Shown here: one piece after another, positions 1 through 45,088 of the stretch
Layout of the letters: every line of letters starts with the position of its first letter
Position numbering within the stretch: position 1 is the stretch's first letter
Source: Ilumatobacteraceae bacterium
GTDB lineage: Bacteria > Actinomycetota > Acidimicrobiia > Acidimicrobiales > Ilumatobacteraceae
Length of the DNA stretch: 45,088 bases
Direction of reading: 5' to 3'
Assembly: GCA_023262255.1 (NCBI GenBank)
Contig: JALRBT010000005.1
Coordinates: forward strand, 1 to 45,088
Notes under the pieces: model-generated
What the model saw: the letters and a program-made list of their open reading frames with translations, nothing else
Told to the model about the DNA's origin: nothing
The model's database searches: none
Made by a program: the position numbers and the translations under genes

Positions 1-427
1 CGACGAGATCTTCGACAAGACCTTCAAGGTGAACGTCTATGGAACGTGGTGGCTGACCAAATTGGCGATTCCCCACCTGAAAAAGAGCGACGATGGCAAC
101 GTGGTGAACATCACGTCGATAGCCGGAGTTCGTCCGGTCGGGAGTTCGATGGCGTATTCGATGACCAAGGCGGCGCTCAACCACATGACGGTGTTGATGG
201 CCAAGTCGTACGGACCAATTCGGTTCAATGCGGTTGCGCCGGGGCTGGTGCAAACACCGTGGACGCAGGACTGGGGCGTGATGCACGACTTCGTGTCGAA
301 AGCCTCGCCGCTGAAACGCTCGGCCTATGCCAGCGACTGCTCGGAGGCGGTGCTTGGCATCGTTCGCAACCCGCACATGACCGGACAAGTGCTGGTGATT
401 GACGGTGGCTTCACCCTCGTGACGTGA
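1..427 (+). CDS. SDR family NAD(P)-dependent oxidoreductase, 5' truncated
   Basis: This is the C-terminal part of a short-chain dehydrogenase/reductase; the gene begins before the window and its first complete codon is at position 2, leaving about 141 residues. The visible part carries the NVYG segment, the catalytic serine strand (NITSIAG) and the YxxxK active-site pair in AYSMTKAAL, followed by the RFNAVAPGLVQTPW turn and the GQVLVIDGG C-terminus of classical SDRs. The nucleotide-binding TGxxxGxG motif lies outside. Substrate cannot be read from this fragment. It ends 68 bp from the convergent MFS gene. SDR membership is secure; the specific reaction is unknown. Confidence 0.93.
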   Translation, partial: DEIFDKTFKVNVYGTWWLTKLAIPHLKKSDDGNVVNITSIAGVRPVGSSMAYSMTKAALNHMTVLMAKSYGPIRFNAVAPGLVQTPWTQDWGVMHDFVSKASPLKRSAYASDCSEAVLGIVRNPHMTGQVLVIDGGFTLVT

Positions 428-460
428 CGAAGCCGCGTGAGGTCCCGGCTGGCACGAATG

Positions 461-493
461 GAAACGTTGCGGCTACGCAAATGAAAACGTTTC
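461..493. terminator. Inverted repeat between convergent genes, candidate terminator
   Basis: GAAACGTT at 461-468 and its exact complement AACGTTTC at 486-493 flank a 17-nt loop that contains a second small hairpin (TTGCG/CGCAA with a 4-nt loop). It sits between the converging ends of the SDR and MFS genes, where a bidirectional terminator is expected. There is no run of T, so the role is inferred from position. Confidence 0.35.
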
Positions 494-495
494 GA

Positions 496-1698
496 TTAGA
501 GGTCGTTGAGCGAGCGCAGCGACACAATGGTTGCGGCAGTGAGCGCAAAGAGGCCGAGCACCAGACTGAACGTGGCTCGTAGTCCGAACGCTTCGATACC
601 CCAACCCACGAGCAATTGCCCGATCGGTGGCGCCGCATAGACGAGCGACATCTGCAACCCGTAGATACGGCCTTGAAGTGCGGGGTCTATTCGCTTTTGA
701 ACCACCGTGTTCCACAGGGGGTTGAAGGGCCCCCACGCCAGACCCGTGATGAGCGCGAGCAACGCGAAGATCGAGGTACCCGGGAGAAACCCCATGGGCA
801 ACAGGGCAGTTGTGGAGAGCAGAACCACCAGTCGTAGCAATACCGAGGTGCGGACTCGAGCCGCCAAACGTCCGTAGGCGAACGCTCCGATCACCACACC
901 GAGTGCGACTGCGGACATCACCACGCCGAGACCAACCGCATTGTCGAGTGATTCGAAATGGGTCGGCCAGATGACGGTATCGATCGGCATGTAGAGGCCG
1001 CTCATCACCGTGAGGCCGAGCGTGAAGGTGAGTAGCGCCTTGTCGGAACGCAAAATGGCGAATCCGCCATGTAGTGCCCGCCAGAACGGCTCCGCAGTTT
1101 CGTGATGCTCGCTGCGATGTTCACGAATCCGCATGGAGCGCACCGCGAACGCCGCAACCAGGAACAGTGCGCTCGTTGCGGCAAATGCCAGGGTCGGGCC
1201 CCCGAACTCGATGCACCACGCACCTGCCGCCGGCCCGATCATCCAGCCGATGGCAAAGAAACCTTCGTGGCGACCGTTTGCCTTTTCCACGTTCATACCG
1301 GCAGAGGTGGCCACGTTGGGGATGAGCGCCTTGCGTGCCGTGTAGCCCGCAGGATCGAACACTGCACCGAGTACCGCAAAGATTGCGATGAATGGGTAAT
1401 TGAGCTCGGTCACGAGTTCACCCACGACGAACAACAGCACCGACAGACACGACAGTAAGTCGGAGAGTGCCGAAACCGCCCGACGTCCAACCCTGTCGAT
1501 CAATCCGCCCACCACGGGCGAAACGAAGATGCCCGGCAGGCTCACCAACGCTGCGAGCAGTCCCGCTCGTGCCGGTGATCCGGTTCGCTCGAGCACCAAC
1601 CAGGGGACGGTGATCATCACGACCCCGTTGGAGATTCCGGACGAGAGGTTTGCAATTTGCAGTCGAGCGAACGCCGACCGCTGCAATACCTCGCTCAC
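496..1698 (-). CDS. MFS transporter
   Basis: A 400-residue integral membrane protein of the major facilitator superfamily, probably with 12 helices. The loop after the second helix reads GGLIDRVGRRAVS, the MFS motif A between helices 2 and 3, and the hydrophobic segments are arranged in two halves with a charged central loop near residues 190-205. The GTG start at 1698 overlaps the stop codon of the upstream LLM gene in a GTGA arrangement, so the two are probably translated together. The family resembles drug or small-molecule exporters, but the substrate cannot be determined here. Confidence 0.88.
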   Translation of the reverse strand: MSEVLQRSAFARLQIANLSSGISNGVVMITVPWLVLERTGSPARAGLLAALVSLPGIFVSPVVGGLIDRVGRRAVSALSDLLSCLSVLLFVVGELVTELNYPFIAIFAVLGAVFDPAGYTARKALIPNVATSAGMNVEKANGRHEGFFAIGWMIGPAAGAWCIEFGGPTLAFAATSALFLVAAFAVRSMRIREHRSEHHETAEPFWRALHGGFAILRSDKALLTFTLGLTVMSGLYMPIDTVIWPTHFESLDNAVGLGVVMSAVALGVVIGAFAYGRLAARVRTSVLLRLVVLLSTTALLPMGFLPGTSIFALLALITGLAWGPFNPLWNTVVQKRIDPALQGRIYGLQMSLVYAAPPIGQLLVGWGIEAFGLRATFSLVLGLFALTAATIVSLRSLNDL

Positions 1699-2447
1699 CG
1701 CGTAGAGGCTACGAACTTCTCCACTGCGCTGAGGTCATACGGGTTGCTCAACATCACGATCATGTGATCGGCGCCGGCGGCTGCATACTCGTCGACTTTT
1801 TCGAGCTCCCCGGGGGTTACCGCCACGGTGCGTTCGATGTCCTTGGGGTTGCGTCCGACCTTTGCACACCACTCGTTGAGGATGTCGTTCTTCTTCTTGA
1901 AGTTGTCTGGCGGACCGAATGTGTTGAGTTGGTCGGCATGCTGCGCCACGAGCCGCAACGTGACCTTCTCGCCGCTTCCACCGATCATGAGTGGAATCTT
2001 TCCGTTGACCGGACCGGGGTTGAGTTTGGCCATTCGCTCCTTGATGATCGGAAGTCCGGCCTCGAGGATCTTCAGGCGCCCCGGAGCCGTACCGAATTCG
2101 TAGCCGTATTCGGTGTAGTCGCGTTCGAACCATCCAGAACCGATGCCGAGGACGAAACGCCCGTTGCTGATGTGGTCGATGGTGCGGGCCATATCGGCCA
2201 GCAACTGGGGGTTTCGGTACGAGTAGCAGGTGACGAGTGCGCCGACCGTTGCGTGCTTGGTATCTGCGGCCATGGCGGCGAGCAGGGTGTAGCACTCGAA
2301 ATGTTCGGCGTCGGGGTCGCCGAACAGCGGGTAAAAGTGGTCCCAGGTCCACAAACTGTCGACGCCGATGTCGTCGGCACGCTTCCACGCATCGCGCATG
2401 GCTTGAACCGTCGTTGCCTGAGGTTGGATTTGGACGCCAATTTTCAT
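1695..2447 (-). CDS. LLM-class F420-dependent oxidoreductase
   Basis: A 250-residue luciferase-like flavin/F420 oxidoreductase with a TIM-barrel fold. It starts MKIGVQIQPQ, has the WTWDHF segment near residue 35 and the NGRFVLGIGSGW segment near residue 100 typical of actinobacterial F420-dependent LLM proteins, and ends with the AGADHMIVML strand. Such enzymes use reduced F420 to reduce or oxidise small organic molecules; the substrate is not visible. It is the first gene of a two-gene unit with the MFS exporter (GTGA overlap). The ATG lies 6 nt after a TAGGTT hexamer, which suggests a leaderless mRNA started from a promoter shared with the divergent ABC transporter. Confidence 0.9.
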   Translation of the reverse strand: MKIGVQIQPQATTVQAMRDAWKRADDIGVDSLWTWDHFYPLFGDPDAEHFECYTLLAAMAADTKHATVGALVTCYSYRNPQLLADMARTIDHISNGRFVLGIGSGWFERDYTEYGYEFGTAPGRLKILEAGLPIIKERMAKLNPGPVNGKIPLMIGGSGEKVTLRLVAQHADQLNTFGPPDNFKKKNDILNEWCAKVGRNPKDIERTVAVTPGELEKVDEYAAAGADHMIVMLSNPYDLSAVEKFVASTR

Positions 2448-2453
2448 GCCGCA

Positions 2454-2463
2454 AACCTAGCCT
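2454..2463. promoter_or_regulatory. Mirror-symmetric bidirectional leaderless promoter (-10/-10)
   Basis: The 22 bp between the start codons at 2447 (minus) and 2470 (plus) contain a minus-strand TAGGTT (2454-2459) and a plus-strand TAGCCT (2458-2463). The two hexamers share the central TA, and each is separated from its start codon by exactly 6 nt. Both match the TANNNT form of actinobacterial -10 elements at leaderless spacing. No Shine-Dalgarno can fit for both genes. The assignment rests on geometry, without transcript data. Confidence 0.6.
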
Positions 2464-2469
2464 GAGCAG

Positions 2470-3384
2470 GTGCCGCAATCACCAGCGCTCGCCGTACGCA
2501 ACGTGACCAAGCGATTCGGCGACTTCGTTGCGGTGAACGACCTCTCCCTCGATGTTCAACCCGGAACCTGTCTGGGTCTACTCGGCCCGAACGGTGCGGG
2601 AAAGACGACCTTGATGCGAATGATCACGGGGCAAACCGGTTTGAACGGCGGGTCGATCTCGGTGCTCGATTTCGACATCGCTACGCAAAGTCGCGAGGCT
2701 CGGGCCGTCCTGGGTGTGTGTCCGCAGCAGGACAACATGGACGATCAACAGACCGCGCGCGAGAACCTCGCACTCTGGGCGGCGTTGTGTCGCGTGCCGC
2801 GTGCGCAACGCAAGTCGGCGATTGCAAAGGCATTGGCGACGGCACAACTCACGGAGCGTGCCGGCGAGCGAGTGACGAACCTCTCCGGCGGTATGCGTCG
2901 CCGGCTTCTACTCGGACGTGCGTTCATCAACTCGCCGAAGTTGGTCTTGCTTGATGAGCCGACGGTGGGTCTGGATCCGCAGGTGCGGAGCGACTTGTGG
3001 TTGATCATCGATGCCATGCGGCGAAGTGGCGTCACCGTAGTGATGAGTACCCACTACATCGAGGAGGCGGAACGTCTCGCCGACGACATTGCGATCGTGA
3101 ACCATGGTCGGGTGATTGCCCGTGGCACGCCGCACCAATTGCGCGAACGGTACGTTGGCGTCGAGGCGGTCGAGTACTTCGGACCGCCGGAGGTGCTCGA
3201 CGAGATCGCGTCTAAGGCAACGGATGCCGGCCTCAAATCGCGACGTGCTGGCCTGAGCATCTCGGTGCTCGGTGTGGAAAACACTTCGGTCGAGTTGTTG
3301 AACTCGTGGGGTCGATTGTCGCGACGGCCGACGAACCTCGAGGACGTCTTCGTGTTGCTGACCGGGGAGTCCCTCGATGGCTAG
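2470..3384 (+). CDS. ABC-2 exporter ATP-binding protein (DrrA/NodI type)
   Basis: A 304-residue cytoplasmic ATPase subunit of an ABC-2 exporter. Walker A GPNGAGKTT is at residues 39-47, the signature LSGGMRRR near residue 141, Walker B LVLLDEPTVGLD near residue 160 and the switch histidine in MSTHYIEEAERLADD. The roughly 80 residues after the ATPase core form the regulatory tail usual in DrrA/NodI proteins. It is followed, with an 8-bp overlap, by its membrane partner. Such pairs export drugs, lipids or polysaccharides; the cargo is not identifiable here. The GTG start at 2470 is supported by a -10-like hexamer 6 nt upstream. Confidence 0.93.
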   Translation: MPQSPALAVRNVTKRFGDFVAVNDLSLDVQPGTCLGLLGPNGAGKTTLMRMITGQTGLNGGSISVLDFDIATQSREARAVLGVCPQQDNMDDQQTARENLALWAALCRVPRAQRKSAIAKALATAQLTERAGERVTNLSGGMRRRLLLGRAFINSPKLVLLDEPTVGLDPQVRSDLWLIIDAMRRSGVTVVMSTHYIEEAERLADDIAIVNHGRVIARGTPHQLRERYVGVEAVEYFGPPEVLDEIASKATDAGLKSRRAGLSISVLGVENTSVELLNSWGRLSRRPTNLEDVFVLLTGESLDG

Positions 3385-4144
3385 ATTCGACGTTCGATCG
3401 CTGCCCGCCGTGTGGACGCGCGAGCTCATCATCTTCAAGCGATATTGGCCGGGTACGACGTTCACGGCGGTGCTCGAGCCGTTGGTCTTCCTTTTTGCGA
3501 TCGGGCTCGGTGTCGGTGCCTTCATCGACGAAATTGCGGGCGTGAAATACGTTGTCTTCGTCGGAACCGGGGCCGTTGCCACCGCGGTGTTGTTCAGTTC
3601 GGTGTTTCCGGGAATGTACAACACCTTCATTGCCCGCGTGTTCCAGAAGGTGTACGACGGGATTCTCTCGACGCCGACGACGACCGCGGAACTGATGGTT
3701 GGTGAGGCGTCCTGGGTCGCGGCACGAACCGCTGTTTACGGCTCGGTGCCGATGATTGCGACGATTCCGTTCGGTCTCACTCCGCGGTGGGGGATGCTGC
3801 TCGTTCCGTTCATTTGTTTCATCTCAGCACTGGGACTCACGTTCTTGGGCCAGTACATCTCCGGTTTGGTGAAGGTGATCGATTCGTTCTCGTACTTTCA
3901 ATCCGCATTGTTGACACCGCTGCTATTCGTATCGGGAACCTATTTCCCGATAGATGGTCTCCCCAAGTGGTTCGGCACCATCAGCAACGTGAACCCGGTG
4001 TACCACTGCATCGAGCTGGTGCGTGATGCCTGTTTCGGCACGCTCTCACGCGCGTCGTTGTGGCACGTGTTGGCGCTGGTGGTGTTCGCGGCCATCACGG
4101 GAACGTTGAGTATTCGTGTGATGACCAAGCGGCTCATCACGTAG
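3377..4144 (+). CDS. ABC-2 type transporter permease (DrrB/NodJ type)
   Basis: A 255-residue membrane protein with about six hydrophobic segments, the usual size of NodJ/DrrB permeases. The region FLFAIGLGVGAFI lies in the first helix, and the C-terminal half contains the ABC-2 signature area LLFVSGTYFPIDGLPKWF followed by NPVYHCIELVRD. Its ATG is inside the last codons of the ATPase gene (8-bp overlap), so the two subunits are made together and form one exporter. The cargo is unknown. No further transporter gene follows; purH begins 33 bp downstream. Confidence 0.92.
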   Translation: MARFDVRSLPAVWTRELIIFKRYWPGTTFTAVLEPLVFLFAIGLGVGAFIDEIAGVKYVVFVGTGAVATAVLFSSVFPGMYNTFIARVFQKVYDGILSTPTTTAELMVGEASWVAARTAVYGSVPMIATIPFGLTPRWGMLLVPFICFISALGLTFLGQYISGLVKVIDSFSYFQSALLTPLLFVSGTYFPIDGLPKWFGTISNVNPVYHCIELVRDACFGTLSRASLWHVLALVVFAAITGTLSIRVMTKRLIT

Positions 4145-4177
4145 CAGTCGAGCGTCGTGCTGTGCCAGAATCGGCGC

Positions 4178-5692
4178 GTGCCACGAGCGCTGTTCAGCGT
4201 GTACGACAAGTCGGGAGTGGTGGATTTTGCGCGGTCGTTGCACGAGCTTGGATGGGGATTGCTCGCAAGTGGGGGTACCGCGCAGGTTCTGCGAGCGGCT
4301 GCACTTCCCGTGGTGGACATTGCCGATGTAACCGGCTACCCGGCGATTCTCGGACATCGAGTGGTGACGCTGCACCCGGCGGTGCACGGTGGGATTCTCG
4401 CCGACACCAACGACCCCACGCACCGCGAGGATCTCTCACGTCACCACGTCGAACCGATCGACCTCGTGTGCGTTGGTCTGTACCCGTTTGCCTCGGAGCC
4501 CAGTGTCGACTTGATCGATATTGGTGGTCCGTCGTTGGTACGTGGTGCGGCCAAGAATTACGCGAGAGTTGCCGTGGTTACCGACAGCTCGCAGTACGGC
4601 CAAATCGTTGCGGAGTTGCGCGAGCACGGCGTGCTGAGCATGGAGACTCGGCGCGACCTGGCGGCTCGCGCCTTTGCGGTAACCGCCGCGTACGACGCTC
4701 GCGTGGCGGCATGGTTCGCCGAGGAACACGCCACATCCGAAGCAGGGGACGGATCGTTTCCGAACCATGTGACCCTGCGGTTGGAACGCGAATCCCCGTT
4801 GCGATACGGAGAGAACCCCCATCAGCGCGGCGCGCGGTATCGCATCGTCGGGCAGCGCAGCTGGTGGAGCGATGCCGAGCAACTCGCAGGCAAGGAATTG
4901 TCGTACCTCAACGTGCTGGACGCGGATGCGGCCTGGTCATTGGTGAACCAGTTCTCTGCGCCGGCCGCAGTGGTCATCAAGCACGCGAACCCGTGTGGCT
5001 TGGCGGTGGCCGATGACATCGAATCGGCATACACCCGGGCGCATGACTGCGATCCGTTGAGTGCCTTCGGGGGAATCGTGGGACTGAATCGTGCGATGAC
5101 CGAGGCGACGGCGGATGCACTGCTGGACACGTTCACGGAAGTGGTGGTCGCACCCGCATTCGAGCCGGGGGCACTCGAGAAACTCCGAACCAAGAAGAAC
5201 CTTCGGGTCATGCGTGCTCGCGCACCGTTCGGGGACGGCTGGTCATTGCGAGGAGTCGATGGCTCGGTGCTGTTGCAGGACCGTGACAAACCGTCGGCAG
5301 ACACGTCGCGGTGGCGCGTGGTGGGCAACGCAACACCCACCGATGCACAATGGCGAGACGCAGCGATCGCATGGGTCACCGGTGCGGCGGTGAGTTCGAA
5401 TGCCATCGTGCTGGTTCGCGACGCCATGGCCGTGGGTATCGGTGCCGGACAACAGAATCGTGTCGGATCGGCACGACTGGCCTGCGAACGTGCAGGTGAG
5501 CGTGCCCGGGGTTCGGTGGCTGCGAGCGATGCATTTTTTCCCTTCCGCGATGGACCGGAGGTGCTCGCGGCTGCCGGAGTGTCGATGATCGTGCAGCCGG
5601 GCGGCAGTCAGCGCGACGACGAATCCATCGCGGCCGCCGACGAATTCGGCATCGCGATGGTGTTCACGGGAACGCGTCACTTCCGGCACTGA
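4178..5692 (+). CDS. purH: Bifunctional AICAR transformylase/IMP cyclohydrolase
   Basis: A 504-residue enzyme for the last two steps of IMP synthesis: formylation of AICAR with 10-formyl-THF, then ring closure to IMP. The N-terminal cyclohydrolase domain starts RALFSVYDKSG and includes HPAVHGGILA. The transformylase domain has RYGENPHQ near residue 215, the KHANPCG signature, DPLSAFGGIVG, and ends DEFGIAMVFTGTRHFRH. Upstream in-frame starts from 4157 exist, but GTG 4178 matches the family N-terminus and has CAGAAT, a near -10 hexamer, 6 nt before it. It precedes guaB by about 50 bp; both act at the IMP branch point. Confidence 0.96.
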   Translation: MPRALFSVYDKSGVVDFARSLHELGWGLLASGGTAQVLRAAALPVVDIADVTGYPAILGHRVVTLHPAVHGGILADTNDPTHREDLSRHHVEPIDLVCVGLYPFASEPSVDLIDIGGPSLVRGAAKNYARVAVVTDSSQYGQIVAELREHGVLSMETRRDLAARAFAVTAAYDARVAAWFAEEHATSEAGDGSFPNHVTLRLERESPLRYGENPHQRGARYRIVGQRSWWSDAEQLAGKELSYLNVLDADAAWSLVNQFSAPAAVVIKHANPCGLAVADDIESAYTRAHDCDPLSAFGGIVGLNRAMTEATADALLDTFTEVVVAPAFEPGALEKLRTKKNLRVMRARAPFGDGWSLRGVDGSVLLQDRDKPSADTSRWRVVGNATPTDAQWRDAAIAWVTGAAVSSNAIVLVRDAMAVGIGAGQQNRVGSARLACERAGERARGSVAASDAFFPFRDGPEVLAAAGVSMIVQPGGSQRDDESIAAADEFGIAMVFTGTRHFRH

Positions 5693-5733
5693 TTTTTTGT
5701 CAAACATCCAACGACCCGAGGATGCGCGGAGAG

Positions 5734-5739
5734 TAGCGT
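5734..5739 (+). promoter_or_regulatory. -10-like hexamer that sets the guaB start
   Basis: TAGCGT lies exactly 6 nt before ATG 5746, the spacing expected for a leaderless mRNA. It argues against the in-frame TTG at 5740, which would directly follow the hexamer and probably lie upstream of the transcription start. A GGAG at 5728-5731 could instead serve TTG 5740 as a Shine-Dalgarno, so some doubt remains. Confidence 0.5.
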
Positions 5740-5745
5740 TTGCAT

Positions 5746-7239
5746 ATGGACGAACTGTTCAATCGTTTCGAAGGCCTCACGTTTGACGACGTCGTGCTGG
5801 TGCCTGGCTTCAGCGATGTGTTACCCGACCAAGTCGACACGTCCACGGTCTTCGCGCGCGACATCGTGTTGAACGTGCCGCTCGTGTCGGCGGCGATGGA
5901 CCGTGTCACCGAGGCCGCACTCGCCATCGCAATGGCCCGTTGTGGCGGCATCGGGGTGGTGCACCGGAATCTCGCAGTTGAGGATCAGGCTGCAGAAATC
6001 CAGAAAGTGAAGCGGTCGCAATCAGGAATGATCTCCGATCCGGTCACGCTGCCGGCGACAGCCACCCTGGACGACGCCGAACATCTGATGAATCGCTTCA
6101 AGATCTCGGGTGTGCCGATCACCAATCGTGAGGGCGTTCTCGTCGGCATTCTCACCAATCGTGACGTGCGTTTCTGTTCGCCACAGGACTACAAGCGCCC
6201 GGTGAGCGATTTCATGACCAGTGAGGACCTGGTCACCGCCCCGGAGGGCACCACGCTCGAACAGGCCAAGGTGCTGCTGCAGAAGCATCGAATCGAGAAA
6301 CTGCCGTTGGTCGACGACAAGGGACGTTTGCGCGGTCTCATCACGGTGAAGGACATCATGAAGCGCCAGGAGTTCCCGCACGCCACGCGTGACTCGGCTG
6401 GTCGCCTGAGGGTGGCTGCCGCAGTCGGGGTGGGTGAAGACCTTGAGAATCGTGTGGAAGCACTGACGCGAGTTGGAGTTGACGGCGTGGTCATCGACAC
6501 CGCACACGGCAATTCCATGGGCGTAGTGAAGGCAATCGAACGAATCAAGGCCAGTTGGCCGGAATTGGCGGTGGTTGCCGGCAACGTGGTGGATGAGAGC
6601 GGTGTCGAAACCTTGCATGGCGCCGGTGCCGATGCGGTGAAGATTGGTGTTGGCGCTGGATCCATCTGCACTACGCGCGTGATTGCGGGCGCGGGTATGC
6701 CGCAGTTGTCTGCCATCTGGTTTGCTTCGCGTCGAGCGCAGCAACTCGGAATTCCCACCATCGCCGATGGCGGTGTCACGTATTCCGGTGACGTGGTGAA
6801 GGCTCTCGCGGCAGGTGCCGGGGTGGTGATGCTTGGCAGCCTGTTTGCAGGTACCGATGAAGCACCAGGCGAAGTGGAACTCTTCGAAGGGCGCCGATAC
6901 AAGAGCTATCGCGGCATGGGTTCGCTCGGGGCGATGCAGGGATTCGGTGCCGATCGATATGGATCGGCGCAAGGCGACGGTGCGCGCAGTGGCAGTGGTC
7001 GCAACAAGTTGGTACCCGAAGGCATCGAGGGGCGTGTTGCGTACGCGGGATCTCTCGCCGACGTGGTGTATCAGCTGGTCGGAGGATTACGTTCGGGCAT
7101 GGGCTACGTAGGTGCGGGCACGCTGCCCGAATTGCATCGTCGAGCTCGCTTCATGCGCGTGACGACGGCAGGTCGCGAGGAAAGTCATCCGCACGATGTG
7201 ACCATTACGCACGAGTCGCCGAACTACCACCGCTCCTAG
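5746..7239 (+). CDS. guaB: IMP dehydrogenase
   Basis: A 497-residue enzyme oxidising IMP to XMP with NAD+, the committed step of GTP synthesis. The N-terminus (GLTFDDVVLVPGFSDV) and the PLVSAAMDRVTEAALAIAMA segment are typical. Two CBS domains occupy roughly residues 95-210. The catalytic loop is GAGSICTTRVIAGAGMPQ, with the active-site cysteine; most homologues have GPGSICTTR, so the first Pro is Ala here. The phosphate site (IADGGVTYSGDVVKALAAGA), the flap GMGSLGAMQ and a C-terminal GLRSGMGYVGA are all present. ATG 5746 was chosen over TTG 5740 because of the promoter spacing. Confidence 0.96.
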   Translation: MDELFNRFEGLTFDDVVLVPGFSDVLPDQVDTSTVFARDIVLNVPLVSAAMDRVTEAALAIAMARCGGIGVVHRNLAVEDQAAEIQKVKRSQSGMISDPVTLPATATLDDAEHLMNRFKISGVPITNREGVLVGILTNRDVRFCSPQDYKRPVSDFMTSEDLVTAPEGTTLEQAKVLLQKHRIEKLPLVDDKGRLRGLITVKDIMKRQEFPHATRDSAGRLRVAAAVGVGEDLENRVEALTRVGVDGVVIDTAHGNSMGVVKAIERIKASWPELAVVAGNVVDESGVETLHGAGADAVKIGVGAGSICTTRVIAGAGMPQLSAIWFASRRAQQLGIPTIADGGVTYSGDVVKALAAGAGVVMLGSLFAGTDEAPGEVELFEGRRYKSYRGMGSLGAMQGFGADRYGSAQGDGARSGSGRNKLVPEGIEGRVAYAGSLADVVYQLVGGLRSGMGYVGAGTLPELHRRARFMRVTTAGREESHPHDVTITHESPNYHRS

Positions 7240-7268
7240 CCGTACACGGCATTGCTATTTCAGCAATG
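7239..7268. terminator. Paired hairpins after guaB, candidate bidirectional terminator
   Basis: Two perfect inverted repeats lie back to back: GCCGT/ACGGC around a 2-nt centre (7239-7250) and CATTGC/GCAATG with a 7-nt loop (7250-7268). The first begins in the guaB stop codon; the second covers the last codons of the opposing coiled-coil gene. Neither is followed by a clear T-run. Position between convergent genes is the main argument. Confidence 0.35.
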
Positions 7269-7587
7269 TGAGGATGACCGACGCGGTGCTTGCAAGTGCC
7301 GAGAGTGATGCAATCACCAACGTTTTGTTGAATCGCAGTCGCTCATCGAGAAGGTCGAACCGCCTGTCCATTTAGTCGATACGTTTGTCGACTTGCTCGA
7401 ATCGGGCATCGACCTGCTCGAACCGTGCGTCAATGCTGGCGGTGAGGTCGCCGAACCGTTGGTCGATACGGTCAAAGTGCGCGAGCGTAAACTGCCGCTC
7501 TCGCTCGAGTTCGTACCGGAGATCGGTAATCGTCACGAGACGATCGTCGGCGGTGCCGGCGCAGGTGGTGGTTCGCGTCATAGCCAT
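7255..7587 (-). pseudogene. Small coiled-coil, C-terminally anchored membrane protein split by an in-frame TAA
   Basis: Read as one frame this encodes about 110 residues: a charged N-terminus, a coiled coil of seven-residue repeats (DARFEQV, DARFEQV, DKRID-stop-M, DRRFDLL, DERLRFN) and a hydrophobic C-terminal helix (TLVIASLSALASTASVIL) ending LLK. The TAA at 7372-7374 falls at repeat position 6, where the two preceding repeats have Gln (CAG, CAA), so a single C-to-T change explains it. The repeat register continues undisturbed after the stop. An ATG follows it directly (TAAATG), so a separate 38-residue anchor could be made by restart. Start ATG 7585-7587 has GGAG 10 nt upstream; an in-frame ORF extends to 7644. 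The function is unknown. Confidence 0.7.
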
Positions 7588-7786
7588 GTTCGTATCACTC
7601 CGGTAGAGATTGTCAAGTCGGGTTGCCGGGGCCGAGTCGGCCAACGTGTGCCGGCCACACAGCGACCGGCACGATCAACGTGTTGTGTGCACGAGGAGCG
7701 CCTAAGCGGAAAGAAAATGTTGCGGTGCTCGCCGGTACGCCCCAGCCCCACTGCGGGAAACGGGGCACCAGTTGGCATCCAGTGGT

Positions 7787-7830
7787 GGGGGTGACTCAAG
7801 CGTCGAGAGGGGGTGGGGTCAAGCGCCGAG
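7787..7830. repeat. Imperfect tandem repeat across the carotenoid oxygenase stop
   Basis: The segments at 7787-7807 and 7809-7830 are near copies (GGGGGTG, then TCAAGCG, then CGAG) differing by one indel and a few bases. The second copy contains the stop codon of the minus-strand carotenoid oxygenase gene (7819-7821); the first carries a second TGA in the same sequence context. It looks like a local duplication of the gene end. The remaining sequence back to 7588 shows no gene. Confidence 0.5.
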
Positions 7831-9216
7831 TGTGGCGTCGGGGATCCAATTGCCGTGGAAGCCGTTGGGAACTCGTACGGGGAGATGCACGACGGCGACG
7901 GGGTCGTCGGTAATGGCTTGCGCGTTAAAAATCGCCAGGTCCGAAGTGTCGGTCGCCGTATCGTGCCGGAGTGCAATGACGTATCCATCGTCCTCGTAAC
8001 CGCTGCCGGTCGACCCATTGTGTGACTCGCTCGACGACTGACGCGGTACGAACACCGGCTCTCCGTAGCCGTAACGCGGTTGATCGTTGCGTGCCACCAC
8101 GGTCCCCGCGTCGTGATCCACTTTGGTGAGCGTGTCTTGGGCGAACCCGGCCCCGATTCCGGCACAGTATCCAAACCGATAGCGCTGGCCAATGAGCGAC
8201 TCACGAATTCTCGGAAACTCCTGCGGTCGATCGCTGATCACGTTCTTCCGCGAGGTACCCGTATGCGGGTTGAGTCGCCAGCGAGTGAGCACGGGGTCAC
8301 CCTCGCTCGGTCCACGCTGCTCGCGATCGAACATGCGCGGATGTCGTGCGGCATCCAAGACCACTTCGTCACCGTCGTCGAATGCATTCATCGGGTGGAA
8401 GATGTAGCACGGGTCGATCGTCACCCACTTCACATCGTGGGCGGATCCATCGCGCGGCAGGAACCCGATTCGTGGTTCGTACGCGGGATCCCAGAAGTAC
8501 GGCAGACGGGCGCCTTTCATCGCTGCATCGAGATTGAACACGCACGGCAGGTCGAAGATCAGTACGTACCGTTCGGTGATTGCCAGATCGTGGATCATCG
8601 GTCCACCGGGAAGTGGAATGTCGACATGACGGCGAACACGACCGTCGACGCCAACCACCAGGTACTGCACTTGGTTGCCCCAGCCCCAGTAGTACGTCAT
8701 GACGTGCAGTTCGCCCGTGCGCGGGTCTCGCTTCGGATGGGCGGAGAACGCAAAGGGCAGTGTCCCGTCGAGACTCGAGACTCGAATCGTGTCCAGGTCG
8801 TACGACAATTCCACGGGCGGCGAACCTGCCTCGACGATTGCGAAGGTTCTTCCGGCGTGTCCGATCACGTTGGTGTTGGCGGGAAACGACGGGTGATCGG
8901 CAGGCCAGTCGCTCGGCGGCGGTGTTCCACCCTTGAGATCGCATACTTCCTTTGTGCGAACCCAACGGTTTCGGTACCACGTGGCACGTCCGGAATCCAG
9001 GCGGATACCGTGCACCATGCCGTGACCCGTGAACCAGTGGTACTTGGCCTCGTTGACAGTTCCTGCAGGATTCGGACCGTTGCGAAGATATCGGCCGGTG
9101 AGTTCGTGGGGAATGGTGCCGGTGACTCGCAGGTTCGTCGTCGTTACTTCCTCGTGAACGGGCGCCAAGTTGCCGGAAAGGAACGGATTCGGTGAGGTGC
9201 GATCGATGATGGTCAT
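7819..9216 (-). CDS. Carotenoid oxygenase family protein (apocarotenoid/stilbene cleavage dioxygenase)
   Basis: A 465-residue non-heme iron dioxygenase of the carotenoid cleavage family, which cuts a C=C bond of carotenoids, apocarotenoids or stilbenes. Near the N-terminus are GRYLRNGPNPAG and the WFTGHGMVHGIRL strand. The four iron-binding histidines expected of this seven-bladed propeller can be placed in AHPKRDPRTGE, MIHDLAITERY, FHPMNAFDDGD and, at the C-terminus, GFHGNWIPD. The open frame continues to 9351, but ATG 9216 has GAGG 6 nt upstream and begins at the family start, so it was preferred. The gene is divergent from an unknown gene at 9334. The exact substrate cannot be told. Confidence 0.92.
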   Translation of the reverse strand: MTIIDRTSPNPFLSGNLAPVHEEVTTTNLRVTGTIPHELTGRYLRNGPNPAGTVNEAKYHWFTGHGMVHGIRLDSGRATWYRNRWVRTKEVCDLKGGTPPPSDWPADHPSFPANTNVIGHAGRTFAIVEAGSPPVELSYDLDTIRVSSLDGTLPFAFSAHPKRDPRTGELHVMTYYWGWGNQVQYLVVGVDGRVRRHVDIPLPGGPMIHDLAITERYVLIFDLPCVFNLDAAMKGARLPYFWDPAYEPRIGFLPRDGSAHDVKWVTIDPCYIFHPMNAFDDGDEVVLDAARHPRMFDREQRGPSEGDPVLTRWRLNPHTGTSRKNVISDRPQEFPRIRESLIGQRYRFGYCAGIGAGFAQDTLTKVDHDAGTVVARNDQPRYGYGEPVFVPRQSSSESHNGSTGSGYEDDGYVIALRHDTATDTSDLAIFNAQAITDDPVAVVHLPVRVPNGFHGNWIPDATLGA

Positions 9217-9333
9217 TTGGGCCTCGCGTGGTGATGAACTGCCGAGGTCAGCATACGTAATCGCACCGACCGCGTTGCCGAGGAGTACTACGGTGATGCA
9301 CTGGAGGATCAAACGACCCGTGAGTGAGGAAAA

Positions 9334-9966
9334 ATGAATTCCGAGCCCCAACGACGCCTAATCGACAACATGCGTGGTGTTCGGTACGGCGAAGCTCTTC
9401 CCGTGTATCTGCGCGAGGACGGATTGCATGCCGAGGTGTACGGCACCCAGATGCTGAACGACTGCCCGCAACACCTGTGGGAGAAACTCGACGCGGCCGC
9501 AATCGCGGCAGAGCTGGGTGCGGTGTTCGTCAAACTTAATGGTCCACGCCGGTGGGTTCTGGACGGATTCGGAGTGAAGGTTGCACCGATGGAACCGGAG
9601 TTGCGGGAGTTCGGAGGCATCCAGTTTCGTCGCATAGCAATCGTGCCGCTCGGCGACAAACGCGGTGCTACTCCGTACACCGAGAACACGGTGAACAGGG
9701 GTGCGGTATTCTTCTGGGACGCCGGGAAACCGGTCTATGAACTCCTGAGCCCGGATGGCAAGGCGTACGTGATGCAAGCCTTATGCATGGGAGTGGATCC
9801 CACCATGGCAGAGGAATCCCTCGCATCCCTCGGAACCCGACTTGCACTGCCGAATGGTTGGGGGTATCGAACCCGAATGCTCAGCGAGGAGTTGGTGGTG
9901 GATACCACGAACTCCATGGCAACCGTGTTGCAGGACGAGTTCGAAAACTCCTACACGTTGCCGTGA
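9334..9966 (+). CDS. Conserved-looking hypothetical protein, 210 aa
   Basis: A soluble 210-residue protein that I do not recognise. It has no signal peptide or membrane segment and a mixed alpha/beta composition. Notable parts are the N-terminal MRGVRYGEALPVYL strand, KLNGPRRWVLDGFGVKV in the middle, ATPYTENTVNRGAVFFWDAG, and a C-terminal LGTRLALPNGWGYRTRMLSEEL. The ATG follows GAGGAAAA, a good Shine-Dalgarno. Codon use resembles its neighbours and the frame is intact, so it is a real gene. It is divergent from the carotenoid oxygenase (117 bp between starts), and its last 16 bp overlap the 3' end of the opposing DUF2855 gene. A role in apocarotenoid metabolism would be guesswork from position. 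Confidence 0.8.
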   Translation: MNSEPQRRLIDNMRGVRYGEALPVYLREDGLHAEVYGTQMLNDCPQHLWEKLDAAAIAAELGAVFVKLNGPRRWVLDGFGVKVAPMEPELREFGGIQFRRIAIVPLGDKRGATPYTENTVNRGAVFFWDAGKPVYELLSPDGKAYVMQALCMGVDPTMAEESLASLGTRLALPNGWGYRTRMLSEELVVDTTNSMATVLQDEFENSYTLP

Positions 9967-11012
9967 AACGTCACGACGTTGCCGACTGAAGGCTCGACGT
10001 CACCCGAGACGAGGGCGGAGTAGAGCGCGGAAATTTCGCTGTCACCGCTGCAGTGTTTCATCTCGAGCCACGAACCGGCGTCGCCGATGAACATCTGGAG
10101 TGATTCGGCGATGCGTTGGTTGAGCACCTCACGGCCCCATTCCTTGCCACGCTTGGCAAGCTGCGATGGCGCAAAGAAGAACTCCGGACGGGGTGGTGGA
10201 ATCGACACGTCACCGCGTGAGGCATCCCAGTGGGTCGCCCCGACGCTGCTGGAATAGCGCAGGTTCGTTCCAAGTCGCGTGTGGAGCTCTGCAACCACCC
10301 GGCGGTTTCCGGCCATGTCCACCACGATGCTCGGTGATTCGGGTCGTAGCGATTCGATCCGGTCGTACGCGAGCACATCGTGGTATTCACCAACTCCCTG
10401 CGTAAACGACACGTTTCGCTGCGAGGTGAGACCCACGACCCGTACGGATGACGTTCGCTGCACGCAGTGGGCGAGTGCAATCGCCGTCTTGCTCGAGGCA
10501 CTCGTAATGACGATGCGTTCGGCTGAGAAGTAGTCGTTCTCCTGCAGGAAGTCGTTGAGCAGGTACGACGTGAGAAAGAGACCTCGAAGTACCAGGGTGG
10601 CGTCGTCATTCGGAGAGGGATCCGCCGGGTCGAAGCTTCGATAGGCCATCGCGTGCTTCTCCCGCCACGCTGCGGAATCTATGAACCCACTACGTGCCGC
10701 CTGTGCGTGCACCACGTGGTGGTCGCCCAACGGAAAGAACCCGAAGTAGCGCCCACCAACGGGCACGTCGGAACATCGTGAATCGGTGACGACGCCGAAG
10801 CCCATGACCGGCAGGCGACCCCAGCCATCCTCGGCGGGGAAGAATCCCCAATAGTCGAGCATGTCGCCGCTGAGTGCATAGCTGACGTTGTTCGCCGTCA
10901 GTGCCGCGCGTTCGAGTCTCATCAGCACATGACCGTCCGTCAGCGTTGCCGGTGGTCGGCTATCTACGATTCGATGCTGTCGAATGTCGCGTCGAAGAAT
11001 TTCGAGGTGCAC
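9951..11012 (-). CDS. DUF2855 family protein
   Basis: A 353-residue protein matching the DUF2855 family, which is thought to share the medium-chain dehydrogenase architecture. The N-terminal half has the ERAALTANNVSYALSG and GWGRLPVMGFGVV segments resembling the GroES-like domain. The second half has a Rossmann-like VITSASSKTAIALAH segment near residue 170 and RVVGLTSQRN after it. No zinc-binding cysteines are apparent, so an alcohol dehydrogenase role is not implied; quinone or enoyl reductase chemistry is possible. The GTG start is 1 nt after the stop of the DUF1330-like gene, so the two form an operon. Its 3' end overlaps the opposing 210-aa gene by 16 bp. Confidence 0.82.
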   Translation of the reverse strand: MHLEILRRDIRQHRIVDSRPPATLTDGHVLMRLERAALTANNVSYALSGDMLDYWGFFPAEDGWGRLPVMGFGVVTDSRCSDVPVGGRYFGFFPLGDHHVVHAQAARSGFIDSAAWREKHAMAYRSFDPADPSPNDDATLVLRGLFLTSYLLNDFLQENDYFSAERIVITSASSKTAIALAHCVQRTSSVRVVGLTSQRNVSFTQGVGEYHDVLAYDRIESLRPESPSIVVDMAGNRRVVAELHTRLGTNLRYSSSVGATHWDASRGDVSIPPPRPEFFFAPSQLAKRGKEWGREVLNQRIAESLQMFIGDAGSWLEMKHCSGDSEISALYSALVSGDVEPSVGNVVTFHGNV

Positions 11013-11013
11013 G

Positions 11014-11730
11014 TCAGCCTTGGGTGATGGCGTCCATGGAGGCGCGAACGGTCATCACGTACATGTCGCCGTCAGGGGCAGTCGTGAGGGACTTTGCCAG
11101 TGATTCGGCGTCGCTGGCGGAGTTGACCGGAACGAACTGTACGGTGTCCCACGTTCGACCATCCCCGATGATCGTGCCCTCGGCAGCGAGGTTGGTTGCT
11201 CCGGGTAACGCGGCGAATGCAGAAGAACGATTCTCGGTTCGGCGAACCACCATCGCGACGAGCCGATCGTCGTCGGTCTTCGGTCGGCCACGCGAGTCGA
11301 GGGACGGATCCTCCGGTCGACAGCACACGATGATGGTGCGCTGCATGCCGGCTGCCTTATGTACGTGTTTTTTGCCGAAGTCCTTGCGCGCTTGCATGTC
11401 GATGAACGACTTTCGCGTGGCATAGCGAACGATGGCGATGCGATCCCAGTCCTCGGTTCCGACATGGTTGCCAACCACATCAGCAACGAACACGATGGTG
11501 GCGCCGATCTTGCCAAGGATTGAGGACGGGTTGTATCGATCGTCGGCTTCACGACCGCTGATCGGCTTGTCGACACCCGCATCGTCGGTGTATTGGGCAA
11601 CCTCGTGGTACTTCATGAGATTCACCATGTAGATGGGGCCGTCATCCTCCGGGGCTCGCGTGGCAAGGGCCATCGCATAGTCCTTATCTATGCGTCCGTA
11701 TTTGTGCTTCAGTCGTGGTGCCTCGTCCAT
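11014..11730 (-). CDS. Hypothetical protein with tandem DUF1330-like (dimeric alpha-beta barrel) halves
   Basis: A 238-residue soluble protein. The N-terminal PIYMVNLMKYHEVAQY segment near residue 32 and the DRIAIVRYATRKSFIDMQ segment near residue 97 are the characteristic strands of a DUF1330/EthD-like ferredoxin fold. A second set, DRLVAMVVRRTEN and TWDTVQFVPVNSASDAESLAKS, suggests an internal duplication. Proteins of this fold are small mono-oxygenases, isomerases or binding proteins; no catalytic residues can be named. ATG 11730 has AGAGG about 9 nt upstream and TACGCT, a -10-like hexamer, about 20 nt upstream. It is the first gene of an operon with the DUF2855 gene. Confidence 0.72.
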   Translation of the reverse strand: MDEAPRLKHKYGRIDKDYAMALATRAPEDDGPIYMVNLMKYHEVAQYTDDAGVDKPISGREADDRYNPSSILGKIGATIVFVADVVGNHVGTEDWDRIAIVRYATRKSFIDMQARKDFGKKHVHKAAGMQRTIIVCCRPEDPSLDSRGRPKTDDDRLVAMVVRRTENRSSAFAALPGATNLAAEGTIIGDGRTWDTVQFVPVNSASDAESLAKSLTTAPDGDMYVMTVRASMDAITQG

Positions 11731-11901
11731 GGGTGCCTACCTCTGCGGCGAGCGTAGTTGAGCCACCCATCCACGGCTTTGGTCGCGGCGCGGGATTGCG
11801 GATGCCACCCGCGGGAGTCCTCTTGCTACGGGACCATGTTGAAGGAAAACCCTGAGATACTGATAGGAGAAGTCGTTGCACATTCACGGTGACGACTACT
11901 G

Positions 11902-11978
11902 GCTCCCGTAGCTCAGTTGGATAGAGCGACGGTTTCCTAAACCGCAGGTCGCAGGTTCGATTCCTGCCGGGAGCGCCA
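11902..11978 (+). tRNA. tRNA-Arg (anticodon CCT)
   Basis: A 77-nt cloverleaf with the CCA end encoded. The acceptor stem is GCTCCCG/CGGGAGC, the D stem GCTC/GAGC, the anticodon loop TTCCTAA (anticodon CCT, reading AGG) and the T arm GCAGG-TTCGATT-CCTGC. The anticodon stem has four pairs plus an A-C mismatch at 27-43. It lies alone between the DUF1330-like gene and the HAD gene. The 170 bp upstream hold no recognisable gene. Confidence 0.95.
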
Positions 11979-12028
11979 GACATCACTCTGACGATGATTC
12001 GAGTGATGGGTTTGATGCGGTTGCGTGA

Positions 12029-12790
12029 TTATGAGGCAAGCAATGCGTCGGCGAATGCGCGCAAGGTGGGAAACTCCCAGTGTGGGGTCACCGGAGCTGC
12101 CGCGGGCGTTGCACCGGCAGCAGCCGTCGCAGTGGAAGTGCCGGCCGCAGCACGCTTCGATCCGTATCGATTGATCCACACGGTTTTGAGTCCGACGGCC
12201 TGGGCAGGAACGTGGTCGTGGTAGAGGCTCTGTGCCACATGGAGGTGCTGCTCGGGTGCGATTCCCATCGTGCGGACACGTTGCAAGAGCACATGAAAAT
12301 TGCTGAGGTCGGGCTTGTACGAACCGATGTCCTGTGCGGTGAGTATCGCATCGAACGTGACGCCAAGACGCGCATTGGATCCGGCGAAACTCGCGTTGTC
12401 AACGTTGGAGAGAATCACGAGTTTGCATTGGCGTTGTAGATCGACCAACGATTCGTGGCTGTCGTCGAATGCCGGCCACTTGGGCACCGACGATGCGAAT
12501 GCATGCGCGTCTCGCTCGCATCGTTCCGAGTCCGTCGAAGAATCTGGAAGGTTCAAGCTCGTGGCCATGCGTCGCCACGTCTCGGCGAGAATCACGGGGT
12601 AAGTCCACGATGGGTTTGCATCTTGAACGAGCGTTTCGTGTGATGCGAACAACGAAAGAATTTGTGATTCTGCTGGGTGGACACCGTGTGCTGCCGCGAG
12701 TTCATTTACTGTGTCCGTGATTCCCGATTCCCAGTCGATGAGCGTTCCATAACAATCAAAACTGAGAAGTCGAACATCGGTGAACTGCAT
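12029..12790 (-). CDS. HAD superfamily hydrolase (haloacid dehalogenase type II-like)
   Basis: A 253-residue HAD-fold hydrolase close to the L-2-haloacid dehalogenase group. Motif I is SFDCYGTLIDW with the nucleophilic aspartate near residue 10; motif II is VILSNVDN near residue 131; the motif III lysine and motif IV acidic residue fall around SYKPDLSNF and HVAQSLYHDHVPA. Unusually, about 24 residues rich in Ala, Thr and Pro are inserted after WINRYGSKR, just before the last helix (PHWEFPTLRAFADALL), where relatives have a short linker. The substrate could be a haloacid or a phosphate ester. A TAAACT hexamer lies 10 nt before the ATG. Confidence 0.88.
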   Translation of the reverse strand: MQFTDVRLLSFDCYGTLIDWESGITDTVNELAAAHGVHPAESQILSLFASHETLVQDANPSWTYPVILAETWRRMATSLNLPDSSTDSERCERDAHAFASSVPKWPAFDDSHESLVDLQRQCKLVILSNVDNASFAGSNARLGVTFDAILTAQDIGSYKPDLSNFHVLLQRVRTMGIAPEQHLHVAQSLYHDHVPAQAVGLKTVWINRYGSKRAAAGTSTATAAAGATPAAAPVTPHWEFPTLRAFADALLAS

Positions 12791-12945
12791 GGTCTCGTCG
12801 AGTTTATGTCACAGCCTCGTTACAAACGTTCGTCATCAGCGTGATTGTCGCACTCCGACAGTGGAGGTTCGGTACGGTTTCGTGCGTCAGGCGTCCCGAT
12901 GCTCTAAAGCGTGAGGCGTTCCGCTGCACAAAAGGAGAACCACGT

Positions 12946-14232
12946 ATGAAGCGAATCTTTCTGGTGAGCACGCTGCTCACGTCACTGATCGCCGTACAAG
13001 TCGGGACCGGCACCGCGTCGGCAAACGCACAAATTACTCCGGCAGCACAGTCGGTGAGCGGTGTCGTGGGCACGGCAATAACCGCCACCACCGCGTTCAC
13101 TTCAACCGGCATCAGCGGCACGAAGGTGTTCGTCATCAACCCGTCACTTCCGGGTGGACTGTCGATCAACACGGCGACCGGAGTGGTGTCGGGTACGCCC
13201 ACGGAGGCAAGCGTGGCTGCGAACTACACGGTGACCGCGTCCGACGGCACGACCTCCGCCACCGCAACCATCACCATCTCGATTTCCGGAACGGCCACGC
13301 TGACGCCCGGTACCCAAACCGTGACCGGTCGCGTTGGTTCGGCAATCACCGCCACGACCGCATATAGCGACACCGGGCTCGGGGCGAAGTACTTCTCGAT
13401 TACCCCGGCATTACCGGCAGGGCTCACGTTCAATTCTGCCACCGGAGTGCTTTCGGGGACGCCCACGGAGGCCAAGGCAGCCACCACGTACGTGGTAACC
13501 GCAGCCGATGGAACCAACTATGCGGTGGCAACGATGCGACTCACAATTGCCGCGGTTCCGGCAATGACCCCCGCCAGCCAGACGATCTCGGCGGTCGTCG
13601 GACGAGCGATTACCGCAACTTCTGCATTCACTGCCAGCACCGTGACGGGAACGAAGACGTTCTCCGTCTCGCCGGCGTTGCCGGCGGGTCTCACGATCAA
13701 CGCCTCCACGGGCGTGGTGTCGGGTACTCCGACGGCGGTGGCGACCCAAGCCACCCATGTGGTGACCGCAACCGATGGCACGAACTATGCCACGTCAAGC
13801 CTGACCGTGGTCGTCGCATCGGCCACCGCCGTGACGACCACCACCACGGCTCCGTCTGCAACCCAGGGCTGTGTGGCAGCCTCCATCGGTGGTCGACTTG
13901 CCAACACGATTGACGTCGCAAATTCTTCGTTGCCACTGAGTCAGTTCGCATGTTCGATGCGAATCGGTGTGCGACCGGCCAAGGCAGTCGTCGTTGCGAT
14001 CGCACATCAAGGCACCACCGCCAATCGTGCCGTGGCCCGATACTCGGTCGTGCTCAGCCGACAGAACGGCGGGTCGATAACGCGCTCGATCGCCATGGGT
14101 GCATCGGCGGGTGTCGTGCGAGCCAACTACAAGCGACTGATCTCCGGGACGTGGTTCGTCACCGTGGTCGCCCTGTCACCCGATGGCACCGCAGTCGGCA
14201 CGTATACGTCAGCAACCTTCCGTATCGGGTGA
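12946..14232 (+). CDS. Secreted protein with three Ig-like (He_PIG type) repeats
   Basis: A 428-residue exported protein. It begins with a signal peptide (MKRIFLVSTLLTSLIAVQ, then an ASANA cleavage region), followed by three repeats of about 80 residues. Each has a VVG(T/R)AITATTAF-like start, a SPALPAGLTINASTG-like core and VVSGTPT, the mark of putative Ig (He_PIG) domains. A Thr-rich linker (VTTTTTAPS) leads to an unclassified C-terminal domain of about 105 residues with two cysteines. No LPXTG signal is present. The ATG follows AAAGGAGAACCACGT, a strong ribosome site, so upstream in-frame starts from 12841 were rejected. It may act in surface adhesion or carbohydrate binding. Confidence 0.87.
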   Translation: MKRIFLVSTLLTSLIAVQVGTGTASANAQITPAAQSVSGVVGTAITATTAFTSTGISGTKVFVINPSLPGGLSINTATGVVSGTPTEASVAANYTVTASDGTTSATATITISISGTATLTPGTQTVTGRVGSAITATTAYSDTGLGAKYFSITPALPAGLTFNSATGVLSGTPTEAKAATTYVVTAADGTNYAVATMRLTIAAVPAMTPASQTISAVVGRAITATSAFTASTVTGTKTFSVSPALPAGLTINASTGVVSGTPTAVATQATHVVTATDGTNYATSSLTVVVASATAVTTTTTAPSATQGCVAASIGGRLANTIDVANSSLPLSQFACSMRIGVRPAKAVVVAIAHQGTTANRAVARYSVVLSRQNGGSITRSIAMGASAGVVRANYKRLISGTWFVTVVALSPDGTAVGTYTSATFRIG

Positions 14233-14236
14233 GAAA

Positions 14237-14686
14237 TCAGTGTCGCGTCCGTGAGCTTCCGGCATCGCGCCAATGAGTTAGGGCTGACTCGACCTCGTCG
14301 ATCGAGCGAGCCACCACGTTCAGCGAACATTGCATCATCAGATTGACCACTTCGAGACGGGCGGGAAATCGTGCGCGCCAGTCGGTGAACAATCCGATGC
14401 CGTACTTACCCGAGGCGAACGCATAGCCAAGTTCCCATGCGGTGCCATCGTCGGTGGTGATGCCATTCAAGTTGGCGACGATCACGTCGCATCGGTCGAT
14501 TGCGCCTTTGTCGTTGTCGAAGATCGTGCGCACGTTGTGCTCGGTCTTGGCCGGATTGTCACGGTGCGGGAGGAACGTGTCGAATCCGAGGGCCGCCACA
14601 CGGGCTTCGAGACCCTCGATGAACCAGCGTTCACCTTCGTCGAAGAGCGGTCCGGCAATGTAGGCGTACGGGCGATGGGTGTTCAC
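14237..14686 (-). CDS. Nucleoside 2-deoxyribosyltransferase-like protein
   Basis: A 149-residue protein of the nucleoside 2-deoxyribosyltransferase family, which moves or removes deoxyribose on bases or nucleotides. Motifs are YIAGPLF at the N-terminus, the DNDKGAIDRCDVIVANLNG stretch near residue 70 and DDGTAWELGYAFASGKYGIG, which holds the expected catalytic glutamate. The frame stays open to 14746, overlapping the Fur gene; the family begins just before YIAGPLF, so the start should be one of two adjacent GTG codons (14689 or 14686). A TAACCT hexamer 7 nt before GTG 14686 favours that one. Its 3' end converges on the Ig-repeat gene with 4 bp between stops. Confidence 0.8.
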   Translation of the reverse strand: MNTHRPYAYIAGPLFDEGERWFIEGLEARVAALGFDTFLPHRDNPAKTEHNVRTIFDNDKGAIDRCDVIVANLNGITTDDGTAWELGYAFASGKYGIGLFTDWRARFPARLEVVNLMMQCSLNVVARSIDEVESALTHWRDAGSSRTRH

Positions 14687-14724
14687 CACGTCGAGGTTAG
14701 GTGGAGTAGGTAATCGACAGCCAG

Positions 14725-15171
14725 CTAGCGCTTGCAACGCGCGCAAAGTCCGAGTGCATCGAGCCGATGACCCGAGACCGTGAACTTGGCCGCACGCGCG
14801 GCGTGCACGAGTGCGCTATCCAATGCCCGCTCGGTCGACGCGGTGACCACGAAGTCGTCGATGTCGCCGCAGCGAACGCAGATCAGGTGGTGGTGGTGAC
14901 CGATGAAGTCCTCGGTCAACTCGTATCGGGCATGGTCGTCGTTGCCCGACACCTTGTGGATGACTTCCATCTGCTCCAGGTCGGCCAAGTTGCGGTACAT
15001 CGAGCTCTGGGTGAGGCGCGGGCGTTTCTTCAACAACTCGGGCACGCTGGCTGGACGTCCATGTTGCAGGAGTAGATCGACCAATTGTCGGCGACCAGCG
15101 GTGTATTTGAGGCCCGACTCGTGAAGTCGCTGTGCCACCTGGTGGTGGACGGAGTCATCGCGCGCCTTCAT
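14725..15171 (-). CDS. Fur family metal-responsive transcriptional regulator
   Basis: A 148-residue repressor of the Fur/Zur/PerR family. The winged-helix DNA-binding domain covers roughly residues 10-80 (TAGRRQLVDLL, then TQSSMYRNLADLEQMEVIHKV). The dimerisation domain has HHHHLICVRCG with four histidines (92-95) and C98/C101, and the C-terminus has C143/C146, giving two CxxC pairs for structural zinc. Whether it senses iron, zinc or peroxide cannot be decided. The frame runs far upstream, but ATG 15171 fits the family N-terminus and has TACGCT 7 nt before it. It is divergent from the epimerase-like gene and close behind the deoxyribosyltransferase start. Confidence 0.92.
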   Translation of the reverse strand: MKARDDSVHHQVAQRLHESGLKYTAGRRQLVDLLLQHGRPASVPELLKKRPRLTQSSMYRNLADLEQMEVIHKVSGNDDHARYELTEDFIGHHHHLICVRCGDIDDFVVTASTERALDSALVHAARAAKFTVSGHRLDALGLCARCKR

Positions 15172-15178
15172 CGTGACG

Positions 15179-15221
15179 AGCGTACTCAAGCATGCGATTG
15201 GTGAGTCCTTTCGCATAGCGT
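15179..15221. promoter_or_regulatory. Divergent pair of leaderless -10 elements (Fur gene and epimerase-like gene)
   Basis: On the minus strand TACGCT (15179-15184) lies 7 nt before the Fur ATG at 15171. On the plus strand TAGCGT (15216-15221) lies 7 nt before ATG 15229. The 57-bp spacer therefore carries two outward-facing leaderless -10 elements, close enough for one bound repressor to affect both. No clear Fur box palindrome was recognised between them. Confidence 0.5.
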
Positions 15222-15228
15222 CACACCC

Positions 15229-16707
15229 ATGAAGGTGCTCGTAACGGGAGCCACGGGTTACGTGGGTGGTCGCCTTGCGCCACTGCTCGTCGAAGAGGGT
15301 TTCGCCGTGCGAGTGCTGGTTCGGTCGGCGGCAAAAGTGGCGAACACTCCATGGTTCGGTCAAGTCTTCGTGCTGGAAGGCGACGCGATGAACCGATCCG
15401 CGCTCGACGCGGCGCTCGCCGGAGTGGATGTGGCGTTCTATTTGTTGCACTCCATCAGCACGGGGGCCAAGTTCGACGATCTCGAGTCGGCGATGGCCCG
15501 CACGTTTGCCGAAGCGGCGGCACGGGCCGGAGTCAGACGCATCGTGTACCTGGGGGGAATCGCCAACGACGAAAAATTGAGCAAACACCTGGAGTCGCGG
15601 CGTTCGGTGGGCAAGGTTCTGGCCAGCACGGGCGTACCGGTCATCGAACTTCGGGCGGGCATCATCATCGGAAGCGGTTCGGCGTCGTTCGAGATGCTCC
15701 GTTACCTCACGGAACATCTCCCCGCGATGGTGACCCCACGCTGGGTCGACAACCCAACCCAGCCGATCGCCATCGTCAACATGCTGCATTTCCTGGTGGC
15801 GGCCGCCCGCGCACCCGAGCACGTGCGGGGTGTGTTCGACGTTGGCGGAGCAGAAACCCTCACGTACCGCAACATGATGGCTCGGTATGCAAAAATCGCA
15901 GGGCTTCGACGGCGAATCATCGTGCGAGTGCCATTGTTGACTCCTCGAGTCTCCAGCATGTGGGTGGGGCTCGTCACCCCGGTTCCTGCGTCGATTGCAC
16001 GACCCCTCATCGACTCGCTCATCAACAAGGTGGTGGTCGACCCGAAGAAGTCGGTGCTCAACGTGTTGCCGCCACCACCCGGTGGACTGCTTACGTTCAA
16101 TCAAGCCGTCAAGCGGGCGATCGAGCGCACCAATGCGCCCACGCGGTGGACCGATGCATCACGACCGTGGGTGGCATGGGATGTCGCCGTCACCGACCCC
16201 GCGTGGACGGGCGGAACGTTGTTCGTCGACGAACGGGAGCAGACCACCTCGGCGACGAAGGAACAGGTGTGGAGCGTGCTGTCGTCGCTCGGTGGGAGTA
16301 CGGGTTGGTACGGATTCGAGTGGCTGTGGCGTCTGCGAGGGCGGATCGACTCGGTGTTCGGGGGCGTTGGTATGCGCCGTGGCCGGCGAGATCAACACGT
16401 GCTGCGGGTCGGCGACCCACTCGATTTCTGGCGGATTGCCGACGTAAAGAATGGAGAAACGCTCTTGTTGCGTGCCGAGATGCGCGTGCCAGGCCAAGCG
16501 TGGCTGGAATTTCGGCTGAGTGACGCTCACGCCGGGAGCGCTGTCGGCACGAACGACCAAGGCGTTCGTACCCATGTGGTGCAACGTGCCATCTTTCGCC
16601 CACGCGGTCTTGCAGGACGTCTGTACTGGTGGGTGCTCATTCCCTTTCACGCCATCATCTTTCCTGGGATGTTGCGCAACGCTCTGGCCCAAGCCGAGAA
16701 GCGATGA
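15229..16707 (+). CDS. NAD(P)-binding epimerase-like protein with C-terminal DUF2867 domain
   Basis: A 492-residue two-domain protein. The first 300 residues are an atypical SDR with the nucleotide-binding GATGYVGGRLAP motif at residues 7-18, a YLLHS segment near residue 70 and the VYLGGIAND strand near residue 107. The remaining part, from about residue 320, matches DUF2867, a START-like fold domain (STGWYGFEWLWRLRGRID, then VPGQAWLEFRL), and ends with a hydrophobic PFHAIIFPGMLRN segment. This architecture is widespread in actinobacteria and of unknown function. It is divergent from the Fur gene and followed 32 bp later by a DDN-type gene. Confidence 0.88.
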   Translation: MKVLVTGATGYVGGRLAPLLVEEGFAVRVLVRSAAKVANTPWFGQVFVLEGDAMNRSALDAALAGVDVAFYLLHSISTGAKFDDLESAMARTFAEAAARAGVRRIVYLGGIANDEKLSKHLESRRSVGKVLASTGVPVIELRAGIIIGSGSASFEMLRYLTEHLPAMVTPRWVDNPTQPIAIVNMLHFLVAAARAPEHVRGVFDVGGAETLTYRNMMARYAKIAGLRRRIIVRVPLLTPRVSSMWVGLVTPVPASIARPLIDSLINKVVVDPKKSVLNVLPPPPGGLLTFNQAVKRAIERTNAPTRWTDASRPWVAWDVAVTDPAWTGGTLFVDEREQTTSATKEQVWSVLSSLGGSTGWYGFEWLWRLRGRIDSVFGGVGMRRGRRDQHVLRVGDPLDFWRIADVKNGETLLLRAEMRVPGQAWLEFRLSDAHAGSAVGTNDQGVRTHVVQRAIFRPRGLAGRLYWWVLIPFHAIIFPGMLRNALAQAEKR

Positions 16708-16739
16708 AACCTCGGGCGCTCACCTGACAGACTGCATGC

Positions 16740-17225
16740 ATGCCACAGCTTGACGGCACGCACGTTCCCAGCACCATGCAATGGGTGCGAGACCAGGTGG
16801 AGACCTACGAGCGCACCGGTGGTCGCGAAGCCGGCACGCTACGCGAGACCGGGATTCCGGTCATCATCGTGTCGATGCGTGGTGCTGCATCGGGCAGCGT
16901 GCGCAAGATTGCGCTGATGCGGGTTGAGCACAACGGTGAGTACGCGCTGGTCGCTTCGTATGGCGGCGCGCCGAAACATCCGGCGTGGTATCACAACCTG
17001 GTCGCACACCCCACCGAGGTCACCATTCAGGACGGGCCCGAGCCGTTCTTCGTCACCGTGCGACTGGTTGAGGGGGCGGAGTACGACACCTGGTGGGAGC
17101 GCGGCGTGTCGGTGTTTCCGCCGTATGCGCAGTACAAAGAGAAGACGTCTCGTCGAATTCCGCTCTTCGTTGCCACGCCAGTAGTCGTCAACCAAGCCGA
17201 CGGTGGCGACGAGATCCGGGGGTGA
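16740..17225 (+). CDS. DDN-type deazaflavin-dependent nitroreductase family protein
   Basis: A 161-residue split-barrel protein of the F420-dependent nitroreductase (DDN) family. Typical segments are KIALMRVEHNGEYALVASYGGAP near residue 58, PAWYHNLVAHPTEVTIQDG near residue 80 and the FPPYAQYKEKTSRRIPLFVA C-terminal stretch. These enzymes use reduced F420 to reduce quinones or nitro compounds near the membrane. The family is known mainly from actinobacteria that make F420, which agrees with the LLM enzyme at 1695-2447. The start at 16740 is preceded by CAGACT, an imperfect -10 hexamer, at 6 nt. Its stop codon lies in the first copy of a 37-bp tandem duplication. Confidence 0.9.
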   Translation: MPQLDGTHVPSTMQWVRDQVETYERTGGREAGTLRETGIPVIIVSMRGAASGSVRKIALMRVEHNGEYALVASYGGAPKHPAWYHNLVAHPTEVTIQDGPEPFFVTVRLVEGAEYDTWWERGVSVFPPYAQYKEKTSRRIPLFVATPVVVNQADGGDEIRG

Positions 17226-17280
17226 CGCCGTGAACCTCGTCGGCAATCGGAACCGGGGGTGACGTCGTGAATCTCATCGG
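17216..17280 (+). repeat. 37-bp tandem duplication of a translation-start region
   Basis: Positions 17216-17243 and 17253-17280 match at 25 of 28 bases. Each copy contains CCGGGGGTGACG, then CGTGAA, CTC and TCGG, i.e. a purine-rich ribosome site and a GTG start. The second copy provides the start of the membrane protein at 17267. The first opens a 10-codon reading frame (17230-17262) in another frame, whose stop is 4 nt before the real GTG. The first copy also holds the stop of the DDN-type gene. Confidence 0.75.
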
Positions 17281-17614
17281 TCGGTGGATCATCCTGACCC
17301 TGGCCGTGTGGCTGTCGGACGTATTGATCGGTGGCGTGAGCATCGCCGATGGTGTGTGGAATCACCTTTGGGTTGCGGCGCTCTTTGGTCTGGCAAATGC
17401 CATCGTCGGAAACATTATCCGTGTCGTGGCTTTCCCCGCGCTCATCCTGACTTTGGGAATCTTCAGCATCGTGGTGAATGCGTGGATGCTCATGTGGGTG
17501 GGCAGTCTGAGTGATGCCTTGGACGTCACGGGTTTCTGGCCTGCATTCGGAGCCGGCGTCATCATCAGCCTGGTGTCGGCGATTCTCGGTCGTCGAATGA
17601 GCAATCGCGACTAG
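17267..17614 (+). CDS. Phage holin family 4-like membrane protein
   Basis: A 115-residue very hydrophobic protein with four predicted helices: WIILTLAVWLSDVLI, HLWVAALFGLANAIVG, FPALILTLGIFSIVVNAWMLMWV and AFGAGVIISLVSAILG. The pattern matches the Pfam group named phage holin family 4, small chromosomal membrane proteins common in actinobacteria. The family name is historical: no phage genes occur nearby. The GTG start has GGGGGTGA just upstream, inside the tandem duplication. Function is unknown; a membrane-remodelling role has been suggested for relatives but nothing here shows it. Confidence 0.85.
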   Translation: MNLIGRWIILTLAVWLSDVLIGGVSIADGVWNHLWVAALFGLANAIVGNIIRVVAFPALILTLGIFSIVVNAWMLMWVGSLSDALDVTGFWPAFGAGVIISLVSAILGRRMSNRD

Positions 17615-17651
17615 CGAACCCTACGTCCGGGGGTCGATACTCGGAGCGCTG

Positions 17652-19097
17652 TCAGCCGCGCGCCTCAGTCATTTGTGATTCGGTGGGTCGCTTGAAGATG
17701 GCCACCATCGCCATGCCGGCCGCGAGATAGATGAAGGCATTCATCAGCCATGCAACGTGGATTTCCACCTTTGAAACGTCGAGCACCGACTCGCCCGAGC
17801 GACGAGCGACCTCGATTCGCGTGAGTGCGGGTGCGGCGATGGCCAGCGACAGCGCCGCGCCAAGCGCGGTGCCCACCTGACGAAACGTGTTGTTGAGTGC
17901 CGAGCCCATGGCAAATTGCGTGGGCTTGAGGAATGCCGTGGCGGAGCTCGAGAGCGTGGAGATACTCAACCCAACCCCCACCCCGGTGATCAGCATCCAC
18001 GGCAAATAACTCGTGAGGTACGCCGGATTGTCGGGGATGGTGGCATTGAGACCGAAGGTACCGAACGCCAGGAGTAGTGCACCCACGAACAACACTCGCG
18101 AGTGGCCGAGTCGATTCGCGTACCGACCTGCGAATGGAGCGACGATTGCCGCACTCGTCGGGCCCGGCATGGTCGCGAGCCCGGACATCGCGACGCTGTA
18201 TCCCCACACTGCCTGCAACCAGAAGGTGTTCAGCAGCCACATACCGATGAACCCCATGCTGAACAACACACCGGCGATGTTCGCTGCCAGAACGAAGCGA
18301 AGTCGGAACAACTTCAGATCGAGGATCGGGAACTCCGCCCGATGACATCGCAACGCAAATGCCACGCAAAGCAGGATGCCGGCGCCGAGTGCCCCCAACG
18401 TGCCGCGATCGAGCCAACCCCACACCTCGCTCTGGGAGATTCCGAGTACCACCAGCGCAACACCAGAGAATCCGAGGGCGGCACTCGGATAGTCGACCTT
18501 TCGCTGTGCATTGGGATCCTTCGACTCGCGCAAAATTCGTCGCCCGAAGAACACCGTGAGAAGTGTGAATGGGATATTGACGAAGAACAGCCAGCGCCAG
18601 CCGAGCGTATCCACGAGTATTCCACCAATCGATGGTCCTAGTGCCGCTGCAAGTCCGCCGGTTGCGCCCCAAATGGCAATTGCTTGGGTTCGTTTCTCCA
18701 CCGGAAACTCCGGCAGCACCAGGGCGAGCGAGGCCGGCGACAATTGTGCTCCACCGAACGCCTGCACGACGCGTGCGATCACGAGAAACCACGTGGTTGG
18801 GGCCAGTCCGCACAAGAGGGATCCGAAGCTGAACCACAGCACGCCCCGGAGAAAACTTCGCTTGCGACCGAACACGTCGGCGAATCGACCCGCAGTGAGG
18901 AGTGCCGCCGCGTACGCAATTGCGTATGCGGAAAATACCCACGTGAGCAAACTTCCGCCGCCGAGATCCTCGTCGATCGTGCGCTTGGCGACCACGACGA
19001 TGGAGAGATCGAGCGATACGAGAAACACCGCAATAGAGGTAAGGGCAAGTACCCGGTATGCCTGCTTCATGGATGTTGCCGGAGTGGGAGACGACAT
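17652..19097 (-). CDS. MFS transporter, DHA2 (EmrB/QacA-like) family
   Basis: A 481-residue drug:proton antiporter-type protein with about 14 hydrophobic segments. Helix 1 has VFLVSLDLSIVVVA, the D1 motif of the DHA2 family. Motif A follows as GRFADVFGRKRSFL near residue 68, and motif C appears as GGLAAALGPSIGGILV near residue 147. Such proteins export hydrophobic drugs, dyes or lipids. The gene is divergent from the PPOX-like gene, and the 43-bp spacer holds a perfect 8-bp inverted repeat that could bind a local repressor; no regulator gene is adjacent. Confidence 0.92.
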   Translation of the reverse strand: MSSPTPATSMKQAYRVLALTSIAVFLVSLDLSIVVVAKRTIDEDLGGGSLLTWVFSAYAIAYAAALLTAGRFADVFGRKRSFLRGVLWFSFGSLLCGLAPTTWFLVIARVVQAFGGAQLSPASLALVLPEFPVEKRTQAIAIWGATGGLAAALGPSIGGILVDTLGWRWLFFVNIPFTLLTVFFGRRILRESKDPNAQRKVDYPSAALGFSGVALVVLGISQSEVWGWLDRGTLGALGAGILLCVAFALRCHRAEFPILDLKLFRLRFVLAANIAGVLFSMGFIGMWLLNTFWLQAVWGYSVAMSGLATMPGPTSAAIVAPFAGRYANRLGHSRVLFVGALLLAFGTFGLNATIPDNPAYLTSYLPWMLITGVGVGLSISTLSSSATAFLKPTQFAMGSALNNTFRQVGTALGAALSLAIAAPALTRIEVARRSGESVLDVSKVEIHVAWLMNAFIYLAAGMAMVAIFKRPTESQMTEARG

Positions 19098-19103
19098 TGC
19101 GAC

Positions 19104-19125
19104 GTCGCCGACGCTAATCGGCGAC
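19104..19125. promoter_or_regulatory. Perfect inverted repeat in the MFS/PPOX divergent spacer, candidate operator
   Basis: GTCGCCGA (19104-19111) and TCGGCGAC (19118-19125) are exact complements around the 6-nt centre CGCTAA. The repeat lies between the start codons of the exporter (19097) and the PPOX-like protein (19141). TAGCGT on the minus strand overlaps its centre, and TAGCCT on the plus strand follows immediately. A protein bound here would cover both candidate promoters. Confidence 0.55.
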
Positions 19126-19140
19126 TAGCCTCGCCACGTT

Positions 19141-19755
19141 ATGGGAGAAATCGCTCGGCACCCAGAACGAGGAAGTTCCGACCGTGGGGTGGTGCGGGCG
19201 ATTCTGGCCGAGGGGCTCGTCGCGCACGTTGGAATCATCGACGCCCAGGGACTTCCCGTGGTGATTCCCATGGCGTATGCGCTGGATGGAGACGGCCTTC
19301 TCATCCATGGCTCGGTTGCCAGTCGGCTTATGCGAACCCCCGGTCCGATCTGTGTAACGGTCACCTTGCTCGACGGATTGGTCGTTGCGCGATCGCTGTT
19401 CAATTCATCGATGAACTATCGCAGTGTCGTGGTCGTCGGTGTGCCCGAAGTGCTGCGCGACGAGGAACGGGAGCGTGCGCTGCTGGTGTTGAGCAACTTC
19501 CTTCTACCAGGACGCGTGGGCAATGCCCGACCACCGAGTCGACCGGAAGTTCGACAAACCGCGGTGTGGCGACTCTCACTCGACGGCGCAACCGCGAAGA
19601 TTCGAACCGGTCCTCCGAAGGAGGACCCGGCAGATGACTACGACCTGCCGCATTGGGGTGGTGTCGTGCCGATTCACACCCTTTTCGGTTCACCAGAACC
19701 CGATGGTGCGGGTGTTGCCATGCCGGCGCCCGATCATCTCCAGCGTCGTCGTTGA
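19141..19755 (+). CDS. Pyridoxamine 5'-phosphate oxidase-like flavin-binding protein
   Basis: A 204-residue split-barrel protein of the PPOX-like flavin-nucleotide-binding group. The core strands are LVAHVGIIDAQGLPVVIPMAYA, near residue 26, and LLIHGSVASRLMR near residue 53, followed by VTVTLLDGLVVARSLFNSSMNYRSVVV, the segment expected to contact the flavin phosphate. The C-terminal part (KEDPADDYDLPHWGGVVPI) matches the longer actinobacterial members. Its substrate is unknown; it is unlikely to be the biosynthetic PdxH. A TAGCCT hexamer precedes the ATG by 9 nt, and the gene shares a spacer with the divergent exporter. Confidence 0.86.
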   Translation: MGEIARHPERGSSDRGVVRAILAEGLVAHVGIIDAQGLPVVIPMAYALDGDGLLIHGSVASRLMRTPGPICVTVTLLDGLVVARSLFNSSMNYRSVVVVGVPEVLRDEERERALLVLSNFLLPGRVGNARPPSRPEVRQTAVWRLSLDGATAKIRTGPPKEDPADDYDLPHWGGVVPIHTLFGSPEPDGAGVAMPAPDHLQRRR

Positions 19756-19829
19756 GCGCCCCAACCTTTGGAAGGGAAGCATTTTGCACTTCAGGCTATT
19801 CAACTGGAATACCCCATATCCTAGATTTT

Positions 19830-20414
19830 GTGATTGAACGACTTGAGTCGAGATATCTAAATGAAGATGAATTGCGCGACCTCGGGATTCGTAACGTCGG
19901 GAAAAATGTGCGGGTATCGGAGGACGCGACGATTGTGGGTCTCGCCAGTATTGATCTTGGAAGCAACATTCGTATTGACAGCAACGTAGTGATACTTAGC
20001 AGGCGCGGATGGCTAAAGGTAGGCGACAATGTGCATCTTGAGCCCGCGAGTTCTATCGTCGCGCATCATGGAGTGTCAATTGGCGACTACTGTACGCTCT
20101 CACACGGGGTGAGGCTCTTTACCGCCTCGGCGGACTACTCAGGTGAGTCCTTTCACAATGTGTTTCCAGACGGGAGATATCAGAACCCAAGAGTTGGTGC
20201 CATCAATCTTGAGAATCATGTGATTATTGGTGGAAACAGTGTCGTCATGCCCGGTGTCAACGTCGGTGAAGGTGCAGCAGTTGGTGCACTTTCATTCGTG
20301 CGTAGCTCGTTGGATCCATGGGGAATTTACGGCGGAAATCCAATTAAGCGATTGGGCAATCGCAGCACCAAGATTCGCGAGATTGCAGTTCAGATTGAAG
20401 CCGGACGACTGTAG
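19830..20414 (+). CDS. Left-handed beta-helix (hexapeptide) acyltransferase
   Basis: A 194-residue acyltransferase of the hexapeptide-repeat family, likely an O- or N-acetyltransferase acting on a sugar with acetyl-CoA. Hexapeptide turns run from IRNVGKNVRVSEDATIVG through VGDNVHLEPASSIVAHHGVSIGDYC to VIIGGNSVVMPGVNVGEGAAVGA; AHHGVSIGD holds the probable catalytic histidine. The end PWGIYGGNPIKRLG is typical. No ATG is available, so GTG 19830 is assumed; the open frame extends to 19653, into the PPOX gene. It is AT-richer than its neighbours and faces a DegT aminotransferase. Such pairs modify nucleotide sugars. Confidence 0.85.
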   Translation: MIERLESRYLNEDELRDLGIRNVGKNVRVSEDATIVGLASIDLGSNIRIDSNVVILSRRGWLKVGDNVHLEPASSIVAHHGVSIGDYCTLSHGVRLFTASADYSGESFHNVFPDGRYQNPRVGAINLENHVIIGGNSVVMPGVNVGEGAAVGALSFVRSSLDPWGIYGGNPIKRLGNRSTKIREIAVQIEAGRL

Positions 20415-20431
20415 GTAGAACCTCAAAAGTT

Positions 20432-21592
20432 CTAATTGATTTCCGCCAGAAGATCGGTTGCGAAATCGTCAAGTTGGGACTCGGAGATTCCGGGATGGGT
20501 GTACAGTTCAAGGACACGTCCACGGCAATATTTGTAGCTCACAGGCAGATTTAAATTCTCATAACGAATCCCACGCATGGAGCCAACGTAGCTGGGGTGC
20601 TCCCATGGGAGTCCACGTGCGGGCTTGGCTACTGGATTGAAGTGTGGGTGCAGATTCAAGGGGGAAAAAACTCTTCGAATCGGGTAGCCGCGTGCTTCTA
20701 GTCGACTGACGAGTTCGGCTGACGAGGCGTCTGAGATGTCTACCTCAATCGCTACCGCATAGTAAACACCAGTCTCGTTCGGGCGCGGATGGCGAATTCG
20801 GATCCTCGGATGCGACTCAAAAATCTTCGAGAGATATTGCGCAGCCTGGGCCCTCTCCTTGTTGTGACGGCCCAATTTCTGAAGCCCGATCTGCCCCAGG
20901 ACACCTGCAAACTCCGTCATACGGTAGTTGTAACTGAGCTCATCATCCCCGAAGGAGCGCAGACGCCAGAGTTTCTTTGCTACTTCTTCATCGTCGGTGC
21001 AGATGACACCCCCATCACCTGTACTAATCGCCTTACGTTGTTGAAGACTAAATACCCCCATAGTGCCGAAGGTTCCCAACATCTTGTGTTGAACAGAAGC
21101 CCCTGGTGCATGCGAGGCATCTTCAATAACCGGAATATTGTGAGATTCAGCCACTTCACAGATTTCCTGAATTCTTGCGGGATACCCGAGAATGTGCACG
21201 GGAATAATTGCCTTCGTGAGTGGTGTAATTGCCTGTTCCAACTTCTCAGGGTCAAGCCCAAGACTCTCGGGCTCAATATCAACAAAGACTGGTACTGCGT
21301 TCTGCATGAGAACACATGAAGAAGAGGAAATCCACGAGCAAGGTGTGACGATAACTTCATCGCCTTCACCTACGTTGATCGCCGCCAACGCAAGGTGAAG
21401 TCCCTGAGTTGCATTCCCAACTCCGATCGCATGTTTGGCCCCCAGAAAAGCCGCGAAGTCAGCCTCAAATTTCCTCACTTGTTCCGCAGCAAAAATTTGC
21501 TGCGACCGGACCACCGCAGCCACAGCCTCAGCCTCTTCATCGCCAAATTGGGGCCATCTCGGCCAGTCGGAACGCGACGTTGGATGCGGCAT
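20432..21592 (-). CDS. DegT/DnrJ/EryC1/StrS family sugar aminotransferase
   Basis: A 386-residue PLP-dependent aminotransferase that transfers an amino group to a nucleotide-bound keto sugar. The N-terminal FAAFLGAKHAIGVGNATQGLHLAL, the PLP-ring segment VIEDASHAPGA (D158) and the Schiff-base lysine K187 in QQRKAISTGDGG are all in place. K187 is intact, so this is an active aminotransferase and not a dehydratase variant. Most of the gene is AT-richer than its surroundings, like the facing acyltransferase, from which it is separated by 17 bp. Synthesis of an N-acylated amino sugar for a surface glycan is plausible. The sugar dehydratase and glycosyltransferase are not in the window. Confidence 0.93.
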   Translation of the reverse strand: MPHPTSRSDWPRWPQFGDEEAEAVAAVVRSQQIFAAEQVRKFEADFAAFLGAKHAIGVGNATQGLHLALAAINVGEGDEVIVTPCSWISSSSCVLMQNAVPVFVDIEPESLGLDPEKLEQAITPLTKAIIPVHILGYPARIQEICEVAESHNIPVIEDASHAPGASVQHKMLGTFGTMGVFSLQQRKAISTGDGGVICTDDEEVAKKLWRLRSFGDDELSYNYRMTEFAGVLGQIGLQKLGRHNKERAQAAQYLSKIFESHPRIRIRHPRPNETGVYYAVAIEVDISDASSAELVSRLEARGYPIRRVFSPLNLHPHFNPVAKPARGLPWEHPSYVGSMRGIRYENLNLPVSYKYCRGRVLELYTHPGISESQLDDFATDLLAEIN

Positions 21593-21601
21593 TGAATGCG
21601 G

Positions 21602-21970
21602 TTAGTTGGAGAGGGCTTCGATGTAGTCGACGATCTCCGAGATCTGCTCGTCGGTCAGATTGTTGTAGGGCATGACCACCGAGTAGCCGACACGTTTCTG
21701 CTCGTCGGGGTACTTGATTGACTCGATGAGGTATTCGCGATCCACCACCCCGGATGCACCACCCTTGAATGCCACCGTCGTGCCGATGATGCCTTGCCAC
21801 GTTGGTCCGGTGCCACCGCCGAAGTCCGAACCGTGGCACGAGGCGCAACCCGACTGCTGTGCAATCTTGAGACCCCGTTCGGCCGACGGTGACAAATCGA
21901 CTGCCAGTGGTTGGGCCGAGGAGCAGCCGACGAGAATCAGGGCGATTGCCGAGAGCAACACCTTGCGCAT
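21602..21970 (-). CDS. Class I cytochrome c lipoprotein
   Basis: A 122-residue exported monohaem cytochrome c. The signal peptide ends in the lipobox LVGC with C16 as lipidation site, so the protein should be anchored outside the membrane. The haem site is CASCH at residues 42-46 and the sixth ligand is probably M100 in VVMPYNNL. The fold and the MPYNNLTDEQISEIVDYIEAL tail resemble the cytochrome c domain of cytochrome oxidase subunit II. It may donate electrons to an oxidase. The downstream DegT gene starts 9 nt after its stop but differs in composition, so the pairing is probably accidental. Confidence 0.92.
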   Translation of the reverse strand: MRKVLLSAIALILVGCSSAQPLAVDLSPSAERGLKIAQQSGCASCHGSDFGGGTGPTWQGIIGTTVAFKGGASGVVDREYLIESIKYPDEQKRVGYSVVMPYNNLTDEQISEIVDYIEALSN

Positions 21971-21977
21971 GACATCA

Positions 21978-21983
21978 AGGCTA
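21978..21983 (-). promoter_or_regulatory. Leaderless -10 element of the cytochrome c gene
   Basis: TAGCCT on the minus strand ends 7 nt before ATG 21970. No Shine-Dalgarno precedes the ATG, which fits a leaderless transcript. Confidence 0.5.
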
Positions 21984-22077
21984 CTTACAACCGGAAGTCA
22001 CCCGACGTGGGCCGCGTACGTCACCCGGCACATGTGGGCGTAGTACCAGTCGTCATATCCCCGGCAAACCGAAATTA

Positions 22078-22103
22078 TGAGGACATCCGTCGGTTGGTCC
22101 TCA
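22078..22103. promoter_or_regulatory. Inverted repeat upstream of the universal stress protein gene
   Basis: TGAGGAC (22078-22084) and GTCCTCA (22097-22103) are exact complements with a 12-nt centre, 60 bp before the USP start. It may be an operator. In mycobacteria several usp genes are under the hypoxia regulator DosR, whose site also has GGAC/GTCC half-sites, but the spacing here differs. The rest of the 192-bp cytochrome/USP spacer holds no gene. Confidence 0.4.
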
Positions 22104-22162
22104 CAGCGTGAAGTTCCTACCGTGACTGTCGCTGTATCTGCGTCACCATGTTCGGAGGATTC

Positions 22163-22588
22163 GTGAGTTCGATCAAGCACATCACGGTGGGCACCGATGG
22201 TTCGGACAATTCTCTTGCCGCCCTTCGTTGGGCGGTCCACGAGGCGGAGATCCATCGTGCGAGCGTCGACGTGGTCTACTCCTGGAACTTTCCACCCGTG
22301 GTCGACCCACTCGGTGTATCGATGTTGCCGACGATCGACGCCATGACGGCCTCGGCCACCCGACTGCTGCAACGCGTGATGGAGAAGGTCGAGACGAAGG
22401 ACATCGCGGTCACGTCACGCGTCGTGCAGGGCGCCCCAGCCACTGCATTGCTTCAAGCGGCAAAGGACACCGATCTTCTGGTGATTGGACGACGCGGCCA
22501 TGGCGGATTCATGGGACTGCTGCTCGGGTCGGTGGCTCAGCACATTGCACACCACGCACCGTGTCCGGCGGCGCTCGTTCCCGCGTGA
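22163..22588 (+). CDS. Universal stress protein (UspA family)
   Basis: A 141-residue single-domain universal stress protein. It starts MSSIKHITVGTDGSDNSLAALRWA and carries the ATP-binding motif G-x2-G-x9-G-S as GRRGHGGFMGLLLGSVAQHI near residue 112, so it is of the ATP-binding type. These proteins help survival under starvation, hypoxia or redox stress. GTG 22163 was chosen because GGAGG ends 5 nt before it; an in-frame ATG at 22148 lies upstream of that ribosome site. A perfect inverted repeat lies about 60 bp upstream. Confidence 0.92.
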   Translation: MSSIKHITVGTDGSDNSLAALRWAVHEAEIHRASVDVVYSWNFPPVVDPLGVSMLPTIDAMTASATRLLQRVMEKVETKDIAVTSRVVQGAPATALLQAAKDTDLLVIGRRGHGGFMGLLLGSVAQHIAHHAPCPAALVPA

Positions 22589-22663
22589 AACACGATGGAC
22601 GCGCCGTGGTGAAGTGGTTCCGTTCCGAAGCGGCCCCGTTCCTACGCATAACCCCGACCTCAC

Positions 22664-22669
22664 TAGGGT
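22664..22669 (+). promoter_or_regulatory. Leaderless -10 element of the 410-aa gene
   Basis: TAGGGT lies exactly 6 nt before ATG 22676. No ribosome-binding site is visible between them, which fits a leaderless mRNA and supports this start codon. Confidence 0.5.
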
Positions 22670-22675
22670 CGCAAC

Positions 22676-23908
22676 ATGGCCGTCTGGACCGCAGAGGATG
22701 GTGGACCGCGTCGTCAACAGTGGTTGGCCGGAGCGGAACTGAGCATCGGCGAGACGGAGCGCCTACAGGTGGCGAGCCGCACGATGATGGTGGTCACGAT
22801 GGTGGTGCTTGCATCGCCGGAGGAAGTATTCGTGCTGTGCCACACGGGTGGCAATGACGCGGTGTCGTGGGTGGAGCAGGTGCATCCACGAACACTGGAG
22901 ACCCTTGCATCGAGTGAGAAACTCGCCGGTGGTCGTGCGTGGCCCGGTGGCATCGCAGTGCACCCGAACGGTGATCTGTACGTGGTGTTCGGAAACCATG
23001 CGCACCGCCTGAACCGCCGTTTGGAGGTAGTAGCGTCGTGCGAACTGCCACGGTTGCGCCCGTACAACAGTTTCGTGCTGTTGGCCGACGGCAACGTGGT
23101 CACCAAGGATTTCTCGGGTTCGCGACCCGGCAACGAGTTGACGGAACCGTTCGACGCCACCGAACTGGTGGTGCTCGAGCCGGAGGAGTTGGGGGTCGTG
23201 GCCTCGCTCCAACTACCCGAGGCGTCGATCGCCCGACTTTCGGCCGACGACAACGACGTGTACGTGGTGGGAACGTCCGCACTCTGGCGTGCACGCTGGG
23301 ATAGTTCTTCGCTGACCCTCGACGATTTTTCTGCGAAATATCGCCTCATGGAGGGGCAGACCTTCGGCTGGGACACCGTGATTGCCGATGGCTGTGCGTG
23401 GTTCTTGGACAACGGGGAGTCCACCCACAAGTTCTCCGGGACCCTTCGTGGAGTTGGTACCGCAACCGCGCCGTTGCACCTTGTTCGCGTGTGGCTGGAT
23501 TCCGGGCTCGTCCAGCTCACCGAGATTTGCGGGTTGCCAGGTGGTGTCGTGGCGAATCCGCCGCTCGTCGACACGGAACGCAAGGTGGTGGTTGGTTTCG
23601 ATAGTGGCAACGGGGTGCTTGCAGGATTCCACTACGACTCCGAGACGCTCGAGCCGCTGTGGTCGTACGAGCAGAATCATGGTTCGCACATGCTGCTCTA
23701 CCCGGCATCGGGTGAGTTCGTGAGTGCACACTACGACGCAGAGCGAGGCGTGGAGCAGGTGGTGGTTCGCGACGTGGTCACCGGACGAGAGAAGACGCGA
23801 GTCGATACCGGCTCGCCCATTCAGTCGGTGGTGTTCCCGGCGTGCGGGTCGCAACGCGACTTTTATTGGTGCAGCATGCTGTCGGTGAGTCGAATCAGCG
23901 TGGTGTGA
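22676..23908 (+). CDS. Hypothetical protein, probable beta-propeller, 410 aa
   Basis: I cannot assign this 410-residue protein to a named family. It has no signal peptide or membrane helix. Its length and the regular alternation of short strands (EEVFVLCHTGG, GGIAVHPNGDLYVVFGNHAHRLNR, YNSFVLLADGNVVTKDFSG, GEFVSAHYDAERGVEQVVVRDV) suggest a beta-propeller of the SMP-30/NHL/PQQ kind. Segments such as GNELTEPFDATELVVLEPEEL resemble lactonase-like or arylesterase-like proteins, but no metal-binding set can be named. The ATG is 6 nt after a -10-like hexamer. Its stop is 1 nt from the stop of the convergent DinB-like gene. Confidence 0.8.
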   Translation: MAVWTAEDGGPRRQQWLAGAELSIGETERLQVASRTMMVVTMVVLASPEEVFVLCHTGGNDAVSWVEQVHPRTLETLASSEKLAGGRAWPGGIAVHPNGDLYVVFGNHAHRLNRRLEVVASCELPRLRPYNSFVLLADGNVVTKDFSGSRPGNELTEPFDATELVVLEPEELGVVASLQLPEASIARLSADDNDVYVVGTSALWRARWDSSSLTLDDFSAKYRLMEGQTFGWDTVIADGCAWFLDNGESTHKFSGTLRGVGTATAPLHLVRVWLDSGLVQLTEICGLPGGVVANPPLVDTERKVVVGFDSGNGVLAGFHYDSETLEPLWSYEQNHGSHMLLYPASGEFVSAHYDAERGVEQVVVRDVVTGREKTRVDTGSPIQSVVFPACGSQRDFYWCSMLSVSRISVV

Positions 23909-23909
23909 C

Positions 23910-24476
23910 CTAAGAGGTCATGCCGCGCAGGCCCGTGAGGTGCCGCGCGTATTCGATCTCGCCCATGTGCCGCAACGCGTGTTGGTAGATCCAACATTCA
24001 AGACCATCGAGCACCGTGATGCCCGCGTCACCACCGACACGTGCAGAGAACGTGGACGCGACCTGCGGTGGGTACGGCTTTGGGAAGATGACACGTGAGA
24101 GATCATTGGGATTCAACTCCGCGGTCCAGGTCTCCACGCGGGCGAACACCTGCCCCATGTAATCCTTGAATGCGTCGTAGTCGCCGATTTGCTGGTGCAC
24201 CATCTCCTCGACGGTGCGATGTTTGCCGTGGTCACCGATCTTCGGGAGTACTCGCGCAGCCCAGTCGTCGTTCCACAGCGGTGGATTTCCGTTCAGCAAC
24301 ATGAGTGATGCGTCGATCATGTTCACGATGTGGAACAAACTGAACGCGATTGGTAGCACGTCCTCGCGCTCCTTGTAATTGACGTGGTGCAGGTCCATCG
24401 TTGCGGTGGCATCCTCATACAGCGAAAAGATGGCCCGCATGCGACGGCGGAGCGAGTCGAGCACCAGATCGGACAT
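23910..24476 (-). CDS. DinB-like four-helix protein
   Basis: A 188-residue helical protein resembling the DinB/YfiT-like metal-binding superfamily, whose members include thiol-dependent transferases and hydrolases. The helix with LPIAFSLFHIVNMIDASLML and the C-terminal CWIYQHALRHMGEIEYARHLTGLRG provide histidines at positions compatible with the usual metal site, though the pattern is not exact. The frame opens at 24506, but ATG 24476 gives a normal N-terminus and lies 6 nt after TACGCT. It is divergent, with a 22-bp spacer, from a metallo-beta-lactamase-fold hydrolase. No specific reaction can be assigned. Confidence 0.75.
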   Translation of the reverse strand: MSDLVLDSLRRRMRAIFSLYEDATATMDLHHVNYKEREDVLPIAFSLFHIVNMIDASLMLLNGNPPLWNDDWAARVLPKIGDHGKHRTVEEMVHQQIGDYDAFKDYMGQVFARVETWTAELNPNDLSRVIFPKPYPPQVASTFSARVGGDAGITVLDGLECWIYQHALRHMGEIEYARHLTGLRGMTS

Positions 24477-24482
24477 GTCGCG

Positions 24483-24492
24483 AGCGTACACT
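24483..24492. promoter_or_regulatory. Second mirror-symmetric bidirectional leaderless promoter
   Basis: The 22-bp spacer between ATG 24476 (minus) and GTG 24499 (plus) contains TACGCT on the minus strand (24483-24488) and TACACT on the plus strand (24487-24492). They share the central TA, and exactly 6 nt separate each from its start codon. The layout is identical to that at 2448-2469, with different flanking bases. Confidence 0.62.
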
Positions 24493-24498
24493 GACCAC

Positions 24499-25434
<936 letters not shown>

Positions 25435-25438
25435 CGCG

Positions 25439-26197
25439 CTACTGGTGATCGGGAAGGATCACCGAACGACCATCCGTGGTGGCGGTAACCCGGATGTTCT
25501 GGTGGTACACGTCCGAGAGCAGGGCATCGGTGAGAACCGAACGCGGGTCACCACTGGCGACGCAGCGTCCCTGATGCAACATCACCACCTTGGTGGCGAA
25601 TCGCATCGCAACGTTGAGGTCGTGCAACACGGCGATCACACCGCGACCCTCGTAGACGAGTGATCGGGCGATGGCGAGGAATCGCTCCTGCTGGCCGATG
25701 TCGAGAACGGCGGTTGGCTCGTCGAGCAACAACAACGGGGTGTCCTGGGCAAGGACGCGTGCCATCGAAACGCGTGCCTGCTCGCCCACGGAGAGGGTTT
25801 GGTACGTGCGGCCCGCCAACGAGGCAACCTCCATTCGTTGCAGGGCGGCGGCGATTCGTTCGTCGTCGTTGGCGTCGAGCCACGGGCTGCGACCCATCGC
25901 CACGATCTCCCGAACGGTGAACGGAAACGAAATCGCAATTTGTTGCGGGAGGACGGCACGAACACGCGCAAGTTCGCGCGGTGCGAACGAGGTTACGTCG
26001 CGACCGTTGATCGAAACCGAGCCGCCCGACAGCGGGAAGTCACCTGCAATCGCCCCGAGCAGCGTCGACTTACCTGCTCCATTCGGGCCGAGTACCGCCA
26101 GCAACTCACCTGACTGCAGGCTTAGCGACACGTCGTTGAGCAACGTGGAACCGCTGCGTTCCACCATCACGTGGGATGCGACGAGCGAAGAACTCAT
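25439..26197 (-). CDS. hmuV: Heme ABC transporter ATP-binding protein
   Basis: A 252-residue ATPase driving import of heme or another iron chelate. Walker A is LGPNGAGKSTLLGA near residue 35, the Q-loop VLPQQIAISF follows, the signature LSVGEQARVSMARVLA is near residue 131 and Walker B is LLLLDEPTAVLD, with HDLN as switch. The size and the PQQ segment fit HmuV-type subunits. ATG 26197 overlaps the hmuU stop as ATGA and was preferred to an in-frame ATG at 26203; the frame runs further upstream but only as antisense of hmuU. It is the last gene of hmuT-hmuU-hmuV. Confidence 0.9.
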   Translation of the reverse strand: MSSSLVASHVMVERSGSTLLNDVSLSLQSGELLAVLGPNGAGKSTLLGAIAGDFPLSGGSVSINGRDVTSFAPRELARVRAVLPQQIAISFPFTVREIVAMGRSPWLDANDDERIAAALQRMEVASLAGRTYQTLSVGEQARVSMARVLAQDTPLLLLDEPTAVLDIGQQERFLAIARSLVYEGRGVIAVLHDLNVAMRFATKVVMLHQGRCVASGDPRSVLTDALLSDVYHQNIRVTATTDGRSVILPDHQ

Positions 26198-27225
26198 GCC
26201 CATCCACCTTGACTGCGTCGGGTGCTGCGCAACAACAGAAGGAAGAACGGCGCACCGATGAGCGCCGTGACGACACCCAGGGGAAGCTCTGCCGGCGACA
26301 AGAGGGTTCGTGCGGCGAGGTCCGCCAGGAGCGTCACGCTGGCGCCGAGGAGAGCCGCCGTCCACAGCAGGTGTCGGTGACGCGGCCCAAGGACGATACG
26401 CATGATGTGCGGAACGAGCAAACCAACGAAGGCGATCATGCCCGTTGCGGCCACTGCACTGGACGCGAGCAATCCAACGACCGCAATGGCCTGAAGGCGG
26501 ACCGGTTCCACTCGCACGCCGAGGTGCGTGGCGGGACGATCGCCGAGTGCGAGCGTGTCGAGCACCCTGGCGAACTTTGCGCTCATCGCCATTCCGAGCA
26601 ACGCGAGTGGCACCACGACACCCACCGCCTTCCACGTCGCCAACCCGAGCGTTCCGAGACTCCAGAACGTGACCGATCGAATTTCGTCATCGTCGGCGAC
26701 GAACACCGCAAAGCCGATGACCGCACCGGCAAAGGCGTTGATCGCAATGCCGGTGAGGATCAACGTGACCACCTCGGTCTTGCCATCGGAACGCGACAAC
26801 ACGTAGACGAGGGCAGTGGAGAGTGTGCCCCCGAGAAACGCGGCGAATTGGACACCGAGCGGCAACTGATTAAGGCCGACGATGATGGCAATCACCGCAC
26901 CGACTGCGGCGCCCGCCGATACTCCGACGGTCGCCGGTTCGGCCAGGGGATTGCGGAAGATGCCCTGCATGATGACGCCTGCGACGGCCAAACTTGCGCC
27001 CACCAGGATTGCCAGCACGATTCGGGGGAGGCGAACTTGCCAGAACACGTTGTGCGCCACGGCCTCTGCCGTATCGCGACTCGGTCCATCACCGATGATG
27101 CCGAACAAGTCCGACAAGGAAATCCGAAAGGCGCCGGTTGCAAGTGACAGCAGAGTGGTGACGCTGAGCAACGCAACGAGAAACACGGCCACGGCGGGAA
27201 GGCTGGTTCGTCGGGCGATGGTCAT
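26194..27225 (-). CDS. hmuU: FecCD-family permease, probable heme importer
   Basis: A 343-residue permease of the FecCD/BtuC family, with about ten helices. Characteristic stretches are RLPRIVLAILVGASLAVAGVIMQGIFRNPLAEPATVGVSAGAAVGA near residues 70-110, and the C-terminal GMIAFVGLLVPHIMRIVLGPRHR, which contacts the ATPase. It forms a homodimeric channel that takes substrate from HmuT. Its ATG overlaps the hmuT stop and its stop overlaps the hmuV start, both as ATGA, which indicates translational coupling of all three. The assignment to heme instead of siderophore or B12 rests mainly on HmuT. Confidence 0.92.
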   Translation of the reverse strand: MTIARRTSLPAVAVFLVALLSVTTLLSLATGAFRISLSDLFGIIGDGPSRDTAEAVAHNVFWQVRLPRIVLAILVGASLAVAGVIMQGIFRNPLAEPATVGVSAGAAVGAVIAIIVGLNQLPLGVQFAAFLGGTLSTALVYVLSRSDGKTEVVTLILTGIAINAFAGAVIGFAVFVADDDEIRSVTFWSLGTLGLATWKAVGVVVPLALLGMAMSAKFARVLDTLALGDRPATHLGVRVEPVRLQAIAVVGLLASSAVAATGMIAFVGLLVPHIMRIVLGPRHRHLLWTAALLGASVTLLADLAARTLLSPAELPLGVVTALIGAPFFLLLLRSTRRSQGGWA

Positions 27226-28211
27226 GTGTCGCTACTGAAGGTGTTCAAAAGTTCTGCCAATCTCGCGATGATGGCGCCGGTTCGTGGACCAAACGAGAGT
27301 AGTAGGTCGTCGTCGACCGCAATCACGGCGCGCGTGGCGGCGGCGCGAGTGCTCGACACACCCGGAAGTGCGAGCAATCCGTCGATGCCACCGACGGAGT
27401 CCAATCCTCGTGTCATCACGAGGAGCACATCGGGATCGGCCTGCACAATCGCCTCGGCGGTGAGGGGAGTGAAAGCCGACAAGCCGTTGAGCGCACCAAC
27501 GTCGACCGCGCCCGTCGCCGCAACGAGTTCGTCGGCACCCGATCCTGTTCCACCGAGCAAGTAGACCGACGCGGTTCCGCGAACGTACAAGAACGCGACG
27601 CGCAGTACGTCGGCATACGCGCCGACACCGCGCAGTGCGTCGTCGATTGCTCGTTGTGTGAGGGCGACGAGCCGTTCACCGGCACGTGGAATCCCCAGAG
27701 CACCGGCGATCATCTCCACTCGGGTTGGAAGCGCGGACAACGTCCACACCTCGGGCGCGACGAGCACGGCCACGCCGGCAGCGCGCAGTTGTTGCAAGGC
27801 CTCCGGCGGACCGGTACGCGTATCGCCGATCACCACGCTGGGCCGGAGCGACAGCACGCTCTCGGCGCTGATGTCGTGACCGTTGCTCACCTCGGCGACG
27901 TTGGCCAGCGATGCAAGCGTCGTCGTGGCGTCGCGACCGATGATGAACTGCTGCATCCCGAGGGAGACGACGATCTCGGCGATTGCTTCGTTCAGCACGA
28001 TGATTCGCGAACTATCAGTGACCTCCACCACGATGCCGTCGGCACCAGCGGTGAAGGTGGGGAGATTCGGCGACTCCGGCTCCACCGTGGGAAGCGGAAA
28101 GTCCTGCGACAGAATGAACTGTGCATCAGCCTCGGTTACCGGAGCCGTGTCGCCACATGCCGCCAACCCCATGATGAGCAACGAACCCACCACCAGCAAT
28201 CGTCGCGACAT
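27222..28211 (-). CDS. hmuT: Heme-binding lipoprotein of an ABC importer
   Basis: A 329-residue periplasmic-type binding lipoprotein. The signal peptide ends GLAACG, a clear lipobox. The mature part has the class III binding fold: RIIVLNEAIAEIVVSLGM, then a long SAESVLSLRPSVVIGDTRTGPPEALQQLRAAGVAVLV stretch typical of HmuT heme receptors. No candidate heme-ligand residue was assigned. The reading frame extends to 28511 but the upstream part is antisense to the neighbouring gene. ATG 28211 lies 8 nt after TACCCT on the minus strand, close to leaderless spacing. Only 13 bp separate it from the divergent neocarzinostatin-like lipoprotein. Confidence 0.88.
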   Translation of the reverse strand: MSRRLLVVGSLLIMGLAACGDTAPVTEADAQFILSQDFPLPTVEPESPNLPTFTAGADGIVVEVTDSSRIIVLNEAIAEIVVSLGMQQFIIGRDATTTLASLANVAEVSNGHDISAESVLSLRPSVVIGDTRTGPPEALQQLRAAGVAVLVAPEVWTLSALPTRVEMIAGALGIPRAGERLVALTQRAIDDALRGVGAYADVLRVAFLYVRGTASVYLLGGTGSGADELVAATGAVDVGALNGLSAFTPLTAEAIVQADPDVLLVMTRGLDSVGGIDGLLALPGVSSTRAAATRAVIAVDDDLLLSFGPRTGAIIARLAELLNTFSSDT

Positions 28212-28224
28212 CGGCTTCAAGGGT

Positions 28225-28938
28225 ATGAGCGCAGCACGACCACACCGAAGCCGGGGGCTGAGACGTTGGTTACCTTTGCTCGCCTCGTCGATGGCGCTGA
28301 CGGGTTGTGCATCGACTGTCGAGCCCACCACTTCGATGGCGGCAACGGAATCATCCACCACGCTCGCGCCGGCTGTGATACCTGCGCCGACCACCACGCT
28401 TGCACCCGCCACAACGCTCAAGCCCCCCGATACGAGTGTCGCGGCGGCCACCACAACGACCGCTACGACGACTGCGTCGTCCACCACGACCATTTCCACC
28501 TCGACGAGCAAAGGTGCACAAAAACCGCGACCAACTCTGATCGTGAGTCAGACCGCAGGTCTCGATCCCGCCGGAACGTTGGTAACCGTACGCGGCACGG
28601 GATTCGATGTGACGAAGGGCGTCTATGTGTTCGTGTGCAATCAAGTGGAGTGGACCAGTGCTCGTCGTTGCGTGGGCGGCGTGAATGTGGACGGCTCGTC
28701 CCCGTTGTCACAGTGGGTATCTTCCAACCCGCCCGGGTATGCCATAGGTCTCACGGTTCCCTTCGTTGCCGACGGGTCGTTCGTCGTACCGTTGCTTGTG
28801 CGAGCAACGGATGACTCGACGAACCTCATCGACTGCACCAGGGAACGGTGCGGTGTGGTGGCATTCGCCGACCATACGCGGCGCGACGATCGTTCCCAGG
28901 ACGTCTTCGTGCCGATCAGTTTCAGTGCTGGCTCGTAG
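28225..28938 (+). CDS. Lipoprotein with neocarzinostatin-like domain
   Basis: A 237-residue exported lipoprotein. The lipobox is LTGC with C28, followed by a Thr/Pro/Ala-rich spacer of about 70 residues and a beta-rich domain from about residue 105. That domain has cysteines C138, C149, C204 and C209; the last pair is spaced CxxxxC as in neocarzinostatin, and TAGLDPAGTLVTVRGTGF resembles the first strands of that fold. D216-H217 follow the last cysteine by 7-8 residues, a pair also found in the next gene. The family is recognised from pattern only. Divergent from hmuT, so it may help capture heme; that is inference. The ATG 28225 is uncertain, as no ribosome site is well placed. Confidence 0.72.
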   Translation: MSAARPHRSRGLRRWLPLLASSMALTGCASTVEPTTSMAATESSTTLAPAVIPAPTTTLAPATTLKPPDTSVAAATTTTATTTASSTTTISTSTSKGAQKPRPTLIVSQTAGLDPAGTLVTVRGTGFDVTKGVYVFVCNQVEWTSARRCVGGVNVDGSSPLSQWVSSNPPGYAIGLTVPFVADGSFVVPLLVRATDDSTNLIDCTRERCGVVAFADHTRRDDRSQDVFVPISFSAGS

Positions 28939-28970
28939 CAACGACACATCAGATATCAAGGGAGCCCACC

Positions 28971-29780
28971 GTGACACGGAAACCAACTGCGAAAATGATC
29001 GTTCGACTGACCATGGGACTGCTCGTCGGGGCAATTCCTTTGATTTCGGCGTCACCGGTCTCCGCCGCGGTGGTGGTGACACCGAGCAAGTCGACGAACC
29101 TGGTCGATGGCGAGCAGATCACGTTGACACTCTCGGGTATTCCCGCCAGCCAAGGTGTGTACATTCGTCAGTGCTACAAGCCGACCGTTGGTCAGCGTGA
29201 CACCACCGGCTTGAAGTGCAACGGCAGCCTGAAGCGCATCGACGAAATGATCTGGGCCACCATGTTCGGTGCCCGAGGGTCGCAGTCGGCAACCGGCACA
29301 CTGACACTTCCACTGAAGAACGAAGTGGTGATGTACGAAGCCGATGGAACGACAGTGAAGGAAACCCTGAGTTGCGGCGTCTCCGATTGCGCGATCTTCG
29401 TGCATCGAGATCATTTGGGCTTGCAGGACACCAGTCTGGACACCGTGGTTCCGCTCACGTTCCTGCGCGAGCAGGTGGTGAAGTCTCGTCGTATCGGTCT
29501 GGCGAAGGATGGTGCGACGCAGAAGGTCGGGAGCAGCATCCAGTTGCGGAACTCGGCACTGGTGACCAATCAAGGATCAAAGGTGCGCGTCAGCAGCAGG
29601 GCAGCCTTGCGTATTCCGCAGCCGGGCAGGTTCGAATCGACGGTGTGCACCGTGGTGAAAGGTTCGTCGACCACCACCATTCGTTTCATGAAGAAGGGCA
29701 CCTGCGTACTGGAGTTGACGGCCAAGGCAACCAAGACCCATCAGCGGTTCAGTGCCACCTTCACCTATACGGTCGGCTGA
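28971..29780 (+). CDS. Secreted protein with neocarzinostatin-like domain and C-terminal beta domain
   Basis: A 269-residue exported protein. A signal peptide of about 32 residues ends in SPVSAA. The first domain (residues 33-165) repeats the pattern of the preceding protein: cysteines C68, C83, C135 and C140 with a CxxxxC second pair, an aspartate-histidine pair (D147-H148) exactly 8 residues after the last cysteine, and a VVPLTF end. The C-terminal 100 residues (SIQLRNSALV to FSATFTYTVG) form another probable beta domain with two cysteines. No membrane anchor or sorting signal is seen. GTG 28971 has AGGGAG upstream. It lies 32 bp after the lipoprotein gene and is likely co-transcribed with it. 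Confidence 0.72.
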   Translation: MTRKPTAKMIVRLTMGLLVGAIPLISASPVSAAVVVTPSKSTNLVDGEQITLTLSGIPASQGVYIRQCYKPTVGQRDTTGLKCNGSLKRIDEMIWATMFGARGSQSATGTLTLPLKNEVVMYEADGTTVKETLSCGVSDCAIFVHRDHLGLQDTSLDTVVPLTFLREQVVKSRRIGLAKDGATQKVGSSIQLRNSALVTNQGSKVRVSSRAALRIPQPGRFESTVCTVVKGSSTTTIRFMKKGTCVLELTAKATKTHQRFSATFTYTVG

Positions 29781-29800
29781 ATCGAATTCTCAATCAGCCG
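29774..29800. terminator. Stem-loop between convergent genes, candidate bidirectional terminator
   Basis: CGGCTGA (29774-29780) pairs with TCAGCCG (29794-29800) across a 13-nt loop containing GAATTC. The first arm includes the stop codon of the neocarzinostatin-like gene, and the structure lies 18 bp before the end of the opposing permease gene. No T-run follows on either strand, so termination is inferred from position. Confidence 0.4.
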
Positions 29801-29817
29801 GGCAGGGGCCCGTCTCG

Positions 29818-30762
29818 CTATCCCTTGACGGCGCCGGCGATTAGTCCGCGGACGAAGTACCGCTGCATGGAGAAGAACACCACGAGTGGCGCGGCCGTTT
29901 GAATGAAGGCGGCTGCCGGAAGTAGGTGTTCATTGGTGCCGAAGTCGCCTGCCAAGTTGGCGATCAGGATGGTGGTGGGCAGGGCGTTGGGGTTGGTTCC
30001 GGCCATCGTGTTGGCGATGAGGTAATCGTTCCACGTCCAGAGGAATTGGAAGATCGCAAAGGCTGCAAGTACCGGAATGGACAGGGGTACAACGAGCCGC
30101 CAGAAGATGGTGAAGTGATCGGCCCCGTCAACGCGTGCCGACTCGAAGATCTCACCGGGCAACCCGGCGATGTAGTTGTGAATGAGGAAGATTGCGAACG
30201 GTAGCGCAAAGCCGGTGTGGGTGAGCCACACCGCCGTGGTGGTGTTGACCAGATTCAAGTCGGGGAACAGCGTGACTGTCTTGTCGATCCATGGAATCGT
30301 TACGTGGGCGCCGCCGACGTACAACTGCAGCAGTGGAATGAGTGCAACTTGCAGTGGTAGCGCAAGGAGCGACACCGTGGCGACGAACAGGGTCTTTCGA
30401 CCCTTGAACTTCATCCATGCGAAGGCGTACGCGGCGAATGCGGCAATGGAAATAGGGATGATGGTTGCCGGAACACTGATGGCGATGGAGTTGAGCAACG
30501 ACTTTCCGAGGTTGGTGTTTACGTTCGTTTCGAAGATTCGGCGGTAATTGTCAAGCGTGAGCTCATCCGGCTGCACGGTCCACCAGCCACTACCACGCTG
30601 ATCATCGCGAGACCGCCACGAGTTGATGAAGAGGCTGACGGTGGGAAGACTCCACACCACCACGATGAACCACAGTCCGGCCACCGGCAAGCGTCGCAGG
30701 CGCCCGTACAGCCACGCAATGGGGCCGGTCTCGGCGTCACGGACGTGAGTGGGTGCGGTCAT
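29818..30762 (-). CDS. Carbohydrate ABC transporter permease (MalG-like)
   Basis: A 314-residue inner-membrane permease of the CUT1 sugar-import family. The N-terminus (GLWFIVVVWSLPTVSLFINSWR) precedes about six helices, and the EAA loop appears as EIFESARVDGADHFTIFWRLVVPLSIPVLAAFAIF near residue 215, the contact site for the ATPase. It forms the translocation pore with the neighbouring MalF-like protein, whose stop is 1 nt upstream. No ATPase gene is in the cluster, so the importer probably uses a shared MsiK-type ATPase, as is common in actinobacteria. Substrate is inferred from the sulfatase and GH13 genes upstream. Confidence 0.92.
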   Translation of the reverse strand: MTAPTHVRDAETGPIAWLYGRLRRLPVAGLWFIVVVWSLPTVSLFINSWRSRDDQRGSGWWTVQPDELTLDNYRRIFETNVNTNLGKSLLNSIAISVPATIIPISIAAFAAYAFAWMKFKGRKTLFVATVSLLALPLQVALIPLLQLYVGGAHVTIPWIDKTVTLFPDLNLVNTTTAVWLTHTGFALPFAIFLIHNYIAGLPGEIFESARVDGADHFTIFWRLVVPLSIPVLAAFAIFQFLWTWNDYLIANTMAGTNPNALPTTILIANLAGDFGTNEHLLPAAAFIQTAAPLVVFFSMQRYFVRGLIAGAVKG

Positions 30763-30763
30763 G

Positions 30764-32725
30764 TCAGGAGGTCCTGTTCATGCGGCGGATGTTGATGTAC
30801 ATGATGGGCAACACCGACACGAAGATGAGCACTGCAAGCGCGGCACCGAGACCGATGTTGAGGTTGTAGAAGGCCTCTCGGTACATGTTGTTGGAGAGCA
30901 CCTCGGTGCCGAAGTTGCCGTTGGTCATCACCTTTACGATGTCGAACACCTTCATCACCAGCACCATGATGGTGGTGGCAACCACGCCGATGGTGGGTCC
31001 GATCTGGGGCATGGTGACGCGCCAGAAGGTCTGTTGAGTGTCGGCACCGTCGATTGCGGCAGCCTCGGTAAGTTCGCGGGGTACCGCACGAATGGCGGCA
31101 GAAAAAATGACCATGGCAAAACCCGTTTGAATCCAAACGAGCACGAGCATCAGCCAGAAGTTGTTGAACGGCGGCTCCTGCAGGAAGTTGATGGGATCGG
31201 CGATGATCTCACCGGATTTTCCGACTCGTTGACCACCAAGACCGGTGCCCACCAGTTGCCAGTAGCGAAGCGAGAACCAGATCCCGCCACCGGCAACCGC
31301 TGCCGGGAGTGCGATCTTCGTCCACTGCCGACGAACGAGTGATCGCGTTGCCGCGAGTAGTGCTAATGCAGTCGGCACGAGCACCACCACGCCAACGAGC
31401 AATCTGACGAGACCTTCTCCGGTGCTGAGCTTGCCAAGGCCGACCCACAGCGCATTGAGCGTGCCGGACTGTGGTTTGGATGCGTCGCGTGAGATGTAGA
31501 CGAGGCGGAAGATGACCGAGGCGCCGACCATCGACACGGCGAGCGGCATGAAGATGATGGCCTTAGCGGTGCGTTCGAACCGGACACCGTCGGCCAGCAC
31601 CGCGATGAGCAGTCCGAGTCCGGTCGAGAGTGCGGTAACCACGAACACCCACCAGAGGTTGTTGACGAGAGTCCCACGCAAGGTGGAGAACACGGCGAAC
31701 CCCGCGAACATCACGGCAAGAACGAGCGGCGGTGTACTTGCACTGCCGAACTCGACGAAGTGCCCCGAGCGCCGACGACTACGAACGGCCAGCAGCACGA
31801 ACACCAGGAAGCACACGCCGGCTGCAATGGTGAGACGACTGGTCCAGAGCGATCCGAATCGCGACATGTCCCAGGCCTTGGGGTCACGGAAGATCGAGAG
31901 GTAGTTGTCCAGGCCGATGAACGTGGATCCCTTGCGGTCGAGTAGGGACAGGTAGATGGTGCGTAGGGACGGGATCACCAATGCGATCGCGATGAATCCA
32001 AGTGCAGGCGCCAGAAACACCGCGGCGCGAGCGCGACGTTCGGTTGCCACACGACGTTCACCGCTCACTGCCGGGACGAGGGCCCAGCGCGCACCGACAA
32101 GACCGCCGATGATCGCACCCAGCACGATTCCAGTAACGGTCGATGATGCCCCGAGTTCGCCGACGCCCCAAGCTCCGAGCACCAGACCCACAACGGCTCC
32201 AAGGAGCACCATGCGCAGCACCGCGAGGGTGCGAACACTACGATGCACGATCGCTCCCATCGCACCGAAGAACAGGACGGAGAGCACGGCAACCAGTGCC
32301 ACTTCACCAGGGACGAGGTTGGGTCGAGCCGCGTCGACGAGGAGTGCGCCGAGAACGCCTCCAACGGTGCCGATGAGTAGAACGTCGAGGATGATCCGAC
32401 GATCACGTCGCACCTGGCGTTCGGCGACGAAGGTTGCGGAACCGACGCCAACCGCAATGGCGATCGGTAGCCATATCCATTGGACGAAGGATTGCACGAA
32501 CGATGCACCGGGTGCCGCGGTGGAGTACTGCGTGAGACGGTTGCCACTGAGAACGCCGGCCACGACGAAACCCGTCAGTGCGCGGGAAAGATAGGTCGCG
32601 CGAACAGAAGTATCGCGCATTCGATTGACCAACAGGTTGGCCAGCACCCAGAGAGCACCGCTCACGCCCACGGCGATGGTCACGGTGAGGAGGGTGGAGA
32701 GAATTTGTCCGATGAATTCTCTCAT
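30764..32725 (-). CDS. Carbohydrate ABC transporter permease (MalF-like) with long membrane N-terminal extension
   Basis: A 653-residue membrane protein, about twice the usual length of MalF-type permeases. The conventional permease starts near residue 230 (AAVFLAPALGFIAIALVIPSLRTIYLSLL) and contains the EAA loop RELTEAAAIDGADTQQTFWRVTMPQIGP near residue 570. Before it lie about 230 residues with five or six extra hydrophobic segments rich in Gly, Val and Ala. Further spacer helices interrupt the permease domain around residues 300-350 and 450-500. It follows the sugar-binding protein gene after a 123-bp gap with two stem-loops. The role of the extension is unknown. Confidence 0.88.
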   Translation of the reverse strand: MREFIGQILSTLLTVTIAVGVSGALWVLANLLVNRMRDTSVRATYLSRALTGFVVAGVLSGNRLTQYSTAAPGASFVQSFVQWIWLPIAIAVGVGSATFVAERQVRRDRRIILDVLLIGTVGGVLGALLVDAARPNLVPGEVALVAVLSVLFFGAMGAIVHRSVRTLAVLRMVLLGAVVGLVLGAWGVGELGASSTVTGIVLGAIIGGLVGARWALVPAVSGERRVATERRARAAVFLAPALGFIAIALVIPSLRTIYLSLLDRKGSTFIGLDNYLSIFRDPKAWDMSRFGSLWTSRLTIAAGVCFLVFVLLAVRSRRRSGHFVEFGSASTPPLVLAVMFAGFAVFSTLRGTLVNNLWWVFVVTALSTGLGLLIAVLADGVRFERTAKAIIFMPLAVSMVGASVIFRLVYISRDASKPQSGTLNALWVGLGKLSTGEGLVRLLVGVVVLVPTALALLAATRSLVRRQWTKIALPAAVAGGGIWFSLRYWQLVGTGLGGQRVGKSGEIIADPINFLQEPPFNNFWLMLVLVWIQTGFAMVIFSAAIRAVPRELTEAAAIDGADTQQTFWRVTMPQIGPTIGVVATTIMVLVMKVFDIVKVMTNGNFGTEVLSNNMYREAFYNLNIGLGAALAVLIFVSVLPIMYINIRRMNRTS

Positions 32726-32765
32726 GTCAACTCTTCATCACGTGGGTGAAGCCCTCCATTGTGGT

Positions 32766-32836
32766 TCGGGGCACCGACACTTTCGTGCCAGTGCCCCGAT
32801 ACCTATTGCAAATTCTTTCGTAGTCCGCAGACTACG
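32766..32836 (-). promoter_or_regulatory. Intercistronic stem-loops between binding protein and permease genes
   Basis: Two perfect inverted repeats lie in the 123-bp gap: CGTAGTC/GACTACG around 4 nt (32819-32836) and TCGGGGCAC/GTGCCCCGA around 16 nt (32766-32799). On the minus-strand transcript both come after the binding-protein stop. In malE-malF-type operons such hairpins keep the binding protein mRNA more abundant than the permease mRNA, by stabilising 3' ends or partial termination. The same role is likely here. The remaining sequence of the gap shows no gene. Confidence 0.55.
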
Positions 32837-32848
32837 TCGTTACGTACC

Positions 32849-34192
32849 TCAGCCAGGCCAGGACGCTTCGATTGCGTCCGCAGCCTCTTGCGCGGTGAGA
32901 TCACCGTTCACTGCTGAAGTTCCATCCGTCCAGAACGTTCCCGCACCGACATCGGCCGGCATGAGGTCTGACGCGTCGAATCGCACGATCGCGGCAGTCT
33001 CAAGAATCTTGAGGAACGACTGCTCGAGTGGGGTGTATACCGACGGGTCCTGACCGATTGCTGCCGAGAGGAATCCCGACAACGCACCGTTGCCGCCCTT
33101 GCGGGTGGCTTGGGCCTGCTGACGCTCCATCGCGTACTGGGCCGAACCCAGGTACGACATGAGCTTCATCACGTTGGCGTCGTCGTTGAATGCAGCGGCC
33201 AACACACCGGCACCAAGCACGGGCTTGTCACCGTTGATGTCGGGGAAGTAGAACACGTTCACTTCGCCTGGGCCGTCACCGAACACGGTGCCGGCAGGAA
33301 TGAAGGCGGAGTAGAACGAGGCCTGGCGGTGCATGTAGCAGTCGCCGTCCACGAGCGGTTGTCCGTTGTCCTGGAATGCGGTGGCCGCGATGGTGCCGCC
33401 CGAGGCGTACACATTGTCTTCGGTCCACAGGTCAAGCACTGCCTGCATCGACTCCACGATTCGTGGATCGTTGAATGGGATGTCGTGTGCGACCCACTCG
33501 TCGTACACATCGGCGCCGTGTTGGCGCAACACCATTTCTTCCACCCAGTCGGTGTAGGTCCAGCCAGTGGCGGTACCGGACTCGATACCGACGCACAGCG
33601 GCTTGGGTCCGCCGTCGGCGGCCATCTTTTCGACCAACGCGGTGAATTCACCGAAGGTGGTCGGCACTTCGTAGCCGGCCTCGGCGAATCGCGACGGCTG
33701 GTACCAGACGAGCGACTTCAGGTCGCTCTTCATTGGTACACCGTATTGCTGACCGTCGACCAGACCGAACTGCTTCCATGCGTCCGACCACTCGATCGAA
33801 GCGTTCACTTCGTCGGTGAGCGGAACGATGTAGCCGGCGCGGGCGAAGTCGGCCAGCTTGCCTGGCTGCGGGAAGATGGAGATGTCGGGCGCGTTACCGG
33901 CCTGCACCTGGGTGTTGATGTTGGACTCCCAGTCGGCATCACCCAGGTAGGTGACGGTCACGCCGTTGGCGTCGCCCCATACGTTGAGTGCGTCCTGAAG
34001 GGCGCCAGCCTCTTCATCGGAACGCTCTGGACCGGTGACGGTGATCTCCGTCTTGCCGGCAGGAGCCGCTTCCTCTTCTACTGCTTCTTCGGCGGCGTCG
34101 GTGTCCGATGCCTCGTCGCTACTTCCACCGCAAGCGGTGGCAACCAGCGCGAGGGCAAACAGAGCACCAAATGCCCTACGTGAACGTTTCAT
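32849..34192 (-). CDS. Sugar ABC transporter substrate-binding lipoprotein
   Basis: A 447-residue extracellular solute-binding protein of the CUT1 type. The signal peptide (MKRSRRAFGALFALALVATACG) ends in a lipobox, followed by an acidic Asp/Glu/Ala-rich linker. The two-lobed binding fold shows TEITVTGPERSDEEAGALQDALN near residue 55, DISIFPQPGKLADFARAGYIVPL and QYGVPMKSDLKSLVWYQPSRFAEAGYEVPTTFGEF, typical of sugar-binding proteins. ATG 34192 follows GGGGAGAAC, a good ribosome site; the frame extends 17 codons upstream. Stem-loops after its stop suggest it is made in excess over the permeases. Confidence 0.93.
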   Translation of the reverse strand: MKRSRRAFGALFALALVATACGGSSDEASDTDAAEEAVEEEAAPAGKTEITVTGPERSDEEAGALQDALNVWGDANGVTVTYLGDADWESNINTQVQAGNAPDISIFPQPGKLADFARAGYIVPLTDEVNASIEWSDAWKQFGLVDGQQYGVPMKSDLKSLVWYQPSRFAEAGYEVPTTFGEFTALVEKMAADGGPKPLCVGIESGTATGWTYTDWVEEMVLRQHGADVYDEWVAHDIPFNDPRIVESMQAVLDLWTEDNVYASGGTIAATAFQDNGQPLVDGDCYMHRQASFYSAFIPAGTVFGDGPGEVNVFYFPDINGDKPVLGAGVLAAAFNDDANVMKLMSYLGSAQYAMERQQAQATRKGGNGALSGFLSAAIGQDPSVYTPLEQSFLKILETAAIVRFDASDLMPADVGAGTFWTDGTSAVNGDLTAQEAADAIEASWPG

Positions 34193-34220
34193 GTTCTCCC
34201 CTTTAGTTGTTGATAGGTGC

Positions 34221-34236
34221 ACCCACCTTGGTGGGT
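34221..34236. promoter_or_regulatory. Palindrome upstream of the binding-protein gene
   Basis: ACCCACC and GGTGGGT are exact complements separated by TT, forming a 16-bp near-palindrome 29 bp before ATG 34192, in the 85-bp gap after the GH13 gene. It could be an operator for a sugar-responsive repressor or a small RNA hairpin on the minus-strand transcript. No regulator gene is adjacent. Confidence 0.4.
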
Positions 34237-34277
34237 ACGTCACGACCAGATGGCGGGTTCGGTGGCTGACGTCCTGT

Positions 34278-36116
34278 TTAGGTTAGGGGTTGGTCAACGG
34301 CACGAACGAGCCAAACGGCGGAGTTTTCCGCCAGTCGCCACGGGCCTTGTGGTGCAGCGGTTGGTGCGGAACCGGGGGTCGGCACCCCGGATACATTGGC
34401 CGACGCCCCCGTCTGGGGGGGAATTCCAGCCCCACCCGCAGCAGACAAAGCGCCCGGTCGGGAGCTGAGCACGGGAGTGAGCGCCCGCAGCGGGGTGTGG
34501 TTGGGTCCGAACGAGTCGGGTAGAGCCGTGGTCTGCCATCCAAAGTTCACTACCGCGACCGAATTGCCTCGATGGATGAACAAGAGGTCGTTTTCACGTG
34601 AGATCTCCATGTGATCCCCGGCTGCCACGAAGAGCGAGCGAAGTCGAAGCGCTGCACGATACAACTGCAGTGTCGATTCGGGATCATGATCCTGTCGATC
34701 GACGGCATACGTGCCCCACGTTGCTGGCTGCGGCAACCATGAGGGTGTGTCGTTGCCACTGAATCCGAATGAATTGGCGGATGCTTGGGTCCACGGAATG
34801 GGTACTCGGCAACCATCCCGACCGGGCTGTTGTCCGCCCGAACGCAGGAATAACGGGTCCTCCCGCCGATCGTTCGGAAGATCCAGCACCTCGGGAAGAC
34901 CGAGTTCTTCTCCCATGTAGAGGTATGCACAGCCGGGGAGGGCCAGCATCATCATGAGAGCGGCCCGTGCGCGTTCGTCGCCGAGCCGGAGGTCGACGGG
35001 GGCGGATGAATTGAGGAGGTTGTTGCCGCTGTAGAACTCGTGCGCATCGAGACGGCCGTAACGCGTCACCATGCGATGCGCATCGTGGTTGTTGAGTGTC
35101 CACGTGTACGACCGACCTGCGCGTCGCAACGTGTCGTAGTTGGATCGAATCGCCTGCTCCATCGCTGAAGCATTCCATGGCTCAAGCAGTAGGTCGAACG
35201 TGAACGATTGGTGGAAGGAGTCACGACCGACGTACCGCAGCAGGTTCTCCGGTGCGCGCGGGGTGTATGCCTCGGAAACCGACACCAGCACTCGTGAGTG
35301 TTCGCGTTGGTAGTCGTCAAATACCTTCCGCCACTCGGTGACGATGGGAAACAGCGACGGATGATTGATCGTGTGGGCATTGAAGCGCCACGTGTCATCC
35401 GGCGGGGTTCCCTCCGGCGCGGAAGTCGCATCGGGAAGTCCGGGCTCCTTGCCCATGACGATGATTGCATCCACCCGGAAACCATCGACACCGCGGTCGA
35501 ACCAGAATCGAAACATGTTCCGAAAGTGGGCAACGACATCGGGGTGATCGGCACGGAGATCGGGTTGGTGCGAGTCGAACGTGTGGAGATACCACTGTCC
35601 GAGCGATCCGTCCGATTCCGTGACCCGCGTCCACGCGCTGCCGCAAAAGACGGAGTTCCAGTCGTTGGGTGGTTCGCTGCCACCGTCGCCCCTGCCGTCG
35701 GCGAAGTAGAAGCGTTCACGTGCGGCACTTCCCGGCCCCGCAACCAGGGCCTCCTTGAACCAGGTGTGGTCGCTACTGCAGTGGTTTGGAACCACGTCCA
35801 TCAAGACGCGGATTCCTCGCGAGTTGGCCTCCCTGACGAACTCATCGAAGATCTCGAGTGATCCGTAGGCGGGTTCGATGTCGAAGTAGTTCGACACGTC
35901 GTAACCGTGGTCGTGCTGCGGTGATGGATAACACGGGTTCAGCCAGACTCCATCGACACCGAGTTGTTCGAGGTGGTCGAGTCGGTCGATGATTCCCTGC
36001 AGATCCCCGGCTCCATCACCGTTGCCGTCGGAGAACGAACGTACGTACAACTGATAGATGACGGCGTTTCGCCACCACTCGTTGCCTGGTGTGGTGTCGT
36101 CTACAACCCCGCGCAT
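34278..36116 (-). CDS. GH13 alpha-glucosidase/alpha-amylase family enzyme
   Basis: A 612-residue cytoplasmic glycoside hydrolase of the oligo-1,6-glucosidase/alpha-glucosidase part of GH13, cleaving alpha-glucosidic bonds of imported oligosaccharides. Conserved regions are DVVPNHCSSDHTWF (residue 107 on), GFRVDAII with nucleophile D216, the acid/base E282 in SVSEAY and NNHDAHR with D345. There is no signal peptide. The C-terminal domain carries an odd insertion of about 40 residues rich in Gly, Ala, Pro and Ser before the last strand (RLAENSAVWLVRAVD). Its start overlaps the GGT 3' end by 16 bp. It fits an importer for a glucoside, perhaps a sulfated one. Confidence 0.92.
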   Translation of the reverse strand: MRGVVDDTTPGNEWWRNAVIYQLYVRSFSDGNGDGAGDLQGIIDRLDHLEQLGVDGVWLNPCYPSPQHDHGYDVSNYFDIEPAYGSLEIFDEFVREANSRGIRVLMDVVPNHCSSDHTWFKEALVAGPGSAARERFYFADGRGDGGSEPPNDWNSVFCGSAWTRVTESDGSLGQWYLHTFDSHQPDLRADHPDVVAHFRNMFRFWFDRGVDGFRVDAIIVMGKEPGLPDATSAPEGTPPDDTWRFNAHTINHPSLFPIVTEWRKVFDDYQREHSRVLVSVSEAYTPRAPENLLRYVGRDSFHQSFTFDLLLEPWNASAMEQAIRSNYDTLRRAGRSYTWTLNNHDAHRMVTRYGRLDAHEFYSGNNLLNSSAPVDLRLGDERARAALMMMLALPGCAYLYMGEELGLPEVLDLPNDRREDPLFLRSGGQQPGRDGCRVPIPWTQASANSFGFSGNDTPSWLPQPATWGTYAVDRQDHDPESTLQLYRAALRLRSLFVAAGDHMEISRENDLLFIHRGNSVAVVNFGWQTTALPDSFGPNHTPLRALTPVLSSRPGALSAAGGAGIPPQTGASANVSGVPTPGSAPTAAPQGPWRLAENSAVWLVRAVDQPLT

Positions 36117-37669
36117 GACCCGACGATGCTACGACTGTCCGCACCTCCCGCCATGGCGCCGTCGTCTCGAACGACGATGCAGTGGGCGTGACCGAAGCCG
36201 GAATCGAAGCGGCCGCGACGTTCGACGGCGTGACCTCGATCGGCCAGACCAGCGGCCCAGGCATCCGGTGCGTGCCCTTCCACCAACACCGTCGGGGGGC
36301 GACCCGAGGTCCACGAGTCGAACCCGGTGACGGGGCCGCGTAATGCGAATCGGCCTGCATCCACCGTTTGCCGCGGGAACTGCGACTGCTGATGGCGCAA
36401 CAACCGGGTGATCACCTGCAGCATGATCTGTGGTTGAGCATCGCCTCCCATGGTGCCCAGAACGGCGCGCAATGAACCGTCGGATCGCGTGATGAGTGCC
36501 GGGCACAGCGTGTGGGGCGGTTTGCGGCCGGGTGCAACTTCGGCTGGATGGCCCTTCGACAGGTTGAACCCGAGGCCGCGATTGTGGAGGTTAATCCCGG
36601 TGTTCGGCTCCACCAGCAACGACCCGAATCCCGCGGCGTTGGAGTTGATGAGCGACACCCCCATGCCGTCACGGTCGGCAGTGCACAGGTAGGTGGTATC
36701 GCCGTCGTCGCCTGGAGTGGGTCGAACCGATGCCAACGATGGATTCACCAACGACGCCCGATCGATGAGCCCCGGTAGCAAACCCGCAAGATCGGCTCGA
36801 TCGTGCAGCACGTCGGGTCGATCGTGGCTGACGGCCGTCGTCGACTCGATGAGCAGGTGGGCCCACTGCGGATCGTCGGGGTCGTCGGGAAGGTCCAACT
36901 CGGCACTCGCGCCGAGTGCCGCAAGAAAGAGGTATCCCTGGGACGGCGCTGGAATCGACCACACACGAGTGCCGTAGACCGAGAGTGAAAGTGGCGTGAT
37001 CCAGTCGGCAGCCGCCGACTCCATGTCGTGTCGCGAGTAGACGCCGGCCCCCATCGCAATGAGCCCCTCGCCGAACTCGCCCGTATAGAACGACGCCGTG
37101 CCCCCGGTGGCAATCGTACGGAGTGTTCGACCAACGCCGAGACGACGCACGGACGCACCGGCACTCGTCGCCTGATTCTTCAGATCGGCGAAGTTCACGG
37201 CGAAACGTGGTGCGATCGCCGAGAGCGACCCGACCAGCAGTGGCGAGGCGGCAAAGCCCTCCTCGGCGAGGCGGATTGCAGGCGCGAACAGCGTGGAAAG
37301 GGGGAGCGTTCCGAATCGCTCGTGCAGCGCCACCAAACCGGCCACTGCGCCAGGCACCGTGACGGTGCGCACGTCGCCATGAAAGGGCATCTCGCGGTGT
37401 CCGTCGGTTCGAAGTTGCTCGGCGTCGACGCCGGAGGCTGCGCGACCCGCAGCGTCGAGTGCGTGCACCTCGCCGTTCACGTGAACCAGAGCGAAGAGGT
37501 CGCCGCCGAGTCCGCACAGATGCGGCGCAACGACACCCATGGCGGCACACGTGGCGATGGCGGCATCGGCGGCGTTTCCACCGAGTGCGAGCATGTGCGT
37601 GCCCGCTTGGGTTGCAGCACCGTCGGCGCTCGCAACCATGCCGAATCTGGAGTGTGCGCCGGACGTCAT
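36101..37669 (-). CDS. Gamma-glutamyltransferase family protein
   Basis: A 522-residue Ntn-hydrolase of the gamma-glutamyltransferase family. The N-terminal ATQAGTHMLALGGNAADAAIATCAAMGVVAPHLCGLGGDLFALV is diagnostic. The expected autocleavage site falls in DDGDTTYLCTADRDGMGVSLINSNAAGFGS near residue 328, where a Thr of DTTYL would become the new N-terminal nucleophile. No signal peptide is seen, so it belongs to the cytoplasmic YwrD-like branch, whose substrates are often unknown. A GGT in a sugar locus is unusual. Its start overlaps the Gfo/Idh stop as ATGA and its end overlaps the GH13 start by 16 bp, so expression is coupled. Confidence 0.9.
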   Translation of the reverse strand: MTSGAHSRFGMVASADGAATQAGTHMLALGGNAADAAIATCAAMGVVAPHLCGLGGDLFALVHVNGEVHALDAAGRAASGVDAEQLRTDGHREMPFHGDVRTVTVPGAVAGLVALHERFGTLPLSTLFAPAIRLAEEGFAASPLLVGSLSAIAPRFAVNFADLKNQATSAGASVRRLGVGRTLRTIATGGTASFYTGEFGEGLIAMGAGVYSRHDMESAAADWITPLSLSVYGTRVWSIPAPSQGYLFLAALGASAELDLPDDPDDPQWAHLLIESTTAVSHDRPDVLHDRADLAGLLPGLIDRASLVNPSLASVRPTPGDDGDTTYLCTADRDGMGVSLINSNAAGFGSLLVEPNTGINLHNRGLGFNLSKGHPAEVAPGRKPPHTLCPALITRSDGSLRAVLGTMGGDAQPQIMLQVITRLLRHQQSQFPRQTVDAGRFALRGPVTGFDSWTSGRPPTVLVEGHAPDAWAAGLADRGHAVERRGRFDSGFGHAHCIVVRDDGAMAGGADSRSIVGSCAGL

Positions 37670-38655
37670 TGGTGGTGGCCGTCGACGTCGTATCGCACAC
37701 CGAGTTGGCGTCGGATGTCGTCCATGGTTCGAGCGTAGGCAAGCGTTTCGGAATGGGTCAGACGAGGGCTCTCGATGAACGCACTCTCGATGCAGCGGTG
37801 AACCTCGGGAACCTGGTGACGCAACCCTTGACCGGGTTCGTCGTATCGGTGGTAGCGCTCGGCCTCGTCGTGAAGTTGCACGCGAAAGCCGGGTGGGTTG
37901 TGCATGCGCGACTCCAGGCGAATGATGCCGTACTCACCGGTGATAGTGGCGGTGCACGGTGTTGCGTGTCGGGTGGTGCTGCGAAGCGTTGCAGTTGCAC
38001 CCGATGAATAGGTGAGCGTGTAGGTGGCGTCAACATCGACTCCCTGGTCGTTCACATCGCCGTGCGCGACGACGGAGTCGTGACCACCGAGGACGAATCG
38101 CGCAATATGCAGACAATAGATTCCGAGGTCCAACAATGCGCCCCCGCCGAGGGAGGGATCGTTCAGTCGATGCGTCGGCTGACTCGGTGCCACGAAGCCG
38201 AAATCGGCGGCGACATGGTGGATACGGCCCAGGCGTTGCGACGCGAGCACTTCTCCAAGCGACACGTACACCGGCAAGAAACGACTCCAAATCGCCTCCA
38301 TGATGAATCGCCGCTCGTTCCGAGCCGTGGCGATCATCGACTCCGCTTGCTTCGCGTTGAGGGCGAACGGCTTCTCGCACAGAACGTGCTTGCCTGCACG
38401 CATGAACATCTCCGAGTCGTCTCGGTGACGCGAGTTGGGCGTGGCCACGTACACAATGTCGACGTTCGGGTCCTCTGCAAGAGCCTCGTAACTCGAATGC
38501 GCGCGGGGAATGTTTCGTCGTGCGGCAAAATCCCGGGCGGTGTCGGCGCGTCGCGAACAGACCGCCGCGACGTTGGCTTCGGGTACTTGTCGCAGTCCAT
38601 CGACGAAGTCGCTCGCGATCCGACCGGTTCCGGCGATACCCCAGCGAAACGCCAT
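37666..38655 (-). CDS. Gfo/Idh/MocA family oxidoreductase
   Basis: A 329-residue NAD(P)-dependent sugar or cyclitol dehydrogenase. The Rossmann motif is WGIAGTGRIASDF near residue 4, and the diagnostic EKP motif occurs in VLCEKPFALN near residue 94; the second domain has LGGGALLDLGIYCLHIARFVLGG. These enzymes oxidise or reduce sugars, inositols and their derivatives, often by transient 3-keto forms. The frame opens at 38676, but ATG 38655 gives the family N-terminus. It ends in an ATGA overlap with the GGT gene and follows a sulfatase by 45 bp, so it probably processes a sugar released by that enzyme. Confidence 0.92.
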   Translation of the reverse strand: MAFRWGIAGTGRIASDFVDGLRQVPEANVAAVCSRRADTARDFAARRNIPRAHSSYEALAEDPNVDIVYVATPNSRHRDDSEMFMRAGKHVLCEKPFALNAKQAESMIATARNERRFIMEAIWSRFLPVYVSLGEVLASQRLGRIHHVAADFGFVAPSQPTHRLNDPSLGGGALLDLGIYCLHIARFVLGGHDSVVAHGDVNDQGVDVDATYTLTYSSGATATLRSTTRHATPCTATITGEYGIIRLESRMHNPPGFRVQLHDEAERYHRYDEPGQGLRHQVPEVHRCIESAFIESPRLTHSETLAYARTMDDIRRQLGVRYDVDGHHQ

Positions 38656-38700
38656 CGCCCTAGCCTTGCCGAACATGCGACCCGGAAGTGCTCTGGCGCA

Positions 38701-40197
38701 CTACCGTGCTGTTCGCCAGGTCACGCCATCGGGCCATCGCCCGATGCCGCCGTGCTCCAACTTCAGGCCGCTGAGAACGCGATTGGCGTGTTGTGATCGC
38801 CAGGTGAGCATGCGTTGGGTGAGTGGCAACACGCGGTCGGGCGAGCGAAGCGGAGTTCGCCACGAGGCGTCGGCTTGCAGGTCGAACGCCAACCAGTCAC
38901 CGTTGCCGAACTGAACGTAGGCGTTGTCGGCATCTCGCTGCACGCACAGGTGTTGGCGTTCCAGGCGTCGGTCGTGGGGCCAATTGAGTGCCGAGCCGGA
39001 GGTTTCGTCGGTGATGTACAACTGGCGCCAGTCGTACTCCCAGGTAGCCATCTCGCGCCACTCTTCGGGCGTTTCGCCCGAGAGCCAGGGCAGGAGCGAG
39101 CGGCCATCACATTGGGAGGGAATCGGCGCACCGATCACCTCGCACAAGGTGGGGAGGATGTCGATGTTCTCGGTGAAGGCGTCGACGACCCGGCCGTAGC
39201 CGGCATCGAGTCGTGGCGCGCGTACCATGCCGACGATGTGGTAACTCTGCTCGAAGAACCCCACCTTTTCGCGCAGTCCATGGTCGCCGAGTTGCTCGCC
39301 GTGATCGGCCGTAATCACGATGATGGTGTCCTCCCAGTCGCCCCGCTCCCGCAGCGCAGCAAAGACTCGCCCGAGGTGGTGGTCAACCTCGCCGATCATT
39401 CCGTAATACTGGGCGCGCATTCGACGCATTCCCGACTCGGTTCTCGGCGCCCGCGTATCGGGCAGTTGCATGATCGCGTCGTGAAAGCCGTGGCGATCGT
39501 CGCTCGGCGAGATCGGCAACTCGACGTCGTCAGGGTCGTACGCGGTGCTCCACTTACCTGGAGCCGAGTACGGCGGATGCGGGCGCAGGTACGAAAGGTG
39601 GGCGAACCACGGCGCATCGGCCGGACTCACCTCGCGTGACTCGAGCCAGGTCAGGAAGTTGTCGGTGAGAAATGACGTGATGCTCAGTGATTCGTCACGG
39701 TCGGGTTCGGATGTCAGCGCGGCGACGTGATCGTCAGTCGTGTGACCATGCTCGCGCAGGTGTGTGAGCCACGGTGTGTACGGCTCGCTCAAGTCGAGCA
39801 ACCAATCGAAACCCGGCAGGACTCCCTGGTACGTGGACAACCGGGGATCGGATGCGTCCACGGTCACGCGTGGGTCGATGCCCTGATCGGTGTACCCAAA
39901 CAGTGCCGGTGCATAGCCGTGGCGACGTGCCAGTCGCGCAACGTTGTCGAATGCGTCATCGAGTGGTGAACCGTTGAAACACACTCGATGGTTCATGAGG
40001 TACATGCCGGTGTACAGACTCGCCCGGCCGGGTGAGCATGGTGCCGCCTGGCTGTAATGACGCGCGAAGGTGGTGGCCTCACGCGCGAGCGCGTCGAGGC
40101 TCGGCGTGCGCACGACACGATGCCCGAGCGACGACAAACAATCGCCACGGAACTGATCCAGCGTGATGAACAGGACGTTGGGGCGCACGTCCACCAT
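38701..40197 (-). CDS. Sulfatase family hydrolase
   Basis: A 498-residue type I sulfatase. The N-terminal VRPNVLFITLDQFRGDCL holds the metal-binding aspartate. The catalytic motif CxPxR is CSPGR with C54, to be oxidised to formylglycine by a separate enzyme that is not in the window. TADHGEQLGDHGL near residue 300 supplies further metal ligands and identifies the family. There is no signal peptide, so it acts in the cytoplasm. It may remove sulfate from a sugar ester, though phosphonate or phosphate monoesters cannot be excluded. Its ATG is 20 bp after the stop of the second sulfatase. Confidence 0.92.
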   Translation of the reverse strand: MVDVRPNVLFITLDQFRGDCLSSLGHRVVRTPSLDALAREATTFARHYSQAAPCSPGRASLYTGMYLMNHRVCFNGSPLDDAFDNVARLARRHGYAPALFGYTDQGIDPRVTVDASDPRLSTYQGVLPGFDWLLDLSEPYTPWLTHLREHGHTTDDHVAALTSEPDRDESLSITSFLTDNFLTWLESREVSPADAPWFAHLSYLRPHPPYSAPGKWSTAYDPDDVELPISPSDDRHGFHDAIMQLPDTRAPRTESGMRRMRAQYYGMIGEVDHHLGRVFAALRERGDWEDTIIVITADHGEQLGDHGLREKVGFFEQSYHIVGMVRAPRLDAGYGRVVDAFTENIDILPTLCEVIGAPIPSQCDGRSLLPWLSGETPEEWREMATWEYDWRQLYITDETSGSALNWPHDRRLERQHLCVQRDADNAYVQFGNGDWLAFDLQADASWRTPLRSPDRVLPLTQRMLTWRSQHANRVLSGLKLEHGGIGRWPDGVTWRTAR

Positions 40198-40217
40198 GTT
40201 GTCAGGTAATGCGGCCG

Positions 40218-42497
40218 CTACTGGGTGCCGAGTGCAGCGCGGTCCTCGCGGACCGGATCACGCCACGTCTTTCCTTCCGGCTCCACGATCACGCGGTGGA
40301 GTGCACCGGCGGTGAAGGCGAACGGAGCGTGCTCCTCGGCGATCACCGAGTGACCGCGAAGGTAGCCAACGGTAAAGCCAGCGACGCTGTACGTGACGGG
40401 CACGGTCATTGGTATTTCCGCAGAGCCCACTGGCAGATCGTCGTAGTACAGCTCCACGTTGCCCTTGAATCGACCCGTCATGATGAACTTCACGACCAGG
40501 TGATGTGGCCCCGTGGGTACCTCCACATTGGCGGCCGCGACGAATCGATGCAAACCCACGAAGTTGTGTTCGTAATGCAGCCTGTTGTTGCGAACGTAAA
40601 CGGCGTATCCAGCGGACGCCGACCCATGCGCGCAAATCGTTCCACTCACCGCACCAGGTGAGGTGACCTCGGCAACGATACGAAAACCTCGATTGTGTAA
40701 GTTCGGCGCGACGGCTCGCGGTAGCGCTCCGATACCTGGTATGTACTCGTACCGCTCACGACGATGACGACGGTCGCCAAATTTGCCGGGCTGATTGTTG
40801 AGTGGCAGCACCCGATGAGCCTCCGCTTCGCGCCACCACAGCTCGATGAGCTCCTGCAGTTTGTCGGGGTGCTCGGCGGCGACGTTCCGTGACTCCGAAC
40901 GATCCTGCTCGACGTGGTACAACTCCCATGCGTCCTTGTCGAAGGGAAGGTTGGGATCGGAACCGTCGTATGCAAGGTGAGCCATCGGATGGAATACCAC
41001 TGCCTTCCATCCGTCGTGGTACAGCGCCCGCGATCCGAACATCTCGAAGTATTGGGTGACGTGTTTGGTTGGTGCATCGGCCTCGGTCAGCGTGTGGGCG
41101 AAACTCACGCCCTCGATCGGTGACTGCTTCACGCCGGCGATCTCGCCGGGCGGGGTGATCTTCAGTAGCTCGAGCAACGTCGGCATGAGGTCCACCGCGT
41201 GCGTGTACTGGTGTCGCACCTCGCCACGTGCGGTGATTCCCTTCGGCCAATGCACGATCAGCGGGTCGGTGACACCACCCTCGTGCGTCTCGCGCTTCCA
41301 ACGCTTGAACGGCGTATTGCCCGCCCAGGCCCAGCCCCATGGATAGTGGTTGTGCGCATCGGGAGAACCGAGCAGATCGATTCGTTTCAGGTTTTCTTCC
41401 AGGCTCTCGGGAATGAAGTTGAAGAAGAACACCTCGTTGTACGAACCCTTCGGTCCACCCTCGGCCGATGCACCGTTGTCACTCATCACGACGAAGATGG
41501 TGTTGTCGAACTCGCCGAGCGACTTCACGTGGTCGACGATGCGACCGACTTGAGCGTCGGTGTGCGTGAGAAATCCGGCGTACACCTCCATCATCCGTGA
41601 GTACAAACGGCGCTCATCGGCGCTGAGGGAGTTCCACGCCGGCACCCAGTGCGGTCGTTCACTCAGTTGTGTGCCCGCGGGGATGAGCCCGGAGGCGAGC
41701 TGTCGCGCAAACACCTTCTCGCGCCATGTGTCCCAGCCCTCGTCGAATTGGCCGCCGTACGCGTCGATGAATTTTTTTGGTGCCTGATGTGGTGAGTGAC
41801 ACGCTCCCGGCGCAAACCACAAGAAGAACGGCTTGTTGGGATTGGCTGCTCGCGCATCGTTGATGAAGAGCACCGCTTTCTCGGCCATGTCCTCGGTGAG
41901 GTGGTACCCCTCCTCCGGCGATCGTGGTGGATCAACTTGATGATTGTCGTACACGAGGTCGGGGTAGTACTGGTCCGTTTCCCCGTCGAGGAAACCGTAG
42001 TAGCGCTCGAAGCCACGACCGAGCGGCCAACGACCTCGTGGTGCCCCCATTTGCTGCTCGTGCGGTGGTGTGAGGTGCCATTTGCCGACTGCAAACGTGG
42101 AGTATCCGTTGCGCACGAGAATTTCAGAAATCATTCCATCTTCGTGTGACATCTCAGAGTTGTACCCGGGATATCCGGAGGTGATGTTGGCAATGCGGCC
42201 CATTCCGTTGGTGTGGTGGTTGCGTCCAGTGAGCAGGGCAGCGCGCGTTGGCGAGCACAACGCAGTGGTGTGAAAGTTGCTGTATCGCAGGCCGCCTGCG
42301 GCGAGCACATCAAAGGTTGGAGTCTTGATGTCGCTGCCGTAACAGCCGAACTGCGCAAAGCCCACGTCGTCGAGCAACACCATGACGATGTTTGGTGACC
42401 CTGGCTGGGCAGACGGAAGGTCCGGCCACCACGGTGTGGAGTCGTCGAACGTCTTTCCGATGGTGCCTCCGAACGGGGGGCGAGTGGATTGTGACAT
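40218..42497 (-). CDS. Arylsulfatase family protein, large form
   Basis: A 759-residue sulfatase of the arylsulfatase A type, much longer than the neighbouring sulfatase. It has SPNIVMVLLDDVGFAQFGCYG with the metal-binding DD (residues 43-44), the CSPTR catalytic site with C81 as future formylglycine, GKWHL near residue 138 and SDNGASAEGG near residue 336. The extra C-terminal region of about 170 residues is beta-rich. No signal peptide is evident. The frame continues to 43589, but that part is antisense to the amidase gene; ATG 42497 is supported by TACCGT 7 nt upstream. It is the first gene of the sulfatase/sugar run. Confidence 0.92.
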   Translation of the reverse strand: MSQSTRPPFGGTIGKTFDDSTPWWPDLPSAQPGSPNIVMVLLDDVGFAQFGCYGSDIKTPTFDVLAAGGLRYSNFHTTALCSPTRAALLTGRNHHTNGMGRIANITSGYPGYNSEMSHEDGMISEILVRNGYSTFAVGKWHLTPPHEQQMGAPRGRWPLGRGFERYYGFLDGETDQYYPDLVYDNHQVDPPRSPEEGYHLTEDMAEKAVLFINDARAANPNKPFFLWFAPGACHSPHQAPKKFIDAYGGQFDEGWDTWREKVFARQLASGLIPAGTQLSERPHWVPAWNSLSADERRLYSRMMEVYAGFLTHTDAQVGRIVDHVKSLGEFDNTIFVVMSDNGASAEGGPKGSYNEVFFFNFIPESLEENLKRIDLLGSPDAHNHYPWGWAWAGNTPFKRWKRETHEGGVTDPLIVHWPKGITARGEVRHQYTHAVDLMPTLLELLKITPPGEIAGVKQSPIEGVSFAHTLTEADAPTKHVTQYFEMFGSRALYHDGWKAVVFHPMAHLAYDGSDPNLPFDKDAWELYHVEQDRSESRNVAAEHPDKLQELIELWWREAEAHRVLPLNNQPGKFGDRRHRRERYEYIPGIGALPRAVAPNLHNRGFRIVAEVTSPGAVSGTICAHGSASAGYAVYVRNNRLHYEHNFVGLHRFVAAANVEVPTGPHHLVVKFIMTGRFKGNVELYYDDLPVGSAEIPMTVPVTYSVAGFTVGYLRGHSVIAEEHAPFAFTAGALHRVIVEPEGKTWRDPVREDRAALGTQ

Positions 42498-42504
42498 GAC
42501 GGCA

Positions 42505-42510
42505 ACGGTA
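42505..42510 (-). promoter_or_regulatory. Leaderless -10 element of the arylsulfatase gene
   Basis: TACCGT on the minus strand ends 7 nt before ATG 42497. It is the likely promoter of the whole minus-strand run. The 150-bp spacer to the divergent amidase gene otherwise contains TAACTT and GGGGGA ahead of the amidase start, and no gene. Confidence 0.48.
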
Positions 42511-42647
42511 GTAAGAGGAGTGACACTGTGGCGAGGCGGGACTGCGAACCTCGTTCGGCAACCACGGTTGACGCCACCGCCAAAGTGCGGCGCCTGTTGG
42601 TATCCCACTAACTTGGAGGGTGACCGAGAAACAAGGGGGAATACGTA

Positions 42648-43493
42648 ATGAGCCGCATCGTGAAGGCAGCGCTGTTGCAGACCGACTGGCCTGGCAGCAA
42701 GGACAAAATGATTGACAAGCACGAGTCCGCGGCGCGCGACGCAGCCAAACAGGGCGCCCAGATCATGTGCTTCCAGGAGTTGTTCTACGGGCCGTACTTC
42801 TGTCAGGTCCAGGACGCCAAGTACTACGACTACACCGAGTACATCCCCGACGGCCCGACCACCAAGCGCTTCCAGAGCCTTGCCAAGGAGTTGGGGATGG
42901 TACTGGTACTGCCGATGTACGAGATCGTGCAACCCGGTTTGTACTACAACACCGCAGCCGTCATCGACGCGGACGGTCGTTACCTCGGCAAGTACCGCAA
43001 GCAGCACATTCCGCAGGTGAAGGGTTTCTGGGAGAAGTTTTATTTCACGCCGGGCACCGATGGATATCCCGTCTTCGAAACCGCAGTGGGCAAGGTGGGT
43101 GTCTACATCTGTTACGACCGGCACTTCCCGGAAGGTTGGCGAGCGCTCGGCCTGAACGGAGCAGAGATCGTGTTCAATCCGTCGGCAACGAGTCGCGGGC
43201 TGTCCGAGTACATCTGGCGTCTCGAGCAACCCGCCTCGGCCGTGGCGAACATGTATTACGTCGGAGCGATCAACCGCGTGGGTATCGAGAGCGAGTACGG
43301 CGACGACGACTTCTATGGCCAGAGCTACTTCGTGGATCCAGAAGGCAAGTTCGTGGGTGAGGTTGGCGACCCGCACAAGCCCGAGCTCATCGTCCGCGAC
43401 CTCGACATGGACAAGATAAAGATGGTGCGCGACCGCTGGGCGTTCTACCGCGATCGTCGCCCAGATGCCTACCCGGAACTCGTACGTCGCTAA
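42648..43493 (+). CDS. Nitrilase-family amidohydrolase, probable beta-ureidopropionase
   Basis: A 281-residue C-N hydrolase. The catalytic triad is E44 in CFQELFYGPYF, K118 in YRKQHIPQ and C155 in YICYDRHFPEGWR, all in expected positions. The sequence resembles beta-ureidopropionase and N-carbamoylputrescine amidase. Its position directly before a dihydropyrimidinase (10-nt gap) favours hydrolysis of N-carbamoyl-beta-alanine to beta-alanine, CO2 and ammonia, the third step of reductive uracil breakdown. The ATG follows GGGGGAATACGTA. A carbamoylputrescine role cannot be fully excluded from sequence. Confidence 0.9.
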   Translation: MSRIVKAALLQTDWPGSKDKMIDKHESAARDAAKQGAQIMCFQELFYGPYFCQVQDAKYYDYTEYIPDGPTTKRFQSLAKELGMVLVLPMYEIVQPGLYYNTAAVIDADGRYLGKYRKQHIPQVKGFWEKFYFTPGTDGYPVFETAVGKVGVYICYDRHFPEGWRALGLNGAEIVFNPSATSRGLSEYIWRLEQPASAVANMYYVGAINRVGIESEYGDDDFYGQSYFVDPEGKFVGEVGDPHKPELIVRDLDMDKIKMVRDRWAFYRDRRPDAYPELVRR

Positions 43494-43503
43494 GGAGGTC
43501 AGC

Positions 43504-44928
43504 GTGACTCGCACACTCATCAAGAACGGCACCGTCATCAGTCCGACGGGACGCCACGAACAAGACGTTCTCATCGACGGCGAGATCATCGTCGCGCTGT
43601 ATGCGCAAGGTCAGGCCGACGCCATGGGCGTGACGGCCGACAAGGTGATCGATGCATCCGGGAAGTACGTGGTGCCCGGCGGTATCGACGTCCACACGCA
43701 CATGGAGCTGCCGTTCGGTGGCACGGCAGCCGTCGACACGTTCGAGACGGGAACCATCGCCGCGGCATGGGGCGGAGTCACCACCATCGTGGACATGGCC
43801 CTGCAGCGCTACAACGAGAACGTGCAGCTCGGCCTGGCGGAATGGCATCGCAAGGCCGGCGGCAACTGTGCGGTGGACTATGCATTCCACCAAATCATCG
43901 GCGGCATCGACGAGCAGGCCCTGAAGGACATGACGTACCTGGTCGACCACGAAGGAGTCACGAGCTTTAAGCTGTTCATGGCCTACCCGGGGGTGTTTTA
44001 CAGCGACGACGGCCAGATCCTGCGGGCGATGCAGACGGCATCCGAGAACGGCGCCATGATCATGATGCATGCCGAGAACGGCATCGCCATCGACGTGCTC
44101 GTTCAGCAATACCTGGCACGTGGCGAAACGGATCCGAAGTACCACTCGTACTCGCGCCCGAGCCTCCTCGAAGGGGAGGCCACGCATCGTGCCATCATGC
44201 TGTCCAAGGTGGCCGGCAACGTGCCGTTGTACATCGTGCACATGTCCGCCTCGGAGGCGCTCAACGAGGTTGCGGCAGCACAGCACGAGGGTCTCAACGT
44301 GTTCGCCGAGACGTGTCCGCAATACCTCTATATGACGCTGGAGGACCACCTTGCTCGTCCTGGGTTCGAAGGTGCCAAGTTCGTGTGTTCGCCACCGATT
44401 CGTTCGAAGCACGACCATCACCACCATCACGCCGACCTTTGGAAGGGGTTGCGTATGAACGAACTGGCGATCGTCTCTACCGACCACTGTCCGTTCTGCA
44501 TGAAGGACCAGAAGGAATTGGGTCTCGGAAACTTCTCGAAGATTCCCAACGGCATGGGCGGCGTGGAGCACCGCATGGAGTTGATCTACCAGGGCGTGGT
44601 CATGGGTGAGATTTCACTCGAGCGCTGGGTGGAAACCTGCGCCACCACGCCGGCACGCATGTTCGGCATGTATCCGCAGAAGGGCATCATCGCCCCGGGA
44701 TCCGACGCCGACATCCTGGTGTGGGATCCGACGAAGAAGACCAAGATCGGCATCAACGACAAGCACCACATGAACATGGATCACTCGTCGTGGGAAGGCA
44801 CGGAGATCGATGGAAAGGTCGACACCGTCCTGTCGCGCGGCATGGTGGTGATCGAGAACGACAAGTTCCATGGTCGCAAGGGACACGGCAAATTCATCAA
44901 GCGTGGCTTGAGTCAGTATCTGCACTAG
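43504..44928 (+). CDS. hydA: Dihydropyrimidinase (hydantoinase family)
   Basis: A 474-residue zinc amidohydrolase opening the ring of dihydrouracil or dihydrothymine. Metal ligands are H64 and H66 in DVHTH, the lysine K156 in SFKLFMAYPG that becomes carbamylated, H189, H246 and D327 in STDHCP. The GTG start follows TAAGGAGGTCAGC, a near-perfect ribosome site overlapping the amidase stop region. Unusually, residues 303-309 read HDHHHHH, just before ADLWKGL, where relatives have a mixed charged loop; it may bind metal or be harmless. With the amidase and a methylmalonate-semialdehyde dehydrogenase it forms a pyrimidine-degradation operon. Confidence 0.94.
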   Translation: MTRTLIKNGTVISPTGRHEQDVLIDGEIIVALYAQGQADAMGVTADKVIDASGKYVVPGGIDVHTHMELPFGGTAAVDTFETGTIAAAWGGVTTIVDMALQRYNENVQLGLAEWHRKAGGNCAVDYAFHQIIGGIDEQALKDMTYLVDHEGVTSFKLFMAYPGVFYSDDGQILRAMQTASENGAMIMMHAENGIAIDVLVQQYLARGETDPKYHSYSRPSLLEGEATHRAIMLSKVAGNVPLYIVHMSASEALNEVAAAQHEGLNVFAETCPQYLYMTLEDHLARPGFEGAKFVCSPPIRSKHDHHHHHADLWKGLRMNELAIVSTDHCPFCMKDQKELGLGNFSKIPNGMGGVEHRMELIYQGVVMGEISLERWVETCATTPARMFGMYPQKGIIAPGSDADILVWDPTKKTKIGINDKHHMNMDHSSWEGTEIDGKVDTVLSRGMVVIENDKFHGRKGHGKFIKRGLSQYLH

Positions 44929-44993
44929 TCCGTACCGACTCCAGAAGCGCCGAACACACGATCATCAACATCAGAAACGAACGGGAGCAACGT

Positions 44994-45088
44994 ATGAATC
45001 GCATCGGTCATTGGGTAAACAACAAGGTGGTGCTCGGAACTTCGGGGCGCTCCGGTGTGGTCTTCAACCCCGCAACGGGTGAACAGCA
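44994..45088 (+). CDS. CoA-acylating methylmalonate-semialdehyde dehydrogenase, 3' truncated
   Basis: Only the first 31 codons are in the window. The protein begins MNRIGHWVNNKVVLGTSG and continues SGVVFNPATGEQ, the recognisable N-terminus of methylmalonate/malonate-semialdehyde dehydrogenase (MmsA type). That enzyme turns malonate semialdehyde into acetyl-CoA, and methylmalonate semialdehyde into propionyl-CoA. The semialdehydes arise from beta-alanine and beta-aminoisobutyrate, the end products of uracil and thymine breakdown, so it completes the pathway of the two genes before it. The ATG has GGGAG 7 nt upstream and starts 65 bp after the dihydropyrimidinase stop. A beta-alanine transaminase is missing from the window. 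Confidence 0.78.
   Translation, partial: MNRIGHWVNNKVVLGTSGRSGVVFNPATGEQ

Follow-up and report, generated by a model that had tools for sequence, protein, structure and literature searches.

A 22-bp spacer with overlapping -10 elements as a probable bidirectional promoter of predicted leaderless DinB-family and metallo-hydrolase genes in Ilumatobacteraceae

Bidirectional promoters with symmetrical -10 elements were reportedly described by Warman et al. in 2021. Passages of Warman et al. (2026; PMC12825309) give common bidirectional classes in which the divergent transcription start sites (TSSs) lie 18, 10 and 23 bp apart, and place the 23-bp class, behind the 18-bp one, among the common ones. 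In such promoters (PMC12825309; Middlemiss et al., 2023, PMC10268837) the divergent starts flank a shared -10 element, and the locus described here is like them in this respect. It differs from them in that its TSS distance of 23 bp is predicted from geometry alone, in that both RNAs are predicted to be leaderless mRNAs of conserved genes, and in that the core fills the entire intergenic space.

Leaderless genes of the TA-led type, described in Actinobacteria (PMC3160421) and in mycobacteria (PMC3898074, PMC4633059), carry TANNNT about 12 bp before ATG or GTG, with neither a Shine-Dalgarno word nor a -35 consensus. The genes studied here resemble them in each of these features, but two of them share one element back to back. 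The adjacent divergent genes prpD and Rv1129c of M. tuberculosis are also alike, both being leaderless (PMC3898074), and the figure legend in that paper calls closely juxtaposed divergent promoters common; it does not mention that the two promoters have -10 bases in common. In passages on the EcoRV and CfrBI restriction-modification systems (PMC5333194), divergent overlapping core promoters likewise couple two genes; these systems differ in having a control protein, and the EcoRV C transcript is described there as not leaderless. Our literature search found no title or passage on a double-leaderless layout with a shared TA, which is not proof of its absence.

Anatomy of the spacer and the genes beside it

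In the window, by which we mean the whole 45,088-nt stretch of DNA that was analysed, positions 24477-24498 form a 22-bp intergenic spacer that reads GTCGCG AGCGTACACT GACCAC and lies between CAT at 24474-24476 and the GTG that begins at 24499. Its 10-bp core (24483-24492) holds two predicted -10 elements on opposite strands, TACACT for the metallo-hydrolase gene (24487-24492, plus strand) and TACGCT for the DinB gene (24488-24483, minus strand), which overlap at the TA of 24487-24488. The gap from hexamer to start codon is 6 nt for both, and the 22-bp spacing therefore follows from two 6-nt gaps and the shared 10-bp core (6+10+6); the full layout, CAT-6-AGCGTACACT-6-GTG, spans 24474-24501. 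The earlier note had described the hexamers as sharing a central TA, each 6 nt before its start, and had pointed to an identical 6-10-6 geometry at 2448-2469. The letters confirm both descriptions, and the two spacers agree exactly in layout. The first T of the hexamer is at -12 on both sides, the start codons are ATG and GTG, and the spacer contains no Shine-Dalgarno word.

The minus-strand gene (23910-24476) encodes a DinB_2 family protein of 188 aa (Pfam PF12867, 2.6e-05, 25.1 bits against a cutoff of 24.8), which matches the mycothiol transferase model NCBIfam NF047843 weakly (32 bits, below the cutoff of 170). The plus-strand gene (24499-25434) encodes an MBL-fold metallo-hydrolase of 311 aa (Pfam PF00753, 6.1e-29); a search of solved structures with this protein returned MBL-fold relatives, which have no bearing on the promoter, and the hydrolase of G003, a close relative in the same genus, shows 98% identity. 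We considered a functional link via thiol chemistry, with DinB_2 as a mycothiol transferase and the MBL protein as a glyoxalase II, and do not claim it because the model scores were all below cutoff. The pair is flanked by gene X, which encodes an ABC ATP-binding protein (25439-26635, minus strand), and by gene Y, the convergent neighbour of DinB (22676-23908, plus strand), which has no Pfam or NCBIfam match. An Rfam search of the window returned nothing at the promoter; its sole match at the gathering threshold was a tRNA gene at 11902-11975.

The leaderless -10 signal and the proposed promoter

In G003, TANNNT at a gap of 6 nt precedes 10.3% of 446 first genes (0.91-Mb sample), and at other gaps (0-5 and 14-24) it mostly precedes 0-0.4% of them. 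In G023, a member of the same family, it stands at gap 6 before 10.8% of 250 first genes. Of the genes called operon-internal, 6.1% in G003 (374 genes) and 1.3% in G023 (79 genes) carry it as well; under these gene calls, first genes are thus not its only carriers. In a larger G003 sample of 1263 genes, TANNNT preceded 221 at gaps 6-9 and 16 at gaps 16-19. Among the 96 G003 genes with TANNNT at gap 6, 69% have C at -1, no -35 signal was found, and a Shine-Dalgarno-like word occurs in 0 of 96, which is weak evidence, as part of the region scanned for such a word is taken up by the fixed TANNNT. Nor was a TTGACA-like -35 word seen at a suitable distance in the window, and since there is neither a -35 match nor a -35 signal, the -10 element by itself would have to determine how strong the promoter is. 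With TANNNT required on both sides of divergent starts, G003 gave 10 candidate pairs at gap 6 and 0 at each of seven control gaps. The signal in both genomes matches that of leaderless actinobacterial genes as described in PMC3160421 and PMC3898074. Genes were called with our own codon-score caller, which is not a published tool and places starts noisily, and start-pair counts took all ATG or GTG starts within 150 nt of the called start. The larger G003 sample comprised 1,396,984 bases from a genome of about 1.7 Mb and included 13,594 N; a G000 sample held 90,248 readable bases, with 10 of its 20 pieces reading as N.

We interpret the spacer, with a probability of roughly 0.8, as a minimal bidirectional sigma-70-type promoter in which two TANNNT -10 elements share their TA and both mRNAs are leaderless. 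From the layout we infer that RNA polymerase with the housekeeping sigma factor would bind the core in either orientation, the opposite-strand elements sharing the TA at their upstream ends, and that transcription would start 7 nt past each hexamer, at the first base of the ATG (DinB) or the GTG (hydrolase). Neither mRNA would have a leader, and only one orientation would be occupied at a time.

Conservation with and without the hydrolase gene

The DinB gene is present in all 13 same-genus genomes examined (whole in 12, cut by a contig end in one), and in 8 of them the hydrolase gene lies beside it. In these eight genomes the spacer has the same length, with a gap of 6 nt on either side, none of the 10 core columns varies and TACACT is intact, so that the opposite-strand hexamers share bases in a fixed register in all eight orthologous promoters. 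The flanking 6-mers are less constant, with 3 of 6 columns invariant in each. TACGCT is invariant in all 13 genomes, with or without an adjacent hydrolase gene. The alignments support the view that the overlapping -10 elements are under purifying selection. The hydrolase start codon is GTG in three of the eight orthologues and ATG in five, both of which are permitted by the RTG rule for leaderless genes (PMC4633059).

The other five genomes have no hydrolase gene at the locus, and gene X is directly upstream of DinB in all five. A whole-genome search for the hydrolase (E <= 0.001) found none in four of these genomes, which are 78-94% complete as a group of five, and one match (1.5e-4) in the remaining genome, G008. 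The T at -7 is the critical base of a -10 element. In the five hydrolase-less genomes the DinB hexamer TACGCT is intact, and the -7T of the hydrolase side has become C in every case, giving TACACC in four and TACTCC in one. Each promoter half is kept together with its own gene, a sequence test that we added outside the published definition. In a tree of DinB and gene Y (15 rows, with G007 present twice and G012 represented by part of DinB alone), the five genomes fall in two groups among hydrolase-bearing ones, with support of 85-99 at the separating nodes and 60 at the deepest split. Two losses explain this pattern; one loss and a regain take equal steps and are less likely to restore the same spacer. 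Because all five carry the same C at -7, the decay of this base in the two groups may go back to one old, shared change.

Several observations concern the surroundings of the locus. The hydrolase gene lies between gene X and DinB in the eight genomes and is missing there in the five. Gene X is far more variable (60-94% identity, whole-length matches) than DinB (83-99%). In five public contigs titled Bifidobacterium breve (L206, L223, L236, L244 and L247), the DinB gene is close to the versions in MAGs of Ilumatobacteraceae; these contigs are apparently mislabelled MAGs.

The conservation of the core could reflect protein constraint if DinB began five codons earlier, at the GTG of 24491-24489 in the same frame, in which case the core would be coding. 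The stretch GTG TAC GCT CGC GAC ATG is indeed open and in frame, and a coding-score caller picked this GTG, 15 nt upstream, as the DinB start in the window. However, the upstream GTG is missing in G008 (GGAGTACGCT), while the ATG is retained in 13 of 13 genomes. The invariance of TACGCT in all 13 includes third codon positions, whereas just 1 of the 37 third positions in DinB codons 2-38 is invariant, and the columns that belong to the hydrolase -10 element only vary solely between genomes with and without the hydrolase. We judge the upstream start, from this codon pattern, to be very improbable.

A different explanation makes the core a near-palindromic operator (AGYGTACRCT) for a regulator, with the -10 match secondary. 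Across the eight genomes even the three N positions of each hexamer do not vary, which is more than a bare TANNNT requires and leaves room for a bound regulator. But the symmetry is broken in the five hydrolase-less genomes, where the DinB -10 element is kept, and the other two 22-bp pairs described below have different cores (AACCTAGCCT and ACGGTAGCGT) with the -10 letters in common. An operator is improbable on this evidence.

Recurrence of the 22-bp layout and its meaning

The second 6-10-6 spacer in the window (2448-2469) reads GCCGCA AACCTAGCCT GAGCAG, with its core at 2454-2463 and the full layout spanning 2445-2472. It separates the gene of an LLM-class F420-dependent oxidoreductase (1695-2447, minus strand; TIGR03856, 350 bits against a cutoff of 243.7) from that of an ABC transporter ATP-binding protein (2470-3384, plus strand; PF00005, 6.5e-33). 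This pair is kept in all six same-genus genomes read, and the core is identical in five; the G012 version is AAACTAGCCT, with a left gap of 7 nt. In five further genomes of the genus (G002, G004, G007, G009 and G010), the oxidoreductase was found without an ABC match at the cutoff of 1e-60. A third pair, with the spacer CAT-GACTTC-ACGGTAGCGT-TTCGCC-GTG, was found in G003; one of its genes encodes an alpha/beta hydrolase and the other a galactokinase-like protein (names assigned from sequence alone). Its spacing is 22 bp in all 11 genomes with both genes adjacent, as taken from match coordinates after correction of four matches beginning at query residue 2 or 3, the letters being read in G003 alone; of the two remaining genomes, one gave the kinase only and one part of the hydrolase only.

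The pattern CAY-N6-ANNNTANNNT-N6-RTG occurs twice in the window, both times at called divergent starts, and in none of 20 dinucleotide shuffles. G003 contains 6 matches (shuffle mean 0.85, maximum 3 in 20), which comprise 3 divergent gene pairs, 2 one-sided cases and 1 without a called gene. Among 144 combinations of left and right gaps (1-12 each) in this genome, the 6/6 cell is the top one with 6 raw and 3 genic matches, and all remaining cells have at most 3 raw matches and at most 1 genic match. The scan with gaps of 6-7 nt against a shuffled control, which the earlier note had proposed, did give an excess in G003 (9 matches against a mean of 4.2, sd 2.0), but a weaker one, with a shuffle maximum of 8 and 3 of the 9 matches at divergent starts (5 are one-sided, 1 neither). 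The independent part of the G003 excess is one pair, because two of the three are orthologues of the window's own pairs.

Spacing was also compared among start pairs in G003. At distances of 5-80 bp, 10 divergent start pairs have TANNNT at gap 6 before each of the two starts, and in 3 of these the distance is exactly 22 bp. Among all candidate start pairs, this is 3 of 12 at 22 bp versus 7 of 787 at 24-120 bp (Fisher P = 0.0003), a value to be qualified because sharing the TA makes the second hexamer cheap. Under a null that includes the shared TA, at most about 0.43 pairs are expected, which gives P(>=3) = 0.009 when both discovery orthologues are included; for the third pair by itself, P(>=1) is 0.35. 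A recurrent design, as the earlier note suggested, is thus modestly supported: one further conserved pair exists in the genus, but without the two discovery pairs the excess is not significant. The suggestion that there could be many such pairs was not supported. Of the 186 divergent pairs called in G003, 3 fit the 6/6 layout. It has no match in 400 kb of G023, and at 80 DinB-homologue loci (569,552 bases, 99 called divergent pairs) it occurs nowhere but at the DinB/hydrolase locus, all 6 raw matches there being same-genus orthologues of that locus. The pattern is not widespread.

Other spacings were seen in G003. For the 18-bp TSS class, which corresponds to a 17-bp spacer between leaderless genes, there are 7 candidate start pairs and none with both hexamers. 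A further 22-bp pair (C38:54643) has one good hexamer, and the other lacks the -7T. At C51:4515-4526, divergent starts are 11 bp apart and each TANNNT would overlap the start codon of the partner (CATAACGTGACACTATG). When gaps of 6-7 nt are allowed for TANNNT at both starts, there are 16 divergent start pairs, and a 41-bp spacer recurs three times among them (C14:80896, C14:89934 and C37:11563). At this distance each -10 element sits about where the -35 element of the other promoter would be; the recurrence may be chance.

Whether the shared TA matters for regulation is a separate question from the anatomy. Steric exclusion at the shared core would be expected from work on E. coli bidirectional promoters, and the mutual exclusion or co-tuning of DinB and hydrolase proposed in the earlier note would follow from it on physical grounds. 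PMC12825309 reports that activating one direction of such promoters could repress the other, and also that the basal activity of the five E. coli promoters tested was too low for polymerase competition; we therefore do not regard a regulatory meaning as established here. There is about an even chance that two leaderless promoters merely abut in a compact genome and share the TA with no regulatory consequence, a reading that agrees with ours on anatomy and rivals it on meaning. The low basal activity in E. coli and the P value of 0.35 for recurrence past the discovery pairs speak for it. Against it, the three pairs retain their exact spacing in 8 of 8, 5 of 6 and 11 of 11 genomes, although the same would be seen if the cell simply required both promoters. 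A stronger version of the bidirectional-promoter reading would have, in this genus, a small class of functionally unrelated leaderless pairs that selection holds at exactly 22 bp, with the 10-bp core enforcing either/or transcription and neighbour gain or loss accompanied by a single-base on/off change at -7; we consider this possible but rather unlikely.

We regard the DinB/hydrolase spacer as a neat, conserved example of a promoter type already known and not as a new system; it is real and ordinary in kind. It provides a clean natural test of a bidirectional promoter, in which the half of an absent neighbour lacks its -7T and the other half is perfect, and it shows how a distance of exactly 22 bp between divergent leaderless genes can arise. 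The 22-bp rule is usable for start-codon annotation in leaderless-rich actinobacteria.
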